Source of the DNA: Buchnera aphidicola str. Ak (Acyrthosiphon kondoi)
GTDB taxonomy: Bacteria > Pseudomonadota > Gammaproteobacteria > Enterobacterales > Enterobacteriaceae
Direction of reading: 5' to 3'
DNA: 64,000 nt
NCBI RefSeq assembly: GCF_000225445.1
Contig: NC_017256.1
Location: forward strand, 577,795 to 641,794
Numbering within the stretch: position 1 is the stretch's first letter; each line of letters begins with the position of its first letter. The notes below the pieces were generated by a model that made no database searches, was not told the DNA's origin, and saw only the letters and a list, made by a program, of their open reading frames with translations. Made by a program: the position numbers and the translations under genes. Below are positions 1 through 64,000 of the stretch, in pieces.

Positions 1-42
1 TATTCCAAAAGAATCTAAAACAATTAAAAAAACTCGTTTCAT
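1..42 (-). CDS. deoB: Phosphopentomutase, N-terminal fragment cut by the window edge
   Basis: Fourteen codons are visible on the minus strand, reading MKRVFLIVLDSFGI from an ATG at 42-40. This matches the start of E. coli DeoB (MKRAFIMVLDSFGI), including the Asp that binds the catalytic metal. The enzyme interconverts ribose 1-phosphate and ribose 5-phosphate (and the deoxy forms) in nucleoside salvage. A GGAAG ribosome-binding site precedes the ATG. It lies downstream of prfC on the same strand; in E. coli the deo genes also map near prfC. The rest of the gene lies outside the window. Confidence 0.85.
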   Translation of the reverse strand, partial: MKRVFLIVLDSFGI

Positions 43-94
43 AATTAAACTTCCAAAGTTTTATCAAAAAATATTTTTTTGATTTTTTCAAATA

Positions 95-1678
95 CTACTG
101 TTCTCGTGTTTTATCAAAAAAAATGTCAGAATTTTGAGTCATAACTATATTTAAATTAGCAATGCTAGGTGCTAAATATATCAAACTATTAGAAGTGTCA
201 TATGCTAAATAAGTACTGTATTTTTTTTTAAAATTATAAATGCTATGATGATTGTCAGATTTGATCCAACGAGCAAGAATAATATTAACTTTTTTATATA
301 CTGCATCTATACTATACTCTAGTCTTAAACGCTCAATAACAACATCAAATTGTAATATTCCAATAGCACCTAAAATCAAATTATTATTAAGAATCGGACG
401 AAATACTTGAACAGTTCCCTCTTCAGATAATTGGACTAAACCTTTTTTTAATTGTTTTTGTTTAAGAGGATTTTTTAAGTAAATAAGACGAAAAATTTCT
501 GGTGCAAAACTTGGTATTCCAATAAATTTAATTTCTTCACCTTGTGTAAAAGTATCTCCAATTTTAATAGTACCATGATTATGCAGTCCTATAACATCTC
601 CAGGATAAGCTTTATTTATAGATATTCTATCGCCTGCTAAAAAAGTAAAAGCATCAGAAATATTTATATTCTTTTTTATTCGTACATGTTTTAATTTCAT
701 TCCTTTTGTATATTGTCCTGAAACAATTCTCATAAAAGCTATTCTATCGCGATGTTTCAAATCCATATTAGCTTGTATTTTAAATATAAAACCTGTAAAT
801 TTTTTTTCTTGAGGATTTACTTTGCGTTTATCACTTTGACGATATAAGGGGGAAGGAGCCCATTTGATCAAACTATCTAATACATGATTAATTCCAAAAT
901 TTCCAAGCGCACTACCAAAAAAAATGGGCGTGATAATACCTCTTAAAAATTTTTCCTTATTAAATTTTGGATATATATTAGTGATTAATTCTAATTCTTG
1001 ACGAACATGTACAGCTAAATCTGTTCCGATATAATCATCTATCAGATTATCAGAACAACTATCTAAATTTAAAAAATTTTTTTTAAAAAATTTATATTTA
1101 TATAAATCAACAATTTTATCATAAATATGATAAACTCCTTTAAAATTTTTTCCGCAGCTCATAGGCCAACTAACAGGAATACAATTTAATTTTAACTCTT
1201 TTTCAATTTCATCTAAGATTTCTATTGGTTCTCGACTATCACGATCTAACTTATTAATAAAAGTAATAATAGGTGTATTATGAATACGTGTAACATCTAT
1301 CAATTTTTTAGTTCGTTCTTCTACGCCTTTAGCTGCATCAATAATAACTAAACAACAATCTACAGCAGTGAGAATACGATATGTATCTTCGGAAAAATCT
1401 TGATGACCTGGAGTATCTAATAAATTCATTAAAATATTTTTATATGTGAATTGCATAACAGAAGTCGTTACAGAAATTCCACGTTCTTTTTCAATATTCA
1501 TCCAATCAGATTTAGCATATTTTCCACTTCCTCTTCCTTTTATTGTTCCAGAAACATGAATTGCTTTTCCAAATAATAACATTTTTTCAGTAATAGTAGT
1601 TTTTCCAGCATCAGGATGAGAAATAATTGCAAAAGTTCTTCGTTTGCTTAGTTCCTGTTCGTGATTTACATCAAACAT
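95..1678 (-). CDS. prfC: Peptide chain release factor 3 (RF3 GTPase)
   Basis: RF3 is a translational GTPase that recycles RF1 and RF2 from the ribosome after termination. The 527-residue product is within two residues of the E. coli protein. The N-terminal G domain shows the P-loop HPDAGKTT at residues 21-28, the DTPGH switch and an NKLD motif near residue 143. Domains 2 and 3 follow and the protein ends in the family-typical KTRE-like tail. The gene is divergent from ansA across a 268-bp AT-rich spacer and is followed on the same strand by deoB. Assignment is secure. Confidence 0.97.
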
Positions 1679-1946
1679 ATATACACTCTTTTGAAAATAC
1701 TTAATATTAAATGCTTATATAAAAATATAATACATAAAAAAACATTATCTATCTAATAAAATAGCAATTTAAATCTATTTAAAAAAAACTCTTATATCAA
1801 GTTGACTTGATTTATTTTAAAAAAAAAGTAAAATCATATAATCTTAAATTATATATCTATTTTATAGGTTAAATAAAATTTAATGGATATTTGAAATAAA
1901 ATGCCAATACAATTATCTTAAATAGATTATAAAAAAGAGTTATAGA

Positions 1947-2963
1947 ATGAAGAAAAAATTTATATATATTGCATATACAGGTGGAACTATCGGTATGCAA
2001 AAATCAAACAATGGATATATTCCTGTTTCTGGACATCTTGAAAAAAAACTTTTAAAAATGCCTGAATTTTATAGTAAAGAGATGCCGGATTTTATTATAA
2101 AAGAATATCAACCGTTAATTGATTCTTCTAATATGACACCAATACAATGGCAAATTATTGCCAATGACATAAAAAAAAACTATCATAAGTACCATGGATT
2201 TATTATTCTTCATGGAACTGATACAATGGCTTACACAGCTTCTGCCTTATCATTTATATTAGAAAATCTAGAAAAACCAGTAATTGTAACAGGATCTCAA
2301 ATCCCTTTATCAGAAATACGTTCTGATGGTCGTCAAAACTTGTTAAACTCGCTTCTAATAGCTGCTAATTATCCTATTAATGAAGTTACTTTGTTTTTTC
2401 ATCATAAACTATATAGAGGTAATAGAACAACGAAATCACGTACTGATAGCCTTGATGCATTTTCTTCTCCTAATTTAAAACCATTACTAGAAGTCGGAGT
2501 CAATATTCGTTACCTTTATAAAAAACAAATAAGAAAAAAACCAAAAAAATTAAAGGTATATCAAATAGAACCTCAACCTATTAGCATTATTACTATTTAT
2601 CCAGGAATTTCTAGTAAAATCATTCAAAATTTTTTGTTATATCCAGTAAAAGCCTTAATTTTATGTACATATGGAGTAGGAAATGCACCTCAAAGTAGAA
2701 GTTTTTTAAAAGAATTACATCTTGCATATAAAAAACATATCATTATTGTAAATTTAACACAATGTACATCTGGAAGAGTAGATATGAATGGATATGCAAC
2801 TGGTAGTTCACTTATAAAAGTTGGGGTGATTAGTGGTTATGATTTAACGATAGAATCAGCTTTAACTAAATTACATTTTTTATTAAGTCAAAACATCTCA
2901 AAAGAAAAAATACGTTTTCAAATGCAAAATAATTTACGTGGTGAATTAACACCGATAAAATAA
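1947..2963 (+). CDS. ansA: L-asparaginase I (cytoplasmic type)
   Basis: The enzyme hydrolyses asparagine to aspartate and ammonia in the cytoplasm. At 338 residues it has exactly the E. coli AnsA length. The first catalytic threonine sits in YTGGTIG at residues 10-16 and the second active-site triad region is HGTDT at residues 89-93. There is no signal peptide, which separates it from periplasmic AnsB. Host bacteriocytes are rich in asparagine, so a nutritional role is plausible, but that is inference. It is convergent with nfuA, with only 23 bp between the stop codons. Confidence 0.95.
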   Translation: MKKKFIYIAYTGGTIGMQKSNNGYIPVSGHLEKKLLKMPEFYSKEMPDFIIKEYQPLIDSSNMTPIQWQIIANDIKKNYHKYHGFIILHGTDTMAYTASALSFILENLEKPVIVTGSQIPLSEIRSDGRQNLLNSLLIAANYPINEVTLFFHHKLYRGNRTTKSRTDSLDAFSSPNLKPLLEVGVNIRYLYKKQIRKKPKKLKVYQIEPQPISIITIYPGISSKIIQNFLLYPVKALILCTYGVGNAPQSRSFLKELHLAYKKHIIIVNLTQCTSGRVDMNGYATGSSLIKVGVISGYDLTIESALTKLHFLLSQNISKEKIRFQMQNNLRGELTPIK

Positions 2964-2986
2964 TTTTTTAAAATACTTACCTAAAA

Positions 2987-3565
2987 TTAGTAAAATGAAT
3001 GTTGTCCATGTAAATGCTCTGTTTTATCACATACTTTTTTTATTTCAGGAAAAGAAGATAATAATTTTCTTTCCACTATTTCTTTTAAAGTCGATCCAAT
3101 CATCGAACATCCATTACAGCCTCCACTAAATTGTATTGTAGCAATTCCATTTTGATCAATTTTAATTAAATGTACTTGTCCTCCATGCATTGATAATTGA
3201 GGATTGATTTCTAAACTTAAAAAATATTCTATTTTTTCTTCTAGTGAAGAAAATGATTTTTTAGAAAAGTTATTTTTAGCATATGGAGCTTTTAATGTTA
3301 ATTGAGAACCAAGTTTATCTACGATAAGATCAATTTGTGCATTTTTTAAATAAGAAAGAATATTCTTATTCACGTAAACAAAAAATTTATCATATTTTAA
3401 CTGAACATCTGATTCTTCTATCTCATTCTTCGGACAAAATGCGACTCCACATTCAGCTTGAGGTGTACCTGGATTAACTATAAAAATACGTATTTGAGTA
3501 TATTTAGGTTCATTTGATAAAAGCAATGTAAAATGTTCTTGTGCGTTTTTTGAAATAGTAATCAT
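2987..3565 (-). CDS. nfuA: Fe-S cluster carrier NfuA
   Basis: NfuA carries [4Fe-4S] clusters to apoproteins. The protein has an A-type-like N-terminal domain without the usual cysteine ligands and a C-terminal Nfu domain with the CxxC motif GGCNGC (C150 and C153). The 192 residues match the family length. Since iscA is missing from the isc operon later in this window, NfuA may carry a larger share of cluster delivery here (inference). The gene is monocistronic, with a large gene-free region upstream of its start. Confidence 0.95.
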
Positions 3566-4414
3566 AAAAGTTATCGAAAAAAAATTTTTATTGGTAAATG
3601 ATATTACTAATTTATTTAAGAAAATACAAGAATATTTGAATTTGATATAAATATTTTCTTTAAAAAAATAAAAATAATTATGATTCAGAATAAGAAAATA
3701 TAAATTAAAAATTCTATTAAAATACTATGAGTAGAAGGAGAATAAATATTATTCTATTAAGAGAATAAGGGATAAATTTAAAAAATTAGTTTTTTAAATT
3801 TTATATAATTTAATTAACCCAATCTAGAATAAATAAAAATAGATAAAGTAATTTAAATATGAAAAAAATGTGCCTAAAAAAATTCATTTATCTGGAATAA
3901 TCTATAAGAAAATTAATTACTATTTATTTTTAGTTGTCTTTTTTTAAAGATGCTTTATCTATCATTAGTACTAATTCTTACGTATGTTTTATAGAAAAAA
4001 CATATAATACCATTCTAGATTGATTTAAATAAATAATATTATAAAATGATAAATTAATTTTTAAATTGGCAAAATATCAACTTAAAAAAATGTCTCCAAG
4101 ACCTCATTATATTATATATAAAATATACTTATATTACATGTTTTAAAAATAATGTAAAACTATCAACAAAAAATTTAGCAACAATTTTCTTAATTAATTT
4201 ACATAGAGAAGAAAATTTTATTAAAACTTTTGTTTAAAAATATAAAGTGCTATAGATAATTTAATTTTTAAAAAACAGAAAAAATAATTAATAAAAAATT
4301 GTCAAAAATTGATTTAATTTCTATAGAAAAATATATTCTTACTTCTTTTTCTCATACTAAAAAGTGAATTTTTTCGCTTCATTAAATTTTAGAAAATTAT
4401 TTAAAAAATATATC
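3566..4414. other. Gene-free stretch, no recognisable gene
   Basis: About 850 bp of very AT-rich DNA lies between nfuA and the ssb terminator. I find no reading frame of gene length on either strand and no tRNA. Two details stand out: a perfect Shine-Dalgarno-like AGAAGGAG near 3733-3740 with no reading frame after it, and a coding-looking stretch at about 4090-4240 (for example LSTKNLATIF in one frame) that I cannot assign to a family. The simplest reading is an old decayed gene region; an uncharacterised small RNA cannot be excluded. Confidence 0.6.
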
Positions 4415-4432
4415 GCCCCAAAAAATTGGGGC
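4415..4432 (-). terminator. Rho-independent terminator of ssb
   Basis: A perfect GC-rich hairpin, GCCCCAA paired with TTGGGGC around a four-base loop, stands out sharply from its AT-rich surroundings, 31 bp after the ssb stop codon. On the minus strand it is followed by an AT/T-rich tail. It is one of the few GC-rich stems in the intergenic DNA of this window. Confidence 0.75.
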
Positions 4433-4462
4433 CTTTATTACATTAATCTTTAAAATAATTGA

Positions 4463-4978
4463 TTAAAAAGGAATTTCATCATCAAAATCTATATCTGAAG
4501 AAGAATGAATTAAATCTTTACTTGATTTATTTATTTCTGTATTTTTATCAAAATCTACTTTGTCTATTTTTTTTATTTTCGTTTGAGTGTTATGGTTATC
4601 ATTAGCGGGTATTGCTTGTAAGTTAGAATTACGATTACCGAGCATTTGCATTGTACCACCAATATTTACAATAATTTCTGTAGTATAACGCTCAAGTCCA
4701 TTTTGATCTTGCCATTTTCTGGTTTGTAATGATCCTTCAATGTATACTTGAGAACCTTTTCGAAGATACTCGCCAGCAATTTCCGCTAATTTTCCAAACA
4801 AAACTATTCGATGCCATTCTGTTTTTTCTTTATTTTCGCCAGTATTCTTGTCTTTCCAGTTTTCTGAAGTAGCTAATGTCATGTTCACTACTGCATTACC
4901 ATTAGGCATATAACGAACCTCAGGATCTTGACCTAAATGTCCAATAAGAATAACTTTATTTACACCTCTACTTGCCAT
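4463..4978 (-). CDS. ssb: Single-stranded DNA-binding protein
   Basis: SSB coats single-stranded DNA at replication forks and recruits partners through its acidic C-terminal tip. The product begins MASRGVNKV, has the OB fold over the first 110 residues, a low-complexity linker and the conserved tip DFDDEIPF. I chose the ATG at 4978 because it matches the E. coli start and has GGAG seven bases upstream; an in-frame ATG 16 codons earlier lacks both. The resulting 171 residues are close to the E. coli length. dnaB is divergent from it across about 580 bp, and a strong terminator follows. Confidence 0.96.
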
Positions 4979-5026
4979 GATAGAAACTCCATTTTTAAAA
5001 CTTAATTTTAAAAAAATGCACTTCAA

Positions 5027-5540
5027 TGAATAAATTTAAATTATACATGTTAAATATTTTATTTAGTATAATCAAATCTATAAAAATGCTATATTATTTT
5101 TCAAAACTTTTAAAATATATTAAATATTAATTTCTTGTTATTTCTTGTTATTAATCTAGAAATAAAAAAATATGATGATTTTTATATTATTTATTTTATA
5201 AAAAATATTTATAGATTCTATCTTTTAAGATGTAAGAAATTATCTATGAATGATTATTAAAAATGTATATTTTTAAAAATTAATAAGAACAATTAAAATT
5301 ATTAAATATAATTTTAACTAATTTTCATATTAGATACCTTGATAAAGTAATATAAAAATATAAATAAAATATTTCTCAATATGAAAATTAAAAAATTCGG
5401 TATATTTTATACTTTTTCAGTTTCATAATATATAGAAATAAAAATAAAAAAATATTTTGCAAAATGACTCAAATAGATTAGTCCATAGATAGTGTATTAT
5501 TGCAATATTACGATATAATTTCACACAGATTGACTAAAAA
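5027..5540. other. Gene-free divergent spacer between ssb and dnaB
   Basis: This AT-rich spacer must hold the divergent promoters of ssb and dnaB, but no clear -35/-10 pair can be chosen by eye. It contains a direct repeat of ATTTCTTGTT near 5129-5150 and a perfect 13-bp inverted repeat (5319-5331 with 5378-5390). I see no reading frame or gene relic, and specifically no uvrA remnant although uvrA adjoins ssb in E. coli. Confidence 0.5.
5319..5390. repeat. 13-bp perfect inverted repeat, 46-bp spacer
   Basis: TAATTTTCATATT at 5319-5331 is exactly complementary to 5378-5390. It lies about 170 bp upstream of the dnaB start. In such AT-rich DNA a 13-bp match can arise by chance, so a regulatory role is only possible. 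Confidence 0.4.
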
Positions 5541-5558
5541 ATGGTATATGCAATAAAT

Positions 5559-6938
5559 ATGGCTAAAAATAAATTATATTTAAATCAAATTAATAGATTA
5601 AAAATTCCACCACATTCTTTAGAAGCAGAACAGTCAGTATTAGGTGGATTAATGTTGGATAATGAACAATGGGATAATGTTTCAGAGCACGTAGTTGCCG
5701 ATGATTTTTTCAGTAAACCTCATCGTTTAATTTTTCAAGAAATGCAAAAACTTCTTGATTTAGGATATCCAATAGATTTAATTACTCTATCAGAGTCTTT
5801 AGAACAAAAGGGAAAATTAGAAAGCGTAGGTAGATTTTCTTATTTAGCTGAACTATCAAAAAACACTCCTAGCACAGCGAACATTACTGCATATGCTGAT
5901 ATAGTTCGAGAACGTGCTATAGTAAGAGAAATGATATTAGTAGCCAATAAAATAGCTAATGCTGGATATGATACACAAGGTCGAAAAAGCGAAGAACTAT
6001 TAGATTACGCAGAATCAAGTGTATTTAAAATTGCAGAAAAACGTTTCAAGAAGGACTCAGGACCAAAAAATATCGAACAAATTCTTGATGAAACTGTTGC
6101 TAGCATTGAAAAATTATTCTTATCTCCTCATGATGGTGTAACAGGAGTCAATACAGGATATCAAGATTTAAATAAAAAAACATCAGGCTTGCAACGTTCT
6201 GAACTCATTATTATTGCAGCAAGACCATCTATGGGAAAAACGACATTTGCTATGAATTTATGCGAAAATGCTGCTATGCTTTATGACAAACCAGTGTTAA
6301 TATTTAGCCTGGAAATGCCTGGCGAACAAATTATGATGCGTATGTTAGCATCTTTATCTAGAGTTAATCAAGCACGAATTCGAACCGGACAATTAAATGA
6401 TGAAGATTGGGCACGTATGTCTGGCACTATTAATATTCTTCTCAAAAAAAAGAATATTTATATTGATGATTCTTCAGCATTGACTCCTAGCGAAGTACGT
6501 TCAAGAGCACGTCGTATTTATCGTGAAAATAACGGATTAACTTTAATAATGGTAGATTATCTACAACTAATGCGAGTGCCTTCTCTATCTGAAAATCGCA
6601 CTCTTGAAATTGCAGAAATATCTAGAACATTAAAAGCATTAGCAAAAGAACTACAGGTTCCAGTAATAGCTCTATCACAACTCAATCGATCTTTAGAACA
6701 AAGATCAGATAAAAGACCAGTCAATTCAGATTTACGTGAATCAGGATCTTTAGAACAAGATGCGGATTTAATAATGTTTATATACCGTGATGAAATCTAT
6801 AATGAAAACAGTGATCTTAAAGGAATAGCAGAAATTATAATAGGAAAGCAAAGAAACGGACCAATTGGGACAGTATGTTTAACTTTTAATGGACATTGGT
6901 CTAGATTTGATAACTATTCGGGTCATAAATATGATTAA
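5559..6938 (+). CDS. dnaB: Replicative DNA helicase DnaB
   Basis: DnaB is the hexameric 5'-3' helicase that unwinds the chromosome at the fork and binds DnaG primase through its N-terminal domain. The protein aligns with E. coli DnaB throughout: the N-terminal domain with PPHSLEAEQSVLGGL, the Walker A motif ARPSMGKTT, the Walker B region MVDYLQLM and the DLRESGSLEQDAD motif. I chose the ATG at 5559 (MAKNKLYL) because it lines up with E. coli MAGNKPFN; an in-frame ATG six codons earlier at 5541 is the alternative. The 459-residue product lacks an intein. Confidence 0.95.
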   Translation: MAKNKLYLNQINRLKIPPHSLEAEQSVLGGLMLDNEQWDNVSEHVVADDFFSKPHRLIFQEMQKLLDLGYPIDLITLSESLEQKGKLESVGRFSYLAELSKNTPSTANITAYADIVRERAIVREMILVANKIANAGYDTQGRKSEELLDYAESSVFKIAEKRFKKDSGPKNIEQILDETVASIEKLFLSPHDGVTGVNTGYQDLNKKTSGLQRSELIIIAARPSMGKTTFAMNLCENAAMLYDKPVLIFSLEMPGEQIMMRMLASLSRVNQARIRTGQLNDEDWARMSGTINILLKKKNIYIDDSSALTPSEVRSRARRIYRENNGLTLIMVDYLQLMRVPSLSENRTLEIAEISRTLKALAKELQVPVIALSQLNRSLEQRSDKRPVNSDLRESGSLEQDADLIMFIYRDEIYNENSDLKGIAEIIIGKQRNGPIGTVCLTFNGHWSRFDNYSGHKYD

Positions 6939-6947
6939 ATATTAATG

Positions 6948-6967
6948 TATTCAAAAATTTTTGAATA
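6948..6967 (+). terminator. Possible dnaB terminator, 20-bp AT palindrome
   Basis: A perfect palindrome (TATTCAAAAA followed by its complement) starts 10 bp after the dnaB stop. It can form a stem but has only one G-C pair per arm and no clear T tract beyond it, so terminator function is uncertain. The rest of the roughly 300 bp up to gshB shows no gene. Confidence 0.4.
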
Positions 6968-7236
6968 ATTTGAAAATAAAAATATAAATTATAATTATTA
7001 AAAAATATTTTTTTAATTATTTAACAAGAAAAAATTAATTCTTTTTTTAAATAAATTATTTAAAAATTAAAAATCATTAAATTTTATAAAATTATAAATT
7101 TTTATGAAAATAAGTTTATCAATATATTTTAAAAAAATAATTAAAATAATATTATTTTAGATTTGAATATATCAATAAATCACTAATTTAATTTCACTAA
7201 AAAATATCTACTTAAAAAAATTATTCAATTACTAAG

Positions 7237-8205
7237 ATGAAATATATGTGTAAAAAAACAAATTTAAAAATTGGAATATTAATGGATTCTATTGAATCAA
7301 TTAATATAAAAAAAGATTCAAGTTTTGCTATTTTATTGGAAGCTCAAAAAAGAAACCATATCATTCATTATATGGAAATGAATGATCTGTATTTAAGAAA
7401 AGGACATCCATATGCAAGAACTCGTTTAATAAAACTAAAAAAAAATATAGAAAAATGGCATAGCTTCACTAAAGAACAAAATATTTCTTTAAGCGAATTA
7501 GATGCTATTTTCATGCGAAAAGATCCTCCGTTTAACACTGAATTTATTTATTCAACATATATTCTAGAACGTGCAGAAGAAATGGGTGTGTTAATAATTA
7601 ATAAACCTCAAAGCTTACGTGATTGTAACGAAAAAATGTTTATATCATGGTTTGCTAATCTAACTACCGATACTTTAGTAACAAGAAACTTTATTCAAAT
7701 ACGTCAATTCTGGGAAAAAAATCAAGATATTATAATCAAACCATTAGATGAAATGGGAGGATCTAATATCTTTCGAATCAAAAAAAATGATCCTAATTTT
7801 TCAGTTATTATTGAAACAATGACAAATCATGAAAAAAAATACTGTATGGTTCAAAATTATTTGCCAGAAATTAAGCTTGGTGATAAAAGAATTTTAATTG
7901 TTAATGGAAAACCAATCCCTTGGTGTGTAGCTAGAATTCCATTAAGTGGAGAAACAAGAGCTAATTTAGCAGTTGGAGGAAAAGGAAAAATACAGTCACT
8001 AAGTAAAAGCGACTGGAAAATAGCAAATTATTTATCTCCTATTTTGAAAAAAAAAGGTTTAATTTTTGTTGGATTAGATGTGATTGGTGATAAACTAACA
8101 GAAATAAACGTGACAAGTCCAACATGTATTTGTGAAATCGAATCAGAAAAAAATATTTCTATTACTGGAATGTTATTAGATTACATTGAAAAAAAAATCT
8201 TATGA
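7237..8205 (+). CDS. gshB: Glutathione synthetase
   Basis: This ATP-grasp enzyme joins gamma-glutamylcysteine and glycine to make glutathione. The 322 residues cover the complete family (E. coli 316 plus a short N-terminal extension). Conserved stretches include INIKKDSSFA near the N-terminus, NKPQSLRDCNEK, and the metal-binding EINVTSPTC near the end. The usual PLDGMGG glycine-rich loop reads PLDEMGG here, a substitution in an ATP-binding loop. The E. coli neighbour yqgE is absent and ruvX follows 13 bp downstream of the stop. Confidence 0.96.
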   Translation: MKYMCKKTNLKIGILMDSIESINIKKDSSFAILLEAQKRNHIIHYMEMNDLYLRKGHPYARTRLIKLKKNIEKWHSFTKEQNISLSELDAIFMRKDPPFNTEFIYSTYILERAEEMGVLIINKPQSLRDCNEKMFISWFANLTTDTLVTRNFIQIRQFWEKNQDIIIKPLDEMGGSNIFRIKKNDPNFSVIIETMTNHEKKYCMVQNYLPEIKLGDKRILIVNGKPIPWCVARIPLSGETRANLAVGGKGKIQSLSKSDWKIANYLSPILKKKGLIFVGLDVIGDKLTEINVTSPTCICEIESEKNISITGMLLDYIEKKIL

Positions 8206-8218
8206 TAGAGAAAATGAA

Positions 8219-8629
8219 ATGATAGTCATTGCGTTTGATTTTGGTATAAAAAAAATTGGAGTAGCTGTAGGAGAAAACATAACTAAAAAAGGAAGACCTT
8301 TAAATGTCTTAAATGCTCATCATGGAAAGCCCAATTGGAACAATATAAAAAATTTAATACAATATTGGCAACCTAAATTTATTATTGTAGGTCTTCCATT
8401 AAATATAAATGGTACAAAACAGAACATGACTAATAAATCAGAGAAATTTGCTAATTTATTGAAATGTAAATTTAATACTATTGTAAAAATGCATGATGAA
8501 CGCTTAACAACTGTAGAAGCTAAATCAATAATTTTCAAAAAAAATGGTTTTAAAGCATTAAAACAAGAAAAAATTCACTCTTGCGCCGCTGTAATTATAT
8601 TAGAGAGTTGGTTTAATCAATATTTTTAA
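8219..8629 (+). CDS. ruvX: Pre-16S rRNA nuclease / YqgF-family RuvX
   Basis: The product is an RNase H-fold protein of the YqgF family, required in E. coli for maturation of the 16S rRNA 5' end. The DFG metal-binding motif (AFDFGIKKIGVAVG) is at the N-terminus and DERLTTVEA is in the centre. The ATG at 8219 gives 136 residues, matching E. coli; starting at 8186 would add 11 unrelated residues and overlap gshB. The gshB-ruvX order is ancestral, minus yqgE. Confidence 0.92.
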   Translation: MIVIAFDFGIKKIGVAVGENITKKGRPLNVLNAHHGKPNWNNIKNLIQYWQPKFIIVGLPLNINGTKQNMTNKSEKFANLLKCKFNTIVKMHDERLTTVEAKSIIFKKNGFKALKQEKIHSCAAVIILESWFNQYF

Positions 8630-8670
8630 AGATGCAATTATTGAAAAATCATTTAAAAAAAGAGAATAAT

Positions 8671-9350
8671 ATGAACAATATAAAGTTTAATTTAAAATGT
8701 ATAAAAAAAAAATACAAAATATTATAAAAGACAATAATCTTTCTTTAAAAAAAATAAAAATTATAGCAGTTAGTAAAAAACAAAATGCTAACGTTATTGA
8801 ACAAGCAATATTATCAGGCATTAATAATTTTGGAGAAAATTATGTACAAGAAAGTATTATTAAAATAAAAAAATTAAAAAAATATCAAGATGTTAAATGG
8901 CATTTCATCGGTAAAATACAATCCAATAAAACTAAAAAAATCGCTCATTATTTTTCTTGGTGTCAAACAGTTGACAGAAAAAAAATCGCTATTTTGTTAA
9001 ATAAATTTAGACCTGTGTATTTACCACCAATAAATGTATTAATACAAGTGGATGGTTTCAAAGAAATTAAAAATAATAAGAATTATATAGAAAAATATCA
9101 ATCACTAGCAACATCAATTTCTTTAATGCCCAATCTAAATTTAAGAGGAATTATGGCAATGCCTTTAATAAAAAAAAATATTACTGAAAGTAACATTCAA
9201 TATGAAAACATAAAAAATATATTCTTCCAATTAAAAAAACAACACGCATCAATAGATACTTTATCATTAGGTACAAGTTTTGATATAAAGGAATCATTAC
9301 TTGCTACAAGTAATATGTTGAGAATTGGACGTGATATTTTTAATAAATAA
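8671..9350 (+). CDS. yggS: PLP-binding homeostasis protein YggS, 5' end frameshifted at A10
   Basis: YggS (PLPBP) binds pyridoxal phosphate and buffers its level; the cofactor lysine lies in AVSK. From the ATG at 8671, preceded by AGAGA, the frame reads MNNIKFNLKC, which aligns with E. coli MNDIAHNLAQ, and then runs out of frame at ten adenines (8703-8712). One extra A would join it to the main frame, which starts MYKKKIQN at 8697 and runs to 9350, giving 226 residues against 234 in E. coli. Initiation at 8697 would lose about 9 residues, possibly without harm. The frame after the tract is intact and carries FGENYVQE, WHFIGKIQSNK and the C-terminal RIGRDIF. Confidence 0.88.
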
Positions 9351-9394
9351 AAAATTATTTTATAAAAGCCAATCTAAAAAATGAAAATTTTATC

Positions 9395-10525
9395 ATGTTT
9401 ATATTACCCCCTATTAGTTTATATATTCACATTCCTTGGTGTTTAAAAAAATGTGGATATTGTGATTTTTATTCATATGTTAGTCAAGAAATTATTCCTG
9501 AAGAAAAATACATTGAAAATTTATTAAAAGATCTTGAAAAAGATCTATCTCTAATTAACAATAGAAAAATAAATACTATTTTCATTGGTGGTGGTACACC
9601 TAGTTTATTAAAAAGCAAATCCATAAAAAAACTACTTCAAGGTGTACAAAAAAGGATTATGATTTCTAAAAATTCAGAAATTACTATAGAAGCTAATCCT
9701 AAAACATTAGAATATCAGCGTTTTATTCATTATAAAAAGTCTGGCATTAATCGTTTTTCATTAGGTATACAAACGTTTAATTCAAATTTATTAAAAAAAA
9801 TAGAACGTACATATAATTCAAAAGAAGCAATAAATGCTATTTTAGAATCAAAAAAAATTAGTGATAATTTAAATTTAGATTTAATGTATGGTTTACCTGG
9901 TCAATCAATAGAAGATGCATTATTGGATTTACAGATTGCCATTAAATACAATCCATCTCATATATCATGGTATCAACTCACTATAGAAACTAATACTCTA
10001 TTTTATGCGAAAAAAATAAAACTACCTAATGAAGATATCGTATTCAATATGTTTATTGAAGGAAATAGATTATTAAAAAAAGCAGGATACAAAAAATATG
10101 AAATATCTTCATATTCTAAACTTAATTATCAATGTCAACATAATCTTAATTACTGGAATTTTGGTGATTATATAGGAATAGGTTGTGGTGCTCATGGTAA
10201 AATCACTCAAAAAAATGGTAAAATCATCCGAACTATTAAAAATAAAAATATAAATTATTTTTTAAGTGGTAATTATCTCAATTCTATACATACAGTATCT
10301 GAAAAAGACAAAATATTTGAATATTTTATGAATGTTTTTAGGTTATATCAACCTATTCTAAAAAAACATTTTCGAGAGAAAACTAATATAAACGAAAGTT
10401 TTATAGAAAAAAAAATTCACATAGCGATACAAAAAGGATTTTTAATTAATGAATTAAATTATTGGCGTACAACAGAAAAAGGGAAGAATTTTTTAAATTT
10501 ACTATTAGAAATTTTTTTAAAATAA
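9395..10525 (+). CDS. hemW: Radical SAM heme chaperone HemW
   Basis: HemW is a radical-SAM protein that binds heme and is thought to insert it into respiratory enzymes; it was long annotated as coproporphyrinogen oxidase-like. The 4Fe-4S motif is C16-X3-C20-X2-C23 (PWCLKKCGYCDF), the SAM-binding GGGTPSLL follows, and the C-terminal HemN-like domain is present. The 376 residues equal the E. coli length almost exactly. The E. coli neighbours yggT, yggU and rdgB that separate yggS from hemW are gone. The gene is convergent with trmB with 10 bp between stops. Confidence 0.94.
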   Translation: MFILPPISLYIHIPWCLKKCGYCDFYSYVSQEIIPEEKYIENLLKDLEKDLSLINNRKINTIFIGGGTPSLLKSKSIKKLLQGVQKRIMISKNSEITIEANPKTLEYQRFIHYKKSGINRFSLGIQTFNSNLLKKIERTYNSKEAINAILESKKISDNLNLDLMYGLPGQSIEDALLDLQIAIKYNPSHISWYQLTIETNTLFYAKKIKLPNEDIVFNMFIEGNRLLKKAGYKKYEISSYSKLNYQCQHNLNYWNFGDYIGIGCGAHGKITQKNGKIIRTIKNKNINYFLSGNYLNSIHTVSEKDKIFEYFMNVFRLYQPILKKHFREKTNINESFIEKKIHIAIQKGFLINELNYWRTTEKGKNFLNLLLEIFLK

Positions 10526-10535
10526 AATTAAAGTA

Positions 10536-11255
10536 CTATTTTTTTAACTGAAACATTAAATCAAAAATATTGTTGCCTCGAAGACGCCCTCTCTTTTCAA
10601 ATTTAGTTATCATACGAGAGGTCGGACGTTTAATAAAATTATTTTTTTTAGACAAATTTTTATAATTTTTAATATCTTGTATTTCATCTAATATATAAAA
10701 AGCATATGATTCTGAATCAGTAGCAATATGTAATGTACCATTAATTATTAATTTTTTTGAAATGATTTTTAAAAAATTATTATTTAACAATCTTCTCTTA
10801 TTATGGCGTTTTTTATCCCAAGGATCTGGAAAAAAAATTTGTATAGTTGACAGAGTATGATCGGAAATCATCTTATGTATAACTTCAATTGCATCATGAT
10901 AAATCACTTTTAAGTTTTGAACTTTATAAGTATAAGCAGAATATAAACAAGATCCTATGCCTGATTTATATACTTCTATTCCTATAAAATCTTTATCTGG
11001 AAAATTAATAGCAGTTTTGACTAAAGATTCTCCTGAACCAAAACCAATTTCTAATATAACTGGAGCAGTACGATTAAATACAGATAATAAATTTAATGGT
11101 TTTAATTGAAAATCAATACCAATTAAAGACCAATATTTTTGAATTGCACTTAACTGAGATGCAGTAATACGACCTTTTCTACATACAAAACTACGAATTT
11201 GACGCAAAAAAATGCCATTATGGTTATATATTGGAGTTATAATATTATTCTTCAT
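10536..11255 (-). CDS. trmB: tRNA (guanine-N7)-methyltransferase
   Basis: TrmB methylates G46 in the variable loop of several tRNAs using S-adenosylmethionine. The Rossmann-fold SAM motif LEIGFGSGES lies near residue 70 and the signature FFPDPWDKKRHNKRR is in the centre. The 239 residues equal the E. coli length. It is divergent from mutY as in E. coli, where trmB-yggL-mutY-yggX is the order; yggL is lost. Confidence 0.96.
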   Translation of the reverse strand: MKNNIITPIYNHNGIFLRQIRSFVCRKGRITASQLSAIQKYWSLIGIDFQLKPLNLLSVFNRTAPVILEIGFGSGESLVKTAINFPDKDFIGIEVYKSGIGSCLYSAYTYKVQNLKVIYHDAIEVIHKMISDHTLSTIQIFFPDPWDKKRHNKRRLLNNNFLKIISKKLIINGTLHIATDSESYAFYILDEIQDIKNYKNLSKKNNFIKRPTSRMITKFEKRGRLRGNNIFDLMFQLKK

Positions 11256-11369
11256 ATTTTTACTTAAAATGTTATTTTAAATTAATTAAAATAATTTATT
11301 TAAATCATATTTTATCAATTTTTTTAAAAAACATATCTATAATTTTTTATAAAAATGGTTCGTATTATA

Positions 11370-12422
11370 ATGACAAAATATATTTTTTCACAATTTATTT
11401 TAAACTGGTACCACAAAAATGGTAGAAAAGATTTACCATGGCAAAAAAATAAAACATTGTATACAGTTTGGATATCTGAAATAATGTTACAACAAACAAC
11501 AGTAAAATCCGTCATTCCTTATTTTAAAAAATTCATATTAAATTTCCCAAACATAAAATCTTTAAATGATAGTACATTAGATGATGTGTTGCATTTATGG
11601 AGTGGTCTTGGATATTATAATAGAGCTAAAAACATTTATAAATCAGCACAAATAATCAAGAAAGACTTCCAAGGAATATTTCCTGATCAATTTTTAAAAA
11701 TCATTAAATTACCTGGAATAGGAAAAACTACAGCAGGAGCTATTTTATCTTTATCATTAAATTTTTTTTATCCTATTTTAGATGGTAATGTAAAAAGAAT
11801 TTTAATGCGTTATTATGGAATATCAGCATTTTTAAAAGATAAAAAAACAGAAAAAAAATTATGGAAAATTATTGAATCGATTACGCCAATATATAATACA
11901 GGTAAATTTAATCAGGGTATGATGGATATAGGATCGTCTATTTGTACACCTGTAAAGCCAAAATGTAAAATTTGTCCATTAAATAAAGAGTGCATTGCTA
12001 AAATAGAAGAAAAATGGGAACAATACCCTTTAAAAAATATAAAAAAAATATATCCTAAAAAAACATCTTGGTTTATTATAATTAAACATAACAATTACTT
12101 TTGGTTAATAAAAAATACGGAAGAAAATATCTGGAAAAATTTATTTTGTTTCCCAAAATTCAATAGTAAAAAAATAGCTTTAAAATGGTTAGAAAACAAG
12201 AAAATAAATATAAATTCTCATGAAAAAATGACATCATTTGTTCATAAATTTAGTCATTTTTCTTTACATATTCATCTAATTTTAATCAAAATATCTTGTA
12301 TTTCAAATTTTTTACAAAAAAAAAATTCAAGTATTTGGTATAATTTAAAAAATCCTCAACACATAGGATTACCCCAACCAGTACAGAAAATACTTAAAAA
12401 TTTTAAAAAAGACGTTTTTTAA
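11370..12422 (+). CDS. mutY: Adenine DNA glycosylase MutY
   Basis: MutY removes adenine mispaired with 8-oxoguanine. The helix-hairpin-helix region [17 protein letters not shown] and the catalytic Asp region ILDGNVKR are present, followed by the iron-sulfur loop C-X6-C-X2-C-X5-C. The C-terminal NUDIX-like 8-oxoG recognition domain is retained, with FSHF conserved. The ATG at 11370 ([14 protein letters not shown]) aligns with the E. coli start and gives 350 residues, identical to E. coli; an ATG at 11355 is the alternative. yggX follows after 19 bp and probably shares its transcript. Confidence 0.95.
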
Positions 12423-12441
12423 AAAAAGGAGTATTCAAATA

Positions 12442-12675
12442 ATGAAACGTATTATTTTTTGCACATTTTTAAAAAAACAATCTGAAGGTCAAGATTTTCA
12501 ATTTTATCCAGGTGAATTAGGAGAAAAAATATACAATCAAATCTCAAAAAAAGCATGGGAAAAATGGATAGCAAAGCAAACTATTTTAATCAATGAAAAA
12601 AAATTAAATATGTTTAACCTTGAAGACCGTAAAAAAATTGAAGAACATATGAAATTATTTTTATTTGAAAAATAA
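12442..12675 (+). CDS. yggX: Fe(2+)-trafficking protein YggX
   Basis: YggX is a small cytoplasmic protein that protects iron-sulfur clusters from oxidation and handles labile ferrous iron. The product keeps the N-terminal Cys in IIFCTFLKK, the FYPGELGE motif and the W-x-x-W-x-x-x-Q pattern WEKWIAKQ. It has 77 residues, shorter than the E. coli 91 because the C-terminal tail is trimmed. AAAGGAG precedes the ATG at a good distance. The mutY-yggX pairing is ancestral. Confidence 0.95.
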
Positions 12676-12753
12676 CATATTTTTATATAAAATTTTTTAG
12701 AATATTTTTCTAACACACACTACTTAATATCACTTACTTTAAAAAATAATACA

Positions 12754-13542
12754 GTGCTTATATTTGATTCTGGTGTCGGTGGGTTGTCTATATTGAAAAA
12801 TATAAAAAAAATTTTACCAAAAATTCATTATATTTATATATTAGACAACGAAGCATTTCCTTACGGAAATAAAACGGAATTTTTCATTATTGAAAGAAGT
12901 ATAAAAATAATTAATACAATAAAAAAAATTCATCCTATTACTATAGTTGTAATCGCATGCAATACAGTAAGTACTGTAGCCTTGTCTATTTTAAGAAATA
13001 AATTTAAATTTCCTATTATTGGCATATTTCCTGATATAAAAACTGCTTCTAAAATAACTAAAAATAAAATTATTGGTTTAATAGCGACTAAAACTACAAT
13101 TAATTCTTATTATACAAAAAAAATAATCTATAAAAATTCTTTTTCTAATACCATACAAGTAATAGGTACAAATAAATTAGCTCTAATAGCTGAAAAAAAA
13201 GTTCGAGGTATTACAGTTCCAGAAATAAAATTAAAAGATATTTTTCAACCATGGACTAGTCTTTTATCATATCCTGATACTATTATATTGGGCTGCACTC
13301 ATTTTTCATTATTAGAAGAAGAAATCAAGAAAATTTTATATAAAAAATCATCTCTTTTTTTTATTGATTCTATACAAAAAGTTGCATTTCAAATTAAAAA
13401 TTATTTTTATAAATCAAAAAATAATCAAAATATAAAAAAAAACATTCTTTTATATTCAAAAAATACTAAAGACTTGCAAAATTTATTATGTTATTTAAAA
13501 AGATATCAATTTGCAAAAATTGAATATTTTAATTTAAATTAG
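12754..13542 (+). CDS. murI: Glutamate racemase
   Basis: MurI makes D-glutamate for peptidoglycan. The two catalytic cysteines are in IACNTVST and LGCTHFS. I use the GTG at 12754 because it is the only accepted start codon ahead of the conserved FDSGVGG; upstream in-frame codons are open back to a stop at 12688 but offer no ATG, GTG or TTG. The 262-residue product is shorter than E. coli MurI at the N-terminus only. Its 3' end overlaps that of convergent sbcB by 14 bp. Confidence 0.93.
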   Translation: MLIFDSGVGGLSILKNIKKILPKIHYIYILDNEAFPYGNKTEFFIIERSIKIINTIKKIHPITIVVIACNTVSTVALSILRNKFKFPIIGIFPDIKTASKITKNKIIGLIATKTTINSYYTKKIIYKNSFSNTIQVIGTNKLALIAEKKVRGITVPEIKLKDIFQPWTSLLSYPDTIILGCTHFSLLEEEIKKILYKKSSLFFIDSIQKVAFQIKNYFYKSKNNQNIKKNILLYSKNTKDLQNLLCYLKRYQFAKIEYFNLN

Positions 13543-14974
13543 CGCTTTCAAATAATAATTTTTTATATTTTTGAAAAACGTATTCTAATAATTCTTTTAA
13601 TAATATTACTTTTTCTATATTTTTAGAATATTTTTGCAGTAAAAATTTAATTTTATTTTCATATTCTTTTAAAAATATTGGATTAAAAGTCTTCATGCAA
13701 TATTTTAACCATATTTTTTTTTCATTTTCATTCAATGTATGAAAAAAATTACGAGCACGATAACGAAAAAGTAGATTTTTTAAGCGAGAATCATGAAAAT
13801 TAAAATTCATATTTTTCAAAAAAACTGGTTTAGTATTTCTGATAATTTTTATAATTTTTTTATCATATAAGTTAAAAAAAGAATTATATATTTCTAAATC
13901 AACATTATCAGAATCATGTATTTTCTTTTCTTGAGAAAAAATAATTTGAATATTTTTAATAAAAAAATTGTTTTTTTTTATTAAATTGATTTTTTCATCA
14001 AATGAAGATCTATGAAAATTTAAACGATTATAGTCTTCTTTTTGCATTATTTTTATTGGTGCTAGCATAGGACATCGATTCAAATATAATAATACTACTC
14101 CTAAATCAAATAAGTTTTTAATAAAAACATCATCAAAATATATTTTTTTACATACGTGTATCAATTCGTTAATATTTTTAAATAAATCAATAGCAATTAA
14201 TATGTTGCTATTATTTTTATGCCATGCTATAGGAAGTATGCAACTCATATTATGACGCACAGCACCAAAATAACTAGAAATATAAATTACTGGTTCAAAC
14301 TTTTTTAAATCAATCAATTTATATAATTCGTTTTTTTTTCTTATTTTCAAAAAAAAATTAAAAAGTCTAGGCTGTTTTTGCTTAACAAGTTTTGCCATTT
14401 CAATAGTTGCGTATACATCCGAAACCGCATCATGTGCATTTAAATGTACAATATTATTTATTTTTGTTAAATCTGATAATTTAAAACTTGGCAATCCTAA
14501 TTCATTTTTAGGCCATTTTATACCACTGGGTCTCAATGCATAACATGCTCGTAATAAATTCAATATGTCCCAGCGAGAGTTCCCATTCTTCCAGCTCCAT
14601 TCGTAAGGATCAAAAAAATTTCTATAAAAAATATTTCTAGTAATTTCATCATCAAAATTAATATTATTATAACCAACAATACAAGTATTAGACTCTGTTA
14701 AAATATTATGTATCTTCTTAGAAAAATTATATTCATTACTTCCATTTTTTTCTGTATATTGAGGAGTAATATGAGTGATTAAAACAGAACAGGGATCAGG
14801 TAAATAATCATCTGATGGAAAACAGTAAAAATAATATGGATTATCTATTATATTTAAATTTGTATCCGTTCTGATACATGCAAATTGAGCAGGTTTATCT
14901 AAACATGCATTTATGCCAAAAGTTTCATAATCATAAAACAAAAAAGTAGATGTATTTTTTTTAAATTGTATCAT
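13529..14974 (-). CDS. sbcB: Exodeoxyribonuclease I
   Basis: Exonuclease I degrades single-stranded DNA 3' to 5' and acts in recombination and mismatch repair. The DEDD-family active site opens with D15 and E17 in FYDYETFG, as in E. coli, followed by the NFDDEI motif and the HDAVSDVYATI segment. The 481 residues are close to the E. coli 475. The frame stays open through many poly(A) runs. It is convergent and overlapping with murI, and tmaR lies upstream on the other strand, as in the E. coli sbcB-yeeX region. Confidence 0.95.
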   Translation of the reverse strand: MIQFKKNTSTFLFYDYETFGINACLDKPAQFACIRTDTNLNIIDNPYYFYCFPSDDYLPDPCSVLITHITPQYTEKNGSNEYNFSKKIHNILTESNTCIVGYNNINFDDEITRNIFYRNFFDPYEWSWKNGNSRWDILNLLRACYALRPSGIKWPKNELGLPSFKLSDLTKINNIVHLNAHDAVSDVYATIEMAKLVKQKQPRLFNFFLKIRKKNELYKLIDLKKFEPVIYISSYFGAVRHNMSCILPIAWHKNNSNILIAIDLFKNINELIHVCKKIYFDDVFIKNLFDLGVVLLYLNRCPMLAPIKIMQKEDYNRLNFHRSSFDEKINLIKKNNFFIKNIQIIFSQEKKIHDSDNVDLEIYNSFFNLYDKKIIKIIRNTKPVFLKNMNFNFHDSRLKNLLFRYRARNFFHTLNENEKKIWLKYCMKTFNPIFLKEYENKIKFLLQKYSKNIEKVILLKELLEYVFQKYKKLLFESANLN

Positions 14975-15055
14975 TTTTTGATTTTAATAAAATAATTTAA
15001 TAAACTATTAAACTCCTAAAAAATTAATTAACTTAATAAAAAAAGGCTTTTTAGT

Positions 15056-15364
15056 ATGTCAGAGACAAAAAAATCATTTAAAAATGTATTAGAATTCGTT
15101 CATAAATTTAGAAGAAAAAATAAAATTAAAAGAGAAATAAGCGATATTGAAAAAAAAATACGAGATAACCAAAAAAGAATACTACTATTAGATAATCTTA
15201 GCCAATATATTACATTAGATATGAATTATGAGGAAATTAAAAAGATAATTTGTATGATGAAAAATGATTATGAAGATCGAGTAGATGATTATATTGTTAA
15301 AAGTGCAGAGTTATCAAAAGAGAAAAGAAATTTGTCAAAAGAATTAAAGTCAATTGTTAAATAA
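15056..15364 (+). CDS. tmaR: PTS regulator TmaR (YeeX, DUF496 family)
   Basis: The 102-residue product aligns with E. coli YeeX/TmaR along most of its length: [13 protein letters not shown] near the start, [19 protein letters not shown], and [10 protein letters not shown]. It is almost wholly coiled-coil with no membrane segment. In E. coli TmaR gathers PTS Enzyme I at the cell poles and controls its activity. Retention fits a genome that still imports mannitol through the PTS (mtlA in this window); that link is inference. In E. coli yeeX also lies near sbcB and asparagine tRNA genes. Confidence 0.9.
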
Positions 15365-15375
15365 TGTATTTTTTT

Positions 15376-15448
15376 CTCCTCCGACTGGATTCGAACCAGT
15401 GACATACGGATTAACAGTCCGCCGTTCTACCAACTGAACTACAGAGGA
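15376..15448 (-). tRNA. tRNA-Asn (GTT)
   Basis: A complete cloverleaf reads on the minus strand from 15448. The acceptor stem is TCCTCTG/CGGAGGA, the anticodon loop CTGTTAA gives anticodon GTT, and the T loop is GGTTCGAATCC. The discriminator is G and CCA is not encoded; a poly(A)-like run follows instead. The sequence is nearly identical to E. coli tRNA-Asn. Confidence 0.97.
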
Positions 15449-15457
15449 ATATAAATA

Positions 15458-15486
15458 TATATATCAAAATTTTTTATATGTGTCAA
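15458..15486 (-). promoter_or_regulatory. Sigma-70-type promoter of tRNA-Asn
   Basis: On the minus strand a perfect TTGACA box (15486-15481) is followed after exactly 17 bp by TATATA (15463-15458). The predicted start site is only a few bases before the tRNA 5' end. Spacing, sequence and position all agree. Confidence 0.65.
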
Positions 15487-15581
15487 ATATATATATATAA
15501 ATTGTTTAAAAATATAAAATTTTTAAAAGAGTTCTAGATTATTAGAAAAAATTGCTTTATAGTAGAAGGGTAAAAAAATAT

Positions 15582-15654
15582 GGCCCTTTAGCTCAGTGGT
15601 AAGAGCAGGCGACTCATAATCGCTTGGTCGCTGGTTCAAATCCAGCAGGGGCCA
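15582..15654 (+). tRNA. tRNA-Ile2 (CAT anticodon, lysidine type)
   Basis: The anticodon is CAT, so simple rules would call it methionine, but the body matches E. coli ileX rather than elongator tRNA-Met: acceptor stem GGCCCTT/AGGGGCC, anticodon arm GCGACTCATAATCGC and T arm GCTGGTTCAAATCCAGC. In such tRNAs TilS converts C34 to lysidine so that AUA is read as isoleucine. CCA is not encoded. A TATAGT box at 15558-15563 is a possible -10. Confidence 0.93.
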
Positions 15655-15785
15655 TCAATAAAAAATTAAATTTTTTTATATGTTATCTAATAAAAATAAA
15701 ATCATGCTAATTTTTAATATTAATTTAAATTATTAATATACAGAATTCTATTGTAAATTTTTACATTAATTAGGATTTAATTTTT

Positions 15786-16427
15786 ATGGACTGGAAAAAA
15801 AAATTTATCGATTTTTCTTTTAAAAAAAAAGCATTACAATTTGGATCTTTTAAATTGAAATCAGGACGTACCAGTCCTTATTTTTTTAATTCAGGATTAT
15901 TGTCTACAGGTACAAATATTATCGAAATCGGTTTATTTTATGCTCGTTCTATAGTAGATTCAAAGATGAAATTCGATGTTTTATTTGGTCCAGCATATAA
16001 AGGTATTCCTATAACTGTAACTACTTCAATAGCATTAAAAAATTATTATGATTTAAATATTCCATATGCTTTTAATAGAAAAGAATATAAAAAACATGGA
16101 GAAAAAGGCGATTTAATTGGTGCTACGATATATAAAAAAAGAATTATTATTCTAGATGATGTAGTTACATCAGGTAAAGCAATACATCATTCTATTAAAA
16201 TTATTGAAGAACAAGGAGCAGAAATTTCTGCCGTATTCGTTCTTTTAGATCGTAAAGAAAAAGGAGAAAGAGATTTATGTACTATTAATCATCAGAAAAA
16301 TAAAAAAAAATACGAAATTATTTCTATTATTACAATTGAAGATTTAATATCTTATTTATTAGAAGATAAAAAACTAAAAAAACATATACCTAAATTAATA
16401 AAATACCGTGAAAAGTATGGAATTTAA
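15786..16427 (+). CDS. pyrE: Orotate phosphoribosyltransferase
   Basis: PyrE joins orotate and PRPP to make OMP in pyrimidine synthesis. The type I phosphoribosyltransferase PRPP loop reads IILDDVVTSGKA in the second half, and the N-terminal SGRTSPYFFN and GPAYKGIP motifs are present. The 213 residues equal E. coli PyrE. It is convergent with dut with 9 bp between; E. coli also has pyrE near dut, with slmA between them, which is absent here. Confidence 0.96.
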   Translation: MDWKKKFIDFSFKKKALQFGSFKLKSGRTSPYFFNSGLLSTGTNIIEIGLFYARSIVDSKMKFDVLFGPAYKGIPITVTTSIALKNYYDLNIPYAFNRKEYKKHGEKGDLIGATIYKKRIIILDDVVTSGKAIHHSIKIIEEQGAEISAVFVLLDRKEKGERDLCTINHQKNKKKYEIISIITIEDLISYLLEDKKLKKHIPKLIKYREKYGI

Positions 16428-16436
16428 AAATTTTTA

Positions 16437-16892
16437 TTATATTATACCAGAATGACCAAAACCTTTATTTGAACGTAAAGTTTTTTTAAATTCTTTTACT
16501 AAAGAAAAAGACGGTCTAATAATCGGCACAAAGATTATTTGCGCTACTCTATCATCTGGATTAATATCAAAATCTTTTTTACTACGATTCCAGAGAGATA
16601 TCATTAATTGACCTTGATAATCAGAATCAATTAAACCAACTAAATTGCCTAAAACAATACCTTTTTTATGACCTAGACCGGATCTAGGTAAGATTAATGC
16701 AGTAATATTAGGATTTGCAATGTATATTGCTATCCCGGTAGGTACTAAAATAGTTTGCTGAGATTTCAATTTAATTTTTCTTTCTAAACAAGCTCTAAGA
16801 TCGAGACCAGATGATCCTAAAGTCGCATATGAAGGCAAAGAAAAATTTTTTTTTATACGCGAATCTAGTATCTTTATTTCAATATTATTCAT
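16437..16892 (-). CDS. dut: dUTP diphosphatase
   Basis: dUTPase hydrolyses dUTP to dUMP and keeps uracil out of DNA. All five trimeric dUTPase motifs can be seen: [38 protein letters not shown] and the C-terminal [10 protein letters not shown] that closes over the active site. It has 151 residues, the E. coli length. Assignment is secure. Confidence 0.96.
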
Positions 16893-16938
16893 AATAAAAT
16901 TACATCCTTCTCAAAAAATAAATGTTTTTAGAAAATAA

Positions 16939-17685
16939 TTATGCAGATGCATAAAAACTAGCATTAACAAAAGAATAACGAGAAGATAACGAATAATTTA
17001 AATCTTTACCTGACCATGTTTTTACTTCTCCTCCAGCCGCAATAATAATAGCATGACCGGCTGCCGTATCCCATATATGAGTATTACCAAAACGCGGGTA
17101 AATTTGAGCAGTACCTTCAGCTATCAAACAGAATTTCAATGAAGAACCTAACTTTTTAAGTTTATAATTTTTTATTTTTTCCAAATAATTTTTTAATTCT
17201 TTATCGGGATGTGAACGACTAGTAACTAACAACGGTACATCTGCTTGAGCAACATTAATTTTTTCTTTTATACCTAAATTGTTTTCTTTCCAAGCATTTT
17301 GATGAAATGAAGAATACAAAGTATTAAAAAAAGGAGCGTATATTACTCCTAGAATAGGTACTCCATTCTTAATTAAACTAATATTTACTGTAAACTCACC
17401 ATTTTTTTTTAAAAATTCTTTAGTTCCATCTAATGGATCGATTAACCAATAATTATTCCAATGGCGATTGTTTATAAAATTATGTGATTCTTCTTCAGAA
17501 ATAATTGGAATGTCAGGAGTAATTAATAAAAGTCCATTTTTAATTATATTATTAGCTTCATAATCAGCATTAGTTATAGGAGTATTATCTGACTTATAAG
17601 AAATATTGACAAGTTTTTGATTATTATAAAATTTCATAATACAACTACCTGCATTTCGTGCTAACTGACAAATTTGATCTAACAT
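16939..17685 (-). CDS. cysQ: 3'(2'),5'-bisphosphate nucleotidase CysQ
   Basis: CysQ hydrolyses adenosine 3',5'-bisphosphate (PAP), a by-product of sulfate assimilation and acyl carrier protein modification. The lithium-sensitive phosphatase family motifs are ISEEES, the metal-binding WLIDPLDGTKEF and WDTAAGHAII. It has 248 residues, against 246 in E. coli. It precedes no obvious partner; in E. coli cysQ lies near the rplI cluster, as here. Confidence 0.94.
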   Translation of the reverse strand: MLDQICQLARNAGSCIMKFYNNQKLVNISYKSDNTPITNADYEANNIIKNGLLLITPDIPIISEEESHNFINNRHWNNYWLIDPLDGTKEFLKKNGEFTVNISLIKNGVPILGVIYAPFFNTLYSSFHQNAWKENNLGIKEKINVAQADVPLLVTSRSHPDKELKNYLEKIKNYKLKKLGSSLKFCLIAEGTAQIYPRFGNTHIWDTAAGHAIIIAAGGEVKTWSGKDLNYSLSSRYSFVNASFYASA

Positions 17686-17729
17686 TTTATGCCGTATATT
17701 TAATAGGATTAAAAAAAAATTTAATAAGA

Positions 17730-18182
17730 TTAATTTTTTGAAATTATATTAACTATAAAATCAATAGAAACCTTGCTATGTGGCTGAAAGATAACTTTGT
17801 GTTCGCCTACTTTCCGCAGTAAACCATTAGGTAATCGGATTTCTTTTTTATTAATTTTTATGCCTAATAATGTTATTTCTTTAATAATATTTCTAATTCC
17901 TACAGAACCGAATATCTTGCCTTCTTTTCCGACTTTCGAAAAAATGTTTATAGAACTTATTTTTTTTAATTTTTCAGCTCTTGATTGTGCTATAAGAAAT
18001 TTACTAATATTTTCCTGTTCTAAGGCAATACGCTGAGCTTCAAAAGATTCAATATTTTTTTTATTTGCTAAGATAGCTTTTCCTTTTGGAATTAAAAAAT
18101 TTCTTGCATAACCAGACTTAACATTTATAACTGTACCTGAATCACCTAATTTATGGATTTTAGATAAAAGAATAACTTCCAT
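17730..18182 (-). CDS. rplI: 50S ribosomal protein L9
   Basis: L9 binds 23S rRNA domain V and influences frame maintenance. The N-terminal domain begins MEVILLSKIHKLGDSG and includes GYARNFLIPKGKA, followed by the long helix and the C-terminal domain. The 150 residues match the family. It is the last gene of the rpsF-rpsR-rplI cluster. Confidence 0.97.
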   Translation of the reverse strand: MEVILLSKIHKLGDSGTVINVKSGYARNFLIPKGKAILANKKNIESFEAQRIALEQENISKFLIAQSRAEKLKKISSINIFSKVGKEGKIFGSVGIRNIIKEITLLGIKINKKEIRLPNGLLRKVGEHKVIFQPHSKVSIDFIVNIISKN

Positions 18183-18224
18183 GGTCTTTTTTCTCTTTTT
18201 TATATATAATAAATTTAAATTATC

Positions 18225-18452
<228 letters not shown>

Positions 18453-18575
18453 TTATTTTTCTCCAAAAGAATTATTATGAATAATAAATTGTTGTATTAT
18501 TTTTCATAATATACATTTTAAGATTTAAATATTAATTTATATTTTGTTTGATAAAAAAAATATACATATATCAAA

Positions 18576-18917
18576 TTATTTTTTTTCTTTTTTATCATCT
18601 TTTAATTTTAAAATAGGTGACAACTCTATAACTGCTTTCTTCATAGACATGATAAGATTACGAAGGATTATATTATTAAAACGAAATTCTGTTTCTAAAA
18701 GAGTAATAGTCTTAGGAAAAACTTCTATATTCATTAAAATATAATGTGCTTTATGCAGCTTGTTAATTGAATAAGATAGTTGGCGTCTACCCCAATCTTC
18801 TAGACGATGTACCATTCCGCCATTATCGTTAATAATGTTTTTATATTTTTCAATCAATAATGGTATTTTTTCACTTTGATCAGGATGAACCATAAATATT
18901 ATTTCATAATGACGCAT
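18576..18917 (-). CDS. rpsF: 30S ribosomal protein S6
   Basis: S6 pairs with S18 on the small subunit. The 113-residue product starts [16 protein letters not shown] and keeps [14 protein letters not shown] and [10 protein letters not shown]. The E. coli acidic, glutamylated C-terminal tail is shortened. An AAAGGAGC ribosome-binding site precedes the start, fitting high expression as first gene of the cluster. Confidence 0.97.
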
Positions 18918-19076
18918 TAAAGTGCTCCTTTTGGTTTATTGAGCTTCCTCATAAGATGATTTTATAGATATTTTTCAAGGAAGCAAGGAACTTTTTTAAA
19001 TATTATAGATAATTATTTTATAATATTTTAATTTTTTTAAAAAATCAACACTGTTTTATATTTTTAAAAATAAAAG

Positions 19077-21275
19077 TTAGTTAGATTTATATAATGATAG
19101 TTCTATTTTTCTTTCATTTAAATTAACTGAGACTACTTTAACTTTTAAAGTATCACCGAGACAATAAGTATTTTTACTAGACTTACCAATTAATTTTAAT
19201 CCTAAAGAATCAAAATAATAGTAATCATCATGCAAAGAAGCTATATGAACTAAACCATCAATAAAAAATTGATTTAAACGGACAAAAAAACCAAATGAAG
19301 TCACGTTAGAAATAACGCCATCTAATATACAACCGATCTTTTTATACATAAAATCACATTTTAACCAATCGATCACATCTCTACTTGCTTCGTCTGCACG
19401 TCTTTCAGTTATAGAACAATGTACTCCTATTTTTTTCATTTCATTTGTAGTATATAAATGAGAATCACACAAATTATAATTGTTTGAAGATGTATTCTTA
19501 TTTTTTTTTGATATTAAATGTTTAATAACTCTATGCAAAATAAGATCGGGATAACGTCTAATAGGTGAAGTAAAATGAACATAACTAGATAAAGATAAAC
19601 CAAAATGACCCCGATTATCTGGAGAATATACAGCTTGTTTCATTGAACGTAATAATATCGTTTGAATCATTTCATATTCAGGAAGATTAGAAACATTTTT
19701 TAATAAATTTGAATAATGAGTAGATTCAGGAATATCTCCTCCTGATAATGTAAGTCCTAATTCATTTAGAAACAAACGAAAACTAAGAACATTTTCTTTT
19801 TTAGGACGATCATGGTTGCGAAACAAAACAGGATGTTTATGTTTTTCAACAAAATAAGCTGAAGCTATATTTGCTAAAATCATACATGATTCAATTAGTT
19901 TATGTGCATCATTTCTGATATTTTGATAAATATCTTCAATACGAGCATTAGAATCTAAAATAAATTTAGGCTCTATATTTTCAAAATAAATACCTTTTTT
20001 AGAAATATTATCCTTGTTTAATATTTTCTGCAAACACGACAAATTCTCAATATCTTGTAAAAATTCTTTGTATTTAGAGCGTAAAAAAATATCACCATTC
20101 CAAATTTTAAAAATCTCATTATATGTAAATCGTCCATGAGAACATATAATTGCTTCATAATGCTTATAATCAATAAGTTCTCCTTGATTTGATAAACTCA
20201 TTTCACATATCAAACATAAACGTTCTACATTAGGATTTAAAGAACATAAATCAGTAGAAATTTTTTCTGGTAACATAGGAATAACTGATGAAGGAAAATA
20301 TATAGATGTACCTCTCTCTAGTGCTTCTTTATCTAGAGGAGTATCTGGTTGAATATAAAAACTTACATCGGCAATAGCAACCCACAGATTCCAACCCGCT
20401 TCTGAGTTTGATTTTTTTTTACAAAAAACGGCATCATCAAAATCACGAGCATCTTCATCATCAATTGTAAAAAAAGGGAAATGTCTTAAATCTACACGGT
20501 TTTTAAAATCATGTTGATTTGTTTTATTGCTAATTTTACATATTTGTTTTTCAATTTCTTCTGACCATAAAGACGGGATAGAATATGTTCGTAATGCTAT
20601 ATCTATAGCTAAATTAGTACCCATTTCTTTTCCAAGAATTTCTACTATAAATCCTATCATTTTATTATTTCTTATAGGATGTTTTTTTAATTTTACGACT
20701 ACAATAGATTCTATAGGAATATCTTCTTTAATTGCTGAAGAAATAAAAATCTTAAAACTAAAACGCGTATCATCTGGAATCACAAATCTAATTTTATTCT
20801 GAACGTAATATCTACCGACAATTAATACATTATTGCGTTGTAATATTTTTAAAAATCTTGCTGAACTTCTTCTTTTTCTATGAGTATTAATAATGTGAGC
20901 AAGAATAATATCACCATGAATACAAAATTTCATTTGTTCTGATGAAAGCCAAAGATCGTCTTTTAATGTTTCTGTTCTAAGAAAACCATAACCATCTTTA
21001 TGTCCTATAACTGTGCCTTTAATCACTTTGAGACTTTCAGAAGCAATGTAACAACGATTTTTAGTATATATAACTTGGCCATCTCGTTCCATTGCTCTTA
21101 ATCTTCGACGTAACGCTTTTTTTTCTTCTTGATTATAAATGCTAAATTTTTTTTCTATTTTTTTTTGACTTATTAAATCTGAATATTTTTTAAGCCATGA
21201 TGAAATATATTCTCGACTAGGAATGGGATTTTTATATTTACTAGCTTCTCTTTTTTGGTAGGGATCTACTACCAT
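19077..21275 (-). CDS. rnr: Ribonuclease R
   Basis: RNase R is a 3'-5' exoribonuclease that degrades structured RNA and acts in rRNA quality control. The protein has the N-terminal helix-turn-helix and cold-shock domains, the catalytic RNB domain with DDEDARDFDDAV, and the C-terminal S1 domain ending near KIELSLYKSN. The 732 residues are about 80 fewer than in E. coli because the lysine-rich C-terminal tail is missing, a trimming that leaves all enzymatic domains. It is the downstream partner of purA, as in E. coli, where nsrR lies between them. Confidence 0.96.
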   Translation of the reverse strand: MVVDPYQKREASKYKNPIPSREYISSWLKKYSDLISQKKIEKKFSIYNQEEKKALRRRLRAMERDGQVIYTKNRCYIASESLKVIKGTVIGHKDGYGFLRTETLKDDLWLSSEQMKFCIHGDIILAHIINTHRKRRSSARFLKILQRNNVLIVGRYYVQNKIRFVIPDDTRFSFKIFISSAIKEDIPIESIVVVKLKKHPIRNNKMIGFIVEILGKEMGTNLAIDIALRTYSIPSLWSEEIEKQICKISNKTNQHDFKNRVDLRHFPFFTIDDEDARDFDDAVFCKKKSNSEAGWNLWVAIADVSFYIQPDTPLDKEALERGTSIYFPSSVIPMLPEKISTDLCSLNPNVERLCLICEMSLSNQGELIDYKHYEAIICSHGRFTYNEIFKIWNGDIFLRSKYKEFLQDIENLSCLQKILNKDNISKKGIYFENIEPKFILDSNARIEDIYQNIRNDAHKLIESCMILANIASAYFVEKHKHPVLFRNHDRPKKENVLSFRLFLNELGLTLSGGDIPESTHYSNLLKNVSNLPEYEMIQTILLRSMKQAVYSPDNRGHFGLSLSSYVHFTSPIRRYPDLILHRVIKHLISKKNKNTSSNNYNLCDSHLYTTNEMKKIGVHCSITERRADEASRDVIDWLKCDFMYKKIGCILDGVISNVTSFGFFVRLNQFFIDGLVHIASLHDDYYYFDSLGLKLIGKSSKNTYCLGDTLKVKVVSVNLNERKIELSLYKSN

Positions 21276-21416
21276 ATTTACTTCTCCAAGTATATTATTT
21301 TATAATATAATTATATATTAATAAATTTTAATCTGTTTAATTTATTAAGACTGTAACTGAAGCGGAAATTAATATTTAATTATTATTTAGTTCTTCATGA
21401 TAAAAAAATTTATTTT

Positions 21417-22733
<1,317 letters not shown>

Positions 22734-22762
22734 TTAAATATTTTGAACGGTTATATTGACAA

Positions 22763-23869
22763 TTATCGGCTTTCGATATCAATCATTTTATTCATATATT
22801 GAAAAAAATCATTATCTGAGTCGATTAATATAATATTTCCATTATTTTTAAAACTGTTTTCATATGCACGTAAACTGCGAATAAAAAAATAAAAATCAGG
22901 TTCTTTGCTAAAATTTTCTGCAAATAATTTTGTAACTTCAGCTTCTCCTTGACTTTTAATGATTAAAGCTTTTTTTTGTGCTTCTGCTAGTATTATAGAT
23001 ACTTTATAATCTGCAGTTGCACGTAATTTTTCAGCTTGTTCTTGTCCTTGAGAACGTTGACTTCTAGCTACTGCTTCTCTTTCGGCTCTCATTCGATTAT
23101 ATATAGCTTCAGAAATCTCAATAGGCAGATTAATTTGCTTAATACGAACGTCTACTACTTGAATTCCTAATGCATTCATGCTATTAATATTCATCGTTAG
23201 AGAGTTTTTTTCAAGAGATTTTTTTTCAAGAGAGTTTTTTTCAAGAGAGTTTTTTTCAAGAGAGTTTTTTTCAAGAGATTTTTTTTCAAGAGAGTTTTTT
23301 TCAAGAGAGTTTTTTTCAAGAGAGTTTTTTTCAAGAGAGTTTTTTTCAAGAGAGTTTTTTTCAAGAGAGTTTTTTTCAAGATTAACAGTTCCTTTATTTA
23401 ATGAATGCAAAACATCAGTTGTTAATTTTCCTCTTGAATCAGTGATAATTTCTTTAACATCAAGACAACCTATTTCAGAACGTAATCGATCATTAAATTT
23501 TCTCTTTAATAATACTTCAGCTTGAAAAACATCTCCTCCTCCAGTAGCAAGATAATAACGACTAAAATCATTGATGCGCCATTTTATATAAGAGTCAATA
23601 ATAAGATCTTTTTTTTCTTTCGTAACAAAACGATCTGCTTGATTATCCATAGTATGAATTCTTCTGTCTAACATTTTAACAGTTTCTAAAAACGGTAATT
23701 TAAAATGTAATCCAGGATTATATACTACTATTTTTTGTTCGTTATTACGTAAGACTTTACCAAATTGCAAAACAATACCACATTCTCCTTCTTTGACGAT
23801 AAAAAAAGAAGAAGATAAAAAAAGAAAAAAGATACTTGACATAAAAATAAAAATTTTGTTCATATTCAT
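22763..23869 (-). CDS. hflC: FtsH modulator HflC carrying a tandem-repeat insertion
   Basis: HflC is an SPFH-domain inner-membrane protein that with HflK forms a large periplasmic cage around FtsH. An N-terminal membrane anchor is followed by the SPFH domain (VKEGECGIVLQFGKV, GLHFKLPFLETVKMLDRRI) and the C-terminal coiled coil. At 368 residues it exceeds E. coli HflC (334). The excess comes from 12 pentapeptide repeats (SLEKN, twice SLEKK) placed between ...DVLHSLN and SMNALGI, where E. coli has a variable Ala/Glu-rich segment. The frame is intact. The start overlaps the hflK stop by 4 bp. Confidence 0.95.
   Translation of the reverse strand: MNMNKIFIFMSSIFFLFLSSSFFIVKEGECGIVLQFGKVLRNNEQKIVVYNPGLHFKLPFLETVKMLDRRIHTMDNQADRFVTKEKKDLIIDSYIKWRINDFSRYYLATGGGDVFQAEVLLKRKFNDRLRSEIGCLDVKEIITDSRGKLTTDVLHSLNKGTVNLEKNSLEKNSLEKNSLEKNSLEKNSLEKNSLEKKSLEKNSLEKNSLEKNSLEKKSLEKNSLTMNINSMNALGIQVVDVRIKQINLPIEISEAIYNRMRAEREAVARSQRSQGQEQAEKLRATADYKVSIILAEAQKKALIIKSQGEAEVTKLFAENFSKEPDFYFFIRSLRAYENSFKNNGNIILIDSDNDFFQYMNKMIDIESR
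23201..23380 (-). repeat. 15-bp minisatellite, 12 uninterrupted copies, inside hflC
   Basis: The plus-strand unit AGAGTTTTTTTCAAG is repeated 12 times end to end. Copies 2 and 6 have AGAT in place of AGAG and are otherwise identical. Because the unit is five codons long, copy-number change keeps hflC in frame and adds or removes five residues. No other array like it is present in the window. Confidence 0.97.
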
Positions 23870-25086
23870 TCTCTCTCTATATTTTTAAATTCACTTCGAA
23901 TAGAATCAATATGACGTTGTTCTAAAATATCATTAGAAGGCAATGAAGAAAGAAAATTAACATTTTTTTGTTTCTTGTCAAAAAAAGAACTATTTTTATT
24001 AAACTCAATGTTATTTTTAATGTTTTTATTAAGCAGTTTTGCATGAGAAAAAAAATTATCCAATGATAAAAAAAACATAGTATTACTTTTCTTGTTAATA
24101 AATATTTTTTTATTTTTACTTAATAATCTTTCCATAGATTCTATATAAAGACGTTTTAAAGTAATATTTTTAGCTGTTCTATACTCAGGTAAAATTTTAG
24201 AAAAACGGGTAACTTCTCCTTGAGCATTTAGAATCATACGTGAAGAATATGCTCGAGCTTCTTCTAAAATTCTTTGTGCTCGACCATTAGCTCTGGGCTG
24301 TACTTCATTAGAATAAGCTTCCGCTTCACGTACATACTGTTCACGATTTTCACGTGCTGCAATTGCATCATCAAAAGCGGCTTTAACTTCTTCAGGAGGT
24401 CTAGCTGTTTGAAAATTAACATCTAATATTGTAATTCCCATTTTATATGGTTTAATTATTTCTTCGATTTCTTTTTGAGTGTCACTTTTGACTAAAGTAC
24501 GCCCCTCTGTTAGTATTCGATCCATAGTTGAACGTCCAATAACACCTCTTAATGCACTGTCTGTTGCTTGACGCAAACTATCATCTGGATAACAGACAGA
24601 AAAAAGATAATCAGTAGGTTCAGTTATTTTATATTGTACATTCATCTCTACGCGCACTAAATTTTCATCTGAAGTTAACATGATACCTGAAGTTGCTAAT
24701 TCACGGACAGTTTCAACATTTACAGCTTTAACTTGATTAAAAAAAATAGGTTTCCAGTTTAATCCTGGCTGAACTAAATGACTAAATTTACCAAAACTAG
24801 TAACTACTCCGCGTTCAGCTTCTTTAATGGTATAAAAACCACTAATACACCAAATAAAAAAACTTATAAATATCATTATTAAAAAAGGATGAATTATTTT
24901 TTTTGATGAACCTGAAGAATTATTTCTTTTAATAATAATGTTTCTAAGACTATATAAAAAATTTTTTATATCTAATACAGTATTTTTTTTTTCATGTTTA
25001 TTATTTGAACAGTTTTTATTATTTCTGTTCTTATTCCCCCATGGATCAAATTCAGATTTATTATCATTTGGTTTGTTCCAAACCAT
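23866..25086 (-). CDS. hflK: FtsH modulator HflK
   Basis: HflK partners HflC in the HflKC complex that regulates the FtsH protease. A polar, Asn-rich cytoplasmic N-terminus (MVWNKPNDN, DPWG) precedes one membrane segment and the SPFH domain (GFYTIKEAERGVVTSFGKFSHLV, VNVETVRELATSG). The AFDDAIAARENREQYVREAEAYSNEVQPRANG-type coiled coil region is strongly conserved in sequence with E. coli. I chose the ATG at 25086, which matches the E. coli start and has AGGT upstream, over one four codons earlier. hfq and hflX, which precede it in E. coli, are missing. Confidence 0.95.
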   Translation of the reverse strand: MVWNKPNDNKSEFDPWGNKNRNNKNCSNNKHEKKNTVLDIKNFLYSLRNIIIKRNNSSGSSKKIIHPFLIMIFISFFIWCISGFYTIKEAERGVVTSFGKFSHLVQPGLNWKPIFFNQVKAVNVETVRELATSGIMLTSDENLVRVEMNVQYKITEPTDYLFSVCYPDDSLRQATDSALRGVIGRSTMDRILTEGRTLVKSDTQKEIEEIIKPYKMGITILDVNFQTARPPEEVKAAFDDAIAARENREQYVREAEAYSNEVQPRANGRAQRILEEARAYSSRMILNAQGEVTRFSKILPEYRTAKNITLKRLYIESMERLLSKNKKIFINKKSNTMFFLSLDNFFSHAKLLNKNIKNNIEFNKNSSFFDKKQKNVNFLSSLPSNDILEQRHIDSIRSEFKNIERE

Positions 25087-25244
25087 CTTATACCTCATTT
25101 TTTAGTTTTTTGCCAAAATAAATTTTAAAAATAATTTAAGCAATTGTATTCTTTTTGATAATAAGATATAAAAAAGATATTATTAAAATAACACATCTTC
25201 TATTTTTAAAAATAAAAAATCCAATTTTTATAAAATAAATAAAA

Positions 25245-26207
25245 TTATTCAGATAATTTAGTTTTTTGAAGCACATCTAATATTTTTTTAACTAAAACAT
25301 TAGGAATCGAATTATATAATATTTTATTAAGATTTTCCCATTTTTTCAACCATGTTAATTGATGTTTAGCAAGTTTTCTCGTAGCATATATCATCTTATT
25401 TAACATTTCTTTATAACTGTTTTTGTATTCAAGATACTCCCACATTTGACGATATCCTATACATCGAATAGATGGCAAATTTACATGTAAATCTCCTCTT
25501 AAAAAAAGATGTTCTACTTCTTTTTGAAAACCTAAAATCAACATTTTTTTTATACGTAATTCAATTCTATTATTTAACCATTCTTTATTCGGGGGTATAA
25601 TAGCGAATTGAAAAATATTATATGGTAATTTATAGTAATTATTTTTTTTTAGTTCTGTTACACTTTTTCCAGAAAGATAAAACACTTCTAAAGCTCTGAG
25701 TAATCTTTGAAAATCATTTTTATGAATTCGAGCAGCTGAAACAGGATCTATCAATTCTAATTTTTTATGTAAGAAATTTTTTTCATTTTTTTTGTCTAGT
25801 AAATATTCACGAACTTTAATATTAGATGATGGCAAAATAGATAATCCATTTAGTAATATATTATAATAAAACATTGTTCCACCAACGAGACAAGGTATTT
25901 TCTCTAATTTAATGATATCATTGATTTCTTTCAAAACATCTTTTTGAAATTCTCCAGCTGAATAATTTTCAATAGGATCTTTGATATTTAATAAACGATG
26001 AGGATGACTAGATAGATCAGAAGCACTCGGCTTGTCTGTTCCAATATCCATTCCACGATAAATTAACGCAGAATCTACACTAATTAATTCTATTGGCAAG
26101 TATCTTCTAAGACATATAGCAAGCTTACTCTTACCACATGCCGTAGGTCCCATTAAAAAAATAACAACAGGTTTTTTTTTATAAAAAATCATATTTTTAA
26201 AATACAT
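25245..26207 (-). CDS. miaA: tRNA dimethylallyltransferase MiaA
   Basis: MiaA adds a dimethylallyl group to A37 of tRNAs that read codons beginning with U. The P-loop GPTACGKS is at residues 20-27, with SVDSALIYRGMDIGT, the GGTMFYY segment and PSIRCIGYRQMW conserved. It has 320 residues (E. coli 316). Its start lies inside the 3' end of mutL (19-bp overlap); a second ATG at 26192 would reduce the overlap. Translational coupling with mutL is likely. Confidence 0.95.
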   Translation of the reverse strand: MYFKNMIFYKKKPVVIFLMGPTACGKSKLAICLRRYLPIELISVDSALIYRGMDIGTDKPSASDLSSHPHRLLNIKDPIENYSAGEFQKDVLKEINDIIKLEKIPCLVGGTMFYYNILLNGLSILPSSNIKVREYLLDKKNEKNFLHKKLELIDPVSAARIHKNDFQRLLRALEVFYLSGKSVTELKKNNYYKLPYNIFQFAIIPPNKEWLNNRIELRIKKMLILGFQKEVEHLFLRGDLHVNLPSIRCIGYRQMWEYLEYKNSYKEMLNKMIYATRKLAKHQLTWLKKWENLNKILYNSIPNVLVKKILDVLQKTKLSE

Positions 26208-27940
26208 AAGGCTGCATTAATATTTATTTTTTGTAATAATTTTTGTGGAGGATTTATTAGTAATAAAGGACAATAATGTTCTATTTCTAAAAGTACTTTA
26301 ATTCCATTAACAAGAGTCCAGTTTTTTGATTCTACAAAAATATTTATATAAAACCAATTTACTATTTCCGAAATTAAGACTTGTTGTTTAAGAAATAAAA
26401 AAGCGAAAAAATTTGATATTATTAGATCAAGGTTTCGTTTTTTTAAAAAATTAGGAACAGAAGATAAAATAACATAGTTTTTTTTAAAAATTAAATTAAA
26501 TCCAATTTTTAATAAAATTTCTTTATTATTAAATAAAATTATATATTCTTCAGACGTAAGATTAACTTTAATATTACTTAAAGAACATTCAGGTATAATT
26601 TTTTCTTCAATATTGTTTTGTAATATTTTTTTTCTGACTATTGCGTTAGCTAAAGGCAATGAAATTAATGAAAAATTATTACGATAATAAATTAAACCAT
26701 AATATTTACGTACAATTATTAATAATTTTCCAATAGAACATTTATATTTTTCTAAATAAGTATCAGAAAGAAGATTATTGTATTTTTTTTTTATAATTAT
26801 ATTTTTAGTAATATTTTTTTTTTTAAAAGACAGTAAAGAGACTAATCTTAAAAAAATAAAATTTAAGGAAGTTAAATTAGATTCTTTTTTTTCATATACG
26901 TTATTTTTTTTGTATAAAGAATTATTTAATAAAAAAATTTTTTTAATTTTTTCTAAATTATACAAAACAGTTTCATAAATAAATGTATAAATTATATTAG
27001 GTCTATGAAATCTAATTTCATTTTTAGTAGGATGGATATTAACATCAATATTATGAGATGCGATTTTTAAATACAAAACAAATGATATGTTTGTTTTTCC
27101 TATTACTTTATGATAAGCAGAATGAACAGCATTAATAAAAATATTATTATAAACATATCGCTTATTAACATAGCAATATTGAATATTTTTTAATACTTTA
27201 AAATCGTAAGGATTAGATATCCATCCAAATAAAAGCATATTATATCTTTTTTCTTTTATTTCTATAAACTGATTTTTATCAACTATGTTCAATATATCTT
27301 TTAATCTGTTAATTTTATTTTTTTTGTTATTTATAGCATTGTATTTTATAATTAATTTTTTATTATGTTTAAGAGAAAAATTTATATAGAAATAAGATAA
27401 AGCTATTTTTTTTATTACTTGACAAATCCTTGAAAATTCTAATTTTTTATTTTTTAAAAATTTTAGACGTACTGGCATGTTATAAAATAAATTTTCTACT
27501 ATAATAGTAGTGCCTTGAGGATGTCCTGTAGGTTGTAAATCAACACTATTACTAATAAATCCTTCTAAGTATATTTTCCAAGCCACTTCATCAAATTCAG
27601 TACAAGAAATTAAAGTTAATCTTGAAACAGCTCTGATGCTAGCTAACGCTTCTCCTCGAAACCCAAAAGTAGTCAGTGTATCTAAATCTGATAATGAATT
27701 GATTTTACTAGTAGCATGATGAGAAGCCGCAAGTAATAAATCGTTTTTATGAATACCGCAACCGTCATCTTTTAAGATGATGGATTGAAAACCGTTTTTT
27801 TCTACTAAAATATCAATATTTTTTGAACCAGCATCTATGCTGTTCTCGATAATTTCTTTAATAACTGACGCTGGACATTCAATGATTTCTCCAGCAGAAA
27901 TTTGACTTGATAAATCAGATGGTAATATACGAATAGGCAT
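26189..27940 (-). CDS. mutL: DNA mismatch repair protein MutL
   Basis: MutL links mismatch recognition by MutS to downstream excision. The GHKL ATPase domain is clear: E29 and N33 in IKEIIENSIDAGS, DDGCGI, HATSKI, TFGFRGEALASI. The dimerisation domain is retained at the C-terminus (VNGIKVLLEIEHYCPLL). The 583 residues compare with 615 in E. coli, and the linker between domains is Asn/Lys-rich. A ten-base T run at 26783-26792 lies within the gene, yet the frame is intact. Confidence 0.95.
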   Translation of the reverse strand: MPIRILPSDLSSQISAGEIIECPASVIKEIIENSIDAGSKNIDILVEKNGFQSIILKDDGCGIHKNDLLLAASHHATSKINSLSDLDTLTTFGFRGEALASIRAVSRLTLISCTEFDEVAWKIYLEGFISNSVDLQPTGHPQGTTIIVENLFYNMPVRLKFLKNKKLEFSRICQVIKKIALSYFYINFSLKHNKKLIIKYNAINNKKNKINRLKDILNIVDKNQFIEIKEKRYNMLLFGWISNPYDFKVLKNIQYCYVNKRYVYNNIFINAVHSAYHKVIGKTNISFVLYLKIASHNIDVNIHPTKNEIRFHRPNIIYTFIYETVLYNLEKIKKIFLLNNSLYKKNNVYEKKESNLTSLNFIFLRLVSLLSFKKKNITKNIIIKKKYNNLLSDTYLEKYKCSIGKLLIIVRKYYGLIYYRNNFSLISLPLANAIVRKKILQNNIEEKIIPECSLSNIKVNLTSEEYIILFNNKEILLKIGFNLIFKKNYVILSSVPNFLKKRNLDLIISNFFAFLFLKQQVLISEIVNWFYINIFVESKNWTLVNGIKVLLEIEHYCPLLLINPPQKLLQKININAALCILKI

Positions 27941-27976
27941 TACCTTGTTCTCTAAATTTTTTTAATTAATCTTAAT

Positions 27977-29134
27977 TTATTGAATTGTTTTCAAAATTGA
28001 ATTGTATTCTAAAATAATAGCATCTACTTCTTTACTATTGACAGGTAAATTAGAAATTTGAATTAAAGTATTTTTTAAACCTTGTTTTTTTATTAAAGAT
28101 GCAATTCGTATTGATTCTGCATCTTTTGAATTCTGATAATAAAATGCTGCTGCAATACCTTTTACTAAATTAGAATAAGGTAGTTGATATTTAATAGCTC
28201 CTAACAAAGGTTTTATTAAACGTTCTTCTCTTCCTAATTTTTGTAATGGATTTCTTGCTATACGTGTAAGGTTATCTGATAAAAAAGGATTTTCAAGACG
28301 CAAGAAAATTTTTTTAATATAAGATAAATGATCATTTTTATTAAATTTATAACGTTTGATTAATACTGATCCGCTTTCCTCCATAGCAAATCTTACAATA
28401 CTGCGTATTTTTTTATCTGAAATAGCTTCCTTCATAGTTTTATATTTTTTTATCAAACCCAGGTAAGCTGCTACAGCATGTCCGGTATTTAATGTAAATA
28501 ATTTACGCTCTATAAAAGCAATTAAATTATCACTTAACTTCATATCAATTATTTTTGGTATTGTTCCTTTAAATTGAGTGATATTAACAATCCATTCTTT
28601 AAATTCTTCGGCAATTAAAGATAAATCATTATTGTTTTTAAAAAAGGGTATGATTGTATCAATACTACAATCTACAAAACCAATATATTTTTTTAGATAT
28701 TCTTGATATTTCATAGGTATTTTCTTGAGAATTTCTTGTTTTAGAAAAGAACTTGCTCTAATTTTATTTTCACAAGCAATAATATTAAGTGGTTGTATAG
28801 ATTGATTTTGAATTTTTAAGATTATTCCATACATAATAATTGAAGCAATTTTATCTAATGCCCGAGGGCCTACTGCAGTAGTAATTAGATTAACTGAAGC
28901 AACTATTTTTATAATGTTTGGATCATTAGAATTTACAGCACTTACTTTTTTAACATCAACAATCTTATCTTGATTAGCACCAACTATTTTTACTGAATAT
29001 TTTTTTTTACAATTAATAGCATCTACTATATCTTGATTAACATCAGAAAAAATAACATTAAAACCAGATTCTGATAACGTTTTACCAATAAAACCACGCC
29101 CAATATTTCCGGCTCCAAAATGCAGTGCTTTCAT
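27977..29134 (-). CDS. mtlD: Mannitol-1-phosphate 5-dehydrogenase
   Basis: MtlD oxidises mannitol 1-phosphate to fructose 6-phosphate with NAD+. The NAD-binding MKALHFGAGNIGRGFIG opens the protein and KLFTLNTGHA is in the catalytic domain. The 385 residues compare with 382 in E. coli. It lies 44 bp after mtlA on the same strand and acts on its product; the repressor gene mtlR is absent. The pgi gene just upstream handles the resulting fructose 6-phosphate. Confidence 0.96.
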   Translation of the reverse strand: MKALHFGAGNIGRGFIGKTLSESGFNVIFSDVNQDIVDAINCKKKYSVKIVGANQDKIVDVKKVSAVNSNDPNIIKIVASVNLITTAVGPRALDKIASIIMYGIILKIQNQSIQPLNIIACENKIRASSFLKQEILKKIPMKYQEYLKKYIGFVDCSIDTIIPFFKNNNDLSLIAEEFKEWIVNITQFKGTIPKIIDMKLSDNLIAFIERKLFTLNTGHAVAAYLGLIKKYKTMKEAISDKKIRSIVRFAMEESGSVLIKRYKFNKNDHLSYIKKIFLRLENPFLSDNLTRIARNPLQKLGREERLIKPLLGAIKYQLPYSNLVKGIAAAFYYQNSKDAESIRIASLIKKQGLKNTLIQISNLPVNSKEVDAIILEYNSILKTIQ

Positions 29135-29178
29135 AATTAAGTCCAGTAAAATTTTATATTAAAATTAATAGCAGCACA

Positions 29179-31077
29179 TTAAATTTTTTCAATAGTCAAA
29201 AGTGACAAGGCCTCTTTTGTGCTAGTAGTATTAGATAATATTTTAATTGTATCTTTATTATCTAATGCATTAGTAATGCTACTTACTACCATGATATGCT
29301 CGTTATTCTTGGCAGCAATACCAATTACAAGATAAGCAATATCATCGATATCTTCTCCAAAAAGAACACCTTGTGGAAATTGACAAAAAATTATCCCAGT
29401 TCTTAATATAGAATCTTTTGCCTCGATAGTTCCATGTGGTAAAGCTATTGATTCTCCTAACCAAGTAGAAGCTATTTTTTCTCTTTCTAACATGGAATTA
29501 ATATAATCAGATTTGACATAACCTTGCTTTACTAAGTGCTTCCCGACAATATTGATCGCTTCTTCTTTATTATTTGCATACTGGTTAAGAATAATATCAT
29601 GTTCACTTAACTGAAATAAATTATGTGATGTTTTTATATTATTTATTTTTAAAGAATTACTAGGATTATTTTTTAAATCACGTGTACTTTTTATTAATTG
29701 TTTTACTAAATTATCATAAAAATTATTGTTAAGAAAGTTTTTTAAAGATATATGCTGAGCATCTGGTGCGTATTCTTGAGCCCTATGAGTTAAATTTTTA
29801 TGTGTAATTACTAAATCTGCATTTTTAGGTAATACATTGATTGCCATATTTAAAATAGAAATATGGTTTAAATTGGCACTTTTTATTTTTTTACGAAGAA
29901 TGCTTGCACCCATAGCACTAGATCCCATTCCCGCATCACAAGCAACGATAATAGTTTTAATTTCACTAAATTTAATAGTATCAAAATTATCTTGTAATAT
30001 TTCTATATTTAAATGATTTTTATGTTTATTGATATTTTTTCTACTATCTTGATTAAAAGTATAAAAATTAAATTTTAATAGTATAATAGAACTAATAAAA
30101 GAAATTATAAAAGAACAAAAAATAGAAGTAATATTAGCAAAGTAAAGATGTTTAGGTGTCAAGGCTAAAATAGATAAAATAGAACCTGGTGACGCTGCTG
30201 AAATTAAACCGCCATGTAATAAAACGAGCATAAAAATACCGCTCATACCACCTAAAATAAGAGAAATGATTAATTTTGGTTTAATTAAAACATAAGGAAA
30301 ATAAATTTCATGTACTCCTCCTAAAAATTCAATTAATGCTGCTCCTCCAGAAGATCTAGATAATTCACCTTTTCCAAAAAAAAACCATGCCATTAAGACA
30401 CCCAATCCTGGACCTGGATTAGATTCGATCAAAAAAAATATAGAGCTGTGTTTATCTAATGCATCTTGAATACCTAAAGGAGAAAAAATGCCATGATTTA
30501 TAACATTATTTAAAAAAAATATCTTAGCCGGTTCTATAACAATAGCGGTAAGAGGCAATAAATTATAAGATACAATAATTTTAATTAATTCTCCTAAAAT
30601 AAGAGAAATCCATTCAATAAATGGACCTATTGTAAAAAATGAAATTATTGCTAATAATATTCCAAATATAGCAAGAGAAAAATTATTAACTAACATTTCA
30701 AAGCCATTTTTTATCTTATTTTCTATTTTTTTATCAAAATATTTTATTACCCAACCACCTAAGGGTCCTACAATCATTCCACCTAATAACATTGGTATAT
30801 TAGTACTGGTAATAACTCCTATAGTAGTTATACTGCCAACTAAACCTCCTCTAGAACCGGAAATTAAACTACCTCCAGTATATCCAATTAAAATAGGTAA
30901 AAGATAGAAAATTATAGGAGATATTAGTTGTTCTAAATTCTTATTAGGTTGCCATCCTAAGGGCATGAATAAAGCAGTCATTATTCCCCATGCAATAAAA
31001 ATACTTATATTAGGCATTATCATATTACTTAAAAATCGACCAAAATTTTGTATTTTTAATTTAATTAATATCAACAT
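29179..31077 (-). CDS. mtlA: Mannitol PTS permease EIICBA
   Basis: MtlA imports mannitol and phosphorylates it. The three domains are in order: a multi-pass IIC membrane domain ([19 protein letters not shown] at the start, [20 protein letters not shown]), IIB with its phosphorylated Cys in [12 protein letters not shown] near residue 380, and IIA with its His in [12 protein letters not shown] near residue 550. I use the ATG at 31077 (632 residues; E. coli 637) with GAGTGG upstream; a GTG three codons earlier is possible. The gene depends on Enzyme I and HPr encoded elsewhere. Confidence 0.96.
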
Positions 31078-31245
31078 AATAACCACTCGTATTCTTAAAA
31101 ACTAAAATTTTTAAAATAATTTTAAAGTAAAGAATTAATAATTGAATTATTAATTAAGTTTTTTAAAAGATAAATATTTGTCTGATGTATACATATAGTA
31201 TTTAAAAAAAATTTTAATCTACTAAATCTACTATTTAATTTTAAC

Positions 31246-31260
31246 ATTCTTTTTAAGAAT
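31246..31260 (-). terminator. Weak hairpin downstream of pgi
   Basis: ATTCTT and AAGAAT form a 6-bp stem with a 3-base loop immediately after the pgi stop codon, between pgi and mtlA on the same strand. The stem is short and the T tract is interrupted, so this is a weak call. Confidence 0.3.
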
Positions 31261-31267
31261 AACATTT

Positions 31268-32920
31268 TTATATCATAAAAGATTTATAAAAATTTATAAG
31301 ACCTTTAGTTGAAGAATCATAACACTTATCTTTGATATTATTATTAGTTAAATAATCATAAATATTTTGAGATAATTCTTTTCCTATTTCCACACCCCAT
31401 TGATCAAAACTAAAAATATTTAATATATAACCTTGAACAAAAATTTTATGTTCATATAAAGCAATTAACGCTCCTAAATTATAAGGAGTAATTTTTCGGA
31501 TTAAAATTGAATTACTAGGTTGATTACCTTCACATATTTTGAAAGGTAAAATTTTATTTATATTATTATGATTTTTTTCAGAAAGCATTAATTCGTTTAA
31601 AACAGACTCTTTAGAATTACCAAAAGCTAGTGCTCGTGTTTGAGCAAAAAAATTAGATACTAATTTTATATGATGATTATCTAAATCATTATGAGAAAAA
31701 ACTGAAGCAATAAAATCACAAGGAATTAATTTAGTTCCTTGATGTATTAGTTGATAAAATGCATGTTGACCATTAGTGCCCGGTTCACCCCAAATAATAG
31801 GACCAGTTTGATAGTCTATTCTTTCTCCATTTCTATTAATTGATTTACCATTAGATTCCATATTAGATTGTTGAAAATATGCAGCAAAACGATGCATATA
31901 TTGATCATACGGTAATATTGCTTCTGTTTCAGAATTAAAAAAATTAGTATACCAAATACTAATTAAAGCCAACAATACCGGAATATTTTCATGATAACTG
32001 GCACTGTAAAAGTGATTGTCCATAGCATGAGCACCGTCTAAAAACTTTTCAAAATTATCAAATCCTATAGATAATATTATAGACAATCCAGCTGAAGACC
32101 ATAATGAAAAACGTCCGCCTACCCAATCCCAAAATTTAAAAATATTATTAATGTTGATTCCAAAATGTAAAACATTTTTTATGTTAGCTGATAAAGCAAA
32201 AAAATGCTTATCTAAAGTATTTTTACTTTTTGAATAACGTAAAAACCATTTTTTTGCACTATATGCATTAGTTATAGTTTCATCTGTTGTAAATGTTTTT
32301 GATGCAATTAAAAAAATAGTCTTTTCAGGATTAATTTTTTTTAAAACTTCAGATAAATGAGTGCCATCTATATTTGATACATAGTGCACGTTTAAATGAT
32401 TTTTATAAGGACGTAATGCTTCACTTACCATATATGGTCCTAAATCAGATCCACCGATACCAATATTTACAATATCAGAAATTGATTTTCCGGTATAACC
32501 TTTCCACTGTCCATTAATAACCATTTTTGAAAAATCTTTCATTTTTTTAAGTACAGCATTAATTTCTAACATAATATTACAATTATTTACAATAATAGGA
32601 CGATTAGCTCTATTACGTAATGCTATGTGTAATACAGAACGATCCTCTGTTTTATTAATCTTAGCACCAGAAAACATTAATTTTATTCCAGATTTTACAT
32701 CAGTTTCTTTAGCTAAATTTAATAAATACATTAAAGTTTCATCACTAATGCGATTTTTTGAAAAATCAATTAACATTTCATTTTTAAATAAAATTGAAAA
32801 TTTTTTAAATCGATTTAAATCAGATGAAAAAAGATCACTTAAGTGAATATTTTTTATTTTTTTAAAATGATTTTTTAAATCATAATAAGATTGAGTATTA
32901 TTGAAATTGATATTTTTCAT
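31268..32920 (-). CDS. pgi: Glucose-6-phosphate isomerase
   Basis: Pgi interconverts glucose 6-phosphate and fructose 6-phosphate. Family signatures are the sugar-binding [25 protein letters not shown], the [10 protein letters not shown] region and the C-terminal [11 protein letters not shown] chose the ATG at 32920 (MKNINFNN), which aligns with E. coli MKNINPTQ and gives 550 residues (E. coli 549); an in-frame ATG 25 codons upstream has no counterpart in the family. Its product pool connects with MtlD. Confidence 0.96.
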
Positions 32921-33133
32921 AAAAGAATGGATCTCTCTCAAAATGTATAATAAATTATTTAATTTTTTTATATAAAAATATTTTATATTATTCAAAATAA
33001 TATATTTCTAATCAAAAAAATTTTATATATAATATAATTAGCACATATAATATAAAAATTAAATATTTCTATTATTCTTGCCTGAAATTAAATCTAATGT
33101 TAAATATAATATATTTCATAATCATAAAAAAAT

Positions 33134-33682
33134 ATGCAAATTAATAAAAAAAATTTAATCTGGATAGATTTAGAAATGACTGGACTTAATCCTAAAATAC
33201 ATCGTATTATTGAAATTGCTACATTAATTACAGATACTAATTTAAATATTATTTCAGAAGGTCCAGTTATTCCTATACATCAAAAAAAAGAACAGATTCT
33301 ACTAATGGATCAGTGGAATAAAAAAGTTCACACAAAAAATGGATTAATAAAACGCGTTGAAAAAAGTATATATAATGAAAAAAGAGCAGAATTTGAAACT
33401 ATACTTTTTTTAAAAAAATGGGTCCCTATTCAATCGTCTCCAATTTGTGGAAATAGTATTGCACAAGATCGAAGATTTTTATTTCGATATATGCCAAAAT
33501 TGGAAAATTATTTTCATTATCGATATATAGATGTTAGTACTCTTAAAGAATTAGCTTATCGTTGGAATCCAAAAATATGTGATAAATTTAAAAAAAATAG
33601 TAATCATAGAGCATTAGAAGATATTCATGAATCTGTTATAGAATTAGATTTTTATAAAAAAAATTTTTTGAAATTACAATAA
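33134..33682 (+). CDS. orn: Oligoribonuclease
   Basis: Orn degrades RNA fragments of two to five nucleotides and is essential in E. coli. The DEDDh exonuclease motifs are D12 and E14 in [19 protein letters not shown] and the final [12 protein letters not shown]. The 182 residues match E. coli. A tRNA-Gly follows, as orn is followed by glycine tRNAs in E. coli. Confidence 0.97.
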
Positions 33683-33780
33683 AAATAATTTTTTAGCAAA
33701 GAAAGCTTGAAAAATATATTTTATATATATAAAATATACTTATATTTAAAAGATATTAAATTTTATACGTGTTTATTATT

Positions 33781-33853
33781 GCGGGAATAGCTCAGTTGGT
33801 AGAGCACAACCTTGCCAAGGTTGGGGTCACGAGTTCGAGTCTCGTTTCCCGCT
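33781..33853 (+). tRNA. tRNA-Gly (GCC)
   Basis: A full cloverleaf with acceptor stem GCGGGAA/TTCCCGC, anticodon loop TTGCCAA (GCC) and T arm GAGTTCGAGTCTC. It is nearly identical to E. coli glyV. The discriminator is T and CCA is not encoded. E. coli has three copies (glyV, X, Y) at this position after orn; one remains. Confidence 0.97.
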
Positions 33854-33964
33854 TAAATTTCTATTAAAAATAATAATTAAATAGTTACTGTAATAAAAAT
33901 ATACACTTTAAAATTTAAAAAATATTTTTCTTGTAGATTAGACATAAAAAATTTAGGAAAATTT

Positions 33965-34833
33965 ATGATTTTTTATTCTTATAAATGGATAATATTTTTT
34001 ATATTTTTATTTGCATTTCAAACTGAAGCCAATAATAAAAATAATATTTTTTTAAAAACAATTATTCAAAAAAAAAAATAAATTTTTATACTGCAAAACA
34101 ACCATCTAAAAAATACAAAAATAACAATATAATTTTATCAAAAAAAATCATAATAGTCATAGATGCAGGACATGGCGGACACGATCCCGGAGCAGTTAAT
34201 GTTAAGGGAACACAAGAAAAAAAGATAAACATTGAAATAGCGCTTCGATTAAAAAAATTACTAAACAATGATAGTATATTTTATACAATTCTAACTCGTA
34301 ATAATGATTCTTTTCTGTCATTAAAAAAAAGAAAACAATTTCTCAAAAAACATCACGTAAATTTATTGATATCTATTCACGCTGATTCTTCTAAAAAACA
34401 ATATGTATCAGGAGCATCTATTTGGATGGTCTCAAGGACTAGAATAAATCGTGAAATTAATAATTACTTAAAAAAAAAATCGACGATGTTTTTATCTAAA
34501 AATATCGAATATATATTTAACGAAAATAAATACGATTTTTTTTTAAAAAAAACTATTCTAGATTTGCAATTTAATAATTGTCAAAAAATAGCATTAGATT
34601 TATCTAAAGAAATATTAAAACAACTTAAGAAAAATATAAAATTAAACAAAATATATCCAAATTATGGTAGTTTAGGTATATTAAGTTCTATTAACACACC
34701 TTCTATATTAATAGAAACCGGCTTTATTACAAATTTTCTAGAAGAAAAAAAGTTAAGAACTGCTGATCACCAAAATAAAATTGCTAATTCTATTTATTTA
34801 GCTCTTAAAAATTATTTTAATAATTCGTTTTGA
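33965..34833 (+). pseudogene. amiB: N-acetylmuramoyl-L-alanine amidase AmiB, frameshifted at A11
   Basis: AmiB cleaves septal peptidoglycan to separate daughter cells. From the ATG at 33965 a signal peptide is clear (MIFYSYKWIIFFIFLFAF, then QTEA), but the frame stops at 34079-34081 just after eleven adenines (34068-34078). Adding one A joins it to a long open frame with the zinc amidase motifs DAGHGGHDPGA, TQEKK, SIHAD and ETGFI, ending at 34833. The restored protein would have 289 residues. The AMIN and linker region of E. coli AmiB is missing, so this is the catalytic domain with a secretion signal. The second frame is otherwise intact, which suggests expression through poly(A) slippage, recent breakage, or an assembly error. 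Confidence 0.88.
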
Positions 34834-34873
34834 TTTCAAAAAATAAACATATTTAAAGGTGTTATCTTTATTA

Positions 34874-34907
34874 TTAAGCATCTAAACATTTAATTTAAGA
34901 TGCTTAA
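34874..34907 (+). terminator. Terminator between convergent amiB and rpmE
   Basis: TTAAGCATCT at 34874-34883 pairs with AGATGCTTAA at 34898-34907, and a six-T run follows at 34909-34914. The position between two convergent genes suits termination of amiB; in the other direction it could also serve rpmE. Confidence 0.6.
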
Positions 34908-34919
34908 ATTTTTTAAGTA

Positions 34920-35138
34920 TTAGTTTAACTCTTTCTTAGTAAATTTAAAGCGTTTTTTAAATCTTTCAACACGACCTCCAGTATCAATAACCCTTTGTTT
35001 TCCTGTATAGAATGGATGACATTTTGCACATATATCTAAATTCAGATTATGATTAATAGTAGAAAAAACTTCAATTATGTTTCCACAAGAACAAGTAGCT
35101 GTTATCTTAGAATAACAAGGATGGATTTTTTTTTTCAT
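34920..35138 (-). CDS. rpmE: 50S ribosomal protein L31 (zinc-binding type)
   Basis: L31 bridges the two ribosomal subunits. The protein [20 protein letters not shown] carries four cysteines of the zinc-binding form (C16, C18, C37, C40) and the conserved [23 protein letters not shown] chose the ATG at 35138, which matches the E. coli start and has AGGA upstream; an ATG seven codons earlier exists. In E. coli rpmE is followed in the other direction by priA, cytR, ftsN and hslV; here only an ftsN relic remains before hslV. Confidence 0.96.
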
Positions 35139-35206
35139 ATAGAACATTCCTAAATTCATTTTAAATATCTATATTTATTAGACAATTATTAATATATTAA
35201 TACTAA

Positions 35207-35398
35207 AAAATTAAATTCATTTATATATATTTAATTTTAATATCTGTATCATTTATTTTTTTTATTTTTTTAGATATAAATTTGAAAAAATTTCCTCAAA
35301 TAAAACATAAAAAAATTGTAAGAAATAAAAAAAATAATGAATTACTTCCTAAAGTAAAACAGAAATGGAAATATATTCACAAACTAAAAAATTTATAA
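35207..35398 (+). pseudogene. ftsN: Relic or minimal form of cell-division gene ftsN
   Basis: A 63-codon open stretch ends at a TAA at 35396-35398. It encodes a hydrophobic segment (IYLILILISVSFIFFIFL), then a basic linker, then LLPKVKQKWKYIHKL. The last part aligns with E. coli FtsN LPPKPEERWRYIKEL, which lies in the essential periplasmic segment (about residues 75-93); the key W83, Y85 and L89 are all kept. Distance from membrane segment to Trp is also similar. The position, between rpmE and hslV, is that of ftsN in E. coli. The glutamine-rich linker and SPOR domain are absent, and no ATG, GTG or TTG precedes the membrane segment in frame, so this is either a relic or a tiny protein with an unusual start. 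Confidence 0.72.
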
Positions 35399-35608
35399 AA
35401 TCTATATTTTTTAAAATTAATAAAATTTAATTATTAGTCTTTTATATAATTGAACAAATTATTTAAAAAAATATTTTAAAAAAATAATATAACCAGAAAA
35501 TCATACGTTATTTTAAAAAAAATAGCTAATTACATCTTATATAAAATATTTTATATTAATAGAAAATTATATAAGAAACAAAAATATTATTTTGAAGAGG
35601 TTTTTCTT

Positions 35609-36139
35609 GTGACCACAATATTAAGCGTAAGGTTAAAAAATAAAGTAGTAATTGGAGGTGATGGACAAGCAACTTTAGGCAATACAATTATGAAAAGTAA
35701 TGTAAAAAAAATTAGATCTTTGTATCATGAAAAAGTAATTGCTGGTTTTGCAGGAGGAACTGCAGATGCATTTACTTTATTTGAAATGTTTGAAAAAAAA
35801 TTATCTATGTATCAGGGTCAATTACAACGTGCAGCTATTGAATTAGCAAAAGATTGGCGATCTGATAGAATGCTACGAAAACTTGAAGCTCTATTAGCAG
35901 TTGCTGATAAAGAAACTTCATTAATAATTACAGGAAACGGAGATGTAATACAACCTGAAGATGATTTAATAGCAATAGGATCAGGAGGTTCTTATGCTCA
36001 ATCTTCTGCTCGAGCATTAATAGATAATACTAATTTAGACGCAAATGAAATTGTAAAAAAATCATTAAATATCGCTGCTAATATTTGCATATATACAAAT
36101 CATACCTTCACTATAAAAGAACTATTTTCAGAAAAATAA
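35609..36139 (+). CDS. hslV: ATP-dependent protease peptidase HslV
   Basis: HslV forms the two-ring peptidase of the HslUV protease. Translation starts at GTG (MTTILSVR); removal of Met exposes the catalytic Thr, as in E. coli. GAGG lies upstream at a good distance. Conserved stretches include [23 protein letters not shown] and IGSGGSYA. It has 176 residues, as in E. coli, and hslU follows after 12 bp. Confidence 0.97.
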
Positions 36140-36151
36140 GGACTATTCTCT

Positions 36152-37483
36152 ATGTCTGAAATGACTCCTCCTCAAATTGTTTCTGAACTTGATAAATTTA
36201 TTATTGGTCAAGAAAAAGCAAAAAGAGCTGTCTCTATTGCATTAAGAAATCGTTGGCGCCGTATGCAGTTAAATAGTGAGCTTCGTCATGAAATCACACC
36301 TAAAAACATTTTAATGATTGGTCCTACAGGCGTAGGTAAAACAGAAATTGCAAGACGTTTAGCTAAATTAGCAAATTCTCCTTTTATTAAAGTAGAAGCA
36401 ACTAAATTTACTGAAGTAGGGTATGTTGGAAAAGAGGTGGATTCAATTATTCGCGACTTAACTGATGCTGCGATAAAAATGATTCGAATTAAAAAAATTG
36501 AAACAAATAAAATTCGAGTAGAAGAAATAGTAGAGGAGAAAATATTAGATGTTCTTGTTCCTAGACCTAAAAAAAATTGGACAGAAAATGAAAAAAATGA
36601 AAGTCTTTTAAAAACAATTCAGATATTTCGAAAAAAACTACGCGAAGGTGTGTTAGATGAAAAAGAAATAGAAATAAATGTATTAGCAACTACTATGGGG
36701 GTCGAAATAATGGCACCTCCAGGAATGGAAGAGTTAACTAGTCAATTACAATCTTTATTCCAAAATTTAGGGGGACATAAAAAAAATAGCAGACGTCTTA
36801 AAATTAAAGATGCCATCATACTATTAAAAGAAGAAGAAGCAGCTAAATTAATTAATCAAGAAGAAATTAAAAAAGAAGCAATTAATGCAGTTGAACAACA
36901 TGGCATAGTTTTTATTGATGAGATTGATAAAATATGTAAACGAGGTGATTCTTCTGGTCCAGATATCTCTCGAGAGGGAGTACAAAGAGATTTGCTTCCT
37001 TTAGTTGAGGGATGTACTGTCTCTACTAAATATGGCATGGTTAAAACGGATCATATTTTATTTATTGCATCTGGAGCATTTCAAACATCTACACCATCTG
37101 ATTTAATTCCTGAATTACAAGGACGTCTTCCAATTAAAGTTGAATTACAAGCACTTACAATTGATGATTTTGAAAAAATTTTAACTGAACCTACAGCATC
37201 TATTACGACCCAATATAAAGCGCTGATGGAAACAGAAGGTGTTTGTATTAATTTTACGAAAGAAGGAATACGTAATATTGCAGAAGCAGCTTGGAAAGTC
37301 AATGAATCTATGGAAAATATTGGAGCTCGTCGATTGCATACTATATTAGAAAAGTTAATGGAAGATATATCATTTAATGCTAGCGACAATAAAGGCAATA
37401 CGATTGAAATTAATTCAAGTTATGTGGGAGAACATTTAGATCAATTAATATCTAATGAAGATCTTAGCCGTTTTATTTTATAG
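36152..37483 (+). CDS. hslU: ATPase subunit HslU
   Basis: HslU is the AAA+ unfoldase that feeds HslV. Walker A is GPTGVGKT at residues 57-64, Walker B is VFIDEIDKI, and the I domain sits between them. The sensor regions and the C-terminal tail that docks into HslV (DLSRFIL) are present. The 443 residues equal E. coli HslU. It is co-transcribed with hslV. Confidence 0.97.
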
Positions 37484-37501
37484 TTTTATTTAAAATATTT
37501 G

Positions 37502-37528
37502 TCCATTATTATTTTTTTATAAAATGGA
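37502..37528 (+). terminator. Probable hslVU terminator
   Basis: TCCATT (37502-37507) pairs with AATGGA (37523-37528) shortly after the hslU stop, followed by a six-T run at 37535-37540. The loop is large and AT-rich, so confidence is moderate. Confidence 0.5.
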
Positions 37529-37580
37529 TGAATATTTTTTGATATTATAAAAAATAAATCTAAATTAATTTAAAATTACT

Positions 37581-37608
37581 ATTGAAAAAAAGAAATAAGA
37601 CCCTACTA
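37581..37608 (+). promoter_or_regulatory. Candidate sigma-32 heat-shock promoter of ibpA
   Basis: ATTGAAA at 37581-37587 resembles the sigma-32 -35 element CTTGAAA, and CCCTACTA at 37601-37608 partly resembles the -10 CCCCATNT, with 13 bp between. It lies about 90 bp upstream of ibpA. The spacer opens with a run of adenines broken by a G. Confidence 0.5.
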
Positions 37609-37695
37609 TGAAATAAAACGTTTTTTGATTTTTTATAAGTCAATATTTAAAATATAAATATTCTATAACAAAAAAATATTAAAGAGGAACTGTCT

Positions 37696-38178
37696 ATGTC
37701 TTATCGTTCTCTTTCATTTATACCAAATTTTAATGATCATGATATTTTTTCAAATAGATTTAATCAAATTGATAAAATGTTTAGTACTTTAACAGGAGAG
37801 AAACCGATATCTGACACACCAAAATATAATCTATGTCAAATAAACGATATTGAATATCAATTAACACTTAGTATTCCCGGATATAAAGAAAAAGAACTAG
37901 ATATATCTGTACATAACAACCAATTGTCTATTCAAGGAAAAAAAGAAGATAAACAAAAAGTTAATAATGAAGAAAATTATAAATGGTTACATAAAGGGAT
38001 AATGTTTAATAATTTTTCTTTAAATTTTAATTTAGAACACAAAATCAAAGTAAAAACAGCAGAGTTATCTTTAGGTTTATTAAAATTGAATTTTGAATGT
38101 AATATTCCAGAAGAAGAAAAACCTAAAAAAATATTGATTAATATTCCTAATGATACTAAAAAAATTGATAAAAAATAA
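37696..38178 (+). CDS. ibpA: Small heat-shock protein IbpA
   Basis: IbpA holds aggregating proteins for refolding by DnaK and ClpB. The alpha-crystallin domain covers about residues 45-150 with SIPGYKEKELDISVHNNQL and the GLLKLNFE strand. At 160 residues it is longer than E. coli IbpA (137). AAAGAGGAA lies upstream of the ATG. It is the only small heat-shock protein seen in the window. Upstream lies a plausible sigma-32 promoter. Confidence 0.93.
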   Translation: MSYRSLSFIPNFNDHDIFSNRFNQIDKMFSTLTGEKPISDTPKYNLCQINDIEYQLTLSIPGYKEKELDISVHNNQLSIQGKKEDKQKVNNEENYKWLHKGIMFNNFSLNFNLEHKIKVKTAELSLGLLKLNFECNIPEEEKPKKILINIPNDTKKIDKK

Positions 38179-38193
38179 AACTAAAAAAATAAA

Positions 38194-38229
38194 AAATCAT
38201 TGTACTTATAAAAATAAGTACAATGATTT
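38194..38229. terminator. Perfect 16-bp hairpin between ibpA and fpr
   Basis: AAATCATTGTACTTAT (38194-38209) is exactly complementary to 38214-38229, with a four-A loop. It starts 15 bp after the ibpA stop. On the plus strand only three Ts end the stem; on the minus strand a long T-rich tract follows. It probably ends ibpA transcripts or protects their 3' end, and separates fpr from heat-shock control. Confidence 0.65.
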
Positions 38230-38255
38230 AACTAATATATTATTGAGAATAAATA

Positions 38256-39014
38256 ATGAATCCATGGATTAACGCAGATGTTTTAACAGTAAAGAGATGG
38301 ACTAAAAATTTATTCAGTCTTATTTTAAATGCTCCTATAGAACCTTTCTATGCAGGACAATTTACTAAATTAGCTTTATATAATAATCATACTTTAAATA
38401 AAAATAAAATCCAAAGAGCATATTCATATGTAAATGCTCCTAATGAAAAAATATTGGAAATTTACATTGTTCGTGTGCTTAATGGACAACTTAGTAATCT
38501 ATTATATAATCTCAACACTGGTGATAAAGTTTTTATCAAAAAAAAATCATTTGGTTTTTTTATTATAGATGAAATACCAGATTGCGAAATATTGTGGATG
38601 TTTGCAACAGGTACTGGTATAGGTCCTTATTTTTCAATTTTAAAAGAAGGTAAAAATATGGATCGATTTAATCATATCGTTTTAACGCATGCAGTGCGAT
38701 ATCAAAATGAATTAACTTATCTGCCTCTCATGAAAGAATTAGATCAAAAATATAATGGAAAACTAAAAATTCAAACAATTACTAGTAGAGAAAAAAATAA
38801 AAACTCTTTATTTGGTAGAATACCTTCTTTATTAAAAAGTGAAATATTAGAAAAAAATATTGGTCTGTCAATAAATCCTGAAACCTCACATGTTATGTTG
38901 TGCGGAAATCCTTCTATGGTAAAAGATACATTTTTATTTTTAAAAAACAATAGAAAAATGGAAAAACATTTACGTCGAAAAAAAGGAAATATTACAATGG
39001 AAAATTATTGGTAA
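38256..39014 (+). CDS. fpr: Ferredoxin/flavodoxin-NADP+ reductase
   Basis: Fpr passes electrons between NADPH and ferredoxin or flavodoxin. The FAD-binding motif is in RAYSYVNAP, the NADP region includes [15 protein letters not shown] and [11 protein letters not shown]. It has 252 residues (E. coli 248). A likely partner, the ferredoxin Fdx, is encoded later in this window. It is convergent with epmA, 19 bp apart. Confidence 0.95.
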
Positions 39015-39033
39015 AATATTTTTTCTGTTAGTT

Positions 39034-40008
39034 TTAACAACGATCTAATGGAAAAGAAATAACTTCATTGATATTTTTTTTATTTAAAATCAACATAATC
39101 AATCGATCTAAACCAATAGCTACTCCAGAACAAGGAGGTAAACCATAAGATAAAGCATCTAAAAAAAAACTATCTATTTTTCGCTCAGGAAGATTGATAG
39201 AACAACGTTCTTTATTATCTTTGATAAAACGTTTTTTTTGTTCATTTGCATCTGTAAGTTCATAAAAACCATTCCCTATTTCTACTCCTTTGAAAAAAAT
39301 TTCAAATCTTTCTGATATACGAGGATCTTTTGAATTAATAGCAGCAAGAGAAGCCTGTTCTGCAGGGAAATGATAAACAAATAAAGGTTTTTCTTTTGCT
39401 AGATTAGGCTCTATTTTTAATGTGAATAATAATTGTATGAATTTGCTTAAATTATTTTCAAGATGAGTCAAATGTTCTAATTTTAATTTTTTAGATAATT
39501 GATGTAATTCTAATAAATTAGTAGAAAGAGGATCGATATTAAAAAATTCTATAAATAAATCTTGATAAGAAATTTTATCTGATTTGTTACATCTTAATAT
39601 AATTTTAAGAAATTCATCTATTTCTTTTATAAATTCTTTCATTGAATAAAATGGTTGATACCATTCTAACATAGTAAATTCTGGGTTATGATATCGACCT
39701 AATTCATTATTTCTAAAACTATGACAAATTTGATATATAGGTCCACTTTTAGATGCTAATAAACGTTTCATATGGTATTCTGGACTAGTAATTAACCATA
39801 ATTTTAACTTATCAATATAATTTAATGAAAAATAATTAGTTTCAAATGATACTAAATTTACATCAGTAACTGTTGAACGTGACAAAATCGGTGTTTCTAC
39901 TTCAAGAATATTTTTTTGTGAAAAAAACAAACGAATATTAGAGATAATTTTTGATCTCTTGATTAGATTTTTAATAGAAATACTAGGTTTCCAATTTTTT
40001 TTTTTCAT
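39034..40008 (-). CDS. epmA: EF-P-(R)-beta-lysine ligase EpmA (GenX/PoxA)
   Basis: EpmA, a lysyl-tRNA synthetase catalytic-domain paralogue, attaches beta-lysine to elongation factor P, which helps ribosomes through proline runs. Class II motifs are FRNNELGRYHNPEFTMLEWY (motif 2) and GVAIGLDRL (motif 3); the anticodon-binding domain is absent, which excludes LysS. It has 324 residues (E. coli 325). The start codon is followed directly by eleven adenines, yet the frame is correct. Confidence 0.95.
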   Translation of the reverse strand: MKKKNWKPSISIKNLIKRSKIISNIRLFFSQKNILEVETPILSRSTVTDVNLVSFETNYFSLNYIDKLKLWLITSPEYHMKRLLASKSGPIYQICHSFRNNELGRYHNPEFTMLEWYQPFYSMKEFIKEIDEFLKIILRCNKSDKISYQDLFIEFFNIDPLSTNLLELHQLSKKLKLEHLTHLENNLSKFIQLLFTLKIEPNLAKEKPLFVYHFPAEQASLAAINSKDPRISERFEIFFKGVEIGNGFYELTDANEQKKRFIKDNKERCSINLPERKIDSFFLDALSYGLPPCSGVAIGLDRLIMLILNKKNINEVISFPLDRC

Positions 40009-40078
40009 TTTAATTTTCTTTAAAAATTTATTAAGGTTTAGAAAAATTACTTACCAATAGAATACAAAAATAAAAAAT

Positions 40079-40576
40079 ATGAATAAAAATGCAATATATC
40101 CAGGTACATTTGATCCAATTACATACGGACATTTAGATATTATAACACGTGCAACAAAAATATTTGATAATATAACTATTGCTATTTCCAATAATTTTAA
40201 AAAAAAACCCATTTTTAATTTAAAAGAACGAATAGAATTGACTAGAAAGGTCACACTTCATCTAAAAAATGTAAAAAAAATACTTGGATTTGATGATTTA
40301 CTTGCTAATTTAGCAAAAAAAGAAAAAGCTAATATTTTAATTAGAGGAGTTCGAACAATATTTGATTTTGATTATGAAATAAAATTAGCGGCTATAAATA
40401 AACAAATTTATCCAGATTTAGATAGTATATTTTTACTTTCTTCTAAAGAAGTTTCTTTTATATCCTCATCTTTTGTTAAAGAAATAGCAAAATATAAAGG
40501 TGATGTAAAACCCTATCTTCCTGAAGAAGTTCATTCGGCATTATTAAGAAAGCTTAATCATTTTTCTATAAAATAA
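40079..40576 (+). CDS. coaD: Phosphopantetheine adenylyltransferase
   Basis: CoaD makes dephospho-CoA from 4'-phosphopantetheine and ATP. The nucleotidyltransferase motif is T10-FDPITYG-H18, with LIRGVRTIFDFDYE and the C-terminal ISSSFVKEIA conserved. It has 165 residues (E. coli 159). A perfect hairpin follows. Confidence 0.96.
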   Translation: MNKNAIYPGTFDPITYGHLDIITRATKIFDNITIAISNNFKKKPIFNLKERIELTRKVTLHLKNVKKILGFDDLLANLAKKEKANILIRGVRTIFDFDYEIKLAAINKQIYPDLDSIFLLSSKEVSFISSSFVKEIAKYKGDVKPYLPEEVHSALLRKLNHFSIK

Positions 40577-40588
40577 AAACGTATTTGT

Positions 40589-40623
40589 TAAAATAGTAGG
40601 GTAGACAATACCCTACTATTTTA
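40589..40623. terminator. Bidirectional terminator between coaD and the orphan gene
   Basis: A perfect 15-bp stem (40589-40603 with 40609-40623) has a five-base loop, four G-C pairs and A/T runs on both flanks of the stem. It lies 13 bp after coaD and 39 bp after the convergent orphan gene, so it can serve both. Confidence 0.75.
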
Positions 40624-40661
40624 CTAAAAATCAAATATTCATATATATAAATATACAATTT

Positions 40662-42121
40662 TTATTTTAAAAAATATGAGTATTTCATTATTGGCAAATT
40701 ATCTGGAGGAAGAATTATAGTTGCACGTATTCCAAAAGATTTATATTTTTGAATATAATTATTATTATTTATATCTAAATCAGATAAATTAGTAGCAATT
40801 AATTTAATAGAACCATCATCTAGAAAATCTATTTTATAAATATTTCGTGAATGTTTCATATTATATTGATTGATTTCTGGATGTTCAGAAACTAATTGAA
40901 GATAAGATTGCTGTAAAAATTTTTGATTTGCATATGTTGAAATTAATTTTTGAGATTCAATATTTGGTATTATTTTCTTGAACTCTTCTAACATTTTATT
41001 TCGATCATTAATAGTAATTAAATTATTATTTATAATAAAAAGAAATGGATTAAAATCAGCCATAAAAGTTTTATCTAAATTATTAGATGATTTTAAAGAT
41101 TGGTAGTTTTTTTCAAATTGTTCAATGGTAGATCGAATATTATGAAATGAATTTAATTGATCTGCAACTGTCCATGTACCATCACTTTTAAAATCATTAG
41201 AATAAGATTCTTGAATATTTTTATTCATTCTTTTTCTGAAATTGCTATCCATTTTCAATATACTTTTTCTTCCTTCTAAATCAAAATTTTCATCGAATTT
41301 TTTAAATGGATAAAAGTCATCTTCATTATGAATTTTAGGTGTTATAGCTAGAAGATCAGGGAAAGAACTTTGATATTCAGGATGAAGTGGATTACCATTT
41401 AATTTGCTAATAATTTTAATTTTTCCTTGATATCTAATTTTTTCAATGATAGCTCTAATATAAACCTTAGAAGATTCAATAGTTCTTTTAAGTTGTTCAA
41501 TATATTCAGATAAAGTAGTAATGGATGAAGTACTGGAATCGGATTTTACATCATCATCATTTGATGAGAAAAATATTCTCTTAAATGTAGTTCCATTAAA
41601 TATATTAATAGTTTCTGTTTTAACAGTCTCATAAGTTGTTGTAACTGTGTTGGTTATTGTATCAAGAATATCTTCAGCTATTTTAAAAATATTAAAATCT
41701 AAATATTTTTTATTGGAAAATGTTGTTTTATCATCGAGGAAATTTAGGTGAGATTGTTCAGGAATTTTTTTTTCATCAGTATATTTTGAGTGGCTTCGTG
41801 ATGATTACTTCTAATTGCTTCTTCATTATTTGTTTCTATATTATATTTTTGAAGCATCGCTTTATCTATTTTTTTTTGTATCATATCTAATAGAATTAAA
41901 GAATTTTTATATGATTCTTCTAAATTTGTAAAATTTTTTTTATCTTGAAAAAAAAATAGTTCATTAGAGTTTATTTTTTTATTATTAGTATTATTTTTTT
42001 GAAACTCACTTGTATTTTTTTTCGCTTTAAACATTTGTTTAATAGTGTCTTCATAAAGATCTAATTTGTTTGGATGTTTTGTTTTTACTATATCCACATT
42101 GAATAAAATATTGGATGACAT
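40662..42121 (-). pseudogene. Large orphan protein gene, frameshifted at A9
   Basis: I do not recognise this protein. An upstream frame starts at the ATG at 42121 (MSSNILFNVDIVKTKH) and shifts out at nine adenines (plus-strand T9, 41765-41773). One added A joins it to a frame that I translated without stops to 40662, giving 486 residues. The product is hydrophilic, rich in Asn, Lys, Ser and Glu, with no signal peptide, membrane segment or cysteine motif. It has predicted helical stretches (SEYIEQLKRTIESSKVYI; DQLNSFHNIRSTIEQFEKNY) and ends in ATIILPPDNLPIMKYSYFLK. Its intact 1.4 kb frame after the shift argues against old decay. Buchnera is known to carry a few lineage-specific genes (yba series); this may be one of them. 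The E. coli neighbourhoods on either side are unrelated. Confidence 0.7.
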
Positions 42122-42279
42122 AATATTTTTGTCCTTTTTTATGAATTATTTTTATATATATTTTTTTAGATATTTCTTTTAAAATTTAAAATATACAAAA
42201 AAAATTATTAATTTATATTCTAATTAATTTTTTTTAAAAGTCAATTATTAATTTTAAAAAATAAAAAAAGATGGGATGT

Positions 42280-43020
42280 ATGAAAATATACTTAGAATTT
42301 AAATTTTATAATAAAAGAATATATGAATTAATTGATTCGCTTGAATTGAAACATGATGAAAATTGTTCTATAGGTTTGTTAATAAATAAAGATTCATTAG
42401 AGTTATATAATCGTGAAAATCTAAAGCAAAAATCTATAAAAGTTGATTTTGTTTCTAAGAAAAATAACTATCGTTGTTTTCATTTTAGAAAAAAAAATGA
42501 AGTTTTATCTAGAGTTATCGGAATAAAAAATTCTTATTTTCCTCATATAATAGATGCAACAGCAGGTTTAGGTAATGATGCTTTTATTTTTTCTTTTTTA
42601 GGATGCAAAGTGACAATGATAGAACGTCATCCAATAGCTGCAGCTTTATTAAAAGATGGTTTACAAAGAGGATATGAAGATAAAAAAATAGGTTATTGGT
42701 TAAAAAAAAGATTACATTTAATAATAAATGATAGTTTTGATATATTAAAAATGTCGATTTTAAAACCAGATGTAATTTATTTAGATCCTATGTATCCTTT
42801 TCATAATAAAAAATCTTTACCTAAAAAAGATATGCAACTTTTTAGGAAATTGATAGGACAGAATTATGATTCTGAAAGATTATTGAATATTTCTAGAAAA
42901 TTAGCAAAAAATAGAATTATTGTAAAACGTCCTTGTTATGCAAAACCTTTATCTGAAGAGAAGGTGAATTTTATCATTACTACAAAAAATCATCGTTTTG
43001 ATATATATCAACCTTGTTGA
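42280..43020 (+). CDS. rsmJ: 16S rRNA m2G1516 methyltransferase RsmJ
   Basis: RsmJ (YhiQ) methylates G1516 of 16S rRNA. The SAM-binding segment is IIDATAGLGNDAFIFSFLGC, the catalytic DPMYP motif and KRP-C-Y-A region are present, and the protein ends HRFDIYQPC. The ATG at 42280 (MKIYLEF) matches the E. coli start MKI; an ATG at 42271 is the alternative. It has 246 residues. The rsmJ-pitA neighbourhood is ancestral, without uspA/uspB. Confidence 0.94.
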   Translation: MKIYLEFKFYNKRIYELIDSLELKHDENCSIGLLINKDSLELYNRENLKQKSIKVDFVSKKNNYRCFHFRKKNEVLSRVIGIKNSYFPHIIDATAGLGNDAFIFSFLGCKVTMIERHPIAAALLKDGLQRGYEDKKIGYWLKKRLHLIINDSFDILKMSILKPDVIYLDPMYPFHNKKSLPKKDMQLFRKLIGQNYDSERLLNISRKLAKNRIIVKRPCYAKPLSEEKVNFIITTKNHRFDIYQPC

Positions 43021-43024
43021 AAAA

Positions 43025-43061
43025 AAATAGGAGTATATATTTTTTACACATACCCCTATTT
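43025..43061. terminator. Bidirectional terminator between rsmJ and pitA
   Basis: AAATAGG (43025-43031) pairs with CCTATTT (43055-43061), extended by GTAT/ATAC after one A-C mismatch. It begins 5 bp after the rsmJ stop and lies before the convergent pitA stop, with A and T runs on the flanks. Confidence 0.6.
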
Positions 43062-43098
43062 GACTAGTAAATATCATTTATATATAAAAATTTATATT

Positions 43099-44535
43099 TT
43101 ATATTAAAAATAATGCAATCCAATATAAAAAACCAGATAATAAAATTGAAACGGGTAAAGTTAATATCCATGCTAAAGCGATATTTTTAATAGTTTTTAT
43201 TTGAATTCCGTCACCATCAATTAACATAGTACCCGCTACGGAAGATGAAAGAATATGTGTAGTAGAAACTGGTATACCTGTATAACTTGCTATTCCAATA
43301 GAAAAAGAAGCTGTTATTTGAGCGGACATAGCTTGTGCATATGTCATTCTTTTTTTTCCTATTTTTTCGCCAATAGTAACAACAATACGTCTCCAACCTA
43401 TCATTGTTCCTATAGATAAAGATAAAGCAACTATTAATATAATCCACATGGGTGCATATTCAATTGTTTGTAACATCGTTTTTTTACTATGTATTAAAAA
43501 ATGTTTATCTTTAAAATTAATATTAGAAGAATCTACTGTTTTATCAATTAAATCTGAGATACACAGTAAAAAATGACGCAATTGAAATCTTTTTTTAATG
43601 CTTAAAGAATTATAATTATATATATTTTTTAGTAATAATTTAGTTTTTTTAATATTTTTTAAAGCTTCATAATGTTTGTAATTTATAACTGAATTATTAA
43701 TTTTATTTTTTGAATAGTATTTTTCTAAATTATTCAATGTATTTTTTGTATGATTGATTTCATATTTATTAGCATTTAAATTCACCAAAAAAGAAGAAGG
43801 TACAATTCCTATAAGTACAAGCATTATTAATCCGATACCTTTTTGTCCATCGTTTGCACCATGAGCATAACTAACTCCAATAGATGATAAGATAAGAGCT
43901 ATTCTAATTAAAAATGGTGGTGTTTTTCTACCATCTATTTTTTCGCGTTCTACTGGAGTCATATGAATACGATAAAATATTTTATTATCATTTAAATAAT
44001 ATCGTAGTAAAAAAATTAAACCTCCAGCTATTATTAATCCAATAACAGGAGAAAAAACAAGCGATAAAAAAATACTAGTCATTTTAGAGAGATTAAGTGC
44101 ATCTACTAAAGAGGAATCTGTAACTATTGCATTTGTTAACCCTATCCCAATAATCGCTCCAATCAGAGAATGCGAACTTGATGCAGGTAAACAAAAATAC
44201 CATGTAGATAAATTCCAAATTATAGCTGCTAATAACATTGAAAAAACCATAGCAAGAGCATTTTTCGAACTAGCATTTAATAATAAATCATTGGGTAATA
44301 AATGAACGATAGCATAAGCTACAGTCAAACCTCCTAGTAAAACACCTAAAAAATTAAATACTCCAGACATTATAACTGCAATATGTGCAGACATTGCTCG
44401 AGTATATATTAAAGTTGATACTGCATTGGCTGTATCATGAAAACCATTTATAGCCTCATAAAATAAAACAAAAAATAAAGCTAAAAAAACCAATAAACTA
44501 TGATTCAAATCAGAATAAGAAAATAAATATAGCAT
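43099..44535 (-). CDS. pitA: Low-affinity inorganic phosphate transporter PitA
   Basis: PitA imports metal-phosphate complexes using proton motive force. The two PHO-4 family repeats are recognised by [22 protein letters not shown] near the N-terminus and by [10 protein letters not shown] in the middle; the C-terminal repeat has TAS and [14 protein letters not shown]. About ten membrane segments are visible with a large central cytoplasmic loop. It has 478 residues (E. coli 499). Confidence 0.95.
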
Positions 44536-44697
44536 AATCTTTAAGCCATTTTGATGAATTGAACTACGTTTATTATCTGTGAGAAACTATGTTTGAGGAA
44601 AGTAAAATATAAATTTTATTTTACAAAAGATTTTGCAAGGCAAAGAATATATTTTATATTATAATAATATTTTCATAAAAATATTAAAATTTTTATT

Positions 44698-45915
44698 TTA
44701 AAAATTTTTTTTCTTTAATTTAAAAGATAAAAAAACTGCAAAAAATAACATTATTATAATAAAGGTAGAAATTCCAGGCCATTTCATATGAAACCAAAAA
44801 AAACCACCAAATGTACCAAAAACACTAGAACCTAAATAATAAAAAAATAAATATAAAGACGTTGCTTGAATTTTAGCAATATTAGTATATGAACCAACCC
44901 AACTACTAGCAGTAGAATGTGATGCGAAAAACCCACCAGAAAAAATAATTAAACCTAAAAGAACCATTAATAATTGATTATACTGTGTAATAAACACACC
45001 TATTATCATTAATAATAATGATACAATAAGAATATTATTTCGATGATATTTATTGATTAAAATACCAGCTTTAGGAGAACTATATACGCCAGTTAAATAA
45101 ATAATAGACAATAATCCCACGCTAGATTGACAAAGAAAAAATGGTTCTAATATCAAACGGTAACCTATGTAATTAAAAATAGTAACAAAACTACCCATTA
45201 ATATAAAACCTATTATAAATAGTATAAATAATGCTGGATTTTTTAATTGCAGATAAAAACGATTTAAAAATTTATGAAAATTAGTAGAAATAGATAAAAA
45301 ATTTTTAGAGGGAGGTAAAAAATATAAAAAAAAACAAGACGATATAAAAGAGAATAAACCAATTATCATTAATGAAATATTCCAAGAAAACTTTTCTGCT
45401 AAAACACTACTTAAAAGCCTCCCCGAAAAACCACCTATGGTATTTCCACTAATATATAGACCCATACAAAAAGATAAAGAATTAGGATGTATTTCTTCAC
45501 TAATATATGTCATGGCGATAGCAACAACGCCGCTTAGTGCTAAACCCGTTAATGAACGTAACAAAACAATACTTGTCCAACTCGTCATCATTGAACATAT
45601 AATAGTTAATATTGCCGCCATAAATAAAGAAATAGACATAATTGATTTTCTGCCAATTACATCAGATAATGGTCCAGTAAAAAGCATTCCTAAAGCCATA
45701 GTCATAGTTGCAGCGGAGAGAGATAAACTACTTTCGGCTGGAGTCAAATAAAATTGTTTAGAAAATATTGGTAAAATTGATTGTACACAATATAAAATAG
45801 AAAAAGTAGCAAAACCACCAGAAAAAAGAGCTAAAATAACTTGATTAAATTTTTTTGTATTTTTTTTTATATATTGTTTTTTTAATGGTTCTTTTTTATT
45901 TTTTAATAAAATCAA
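44698..45915 (-). CDS. ynfM: Major facilitator superfamily transporter, YnfM-like
   Basis: The protein has about 12 predicted membrane segments and the MFS signature GPLSDVIGRKS after the second one. Overall it resembles E. coli YnfM (a possible arabinose/efflux permease) in length (405 against 417) and in the stretch QSILPIFSKQFYLTPAESSLSLS. The substrate is unknown; amino acid or metabolite export to the host would be speculation. It is one of few transporters in the window, and sits upstream of dapF on the same strand but with a 33-bp gap after dapF. Confidence 0.85.
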   Translation of the reverse strand: MILLKNKKEPLKKQYIKKNTKKFNQVILALFSGGFATFSILYCVQSILPIFSKQFYLTPAESSLSLSAATMTMALGMLFTGPLSDVIGRKSIMSISLFMAAILTIICSMMTSWTSIVLLRSLTGLALSGVVAIAMTYISEEIHPNSLSFCMGLYISGNTIGGFSGRLLSSVLAEKFSWNISLMIIGLFSFISSCFFLYFLPPSKNFLSISTNFHKFLNRFYLQLKNPALFILFIIGFILMGSFVTIFNYIGYRLILEPFFLCQSSVGLLSIIYLTGVYSSPKAGILINKYHRNNILIVSLLLMIIGVFITQYNQLLMVLLGLIIFSGGFFASHSTASSWVGSYTNIAKIQATSLYLFFYYLGSSVFGTFGGFFWFHMKWPGISTFIIIMLFFAVFLSFKLKKKNF

Positions 45916-45948
45916 AATATAGCCTCTTTGTTAGTAAAAAATATTTTT

Positions 45949-46803
45949 TTATATATATATAAAACCATCGTAAACATGTGTTGCAGGTCCTATCATATAA
46001 AGAGGATTTCCAAAACCCTTCCAGATTATAGTTAATTTTCCACCTAATAATTCAACTTCAACAACATCAGAAAGTAATTTTTGTGCTATACCCATTGCAA
46101 CTGCAGCACAAGCAGCACTTCCACAAGCTTTTGTTTCACCTACATCACGCTCATACACTCTTAATTTTATAGAATTTTTATTTATAATTTCCACAAAACT
46201 TACATTTATTCCTTCTGGAAATATAGGATTTTTTCCTATATTTTCACCAATAATTTTTACAGGAGCATTTTTGATACATTGCACTTTAATAATACAATGA
46301 GGATTTCCAATAGATACTAAACTACAAATTAGATTCCCGCGAAAAAGTTTTATTGAAAAATTCTTGTATAAAATATTTTTTAATGAAGATAAATTATGAA
46401 AAGTAAAATCAGGTTCATTCATATCAACTTTAATTATATTTTTGGGTAAAAACTCAATAATTAAAGGTTTTTTTTTAGTACTAACTAAAATTTTTTTTTT
46501 ATTAGTTAAACCTTTCAGTAAAAGGAAAAGACCAAAACATCGAGCACCATTCCCGCATTGTTCAACTTCATTTCCATTAGCATTAAAAATTCGGTAATTA
46601 AAATCAAATAGAGCATTATTTGATTTTTCTATAAGTAACAATTGATCAAAACCAATTCCGGTATATCGATCAGATAACTGTTTTATTATACACGATGATA
46701 AAATAAAATTTTCTTCAATACAATTAATAACCATAAAATCGTTACTTAATCCATGCATTTTAGAAAAATTTATTTTTTTTTTATCTTTATAGTATAAATC
46801 CAT
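45949..46803 (-). CDS. dapF: Diaminopimelate epimerase
   Basis: DapF converts LL- to meso-diaminopimelate for lysine and peptidoglycan. The two catalytic cysteines are in [11 protein letters not shown] and [10 protein letters not shown]. It has 284 residues; E. coli has 274 and the N-terminus here is about ten residues longer. It is divergent from cyaY, and in E. coli dapF also adjoins the cyaY-hemC region, from which cyaA is lost. Confidence 0.96.
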
Positions 46804-46942
46804 TTTGTCCTCTTAGTGTTTTTTACAATATTATTTATTAATAATATTAATCTTTCAATATTTGAGTATCAAATTATATAAATTTGATTATTTTTATTTT
46901 TTATAATTTGTTATAATTAAAATTAAATTAAGGACTATTTTT

Positions 46943-47293
46943 ATGAAAAAAAAAATAATATCTCAGAAAGAGAATAACAATTTTTATATATTAGTAAATG
47001 ATTTGTTTTTAAAAATCGAAGATAATTTAAATTTATATGAGAATGAAATAGATTTTGATTATGAGATTCAAGATTATGTCATGAGTATCATTTTTAATGA
47101 TAAAAGTTTAATAATTATTAATAAACAAGAATCTCTAAAACAAATTTGGTTAGCTACAAAAGTAAATGGATATCATTTTAACTATAAAAATAATCAATGG
47201 ATCTGTAATCGAAGTAATAAAAATTTTTGGGAAATATTTGAAAAAGCATGTTCTATTCAATCAAAAAAAAATTTAATTTTTTATAAAAAATAA
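46943..47293 (+). CDS. cyaY: Frataxin-like protein CyaY
   Basis: CyaY binds iron and regulates IscS activity during iron-sulfur assembly. The acidic first helix ([28 protein letters not shown]) and the [13 protein letters not shown] strand region are diagnostic. It has 116 residues (E. coli 106). An AGGAC stretch precedes the ATG. Its partner iscS is at 57.3 kb in this window. Confidence 0.92.
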
Positions 47294-47418
47294 TATGAGT
47301 TTAATCTAAAAATTTTTATATATAAATATAAAAAAATGATAATTTCTTTTATATATTTAAAATAAAGAAGAACATTTTTTCGATTTCAAAAAATTATAAA
47401 AAATACATCTATATTAAT

Positions 47419-48375
47419 ATGAATCCTAATATCTACGATAAAACATTGAGAATTGCTACTAGAAAAAGTCCGTTAGCTTTAGAGCAAACCAACTATGTTA
47501 AAAAAAAAATACTATCTTTATATCCAGATTTAAATATAAAATTAGTACCTATTGTTACTCATGGAGATAATATCTTAAATAAATCTCTTTCCAAAATTAG
47601 TGGAAAGGGATTATTTATTAAAGAATTAGAACATGCTCTGCTTGAAAATAAAGCAGATATTGCAATTCATTCCATGAAAGATCTTCCAGTAAATATTACA
47701 AAAGAATTATGTTTAGTTAGTATTTGTAAAAGAGGAAATGCTTTAGATTCACTAGTATCTAATGATTATCAATCGATAAATCAATTACCGAAAGGTGCTA
47801 TTATTGGGACATCTAGTTTAAGAAGACAGTGTCAATTAATTACTTATCGACCAGATTTAGTTTTTTCTCCTTTAAGAGGTAATATAGAAACTAGAATAGC
47901 TAAATTAGACCAAGGTAAATATGATGCAATCATTCTTGCTACTGAAGGATTAAATAGGTTAAATTTAAAAAATAGAATTACTCAGATTATACCAGCTGAG
48001 TTATCTCTTCCTTCATGTGGTCAAGGTGCTATTGGTATTCAATCGCGAATACATGACAAAAAAGTTCTATTTTTTTTATCTCGTCTTAATCATTTAAAGA
48101 CTTTTATTGAAATAAATGCGGAAAGAGCTTTTTGCAGAAAATTAGAATCAGGATGTCAGATTCCCATTGGAAGTTATGCTATTTTAAAAAAAAATAAACT
48201 TTGGTTAAGAGGATTAGTTGGTTCTCCTGATGGAAAAATAATATTAAAAGGAGAAAGAAGAGGTTGGTATAATACAGGAGAAAAAATGGGATATTCACTT
48301 GCTAATGAATTACTTAATAACGGAGCTAAAAATATTCTTAATAATCTTCATATTAAAAAATTTTATTATATATGA
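47419..48375 (+). CDS. hemC: Porphobilinogen deaminase
   Basis: HemC polymerises four porphobilinogens to hydroxymethylbilane. [13 protein letters not shown] lies at the N-terminus, the Arg-rich [11 protein letters not shown] follows, and the dipyrromethane cofactor Cys is in ESGCQIPIG near residue 247. It has 318 residues. Its stop overlaps the hemD start by 4 bp (ATGA), the classic hemCD arrangement. Confidence 0.96.
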
Positions 48376-49129
48376 AAGTATTAGTAACACGACCGTCTCC
48401 TGAAGGAGAAGAATTAGTAAATAATCTTAATAAAATAGGTATTCCTGCTTGGCATTTTCCCTTGTTTGATTTTTATCCAAGTGTTAGTTCAATAAGTTTA
48501 TCAAAAAAAATTAATGAACTGTATCAATCAAAAATTATTCTTGTTTTTTCTAAAAAATCTATTTATTTTACTAATTTGTATTTAATAAAAAACAATCTAG
48601 AATGGCCGTCTAATGTAAAATATTATGCTATTGGTAAAAGTACCGCTTTTTTTCTTAATAATTATATTAAAAAAAAATTTTTTTTCCTAAAAAAAAAGAA
48701 AATAGTGAAGAGTTGTTAAAAATTTTATATAAAGATAAAATAAAAAATGATAAAATAATTTTATTACAAGGAGAAAATGGACGAACATTAATAGAAAAAA
48801 ATTTAAAAAAAGAAGGTTTTAAAATTTGTTTGATTCAATGTTATAAAAGAGTTTTTAAAATTTTAGATGGTAAGATGGAAATAAAAAAATGGCGTTCATA
48901 TAAAATAGATACTTTAATAGTAACAAGTGGTGAATCTTTATACGCATTAAAAAATATTTTTTCTAATACTAATCAGACTAAATGGCTATTTAGATGTAAA
49001 ATATTTGTTGTGGGTAGAAGATTATCTCAGATAGCAAAAAATTTAGGATGGAAAGATATAATAGTATCAAATTATGCTAATAATGAATTTTTTCTTGAAA
49101 TTATCAAAAAATTTTATTTTAAAATTTAA
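48372..49129 (+). pseudogene. hemD: Uroporphyrinogen-III synthase, frameshifted in a homopolymer cluster
   Basis: HemD closes hydroxymethylbilane to uroporphyrinogen III. The first half ([35 protein letters not shown]) is in frame with the ATG overlapping hemC. At 48669-48697 there are A9, T8 and A9 runs in succession; after them the original frame stops at 48719 while the homologous sequence continues in another frame (ENSEELLKIL, LLQGENGRTLI, VTSGESLYALKN) to 49129. One added base restores 252 residues (E. coli 246). Which run carries the change cannot be told; alignment of a Pro residue favours the first A or the T run. Confidence 0.88.
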
Positions 49130-49134
49130 TTTTT

Positions 49135-49211
49135 TGGTCGGCGAAAGAGGATTTGAACCTCTGACCTACTGGTCCCAAACCAGTTGCGCTACCAAACTGC
49201 GCTATTCGCCG
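49135..49211 (-). tRNA. tRNA-Pro (TGG)
   Basis: A full cloverleaf on the minus strand with acceptor stem CGGCGAA/TTCGCCG, anticodon loop TTTGGGA (TGG) and an encoded CCA end. It is nearly identical to E. coli proM. It lies last in the argX-hisR-proM series and its 3' end is 5 bp from the convergent hemD stop. Confidence 0.97.
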
Positions 49212-49241
49212 TACCGTATCGAACAAAATATTTTATTTTTT

Positions 49242-49318
49242 TGGGGTGGCTAATGGGATTTGAACCCATGACCACTGGAATCACAATCCAGAACTCTACC
49301 AACTGAGCTATAGCCACC
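49242..49318 (-). tRNA. tRNA-His (GTG)
   Basis: The gene carries the extra 5' G (G-1) typical of histidine tRNA, acceptor GTGGCTA/TAGCCAC, anticodon loop TTGTGAT (GTG) and an encoded CCA. It corresponds to E. coli hisR. The leuT gene that follows hisR in E. coli is missing from the 30-bp gap to tRNA-Pro. Confidence 0.97.
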
Positions 49319-49347
49319 AATTTAAAAATTCTTCTTTATAAAAAAAG

Positions 49348-49421
49348 TGCGCTCGACAGGATTTGAACCTGACACCTCTACCTTCGGAGGGTAGCGCTCT
49401 ATCCAAATGAGCTACGAGCGC
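49348..49421 (-). tRNA. tRNA-Arg (CCG)
   Basis: The acceptor stem is GCGCTCG/CGAGCGC and the anticodon loop CTCCGAA gives CCG. It corresponds to E. coli argX, first gene of the same operon. CCA is not encoded, unlike its two operon partners. It reads CGG, a rare codon in so AT-rich a genome. Confidence 0.96.
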
Positions 49422-49441
49422 ATTGTGCAGAAACAAATTAG

Positions 49442-49470
49442 ATTTTAAGATTAATAATCTTGATTGTCCA
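49442..49470 (-). promoter_or_regulatory. Sigma-70-type promoter of the tRNA Arg-His-Pro operon
   Basis: On the minus strand TGGACA (49470-49465) is followed after exactly 17 bp by TAAAAT (49447-49442), each one base from consensus. The tRNA-Arg 5' end lies about 20 bp downstream. Confidence 0.65.
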
Positions 49471-49590
49471 GCTTTTTTTTTGAAAAATTTATATATAATA
49501 TTTATTATATATAATTTTATTGTATAATGTTGGTTAAAAATAAAATATTTTTTAATATAATTATTGTGATGTTTATGTAAATATTAAAAT

Positions 49591-50850
49591 TTACGAACGT
49601 TTCATCATATCAAAAAATTCATCGTTTGTTTTCGTCATAGAAAGTTTGTTTAATAAAAATTCCATTGCATCTATTTCACTCATAGGATGAATAATCTTTC
49701 TTAAAATCCACATTTTTTGCAGTTCATCTGGCAAAGTTAATAATTCTTCTTTTCTAGTTCCAGATCGATTATAATCGATAGCTGGAAAGACACGTTTTTC
49801 TGCAATTTTTCTTGATAATGGCAGCTCCATGTTACCTGTTCCTTTAAATTCTTCATAAATTACTTCGTCCATTTTAGAGCCAGTATCGACTAGTGCAGTT
49901 GCAATAATCGTTAAACTTCCTCCTTCTTCTACATTGCGTGCAGCCCCGAAAAATCTTTTAGGTCTGTGTAGAGCATTGGCATCAACCCCCCCTGTCAAAA
50001 CCTTTCCAGATGCTGGTACTACAGTATTATAAGCTCTTGCTAAACGAGTAATAGAATCAAGTAAAATAATTACATCTTTTTTGTGTTCTACTAATCTTTT
50101 TGCTTTTTCAATAACCATTTCAGCAACTTGAACATGTCTTGATGCAGGTTCATCAAAAGTAGATGCAACGACTTCACCTTTTACTAATCTTTGCATTTCA
50201 GTTACTTCTTCTGGTCTTTCATCAATTAATAAGACCATTAAAACACAATCGGGATGATTATAAGCAATACTTTGTGCTATATTTTGAAGTAATATTGTTT
50301 TTCCAGCTTTTGGTGGAGCTACAATTAAGCCTCGTTGTCCTCGTCCAATGGGTGATGCTAAATCTAATACTCTTGCTGTTAAATCTTCAGTAGATCCATT
50401 TCCACGTTCCATTCGTAATCTGGAGTTAGCATGCAATGGTGTTAGGTTTTCAAATAATATTTTGCTTCTTGCATTTTCAGGTTTATCATAATTAACTTCA
50501 TTTACTTTAAGTAGAGCAAAATATCTTTCTCCTTCTTTAGGAGGTCTAATTTTCCCAGCGATAGTATCACCAGTGCGTAGATTAAATCTACGAATTTGAC
50601 TAGGAGAAACATAAATATCATCAGGACCAGCTAAATAAGAACTATCTGCAGAACGTAGAAAACCAAATCCATCTTGTAATATTTCTAAAACACCGTCTCC
50701 AAAAATATCTTCTCCACTTTTTGCATGTTGTTTAAGGATGGCAAAAATAATATCTTGTTTACGCATACGCGCTAAATTTTCCAACCCCATTTTTTCACCA
50801 AGAATAATTAGTTCAGAAACTGGCATATTTTTAAGTGCGGTAAGATTCAT
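49591..50850 (-). CDS. rho: Transcription termination factor Rho
   Basis: Rho is the hexameric RNA helicase that ends transcription at unstructured sites. The N-terminal RNA-binding domain includes the cold-shock-like [20 protein letters not shown] region, followed by the P-loop PPKAGKT and the Q- and R-loop motifs. The 419 residues equal E. coli Rho. The rho leader gene rhoL is not evident. Given how few intrinsic terminators the window has, Rho may end many transcripts (inference). Confidence 0.97.
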
Positions 50851-50978
50851 AATGGTGGGTTCTTAGTAAAATCGGGGTATATTTCGAAAAAAATCATGAC
50901 ATAAATGTAAAATTTAATGATAAATTTTAAATTGAATTAAATTTTTAATGTGTTTAATTAACTTTCTTTTCAATATTT

Positions 50979-51305
50979 TTAATTCATGTTTTCATTTAAA
51001 AATTCTTTAAGTTCTAGTTTAGAAGCTGCTCCAACTTTAGTAGCAAGAACTTCGCCATTATGAAAAAGCAATAATGTAGGAATGCTTCTAATAGAATACA
51101 TGGGAGCAGTTTTTGGATTTTCTTCAATATTTAATTTACAAATAATAATTTTATTAGAGTATTCTTGTGATATTTCTTCTAAAATAGGTGCTAAAATTTT
51201 ACAAGGATTACACCATTGAGCCCAAAAATCTACTAAAGTAAGACTCTTTGACTTTAGAACTTTTTCCTCAAAATTTTCATCAGTTAGTTCAATTATTTTA
51301 TTCAT
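50979..51305 (-). CDS. trxA: Thioredoxin 1 with CNPC active site
   Basis: Thioredoxin reduces disulfides in the cytoplasm and serves ribonucleotide reductase. The fold is intact over 108 residues (E. coli 109). The active site reads W31-C32-N33-P34-C35, where the canonical sequence is WCGPC. The residue between the cysteines is known to tune thioredoxin redox potential, so a changed reactivity is possible. It stands in the ancestral trxA-rho order, without rhlB. Confidence 0.96.
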
Positions 51306-51416
51306 TTTAATGTGTGTTCTCAGTAGTAAAAGATTTCAAATAAGTTTGAATTTTTATAATTTAAAATTACATAATATCATTTTTAAAAATTTTTTAAAAC
51401 TAAATTTAAAAAAATT

Positions 51417-53432
51417 TTATTTAAAATTATTTTTATTTTTTTTTGAATTACATATTTTTGATTTAATTTCTTCTATTTTTTTGATAGAGCTATCTAAAGT
51501 AATGTTTTTATCCCATTCTAAATCCTCTTGAGGTAATTCAAATAAAAATCTACTAGGAAGCATATCTAATATTTGTCCATATTGAATACGTTTGCAACAA
51601 TAAGTGAAAAATAATTGTTTTTTTGCTCGAGTTATACCAACGTAAGTTAATCTTCGCTCTTCTTCTATATTATTATTATTGATGCTTTTTTGATTAGGTA
51701 AGATTCCTTCACACATGCCAATTATAAATACTGAGGAAAACTCTAATCCCTTAGAAGCATGTAGAGTCATTAATTGGACTCGATCTTCTTGTTCTTCTGT
51801 TATATTATTTTTGGAAATATCACGAATTGTCATTCGTGTAATAATTTGAGATAGAGTCATTGGTGGTTCAAAATCATCGCCTTTAAGCATATTTTTAAAC
51901 CATTTTGATAAAGTATAAATATTATTTATACTATTTTTGATTTTTTTAGATTCTTTTAAAACTTTAGATAACCATGTTTCATATTTTATATCACAAATAA
52001 TATCATCTAAAATACTAGATGGTTTTAAATGAGATAATTTGGTGAATTTTTCTATTTTAGAAGTAAATTTTTTTATTCTATTTATAGTTTTTTCATTTAA
52101 AAAATTTTTAATCTCTTTATCATTACTTATTCGAAAAAGACTTTTATTTTTTTTAATTGCCCATTCTTCTAATTTTTTTAATGTAATTTTACCTATTTGA
52201 CGAGAAGGGATATTTATGATTCTTGTAAATGCATGATTATCATCTGGATTAATAATTACTCGAAGATAACTCAGTAAATCTTTAATTTCAGGACGGGAAA
52301 AAAAGGATGATTTTTCAGATATATTATATGGTATATTTTCTTTTATTAAAGCTTTTTCAAGAATTCTAGATTGATAATTACCACGGTATAAAATAGCATG
52401 ATCTTGATATTTTATTCTTTTTATAGCACATTGGGAAACGATTTTTTTAACTATTTTTTCAGCTTCATTTTCTTCATCTTTACCTATTAAAACTTTTATA
52501 AGATTTCCGTATTCAAGTTTAGAGAACAGTTTTTTTTTTAAATAATGTATATTGTTAGAAATGAGAGTATTAGCTGCTTTTAATATTCTTCCTGAAGATC
52601 GATAATTATGTTCCATTGTTATAATTTTTAAATTAGGAAAATCTTTTTTCAGTAAAAAAATATTCTGAGGATTTGCCCCTCTCCATGAATAAATCGATTG
52701 ATCATCATCTCCAACTAATGTAAAATTTGAATCTCTATGAGTAAGCATTTTAATAAGTTCGTATTGACTATTATTTGTATCTTGATATTCATCGACTAAT
52801 AAATATGATATTTTTTTTTGCCAATATTTTTTTATTTTTTTATTATTTTTTAATAATAGTGTTGGTATACAAATCAAATCATCAAAATCTAATATATTAG
52901 CGTGATAAAGATAATTGTTATATTTTTTATAAATTAATGCTAAATCTTTTTCTTCAGTTGATTTTGCTAGTAATTGAACTTGTAAAGGAGTAAGAAACTT
53001 ATTTTTCCAGTAAGAAATCATAAAGTTTAATTTTTTTAATGAGTGAATATTATTTTTTATTTCTTTTTTACATATTTTTTTTAATAAAACAATTTGATCT
53101 TTTTCATCTAATAAAGTGAAGTTATTGTTGAATTCTAACGTATCAATTTCTTTCTTAATGATTTCCATTCCCAATGAGTGAAAAGTAGAAATAATTATTT
53201 TCTTAATTTTTGGAATATTTAGATATTTTGATAGACGAATCCTCATTTCATAAGCAGCTTTATTAGTAAAAGTTACGGCGACAATGTTATCAGGTTCATA
53301 TTGACAATGTTTAATCAAATAAATAATTTTATTAATAATTACTTTTGTTTTTCCAGAACCAGCCCCTGCTAATATTAGACAGGGACCATTAGTAAATTCA
53401 ACAGCATTTTTTTGAGCAATATTTAGAGACAT
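51417..53432 (-). CDS. rep: ATP-dependent DNA helicase Rep
   Basis: Rep is a 3'-5' superfamily I helicase that clears proteins ahead of the fork and helps restart replication. Walker A is AGAGSGKTKVI near the N-terminus, with VDEYQDTN (motif II), GDDDQSIYSWRGA (motif III) and VQLMTLHASKGLEF (motif V). The 671 residues compare with 673 in E. coli. DDQSIYSWRGANPQNI supports Rep over UvrD, as does the position between trxA and ilvC. Confidence 0.95.
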   Translation of the reverse strand: MSLNIAQKNAVEFTNGPCLILAGAGSGKTKVIINKIIYLIKHCQYEPDNIVAVTFTNKAAYEMRIRLSKYLNIPKIKKIIISTFHSLGMEIIKKEIDTLEFNNNFTLLDEKDQIVLLKKICKKEIKNNIHSLKKLNFMISYWKNKFLTPLQVQLLAKSTEEKDLALIYKKYNNYLYHANILDFDDLICIPTLLLKNNKKIKKYWQKKISYLLVDEYQDTNNSQYELIKMLTHRDSNFTLVGDDDQSIYSWRGANPQNIFLLKKDFPNLKIITMEHNYRSSGRILKAANTLISNNIHYLKKKLFSKLEYGNLIKVLIGKDEENEAEKIVKKIVSQCAIKRIKYQDHAILYRGNYQSRILEKALIKENIPYNISEKSSFFSRPEIKDLLSYLRVIINPDDNHAFTRIINIPSRQIGKITLKKLEEWAIKKNKSLFRISNDKEIKNFLNEKTINRIKKFTSKIEKFTKLSHLKPSSILDDIICDIKYETWLSKVLKESKKIKNSINNIYTLSKWFKNMLKGDDFEPPMTLSQIITRMTIRDISKNNITEEQEDRVQLMTLHASKGLEFSSVFIIGMCEGILPNQKSINNNNIEEERRLTYVGITRAKKQLFFTYCCKRIQYGQILDMLPSRFLFELPQEDLEWDKNITLDSSIKKIEEIKSKICNSKKNKNNFK

Positions 53433-53473
53433 AAAATATTAATATTTAATTGATGAGTTATATTGTTTAAATT

Positions 53474-54946
53474 TTATTTTGCAACTGCAATGGTTTTCAT
53501 TTTTTTCATATAACTTCTTAGTTTACGTCCTACAATTTCTATAGGATGATTTTGAATTGTTTCATTTATTTTATGTAATTCAATATTATCTACTAATTGG
53601 TGTGGTAATGAACAACCAAGATCACTTTTCTCAAGAGTTAAGATGAATTTTTTTAAAATAGGATACGCAGATTCAGAGAAAAGATAACTACCATATTCAG
53701 CAGTATCTGAAATAACTTTATTCATTTCATATAATTTTTTTCTTGCAATAGTATTTGCAATTAATGGTAGTTCATGCAATGATTCATAGTAAGCGGATTC
53801 TTCTATAATACCTGTTTTAATCATTTTTTCAAAAGATAATTCAATGCCGGATTTTAATATTGCAATCATTAATATACCATGATCGTAATATTCTTGTTCT
53901 ATTATTTTATCATTATAAATAGGAGCTTTTTCAAAAGATGTATTTTTTGTATTATTTCGCCAATTTAATAATCTTTCATCATTATTTTCCCAATCTTTCA
54001 TCATTTCAGTAGAAAATTTTCCAGAAATAATATCGTCCATATGTTTTTGGAAAAGCGGTGATAATATTTTTTTAATTTTTTCGCAAAGTTTATAAGCTCT
54101 TATTTTTGACGTATTAGATAATCGATTCATCATTAAAGTAATACCACCATGTTTGAGAGACTCTGTAATAGTTTCCCATCCATATTGTATTAATTTTGCA
54201 GCATATGCTGGATCATGTTTTTCTGTAATTAATTTTTCATAACATAATAATGAAGCTGTTTGAAGGATTCCACATAAAATTGTTTGTTCACCCATTAGGT
54301 CTGATTTAACTTCAGCTACAAACGATGATTCAAGAACTCCTGCACGATGCCCTCCAGTAGAAAAAGCCCATGCTTTTGCTATTTCTAAACCCATTTTATT
54401 GATATCATTTTCGTGATGCACGGCAATTAAGGTAGGAACTCCAAAACCTCTTTTATATTCTTCTCGAACTTCTGTTCCAGGACATTTTGGAGCAACCATA
54501 ATAACAGTAATATCTTTTCTTATTTTTTCTCCAAATTCTACAATATTAAAACCATGTGAATAGCCTAAAAAAGAATTTTTTTTCATTAATTTTTGTAGAT
54601 CTTTTATGACATTGTGATGTTGTTTGTCAGGAGTTAAATTAATGACTAAATCTGCACTTGGTATTAAAGATTCATAACTATCTACTTTAAAGTTATTTTG
54701 AATAGCATTAATCCAAGATTGATTTTTTTGTAAAATACTATTTTTTTTTAATGCATAAGAAATATTTAATCCTGATTCTCTCATATTCAATCCTTGATTT
54801 AAACCTTGAGAACCACAACCAACAATTACTATATTCTTGTTTTTTAAAATATCATTTTTTTTATTAAATTCTTCTTTTTTCATAAAACGACATTTATTGA
54901 TTTGATTAATTTTTTGACTAAAATTTAACGTGTTAAAATAATTCAT
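53474..54946 (-). CDS. ilvC: Ketol-acid reductoisomerase
   Basis: IlvC performs the second step of valine and isoleucine synthesis. It is the long (class II) enterobacterial form: NADPH-binding [35 protein letters not shown], and a duplicated C-terminal domain with [22 protein letters not shown]. It has 490 residues (E. coli 491). It lies 32 bp after ilvD on the same strand; ilvA and the activator gene ilvY that lie between them in E. coli are gone. Confidence 0.97.
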
Positions 54947-54978
54947 AATATTCCTGTATTCTAATTTAGCAATGTTAT

Positions 54979-56832
54979 TTAAATATCAGATATTTTTTTA
55001 TAATCTCTAACTGCTCCTTTATCAGCACTGGTACAAAAAAAAGCATATGCTTTTAAAGCAGAAGAAATATATCTTTTACGATTATAGGGTTTATAAGCTA
55101 AAGAACCTTTTTTTTCTTCATCAAAAATACGATTAGATAGTTCTTTTTCTGTGATGTTTAAGTGAATAACTCTTTGCGGAATGTTAATATCAATAATATC
55201 ACCATTTTTTACTAAAGCAATAATACCTTTATTTGCAGCTTCAGGTGAAACATGTCCTATAGAAATTCCTGATGTGCCTCCCGAAAATCTACCATCAGTA
55301 ATTAATGCACACGTTTTATCTAAATTCATAGATTTTAAATATGTAGTTGGATATAACATTTCTTGCATTCCTGGTCCTCCCTTAGGACCCTCATAACGGA
55401 TAACAACAATATCACCGGGATTTATTTTTTTATTTAAAATCGCATTGACTGCTTCTTCCTGACTTTCATATACTTTAGCAATACCAGAAAAAATGTAGTT
55501 CTTTTTATCTATTCCAGCAGTTTTTATTATACAACCATTTTTTGCTAAATTTCCATATAAAACAGCTAATCCTCCATCTTGACTATAAGCATATTTACAA
55601 GAACGAATACAGCCATTTTTACGATCATAATCTAACGTTGGCCATCTAAAATCTTGAGAATATGCTTTTTGTGTATGAATACCTCCGGGGCCTGCTCGAA
55701 ACATTTGTATTACACTAGGATTTTTTGTAGAAGAAATATCATATTCATTTAATGTTTCTTCTAAATTAAGCTGTAAGATGTTTCTTGTTTCTTTATGTAA
55801 TAAATTAGAGCGATTTAATTCTCCTAAAATACTTGCAACACCACCTGCGCGATGAATATCTTCTACATGATATAATGAACTGCTTGGTGCTACTTTGCAG
55901 ATATGAGGTACTTTTTTAGATAATTTGTTAATATGAGACATTTTAAAATCAACTTTTGCTTCTTGAGCCGCTGCTAACAAATGCAAAATAGTATTGGTTG
56001 ATCCTCCCATTGCAATATCTAGTATCATCGCGTTTTCGAAAGATTTTTTATTAGCTATATTTCTTGGTAAAACATTTATATTATTGTTTTTGTAGTATTC
56101 TTCAGTAATTTTAACTATAGTTTGAGCTGATTTTAAAAATAAATTTTTACGATCAATATGAGTTGCTAATAGTGTACCATTTCCAGGTAAAGATAAACCT
56201 ATCACTTCTGTCAAACAATTCATAGAATTAGCTGTGAACATACCTGAACAGGAACCACATGTAGGGCAAGCTGAAAGTTCAATTTCTTTAAGAAAGTCAT
56301 CAGATTTATTCGATTGGCCTCCATGAACAATAGCATCGACTAGATCAATTTTTATTATTTGATTATTTTTTTGTATCTTTCCTGCCTCCATCGGTCCACC
56401 AGAAACAAAAACTGATGGTATATTTAAACGTAAAGATGCCATAAGCATGCCTGGAGTGATTTTATCACAATTTGAAATACAAATCATAGCATCAGCACAA
56501 TGTGCATTAATTACATATTCTATAGAATCAGAAATGAGTTCACGTGAAGGCAATGAATAAAGCATTCCAGAATGTCCCATAGCTATTCCATCATCTATTG
56601 CAATAGTATTAAATTCTTTTGCAACAGCACCTGATTTTTGAATTTCTTTAGCAATAAGTTTTCCGACTTCTTGTAAGTGAATATGTCCTGGAACAAATTG
56701 AGAAAAAGAATTAACTACTGCAATAATTGGTTTTTTAAAGTCTTCATCAGTCATACCTGTAGCGCGCCATAATGATCTTGCTCCAGACATATTTCTACCT
56801 TGAGTAGTTGTAAAAGAACGATATTTAGGCAT
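54979..56832 (-). CDS. ilvD: Dihydroxy-acid dehydratase
   Basis: IlvD is the iron-sulfur enzyme of the third step of branched-chain amino acid synthesis. Cluster cysteines are in [11 protein letters not shown] and [11 protein letters not shown]. The ATG at 56832 ([15 protein letters not shown]) matches E. coli and has GGAG upstream; an ATG five codons earlier exists. It has 617 residues (E. coli 616). Loss of ilvA and, locally, ilvE fits the known sharing of branched-chain synthesis between Buchnera and its host. Confidence 0.97.
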
Positions 56833-57009
56833 ATTAGACAACTCCAAAAATAAAAATTTTAAAAAAGTATTTAATATAATATATAAAATAATTTACAAAA
56901 ACTTTTTATTTAATAAGTTTGTATTATGAAAAAATTTTTGATTTGAAATATATATTTTTTAGAAAGTTGTTTTAAGAAAACGCGGGTTTATATAAATTGA
57001 TATTGATCT

Positions 57010-57050
57010 ATTTTTTAATAATTAATGTAATAAAATAATTATTAAAAAAT
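57010..57050 (-). terminator. Perfect 15-bp AT hairpin downstream of tRNA-Trp
   Basis: ATTTTTTAATAATTA (57010-57024) is exactly complementary to 57036-57050. It lies 16 bp beyond the 3' end of tRNA-Trp on the minus strand. There is no G-C pair, so stability is modest; it may end the tRNA transcript. Confidence 0.4.
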
Positions 57051-57065
57051 TTCATGAGTGATTTT

Positions 57066-57142
57066 TGGCAGGGGTGGAAGGATTTGAACCTACAACTTTC
57101 GGTTTTGGAGACCGATGCTCTACCAAATTGAACTACACCCCT
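57066..57142 (-). tRNA. tRNA-Trp (CCA)
   Basis: A full cloverleaf on the minus strand with acceptor AGGGGTG/CACCCCT, anticodon loop CTCCAAA (CCA) and an encoded 3' CCA. It resembles E. coli trpT, which also maps beside the ilv genes. Confidence 0.97.
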
Positions 57143-57169
57143 AATAATTATAAATTATTGTTAAATAAT

Positions 57170-57198
57170 ATTATATTCTTAATAAGAATAAAAGTCTA
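57170..57198 (-). promoter_or_regulatory. Sigma-70-type promoter of tRNA-Trp
   Basis: On the minus strand TAGACT (57198-57193) lies exactly 17 bp before a perfect TATAAT (57175-57170). The tRNA 5' end is about 28 bp further on. A short inverted repeat (TTCTTATTAAGAA) fills the spacer. Confidence 0.6.
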
Positions 57199-57309
57199 GT
57201 ATGTATTTTGCATATTTAAAAAATAAATTTTTAGTAATTTTTAGATTTAAAATTTTATTAAATGATAGAATATATTTTATAAAATATAATTTTGAGGTAA
57301 AGATTTATT

Positions 57310-58524
57310 ATGAAAACTCCAATTTATTTAGATTATGCAGCAACTACACCAGTAGATTTTGAAGTTGCAAAAAAAATGATGAATTATTTAACAATTGATG
57401 GAATATTTGGAAATCCAGCATCACGTTCTCATAAATTTGGTTGGAATGCAGAAGAAGTAGTTGATATTGCACGTAATCAAATATCTGAATTGATTGGAGC
57501 GGATTCTCGTGAGATTGTTTTTACTTCTGGTGCTACTGAATCTAATAATTTAGCTATAAAAGGAATTGCTGCTTTTCATGGAAAGAAGGGTAAACATATT
57601 ATTACAAGTCAAACAGAACATAAATCTGTTTTAGATGCTTGTAGATATTTAGAAAGTCAAGGTTTTAAATTAACTTATCTTACTCCAAAAAATAACGGCA
57701 TTATTGATTTAAATGATCTAAAAAAAAGCATAAATAAAGATACCATCCTTGTTTCTATAATGCATGTAAATAATGAAATTGGTATTATACAAGATATTAA
57801 TGGAATATCAAAAATTTGTCGAAATAATGGTGTTTTTTTTCATGTAGATGCAACTCAAAGTTTAGGAAAAATATCTATTGATTTAAAAAAATTATCTATA
57901 GATTTAATGTCCTTTTCTGCTCATAAAATTTATGGACCAAAGGGAATTGGTGCTCTTTATGTTCGTCGAAAACCACGTGTTCGTTTATTATCTTTGATAC
58001 ATGGGGGTGGTCATGAAAGAGGAATGCGTTCAGGAACTTTACCGGTTCATCAAATTGTTGGAATGGGTGAATCGTTTATGTTGGCTAAAAAGAAAATACA
58101 TGATGATTTTATTCATTTAACAAAATTAAGAAATTATCTATGGAATGGCATTAAAAATATTGAAGAAGTGTATTTAAATAGTGATTTACAACAGGGTGCA
58201 CCTCATATTTTAAATGTAAGTTTTAATTATATTGAAGGTGAATCTTTAATTATGGCTCTTAAAGATTTGGCTATTTCTTCTGGTTCAGCTTGTACTTCTG
58301 CTAGCTTGGAACCTTCTTATGTTCTAAAAGCTTTAGGTATAAAAGATGAGTTAGCTCATAGTTCTATTCGTTTTTCAATTGGAAGATTTACTACAAAAGA
58401 TGAGATTGAATATACAATAAAATTAGTTCATAAATCAATTAATAAATTACGTGAACTTTCTCCTTTATGGGAAATGTTCAAATCAGGAGTTGATTTAAAT
58501 AGTATAGAGTGGGATCATAGTTAA
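57310..58524 (+). CDS. iscS: Cysteine desulfurase IscS
   Basis: IscS takes sulfur from cysteine for iron-sulfur clusters and tRNA thiolation. The PLP lysine is in [10 protein letters not shown] and the catalytic Cys is in [15 protein letters not shown]; both match E. coli positions and the length (404) is the same. GAGGTAAAG precedes the ATG. The iscR regulator that heads this operon in E. coli is absent; tRNA-Trp lies upstream instead. Confidence 0.97.
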
Positions 58525-58552
58525 AAATATAATTAATGAAAGGTATTTTTAT

Positions 58553-58939
58553 ATGGCTTATAGTAAAAAAGTAATGGATCATTATGAGAACCCGCGGAAC
58601 GTTGGATCTTTTTCTAATTCTGATCTTAATGTAGGAAGTGGATTAGTAGGTGCACCCGCTTGTGGTGATGTAATGAAATTACAAATAAAAGTTAATGAAG
58701 AAGGTATTATTGAAGATGCATGTTTTAAAACATATGGTTGTGGTTCTGCTATAGCATCAAGTTCATTAGTGACTGAATGGGTTAAGGGGAAGTCTATAGT
58801 AGAAGCAGAATCAATTCGAAATACTACCATAGTAGAAGAATTAGAACTTCCTCCAGTAAAGATTCATTGTTCTATTTTGGCAGAAGATGCTATCAAAGCA
58901 GCTATTTCTGATTACAAAAGAAAAAAAAATTTAAATTAA
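58553..58939 (+). CDS. iscU: Iron-sulfur scaffold protein IscU
   Basis: IscU is the scaffold on which clusters are built. The three ligand cysteines are C37, C63 and C106, and the LPPVK motif recognised by HscA is at residues 99-103. It has 128 residues, as in E. coli. It follows iscS by 28 bp. After it comes a strong hairpin where iscA lies in E. coli. Confidence 0.97.
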   Translation: MAYSKKVMDHYENPRNVGSFSNSDLNVGSGLVGAPACGDVMKLQIKVNEEGIIEDACFKTYGCGSAIASSSLVTEWVKGKSIVEAESIRNTTIVEELELPPVKIHCSILAEDAIKAAISDYKRKKNLN

Positions 58940-58955
58940 TTTAAAAAATTATTTA

Positions 58956-58983
58956 ATGTTGAAAGAAGATATTCTTTCAACAT
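58956..58983 (+). terminator. Intrinsic terminator inside the isc operon
   Basis: ATGTTGAAAGAA (58956-58967) is exactly complementary to 58972-58983 with a four-base GATA loop, and a seven-T run follows at 58988-58994. This is the best-formed intrinsic terminator of the plus strand in the window. It lies between iscU and hscB, in the place of the lost iscA, so it can reduce or separate expression of the chaperone genes. Confidence 0.75.
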
Positions 58984-59025
58984 GTGATTTTTTTATATTT
59001 TAATTAATTTTAATATAGGAGATTT

Positions 59026-59544
59026 ATGAATTATTTTGCATTATTTAATATACCAGAAAAATTTAATATCAATAAACAATTACTTTCTAAAAATTTTTAT
59101 AAATTACAATTAAAATTTCATCCTGATTTATTTATAAATGATACTGAATCTAAAAAAAAAATAATTTTAGAAAAGTCAATACAAATCAATAAAGGTTACA
59201 AAATTTTAAAAGATTTTTTAAGTAGAGCAATATATTTTCTTTCTTTAAATGGTTTTGAAATAAGAAGAGAAACTCTTTTATTAAATGATAATAATTTTTT
59301 AAAAAAATACTTTTCTTTATATGAAGAATTAGATAGTTTAAAAGAAAATAATTTTGATGAAATAAGATTAAATAATCTCATTAAAAAAATAAAAAAAAAA
59401 ATAACAATTTGCAAGAAAAAAATTGAAATAGAATTTGAAAAAAAACAATATGAAGAAGCTATTAAAAAAATTGCAGAATTGCTTTTTTTTAAAAAAATAA
59501 AAGACAATTTAAAAAAAGAATACAATGTTTATTTAAAAAAATAA
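59026..59544 (+). CDS. hscB: Fe-S assembly co-chaperone HscB
   Basis: HscB is the J-protein that brings IscU to HscA. The J domain carries HPD at residues 32-34, and the C-terminal helical domain binds IscU. It has 172 residues (E. coli 171). TAGGAGATT lies before the ATG. The sequence is more diverged than its neighbours and Lys-rich. Confidence 0.94.
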
Positions 59545-59560
59545 ATTAGGATAATTTTAT

Positions 59561-61393
59561 ATGATTTTTTTAAAAAAAAAAGATAAAAAAAAATTATTGT
59601 TAGGTATTGATCTAGGTACTACTTATTCTTTAGCTGCTACAATTGATAAAGATAGCGTGATCTTATTATTAGACAAAAAAAAACGTTATTTATTACCATC
59701 AGTTGTTCATTATACAAAAAATAGAATATCTGTAGGTTGGAAGGCTTTAGAAAATATTACTAATGATCCCTCTAATACCATTATTTCTGTAAAACGTCTA
59801 TTGGGTCGTTCTATTGATTTTGTTAAAGATAAGTATCCTATTTTACCATATTTTATAGAAAAAGATATTGATGAAGGTATTATTTTTCACACAAATATTG
59901 GTCGTGTTACTCCTATAGATGTTTCTAGCCATATATTAAAATGCTTAAAAAAAAGAGCTATTTTTTTATTTAATCAAGAAATAGATGCAAGTATTATTAC
60001 AGTTCCAGCATATTTTAATGATCTTCAGAAAAAAGCTACTAAAAAAGCTGCTATTTTAGCTAAAATTAATTTAATAAAATTGTTAAATGAACCTACAGCA
60101 GCAGCTGTAGCATATAGTTTACACAAACAAAAAGAGGGAATTGTTATTGTATATGATTTAGGAGGTGGTACTTTTGATGTTTCTATATTGAATTTAAATA
60201 AAGGAATATTTGAAGTATTAGCAACTGGTGGAGATTCTAATTTAGGTGGTGACGATTTTGATTATGCTTTAGCAAGTTATATTTATAGAAAAGCAAATTT
60301 ATCTAATAAATGCAATGATTTTTTTCAATCTTCATTACTTCAAATGGCAAAATTAACAAAATTAAGATTAACAAAATATGAAGAAGTTGAAATAGATTTT
60401 TTTAGTTGGAAAGGTTGTATTACTCGTAATGAATTTAATTCAATCATAATTGACTTTGTTAAAAAAACTTTATTAATTTGCTCTAATCTTATCGAAGAAA
60501 TTAATTTATCAGTTGAGAAAATTAAAGAAGTAATTATGGTCGGAGGCTCTACTCGTGTTCCATTAGTTTATACCTCAGTGTTAAATTTTTTTAAAAAAGT
60601 CCCATTAAATTCTATTAATCCTGATCAAGTTGTTGCAATAGGTGCAGCTATGCATGTTAATATGCTTGTTAATAGTTACAATGTAAAAAATAAAATAATA
60701 TTATTAGATATAATGCCATTGTCTTTAGGAATCGAAGTGATGGGTGGTTTTGTTGAGAAAATTATTTTTCGGAATACTTCACTTCCTATATCAAAAACAA
60801 AGGAATTTACAACTTATAAAGATAATCAAACATCTATTCTTATACATATTCTACAAGGAGAAAGAGAATTAGTAAAAGATTGTATTTCATTATCACGTTT
60901 TGTTTTAAGAGACATTAAACCACAAAAAGCCGGATTAGTTAGAATTTTAGTGACATTTCAAGTTGATACAAATGGATTAATAGATGTTAAAATTTTAGAA
61001 AAAAATAGTAAAAAAGAAAGAAAGATTAAAATTGATTTTAATGTTACATTAAAAAATATAAATATTTCTAAGATATTAGAGGATTCTGTAAAATACTCTA
61101 AAAATGATTATTACTTTAGAGTAAAAGCAGAAAAAAAAATGGAGTCTATTCGTGTTTTAGAAATTTTAAATAAATCTTTAAAAATACATCAGAATTTAAT
61201 TAATCAAGAAGAATTAAAAAAAATAAAAAATATGCAAGAACAACTACAAAAATCTATTGAAGAGGATGATTTTTTTTCTATGAAAATTAATTTGAAAAAA
61301 TTAGATCAAGCAAGTAAAAATTTTTTTTCATTGCAACTTAAAAAAACTATTAATCATTCTTCTATTAAAAGTATTTTAAAAGAGAATATATGA
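59561..61393 (+). CDS. hscA: Fe-S assembly chaperone HscA
   Basis: HscA is the specialised Hsp70 that drives cluster transfer from IscU. The Hsp70 phosphate loops are [14 protein letters not shown] and [14 protein letters not shown], with [10 protein letters not shown] between them, then [10 protein letters not shown] and the substrate-binding domain. It has 610 residues (E. coli 616). It overlaps fdx by 4 bp, as expected for coupled translation. Confidence 0.96.
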
Positions 61394-61728
61394 TGCCTAA
61401 AGTATTATTTTTACCTCACAAGATTATATTACCACAAGGTGCTGAGTTTCAAGCAGAAGAAGGAGAAACAATATTAACTGTTGCATTACGAAATCATATT
61501 AAATTAGAACATGCATGTGAACAATCATGTGCCTGTAGTACTTGTCATTGCATTGTAAGAAAAGGTTTTTTTTCTCTTTCAGGGTGGTCTGAAAAAGAAG
61601 ATGATATTTTAGATAAAGCTTGGGGTCTCGAATCCGAAAGTCGTTTGAGTTGCCAAGCTATTATCGGAAAAGTTGATATTGAAGTAGAAATTCCTTTATA
61701 TAGTCTAAATTATATTACAGATCATTAA
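61390..61728 (+). CDS. fdx: [2Fe-2S] ferredoxin Fdx
   Basis: Fdx supplies electrons for cluster assembly. The adrenodoxin-type ligands lie in [11 protein letters not shown] and in the later [17 protein letters not shown] is typical of the family. Two adjacent ATGs begin the frame (61390 and 61393); the second gives MPKV as in E. coli MPKI. It has 111-112 residues. Its 3' end overlaps that of convergent der by 4 bp. E. coli iscX, which follows fdx, is not present. Confidence 0.96.
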
Positions 61729-63077
61729 TTTTTATTTGTAATATAAGGATTTACATTATCTTTGAATTGTATTTGAATTGGTGTACCTTTTATCTTAAGA
61801 GCGTTATAAAAAAAATTTATTAAATATCGTTTATAAGGTAAAGATAAATATTTAACTTGATTGCCATGTATAATGATTTTAGGTGGATTTAAACTGCCCA
61901 AATGTGCGTATTTTAATTTTATTCGACGTCCCTTTATGATTGGAGGTTGATGTTTTTTAATCGCTATATGCATAGTCCTAGTTAGCATTGATGTGCTAAT
62001 TTTTCTTTTAGATTCTGAATAAGATTCATGAATGGATTTAAATAATTGAAATATTCCTTTTTTATATAATGCTGATATAAAATGTATTCTTGAAAAATAA
62101 AGAAATTTTAATTGTTTTTTAATTGATTCTTTTACTTCTTTAAATTCTAGAGAGTTTAAAAGATCGCATTTATTCATAACTACAACAATTCCTTTTCCAG
62201 AATTTATAATAAAATCAGCTAACGATAAATCTTGATGACATATTTGAAGACTTGCATCTAATATTAATAATATTACATTTGATTTTTCAATAGTTTGTAA
62301 TGTTTTAATTATTGAAAATTTTTCAATTTTGTTATTTTCTTTCTTTTTTTTAGATGCTCCTGCAGTATCAACTAAAGTATAATCTTTACAATTATATTTC
62401 ATAGATGTTGATATACTATCTAATGTTGTACCGGGTATATTGCATGTAATCATTCTTTCTTCTTTTAAAATTCCATTTATCAAGGTTGATTTTCCAACAT
62501 TTGGTCGACCAATAAAAGCTACTTTTATAGGTGATTTTTTTGATTTTATGTTTTGATTTATTATTTCTTTTTTAAATGTCATATTTGTCCAAGGAATTAA
62601 ATGTTTTTTGATAAGAGTATCAATTCCTTGATTATGACTAGCAGAAATTTTTTGTATTTTTTCGAATCCTAAAGAGTAAAATTCATTAATTTTAGAAGCA
62701 TGATTAACACCATCTATTTTATTGATAATTAGAATAGTTTTTTTATGATGTGTTCTTATGTTTTGAGCAATTTCATATTCTTGTGCCATTAATCCGTCAT
62801 GAGCATCTACTACAAATAAGATTAAGTGTGATTCTTTTATTGCTATGAGTGTTTGTTCATGCGCTTTTTTTTGTATTTCGTTTAATTTCATATCCAAGCC
62901 GGCTGTATCAATTAACATTACTTTTTGATTTAATTGTAATTTGCAATATCCATATTGTCTGTCTCTAGTAATGCCTGGATAGTTAATTACTAATGCATCT
63001 CTAGTTTTTGTTAGAATATTAAATAAAGTAGATTTTCCTACGTTAGTACGGCCGATTAATACAATGATGGGTATCAT
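61725..63077 (-). CDS. der: Ribosome-biogenesis GTPase Der (EngA)
   Basis: Der has two tandem GTPase domains and acts in 50S assembly. P-loops are GRTNVGKST near residue 8 and GRPNVGKST near residue 190; both NKxD motifs (NKID, NKCD) are visible, and the KH-like C-terminal domain ends the protein. It has 450 residues (E. coli 490); the acidic linker is shortened. Confidence 0.96.
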
Positions 63078-63178
63078 TTTAAATACACCCTCTTTTCTTA
63101 TTTTTGATATTTTTATGTTTTTTTAAATACTTTACGTGTTTCTTTATTTTGCATTTATTTTTTATTAATTTATATTTT

Positions 63179-63754
63179 TTATTCTTTTAATTCATTGATT
63201 TTCATATTAATAATTTCTTTAGATGCATTAGAATCTTCAATTGAAAAACTTTTTTTCCAAGATTTTAATGCTTCTTTTTTATTTTTTTTATGCATAAAAA
63301 TATCACCTTTCATGTTTTCAACTATATTATCCCAATTATGGTTTTGAATTGTTTTAAGGATATCTATTGCTTTTTTATTTTTATTTTTTTGTATTTGTAT
63401 TTTTGCCATATTTAATTTTAAAATGTTTTTTAAATTTTCTTCTTTTGTATATTTTAAGCTGTTTTTTAATTGGAGAAATGCTTTATCAAGAGAGTTATAT
63501 AAAATATATTTTTTTGCTAAAGATAAAGCTGTTAAGGTGCCATAGATATTATGATTTTGCATTATAAAATTTTCTACTTCATGTGAAATTTTAGGGTTTT
63601 TTATATTGATTTTTTTTGTGATTTCTTCATATTTTAATAATTCTAAATTTTTTTTATGAACTATAAAAGGACGTTTCCAATAGAATAAAATAGAACTAAT
63701 AATAAGAAAAAATATAATAAAAAAAATAATGCTTTTTTTAAATATATTGAACAT
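63179..63754 (-). CDS. yfgM: Periplasmic ancillary SecYEG translocon protein YfgM
   Basis: The product has a single N-terminal membrane anchor (IIFFIIFFLIISSILFYW) and a periplasmic helical TPR-like domain with TLTALSLAKKYI and QNHNWDNIVENMKGDI. E. coli YfgM binds SecYEG and PpiD. It has 191 residues (E. coli 206). In E. coli bamB lies between der and yfgM; here the gap is 101 bp and bamB is gone. Confidence 0.88.
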   Translation of the reverse strand: MFNIFKKSIIFFIIFFLIISSILFYWKRPFIVHKKNLELLKYEEITKKINIKNPKISHEVENFIMQNHNIYGTLTALSLAKKYILYNSLDKAFLQLKNSLKYTKEENLKNILKLNMAKIQIQKNKNKKAIDILKTIQNHNWDNIVENMKGDIFMHKKNKKEALKSWKKSFSIEDSNASKEIINMKINELKE

Positions 63755-64000
63755 GTTTATCTCGATTAAATTTAAATGGTTTTATGTTTAATTTAAAAAT
63801 ATGATTATATTTATATCTCAATTTTTATTAAAAAATATTTTTTTTAACCATGAATGCAATAAGAACTTTTTTAATTATAAATGTTTGGTCTAATTTAGTA
63901 TAAAATAATAGCATATAAAAAAGTTATCCGTATGAAAATCACTGATTGTACACAGTTAGTTAATAGGATAAGTTCTTTTATAATCAATACTGCAGACTAC
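63755..64000. other. Gene-free window edge upstream of yfgM
   Basis: No complete gene is visible. A short open frame begins at an ATG at 63932 (MKITDCTQLVNR) and runs 23 codons to the edge without a stop, but has no ribosome-binding site. TTATCCGTA at 63923-63931 matches seven of nine bases of the DnaA box TTATCCACA. In published Buchnera maps the region after yfgM leads to the origin and gidA (mnmG), so this may be origin-proximal DNA; the evidence here is thin. Confidence 0.3.

Follow-up and report, generated by a model that had tools for sequence, protein, structure and literature searches.

The open frame between rpmE and hslV in the window (the whole 64,000-nucleotide stretch of DNA analyzed here) is very probably the remnant of a minimal ftsN gene, which is under selection in most relatives and which, in the window's lineage, has lost its start codon to a deletion and has drifted. 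The window copy thus looks like the relic of a stripped-down ftsN.

The open frame upstream of hslV

The initial annotation had described a 63-codon open frame between rpmE and hslV, with an 18-residue hydrophobic segment followed by a peptide. The frame and its parts were confirmed at the positions given in Table 1, and the segment was counted as 19 residues instead of 18. The first codon of the frame is AAA at 35207, and the frame encodes the peptide LLPKVKQKWKYIHKL together with the hydrophobic segment, which would serve as the single anchor expected of FtsN. The frame lies directly upstream of hslVU (hslU was identified beside hslV on the + strand with NCBIfam), which is the locus of ftsN, and is bordered upstream by rpmE; between rpmE and hslV, priA and cytR are absent here.

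Table 1. Features of the rpmE-hslV region in window coordinates
Feature	Position	Strand	Basis or detail
rpmE (50S ribosomal protein L31), divergent upstream neighbor	34923..35138	-	NCBIfam, E 7.6e-32
AAAAAATTA, sole remaining copy at the deletion joint	35205..35213	+	Comparison with the nearest relatives
Probable ftsN relic: 63-codon open frame and TAA, no usual start codon	35207..35398	+	Frame reading and profile matches
Hydrophobic segment FIYIYLILISVSFIFFIFL (predicted membrane anchor, by sequence)	35216..35272	+	Aligns with the hydrophobic segments of relatives
E-peptide remnant LLPKVKQKWKYIHKLKNL	35342..35395	+	W at 35366-35368, Y at 35372-35374, L at 35384-35386
TAA stop of the probable ftsN relic	35396..35398	+	Codon position relative to the peptide shared by all 31 frames
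hslV, downstream neighbor, GTG start	35609..36139	+	NCBIfam, E 9.2e-88

The rpmE-hslV spacer has a G+C content of 12%. No Rfam family matched over 34800-35700, no terminator was found, promoter-like sites did not exceed the number in shuffled sequences, and Pfam returned nothing useful. As had been annotated initially, an A6 is present at 35205-35210 and no ATG, GTG, or TTG precedes the anchor (none in 35141-35216 in any frame); the TTG at 35282 sits downstream of the anchor. The rescue by slippage that had been suggested for this A6 was discarded because 35141-35216 offers no usual start codon in any frame, and the poly(A) run that is relevant in the ftsN of relatives is deleted in the window copy.

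Homology to FtsN and selection on the E peptide

A profile built from the N-termini of six free-living Enterobacterales FtsN, with no symbiont included, was searched in 36 Buchnera genomes and matched the rpmE-hslV locus in 31 of them. The E values ranged from 1.7e-11 to 1.5e-4 in the 30 other genomes, and the window copy gave the weakest match (E 0.006), which fell below any cut-off; two Buchnera genomes gave an additional weak match (E about 0.1) outside this locus. A second profile, made from six Buchnera relatives with the window copy left out, retrieved the ftsN frame with an E value of 8.7e-13 as its only match in the window's genome. The NCBIfam FtsN models (NF008179 and TIGR02223) did not reach the window copy; they were the best matches of the three in-frame relatives that were scanned (E 6e-6 to 2e-4), with scores far under the full-length cut-offs of the models. 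Four database proteins close to the Buchnera frame are all nameless and without a Pfam domain. The profile matches and the position upstream of hslV bear out the proposed identity of the frame as ftsN at its ancestral locus.

Spacer sequences were examined from one Pemphigus symbiont and from the 35 genus genomes, out of 36, that had an HslV match. A frame ending in the peptide was found in 31 of the 35 spacers, one was partly masked (G022), and three had no such frame (G008, G005, and G032); the region is masked and uninformative on ftsN in the 36th genome (G009), and the rpmE-hslV locus of the Pemphigus symbiont has no peptide-ending frame. The commonest Buchnera form of the E peptide is LPPKPKEKWKYIKKLENL, corresponding to LPPKPEERWRYIKELENR in the FtsN of free-living Enterobacterales, encoded at loci upstream of hslV. 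According to the accessible text of PMC10390529, the E. coli E peptide comprises residues 75-93, of which W83, Y85, and L89 are the most alanine-sensitive, and is modeled between FtsL and the FtsI head, with L75-P79 on FtsI. FtsN W83A Y85A did not support division, and FtsN D5N bound FtsA more weakly (PMC9525312, in the sections available). Conservation of the W, Y, and L codons, on which the initial annotation had made its reading depend, was found throughout: the residues matching W83, Y85, and L89, and also the last L, are invariant in all 31 Buchnera frames, including the window copy. The stop codon behind the peptide is TAA in 29 frames and TAG in two. The D5-Y6 motif for FtsA binding is deleted in the window copy, and none could be recognized behind the ATG of the 13 in-frame Buchnera loci.

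Selection was estimated for 31 genomes as omega from a custom codon model on the tree of hslV, rpmE, and hslU. The test that the initial annotation had proposed for the frames upstream of hslV revealed purifying selection: omega was 0.297 for the 18-codon E peptide (omega = 1 rejected, p = 1.3e-8) and 0.73 for the anchor and linker (p = 0.02). Since the E peptide read in two shifted frames gave 1.9 and 2.5 as controls and hslV gave 0.049 as a yardstick, the peptide is constrained, and far less so than hslV.

An ATG-initiated frame of 79-84 codons spans the anchor and the peptide in 13 of the 31 loci, and the ATG is separated from the anchor and E-peptide frame at a long A run in 17. The ATG of these 17 offset loci is in a different frame from the anchor in 15 cases; in the other two (L023 and L028), it shares the anchor's frame, which is interrupted by a stop between two A runs. 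The maximum A-run length is 8-13 in the in-frame group and 9-19 in the offset group, and the offset is spread all over the Buchnera tree. On the terminal branches of the 17 offset loci, omega was 0.33 (omega = 1 rejected, p = 5.6e-6) and did not differ from that of the in-frame set (p = 0.22). The ATG of one offset locus, L018 (genome G028), is separated at A10, and its peptide, KPSQITEKWKYIKKLKNL, is a second fast-changing one, with a branch omega of about 2 (2.1); the ftsN of L018 may be dying. Without L018, omega was 0.25 (omega = 1 rejected, p = 7e-8) and again did not differ from the in-frame set (p = 0.46).

Slippage at the poly(A) run may keep the ftsN product alive in the offset relatives. 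We offer this as a hypothesis because the transcription-error survey in Buchnera (PMC5574713), in the part accessible, records no transcription indel restoring a reading frame. That observation and the fast change of L018 speak for the opposite reading, tentative and rated by us somewhat short of even, in which ftsN is dead in the 17 relatives as well and the shifts are too recent to have raised omega. The joint omega, with and without L018, resembles that of the in-frame set, and the offset recurs throughout the tree, both of which count against a dead gene.

Offsets of this type were also observed in other genes. The FtsL of the window's genome (L160, G000:C1:246600-247150) is offset at A9, with its anchor half and QWRNLIIEKNSL in different frames, and many relatives share such an FtsL offset. 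In the AmiB amidase gene (NCBIfam; 33965-34833 of the window), the ATG and a signal-like N-terminus are in a different frame from the catalytic part, and the two parts flank an A11 at 34068, resembling the poly(A) offset in the relatives' ftsN.

Probable decay of the window copy

An alignment with five near relatives shows no ATG in the window copy and none of the N-terminal codons. In two of these relatives (L010 and L014), a pair of AAAAAATTA copies 107 nt apart encloses the ATG and the N-terminal codons, and the window has a single copy; deletion between short direct repeats is thus the simplest account. The second copy is not at that position in L011, L013, and L016. Two conserved prolines are gone from the window copy, which reads LLPKV (proline in 30 of 31 and 29 of 31 frames at these positions; 30 of 30 and 29 of 30 in the relatives), and the copy has no proline-rich stretch equivalent to L75-P79 of the E. 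coli E peptide. The start codon is missing in this one genome only, a single strain of its species having been read. The leucine plasmid of the window's genome shares 99.5% identity with its counterpart in Buchnera from A. caraganae, and the tryptophan plasmid 99.1%.

Change in the peptide is relaxed on the window branch, where omega was 1.57 compared with 0.28 elsewhere (p = 0.0038, a value that would fail correction for 31 branches, although the branch was named in advance, and that derives from 18 codons with few changes) and did not differ from 1 (p = 0.39). The branch ranks second of the 31 terminal branches in E-peptide omega, L018 being more extreme. For the anchor and linker, the window branch had an omega of 1.18, which did not differ significantly from the other branches (p = 0.17). 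The E-peptide codons of the window differ from those of five relatives by 4-5 nonsynonymous and 1-3 synonymous changes, compared with 0-2 nonsynonymous and 3-6 synonymous changes in five pairs among those relatives. Since the window copy still has W, Y, and L, its decay is either recent or weakly supported.

The initial annotation had left the choice between a relic and a functional minimal activator. For the window copy the relic prevailed, given the deleted start and N-terminus, the two lost prolines, and a branch omega that is not below 1; the minimal activator is preferred for the relatives and not for this copy. A window copy that still works, initiated at a non-standard codon such as the ATT at 35210 and yielding a short signal-anchor protein reduced beyond its relatives, is improbable. 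The frame is open over 63 codons with the anchor, W, Y, L, and the stop position preserved, as a working protein would have them, but no ATG, GTG, or TTG precedes the anchor, the lost prolines fall in the stretch modeled on the FtsI head in the E. coli complex (PMC10390529, accessible text), and the branch omega is 1.57. Scarcely conceivable is a frame opened by chance and spelling W-x-Y-I-x-x-L: an A+T-rich spacer (12% G+C) and the weak match of the window copy alone to the free-living profile (E 0.006) would suit it, but the same peptide stands at the same place in 30 other genomes (E 1.5e-4 or better), with invariant residues and selection specific to the frame. The matches of the free-living profile at this locus in those 30 Buchnera genomes refute it.

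With the window copy taken as an ftsN relic, the following history can be proposed. In an ancestor of these Buchnera, FtsN would have been pared down to a cytoplasmic region that is short and basic, one membrane anchor, a linker that varies, and the E peptide LPPKPKEKWKYIKKLENL; the stop would have come immediately after the peptide, and the SPOR domain was lost. In most Buchnera examined, the peptide is still selected, presumably because it docks on FtsL/FtsI as in E. coli and turns on septal synthesis by FtsWI, an activation that we infer by analogy. The window's lineage underwent a deletion of about 107 bp, flanked by 9-bp direct repeats, that took away the start codon along with the cytoplasmic region; what remains is drifting, and the window copy probably makes no protein.

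Divisome partners, earlier reports, and other FtsN

The window's genome keeps FtsW, FtsL, a DivIC/FtsB match, transpeptidases, and FtsA. Among the 36 Buchnera genomes, matches were found for FtsA in 36, for FtsW, FtsL, and a transpeptidase in 35 each, for DivIC (FtsB) in 31, and for the SPOR domain (PF05036) in none. The FtsL stretch (W)RNLIIEKN occurs in 34 of the 35 genomes with an FtsL match and is changed in one of these (G032). The FtsL of G008 (L175, G008:C1:243070-243640) lacks the C-terminal WRNLIIEKN, and this genome is also without FtsN and a DivIC match. G005 keeps FtsA and has no match for FtsW, FtsL, DivIC, transpeptidase, or FtsN, and the FtsW match at G012:C1:229074-230140 is split, with internal stop codons. 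The idea that FtsN and its docking site on FtsL are strictly lost together was not supported, as it holds for one of two genomes (G008 lost the motif and G032 only changed it). A general joint loss of FtsN and FtsWI fits G005, but G008 and G032, which are without FtsN, keep FtsW, FtsL, and a transpeptidase.

In its accessible text, a 2023 review (PMC10591338) gives ftsN as present in 0% of 38 Aphidinae and 15 Lachninae Buchnera and concludes that FtsN is absent from all the obligate intracellular bacteria it treats, septal wall synthesis being switched on otherwise. Our literature search, with supplements and most subscription papers outside its reach, found no report of ftsN in Buchnera, and the main text of PMC3164680, which deals with Buchnera spacers, contains no word beginning with fts. 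We consider it an even call that most Aphidinae Buchnera make an unannotated FtsN of about 80 residues (anchor and E peptide, without the FtsA-binding and SPOR parts), joined by slippage at poly(A) in about half of the species, that the same cut right after the E peptide was repeated in other endosymbionts, nature thereby redoing the E. coli deletion mapping, and that the window's lineage lost FtsN and divides without it. If most Aphidinae Buchnera do keep such a protein, the no-FtsN conclusion of the review falls for them. The smallest natural FtsN would then test which part suffices, and the lineages without FtsN (the window's, G008, G032, and G005) would be natural experiments on dividing without it.

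The offset loci resemble the poly(A) frameshifts of insect endosymbionts in that the ATG and the functional part lie in different frames flanking a long A run. Such frameshifts are said to be rescued by slippage (Tamas et al. 2008); compared with those cases, Buchnera ftsN is an unannotated division gene. With the FtsN of E. coli and free-living Enterobacterales (NF008179 and TIGR02223), the Buchnera frames share the place upstream of hslV, the one anchor, and an E peptide with W83, Y85, and L89. Free-living FtsN frames have some 190-360 codons in most family and order matches listed, and those of Buchnera have 79-84. Unlike free-living FtsN, Buchnera has no SPOR match and no recognizable D5-Y6, and the window copy is also without the start and two prolines.

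The ftsN of Serratia symbiotica has shrunk to a very small N-terminal part, and its authors cite the sufficiency of E. coli FtsN 1-119 (PMC5013485, in the text available). At the locus of S. symbiotica PERIS-14S (L057), the stop stands right behind ELENR, similar to Buchnera, and the remainder of the gene, SPOR-like end included, is readable in pieces behind it. L057 retains the whole cytoplasmic part, including QKDYV, whereas Buchnera lost D5-Y6 and everything behind the peptide. A family survey of 392 genomes gave 303 with an FtsN match, and from these we selected the genomes outside Buchnera that do not exceed 1.8 Mb, 28 in all; because only genomes with an FtsN match were taken, the survey is uninformative on those that lost FtsN. 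The frame is shorter than 130 codons in 18 of the 28 and has 155-284 codons in 10. The stop could be placed in 16 of the 18 short frames, from 12 genera; it lies 2-33 residues past the E-peptide Leu, and in six at most four residues past it. The short FtsN of Candidatus Gullanella endobia (L085) and others consists of an anchor and an E peptide as in Buchnera; unlike in Buchnera, 22 of the 25 sequences parsed retain D-Y or D-F close to the N-terminus.
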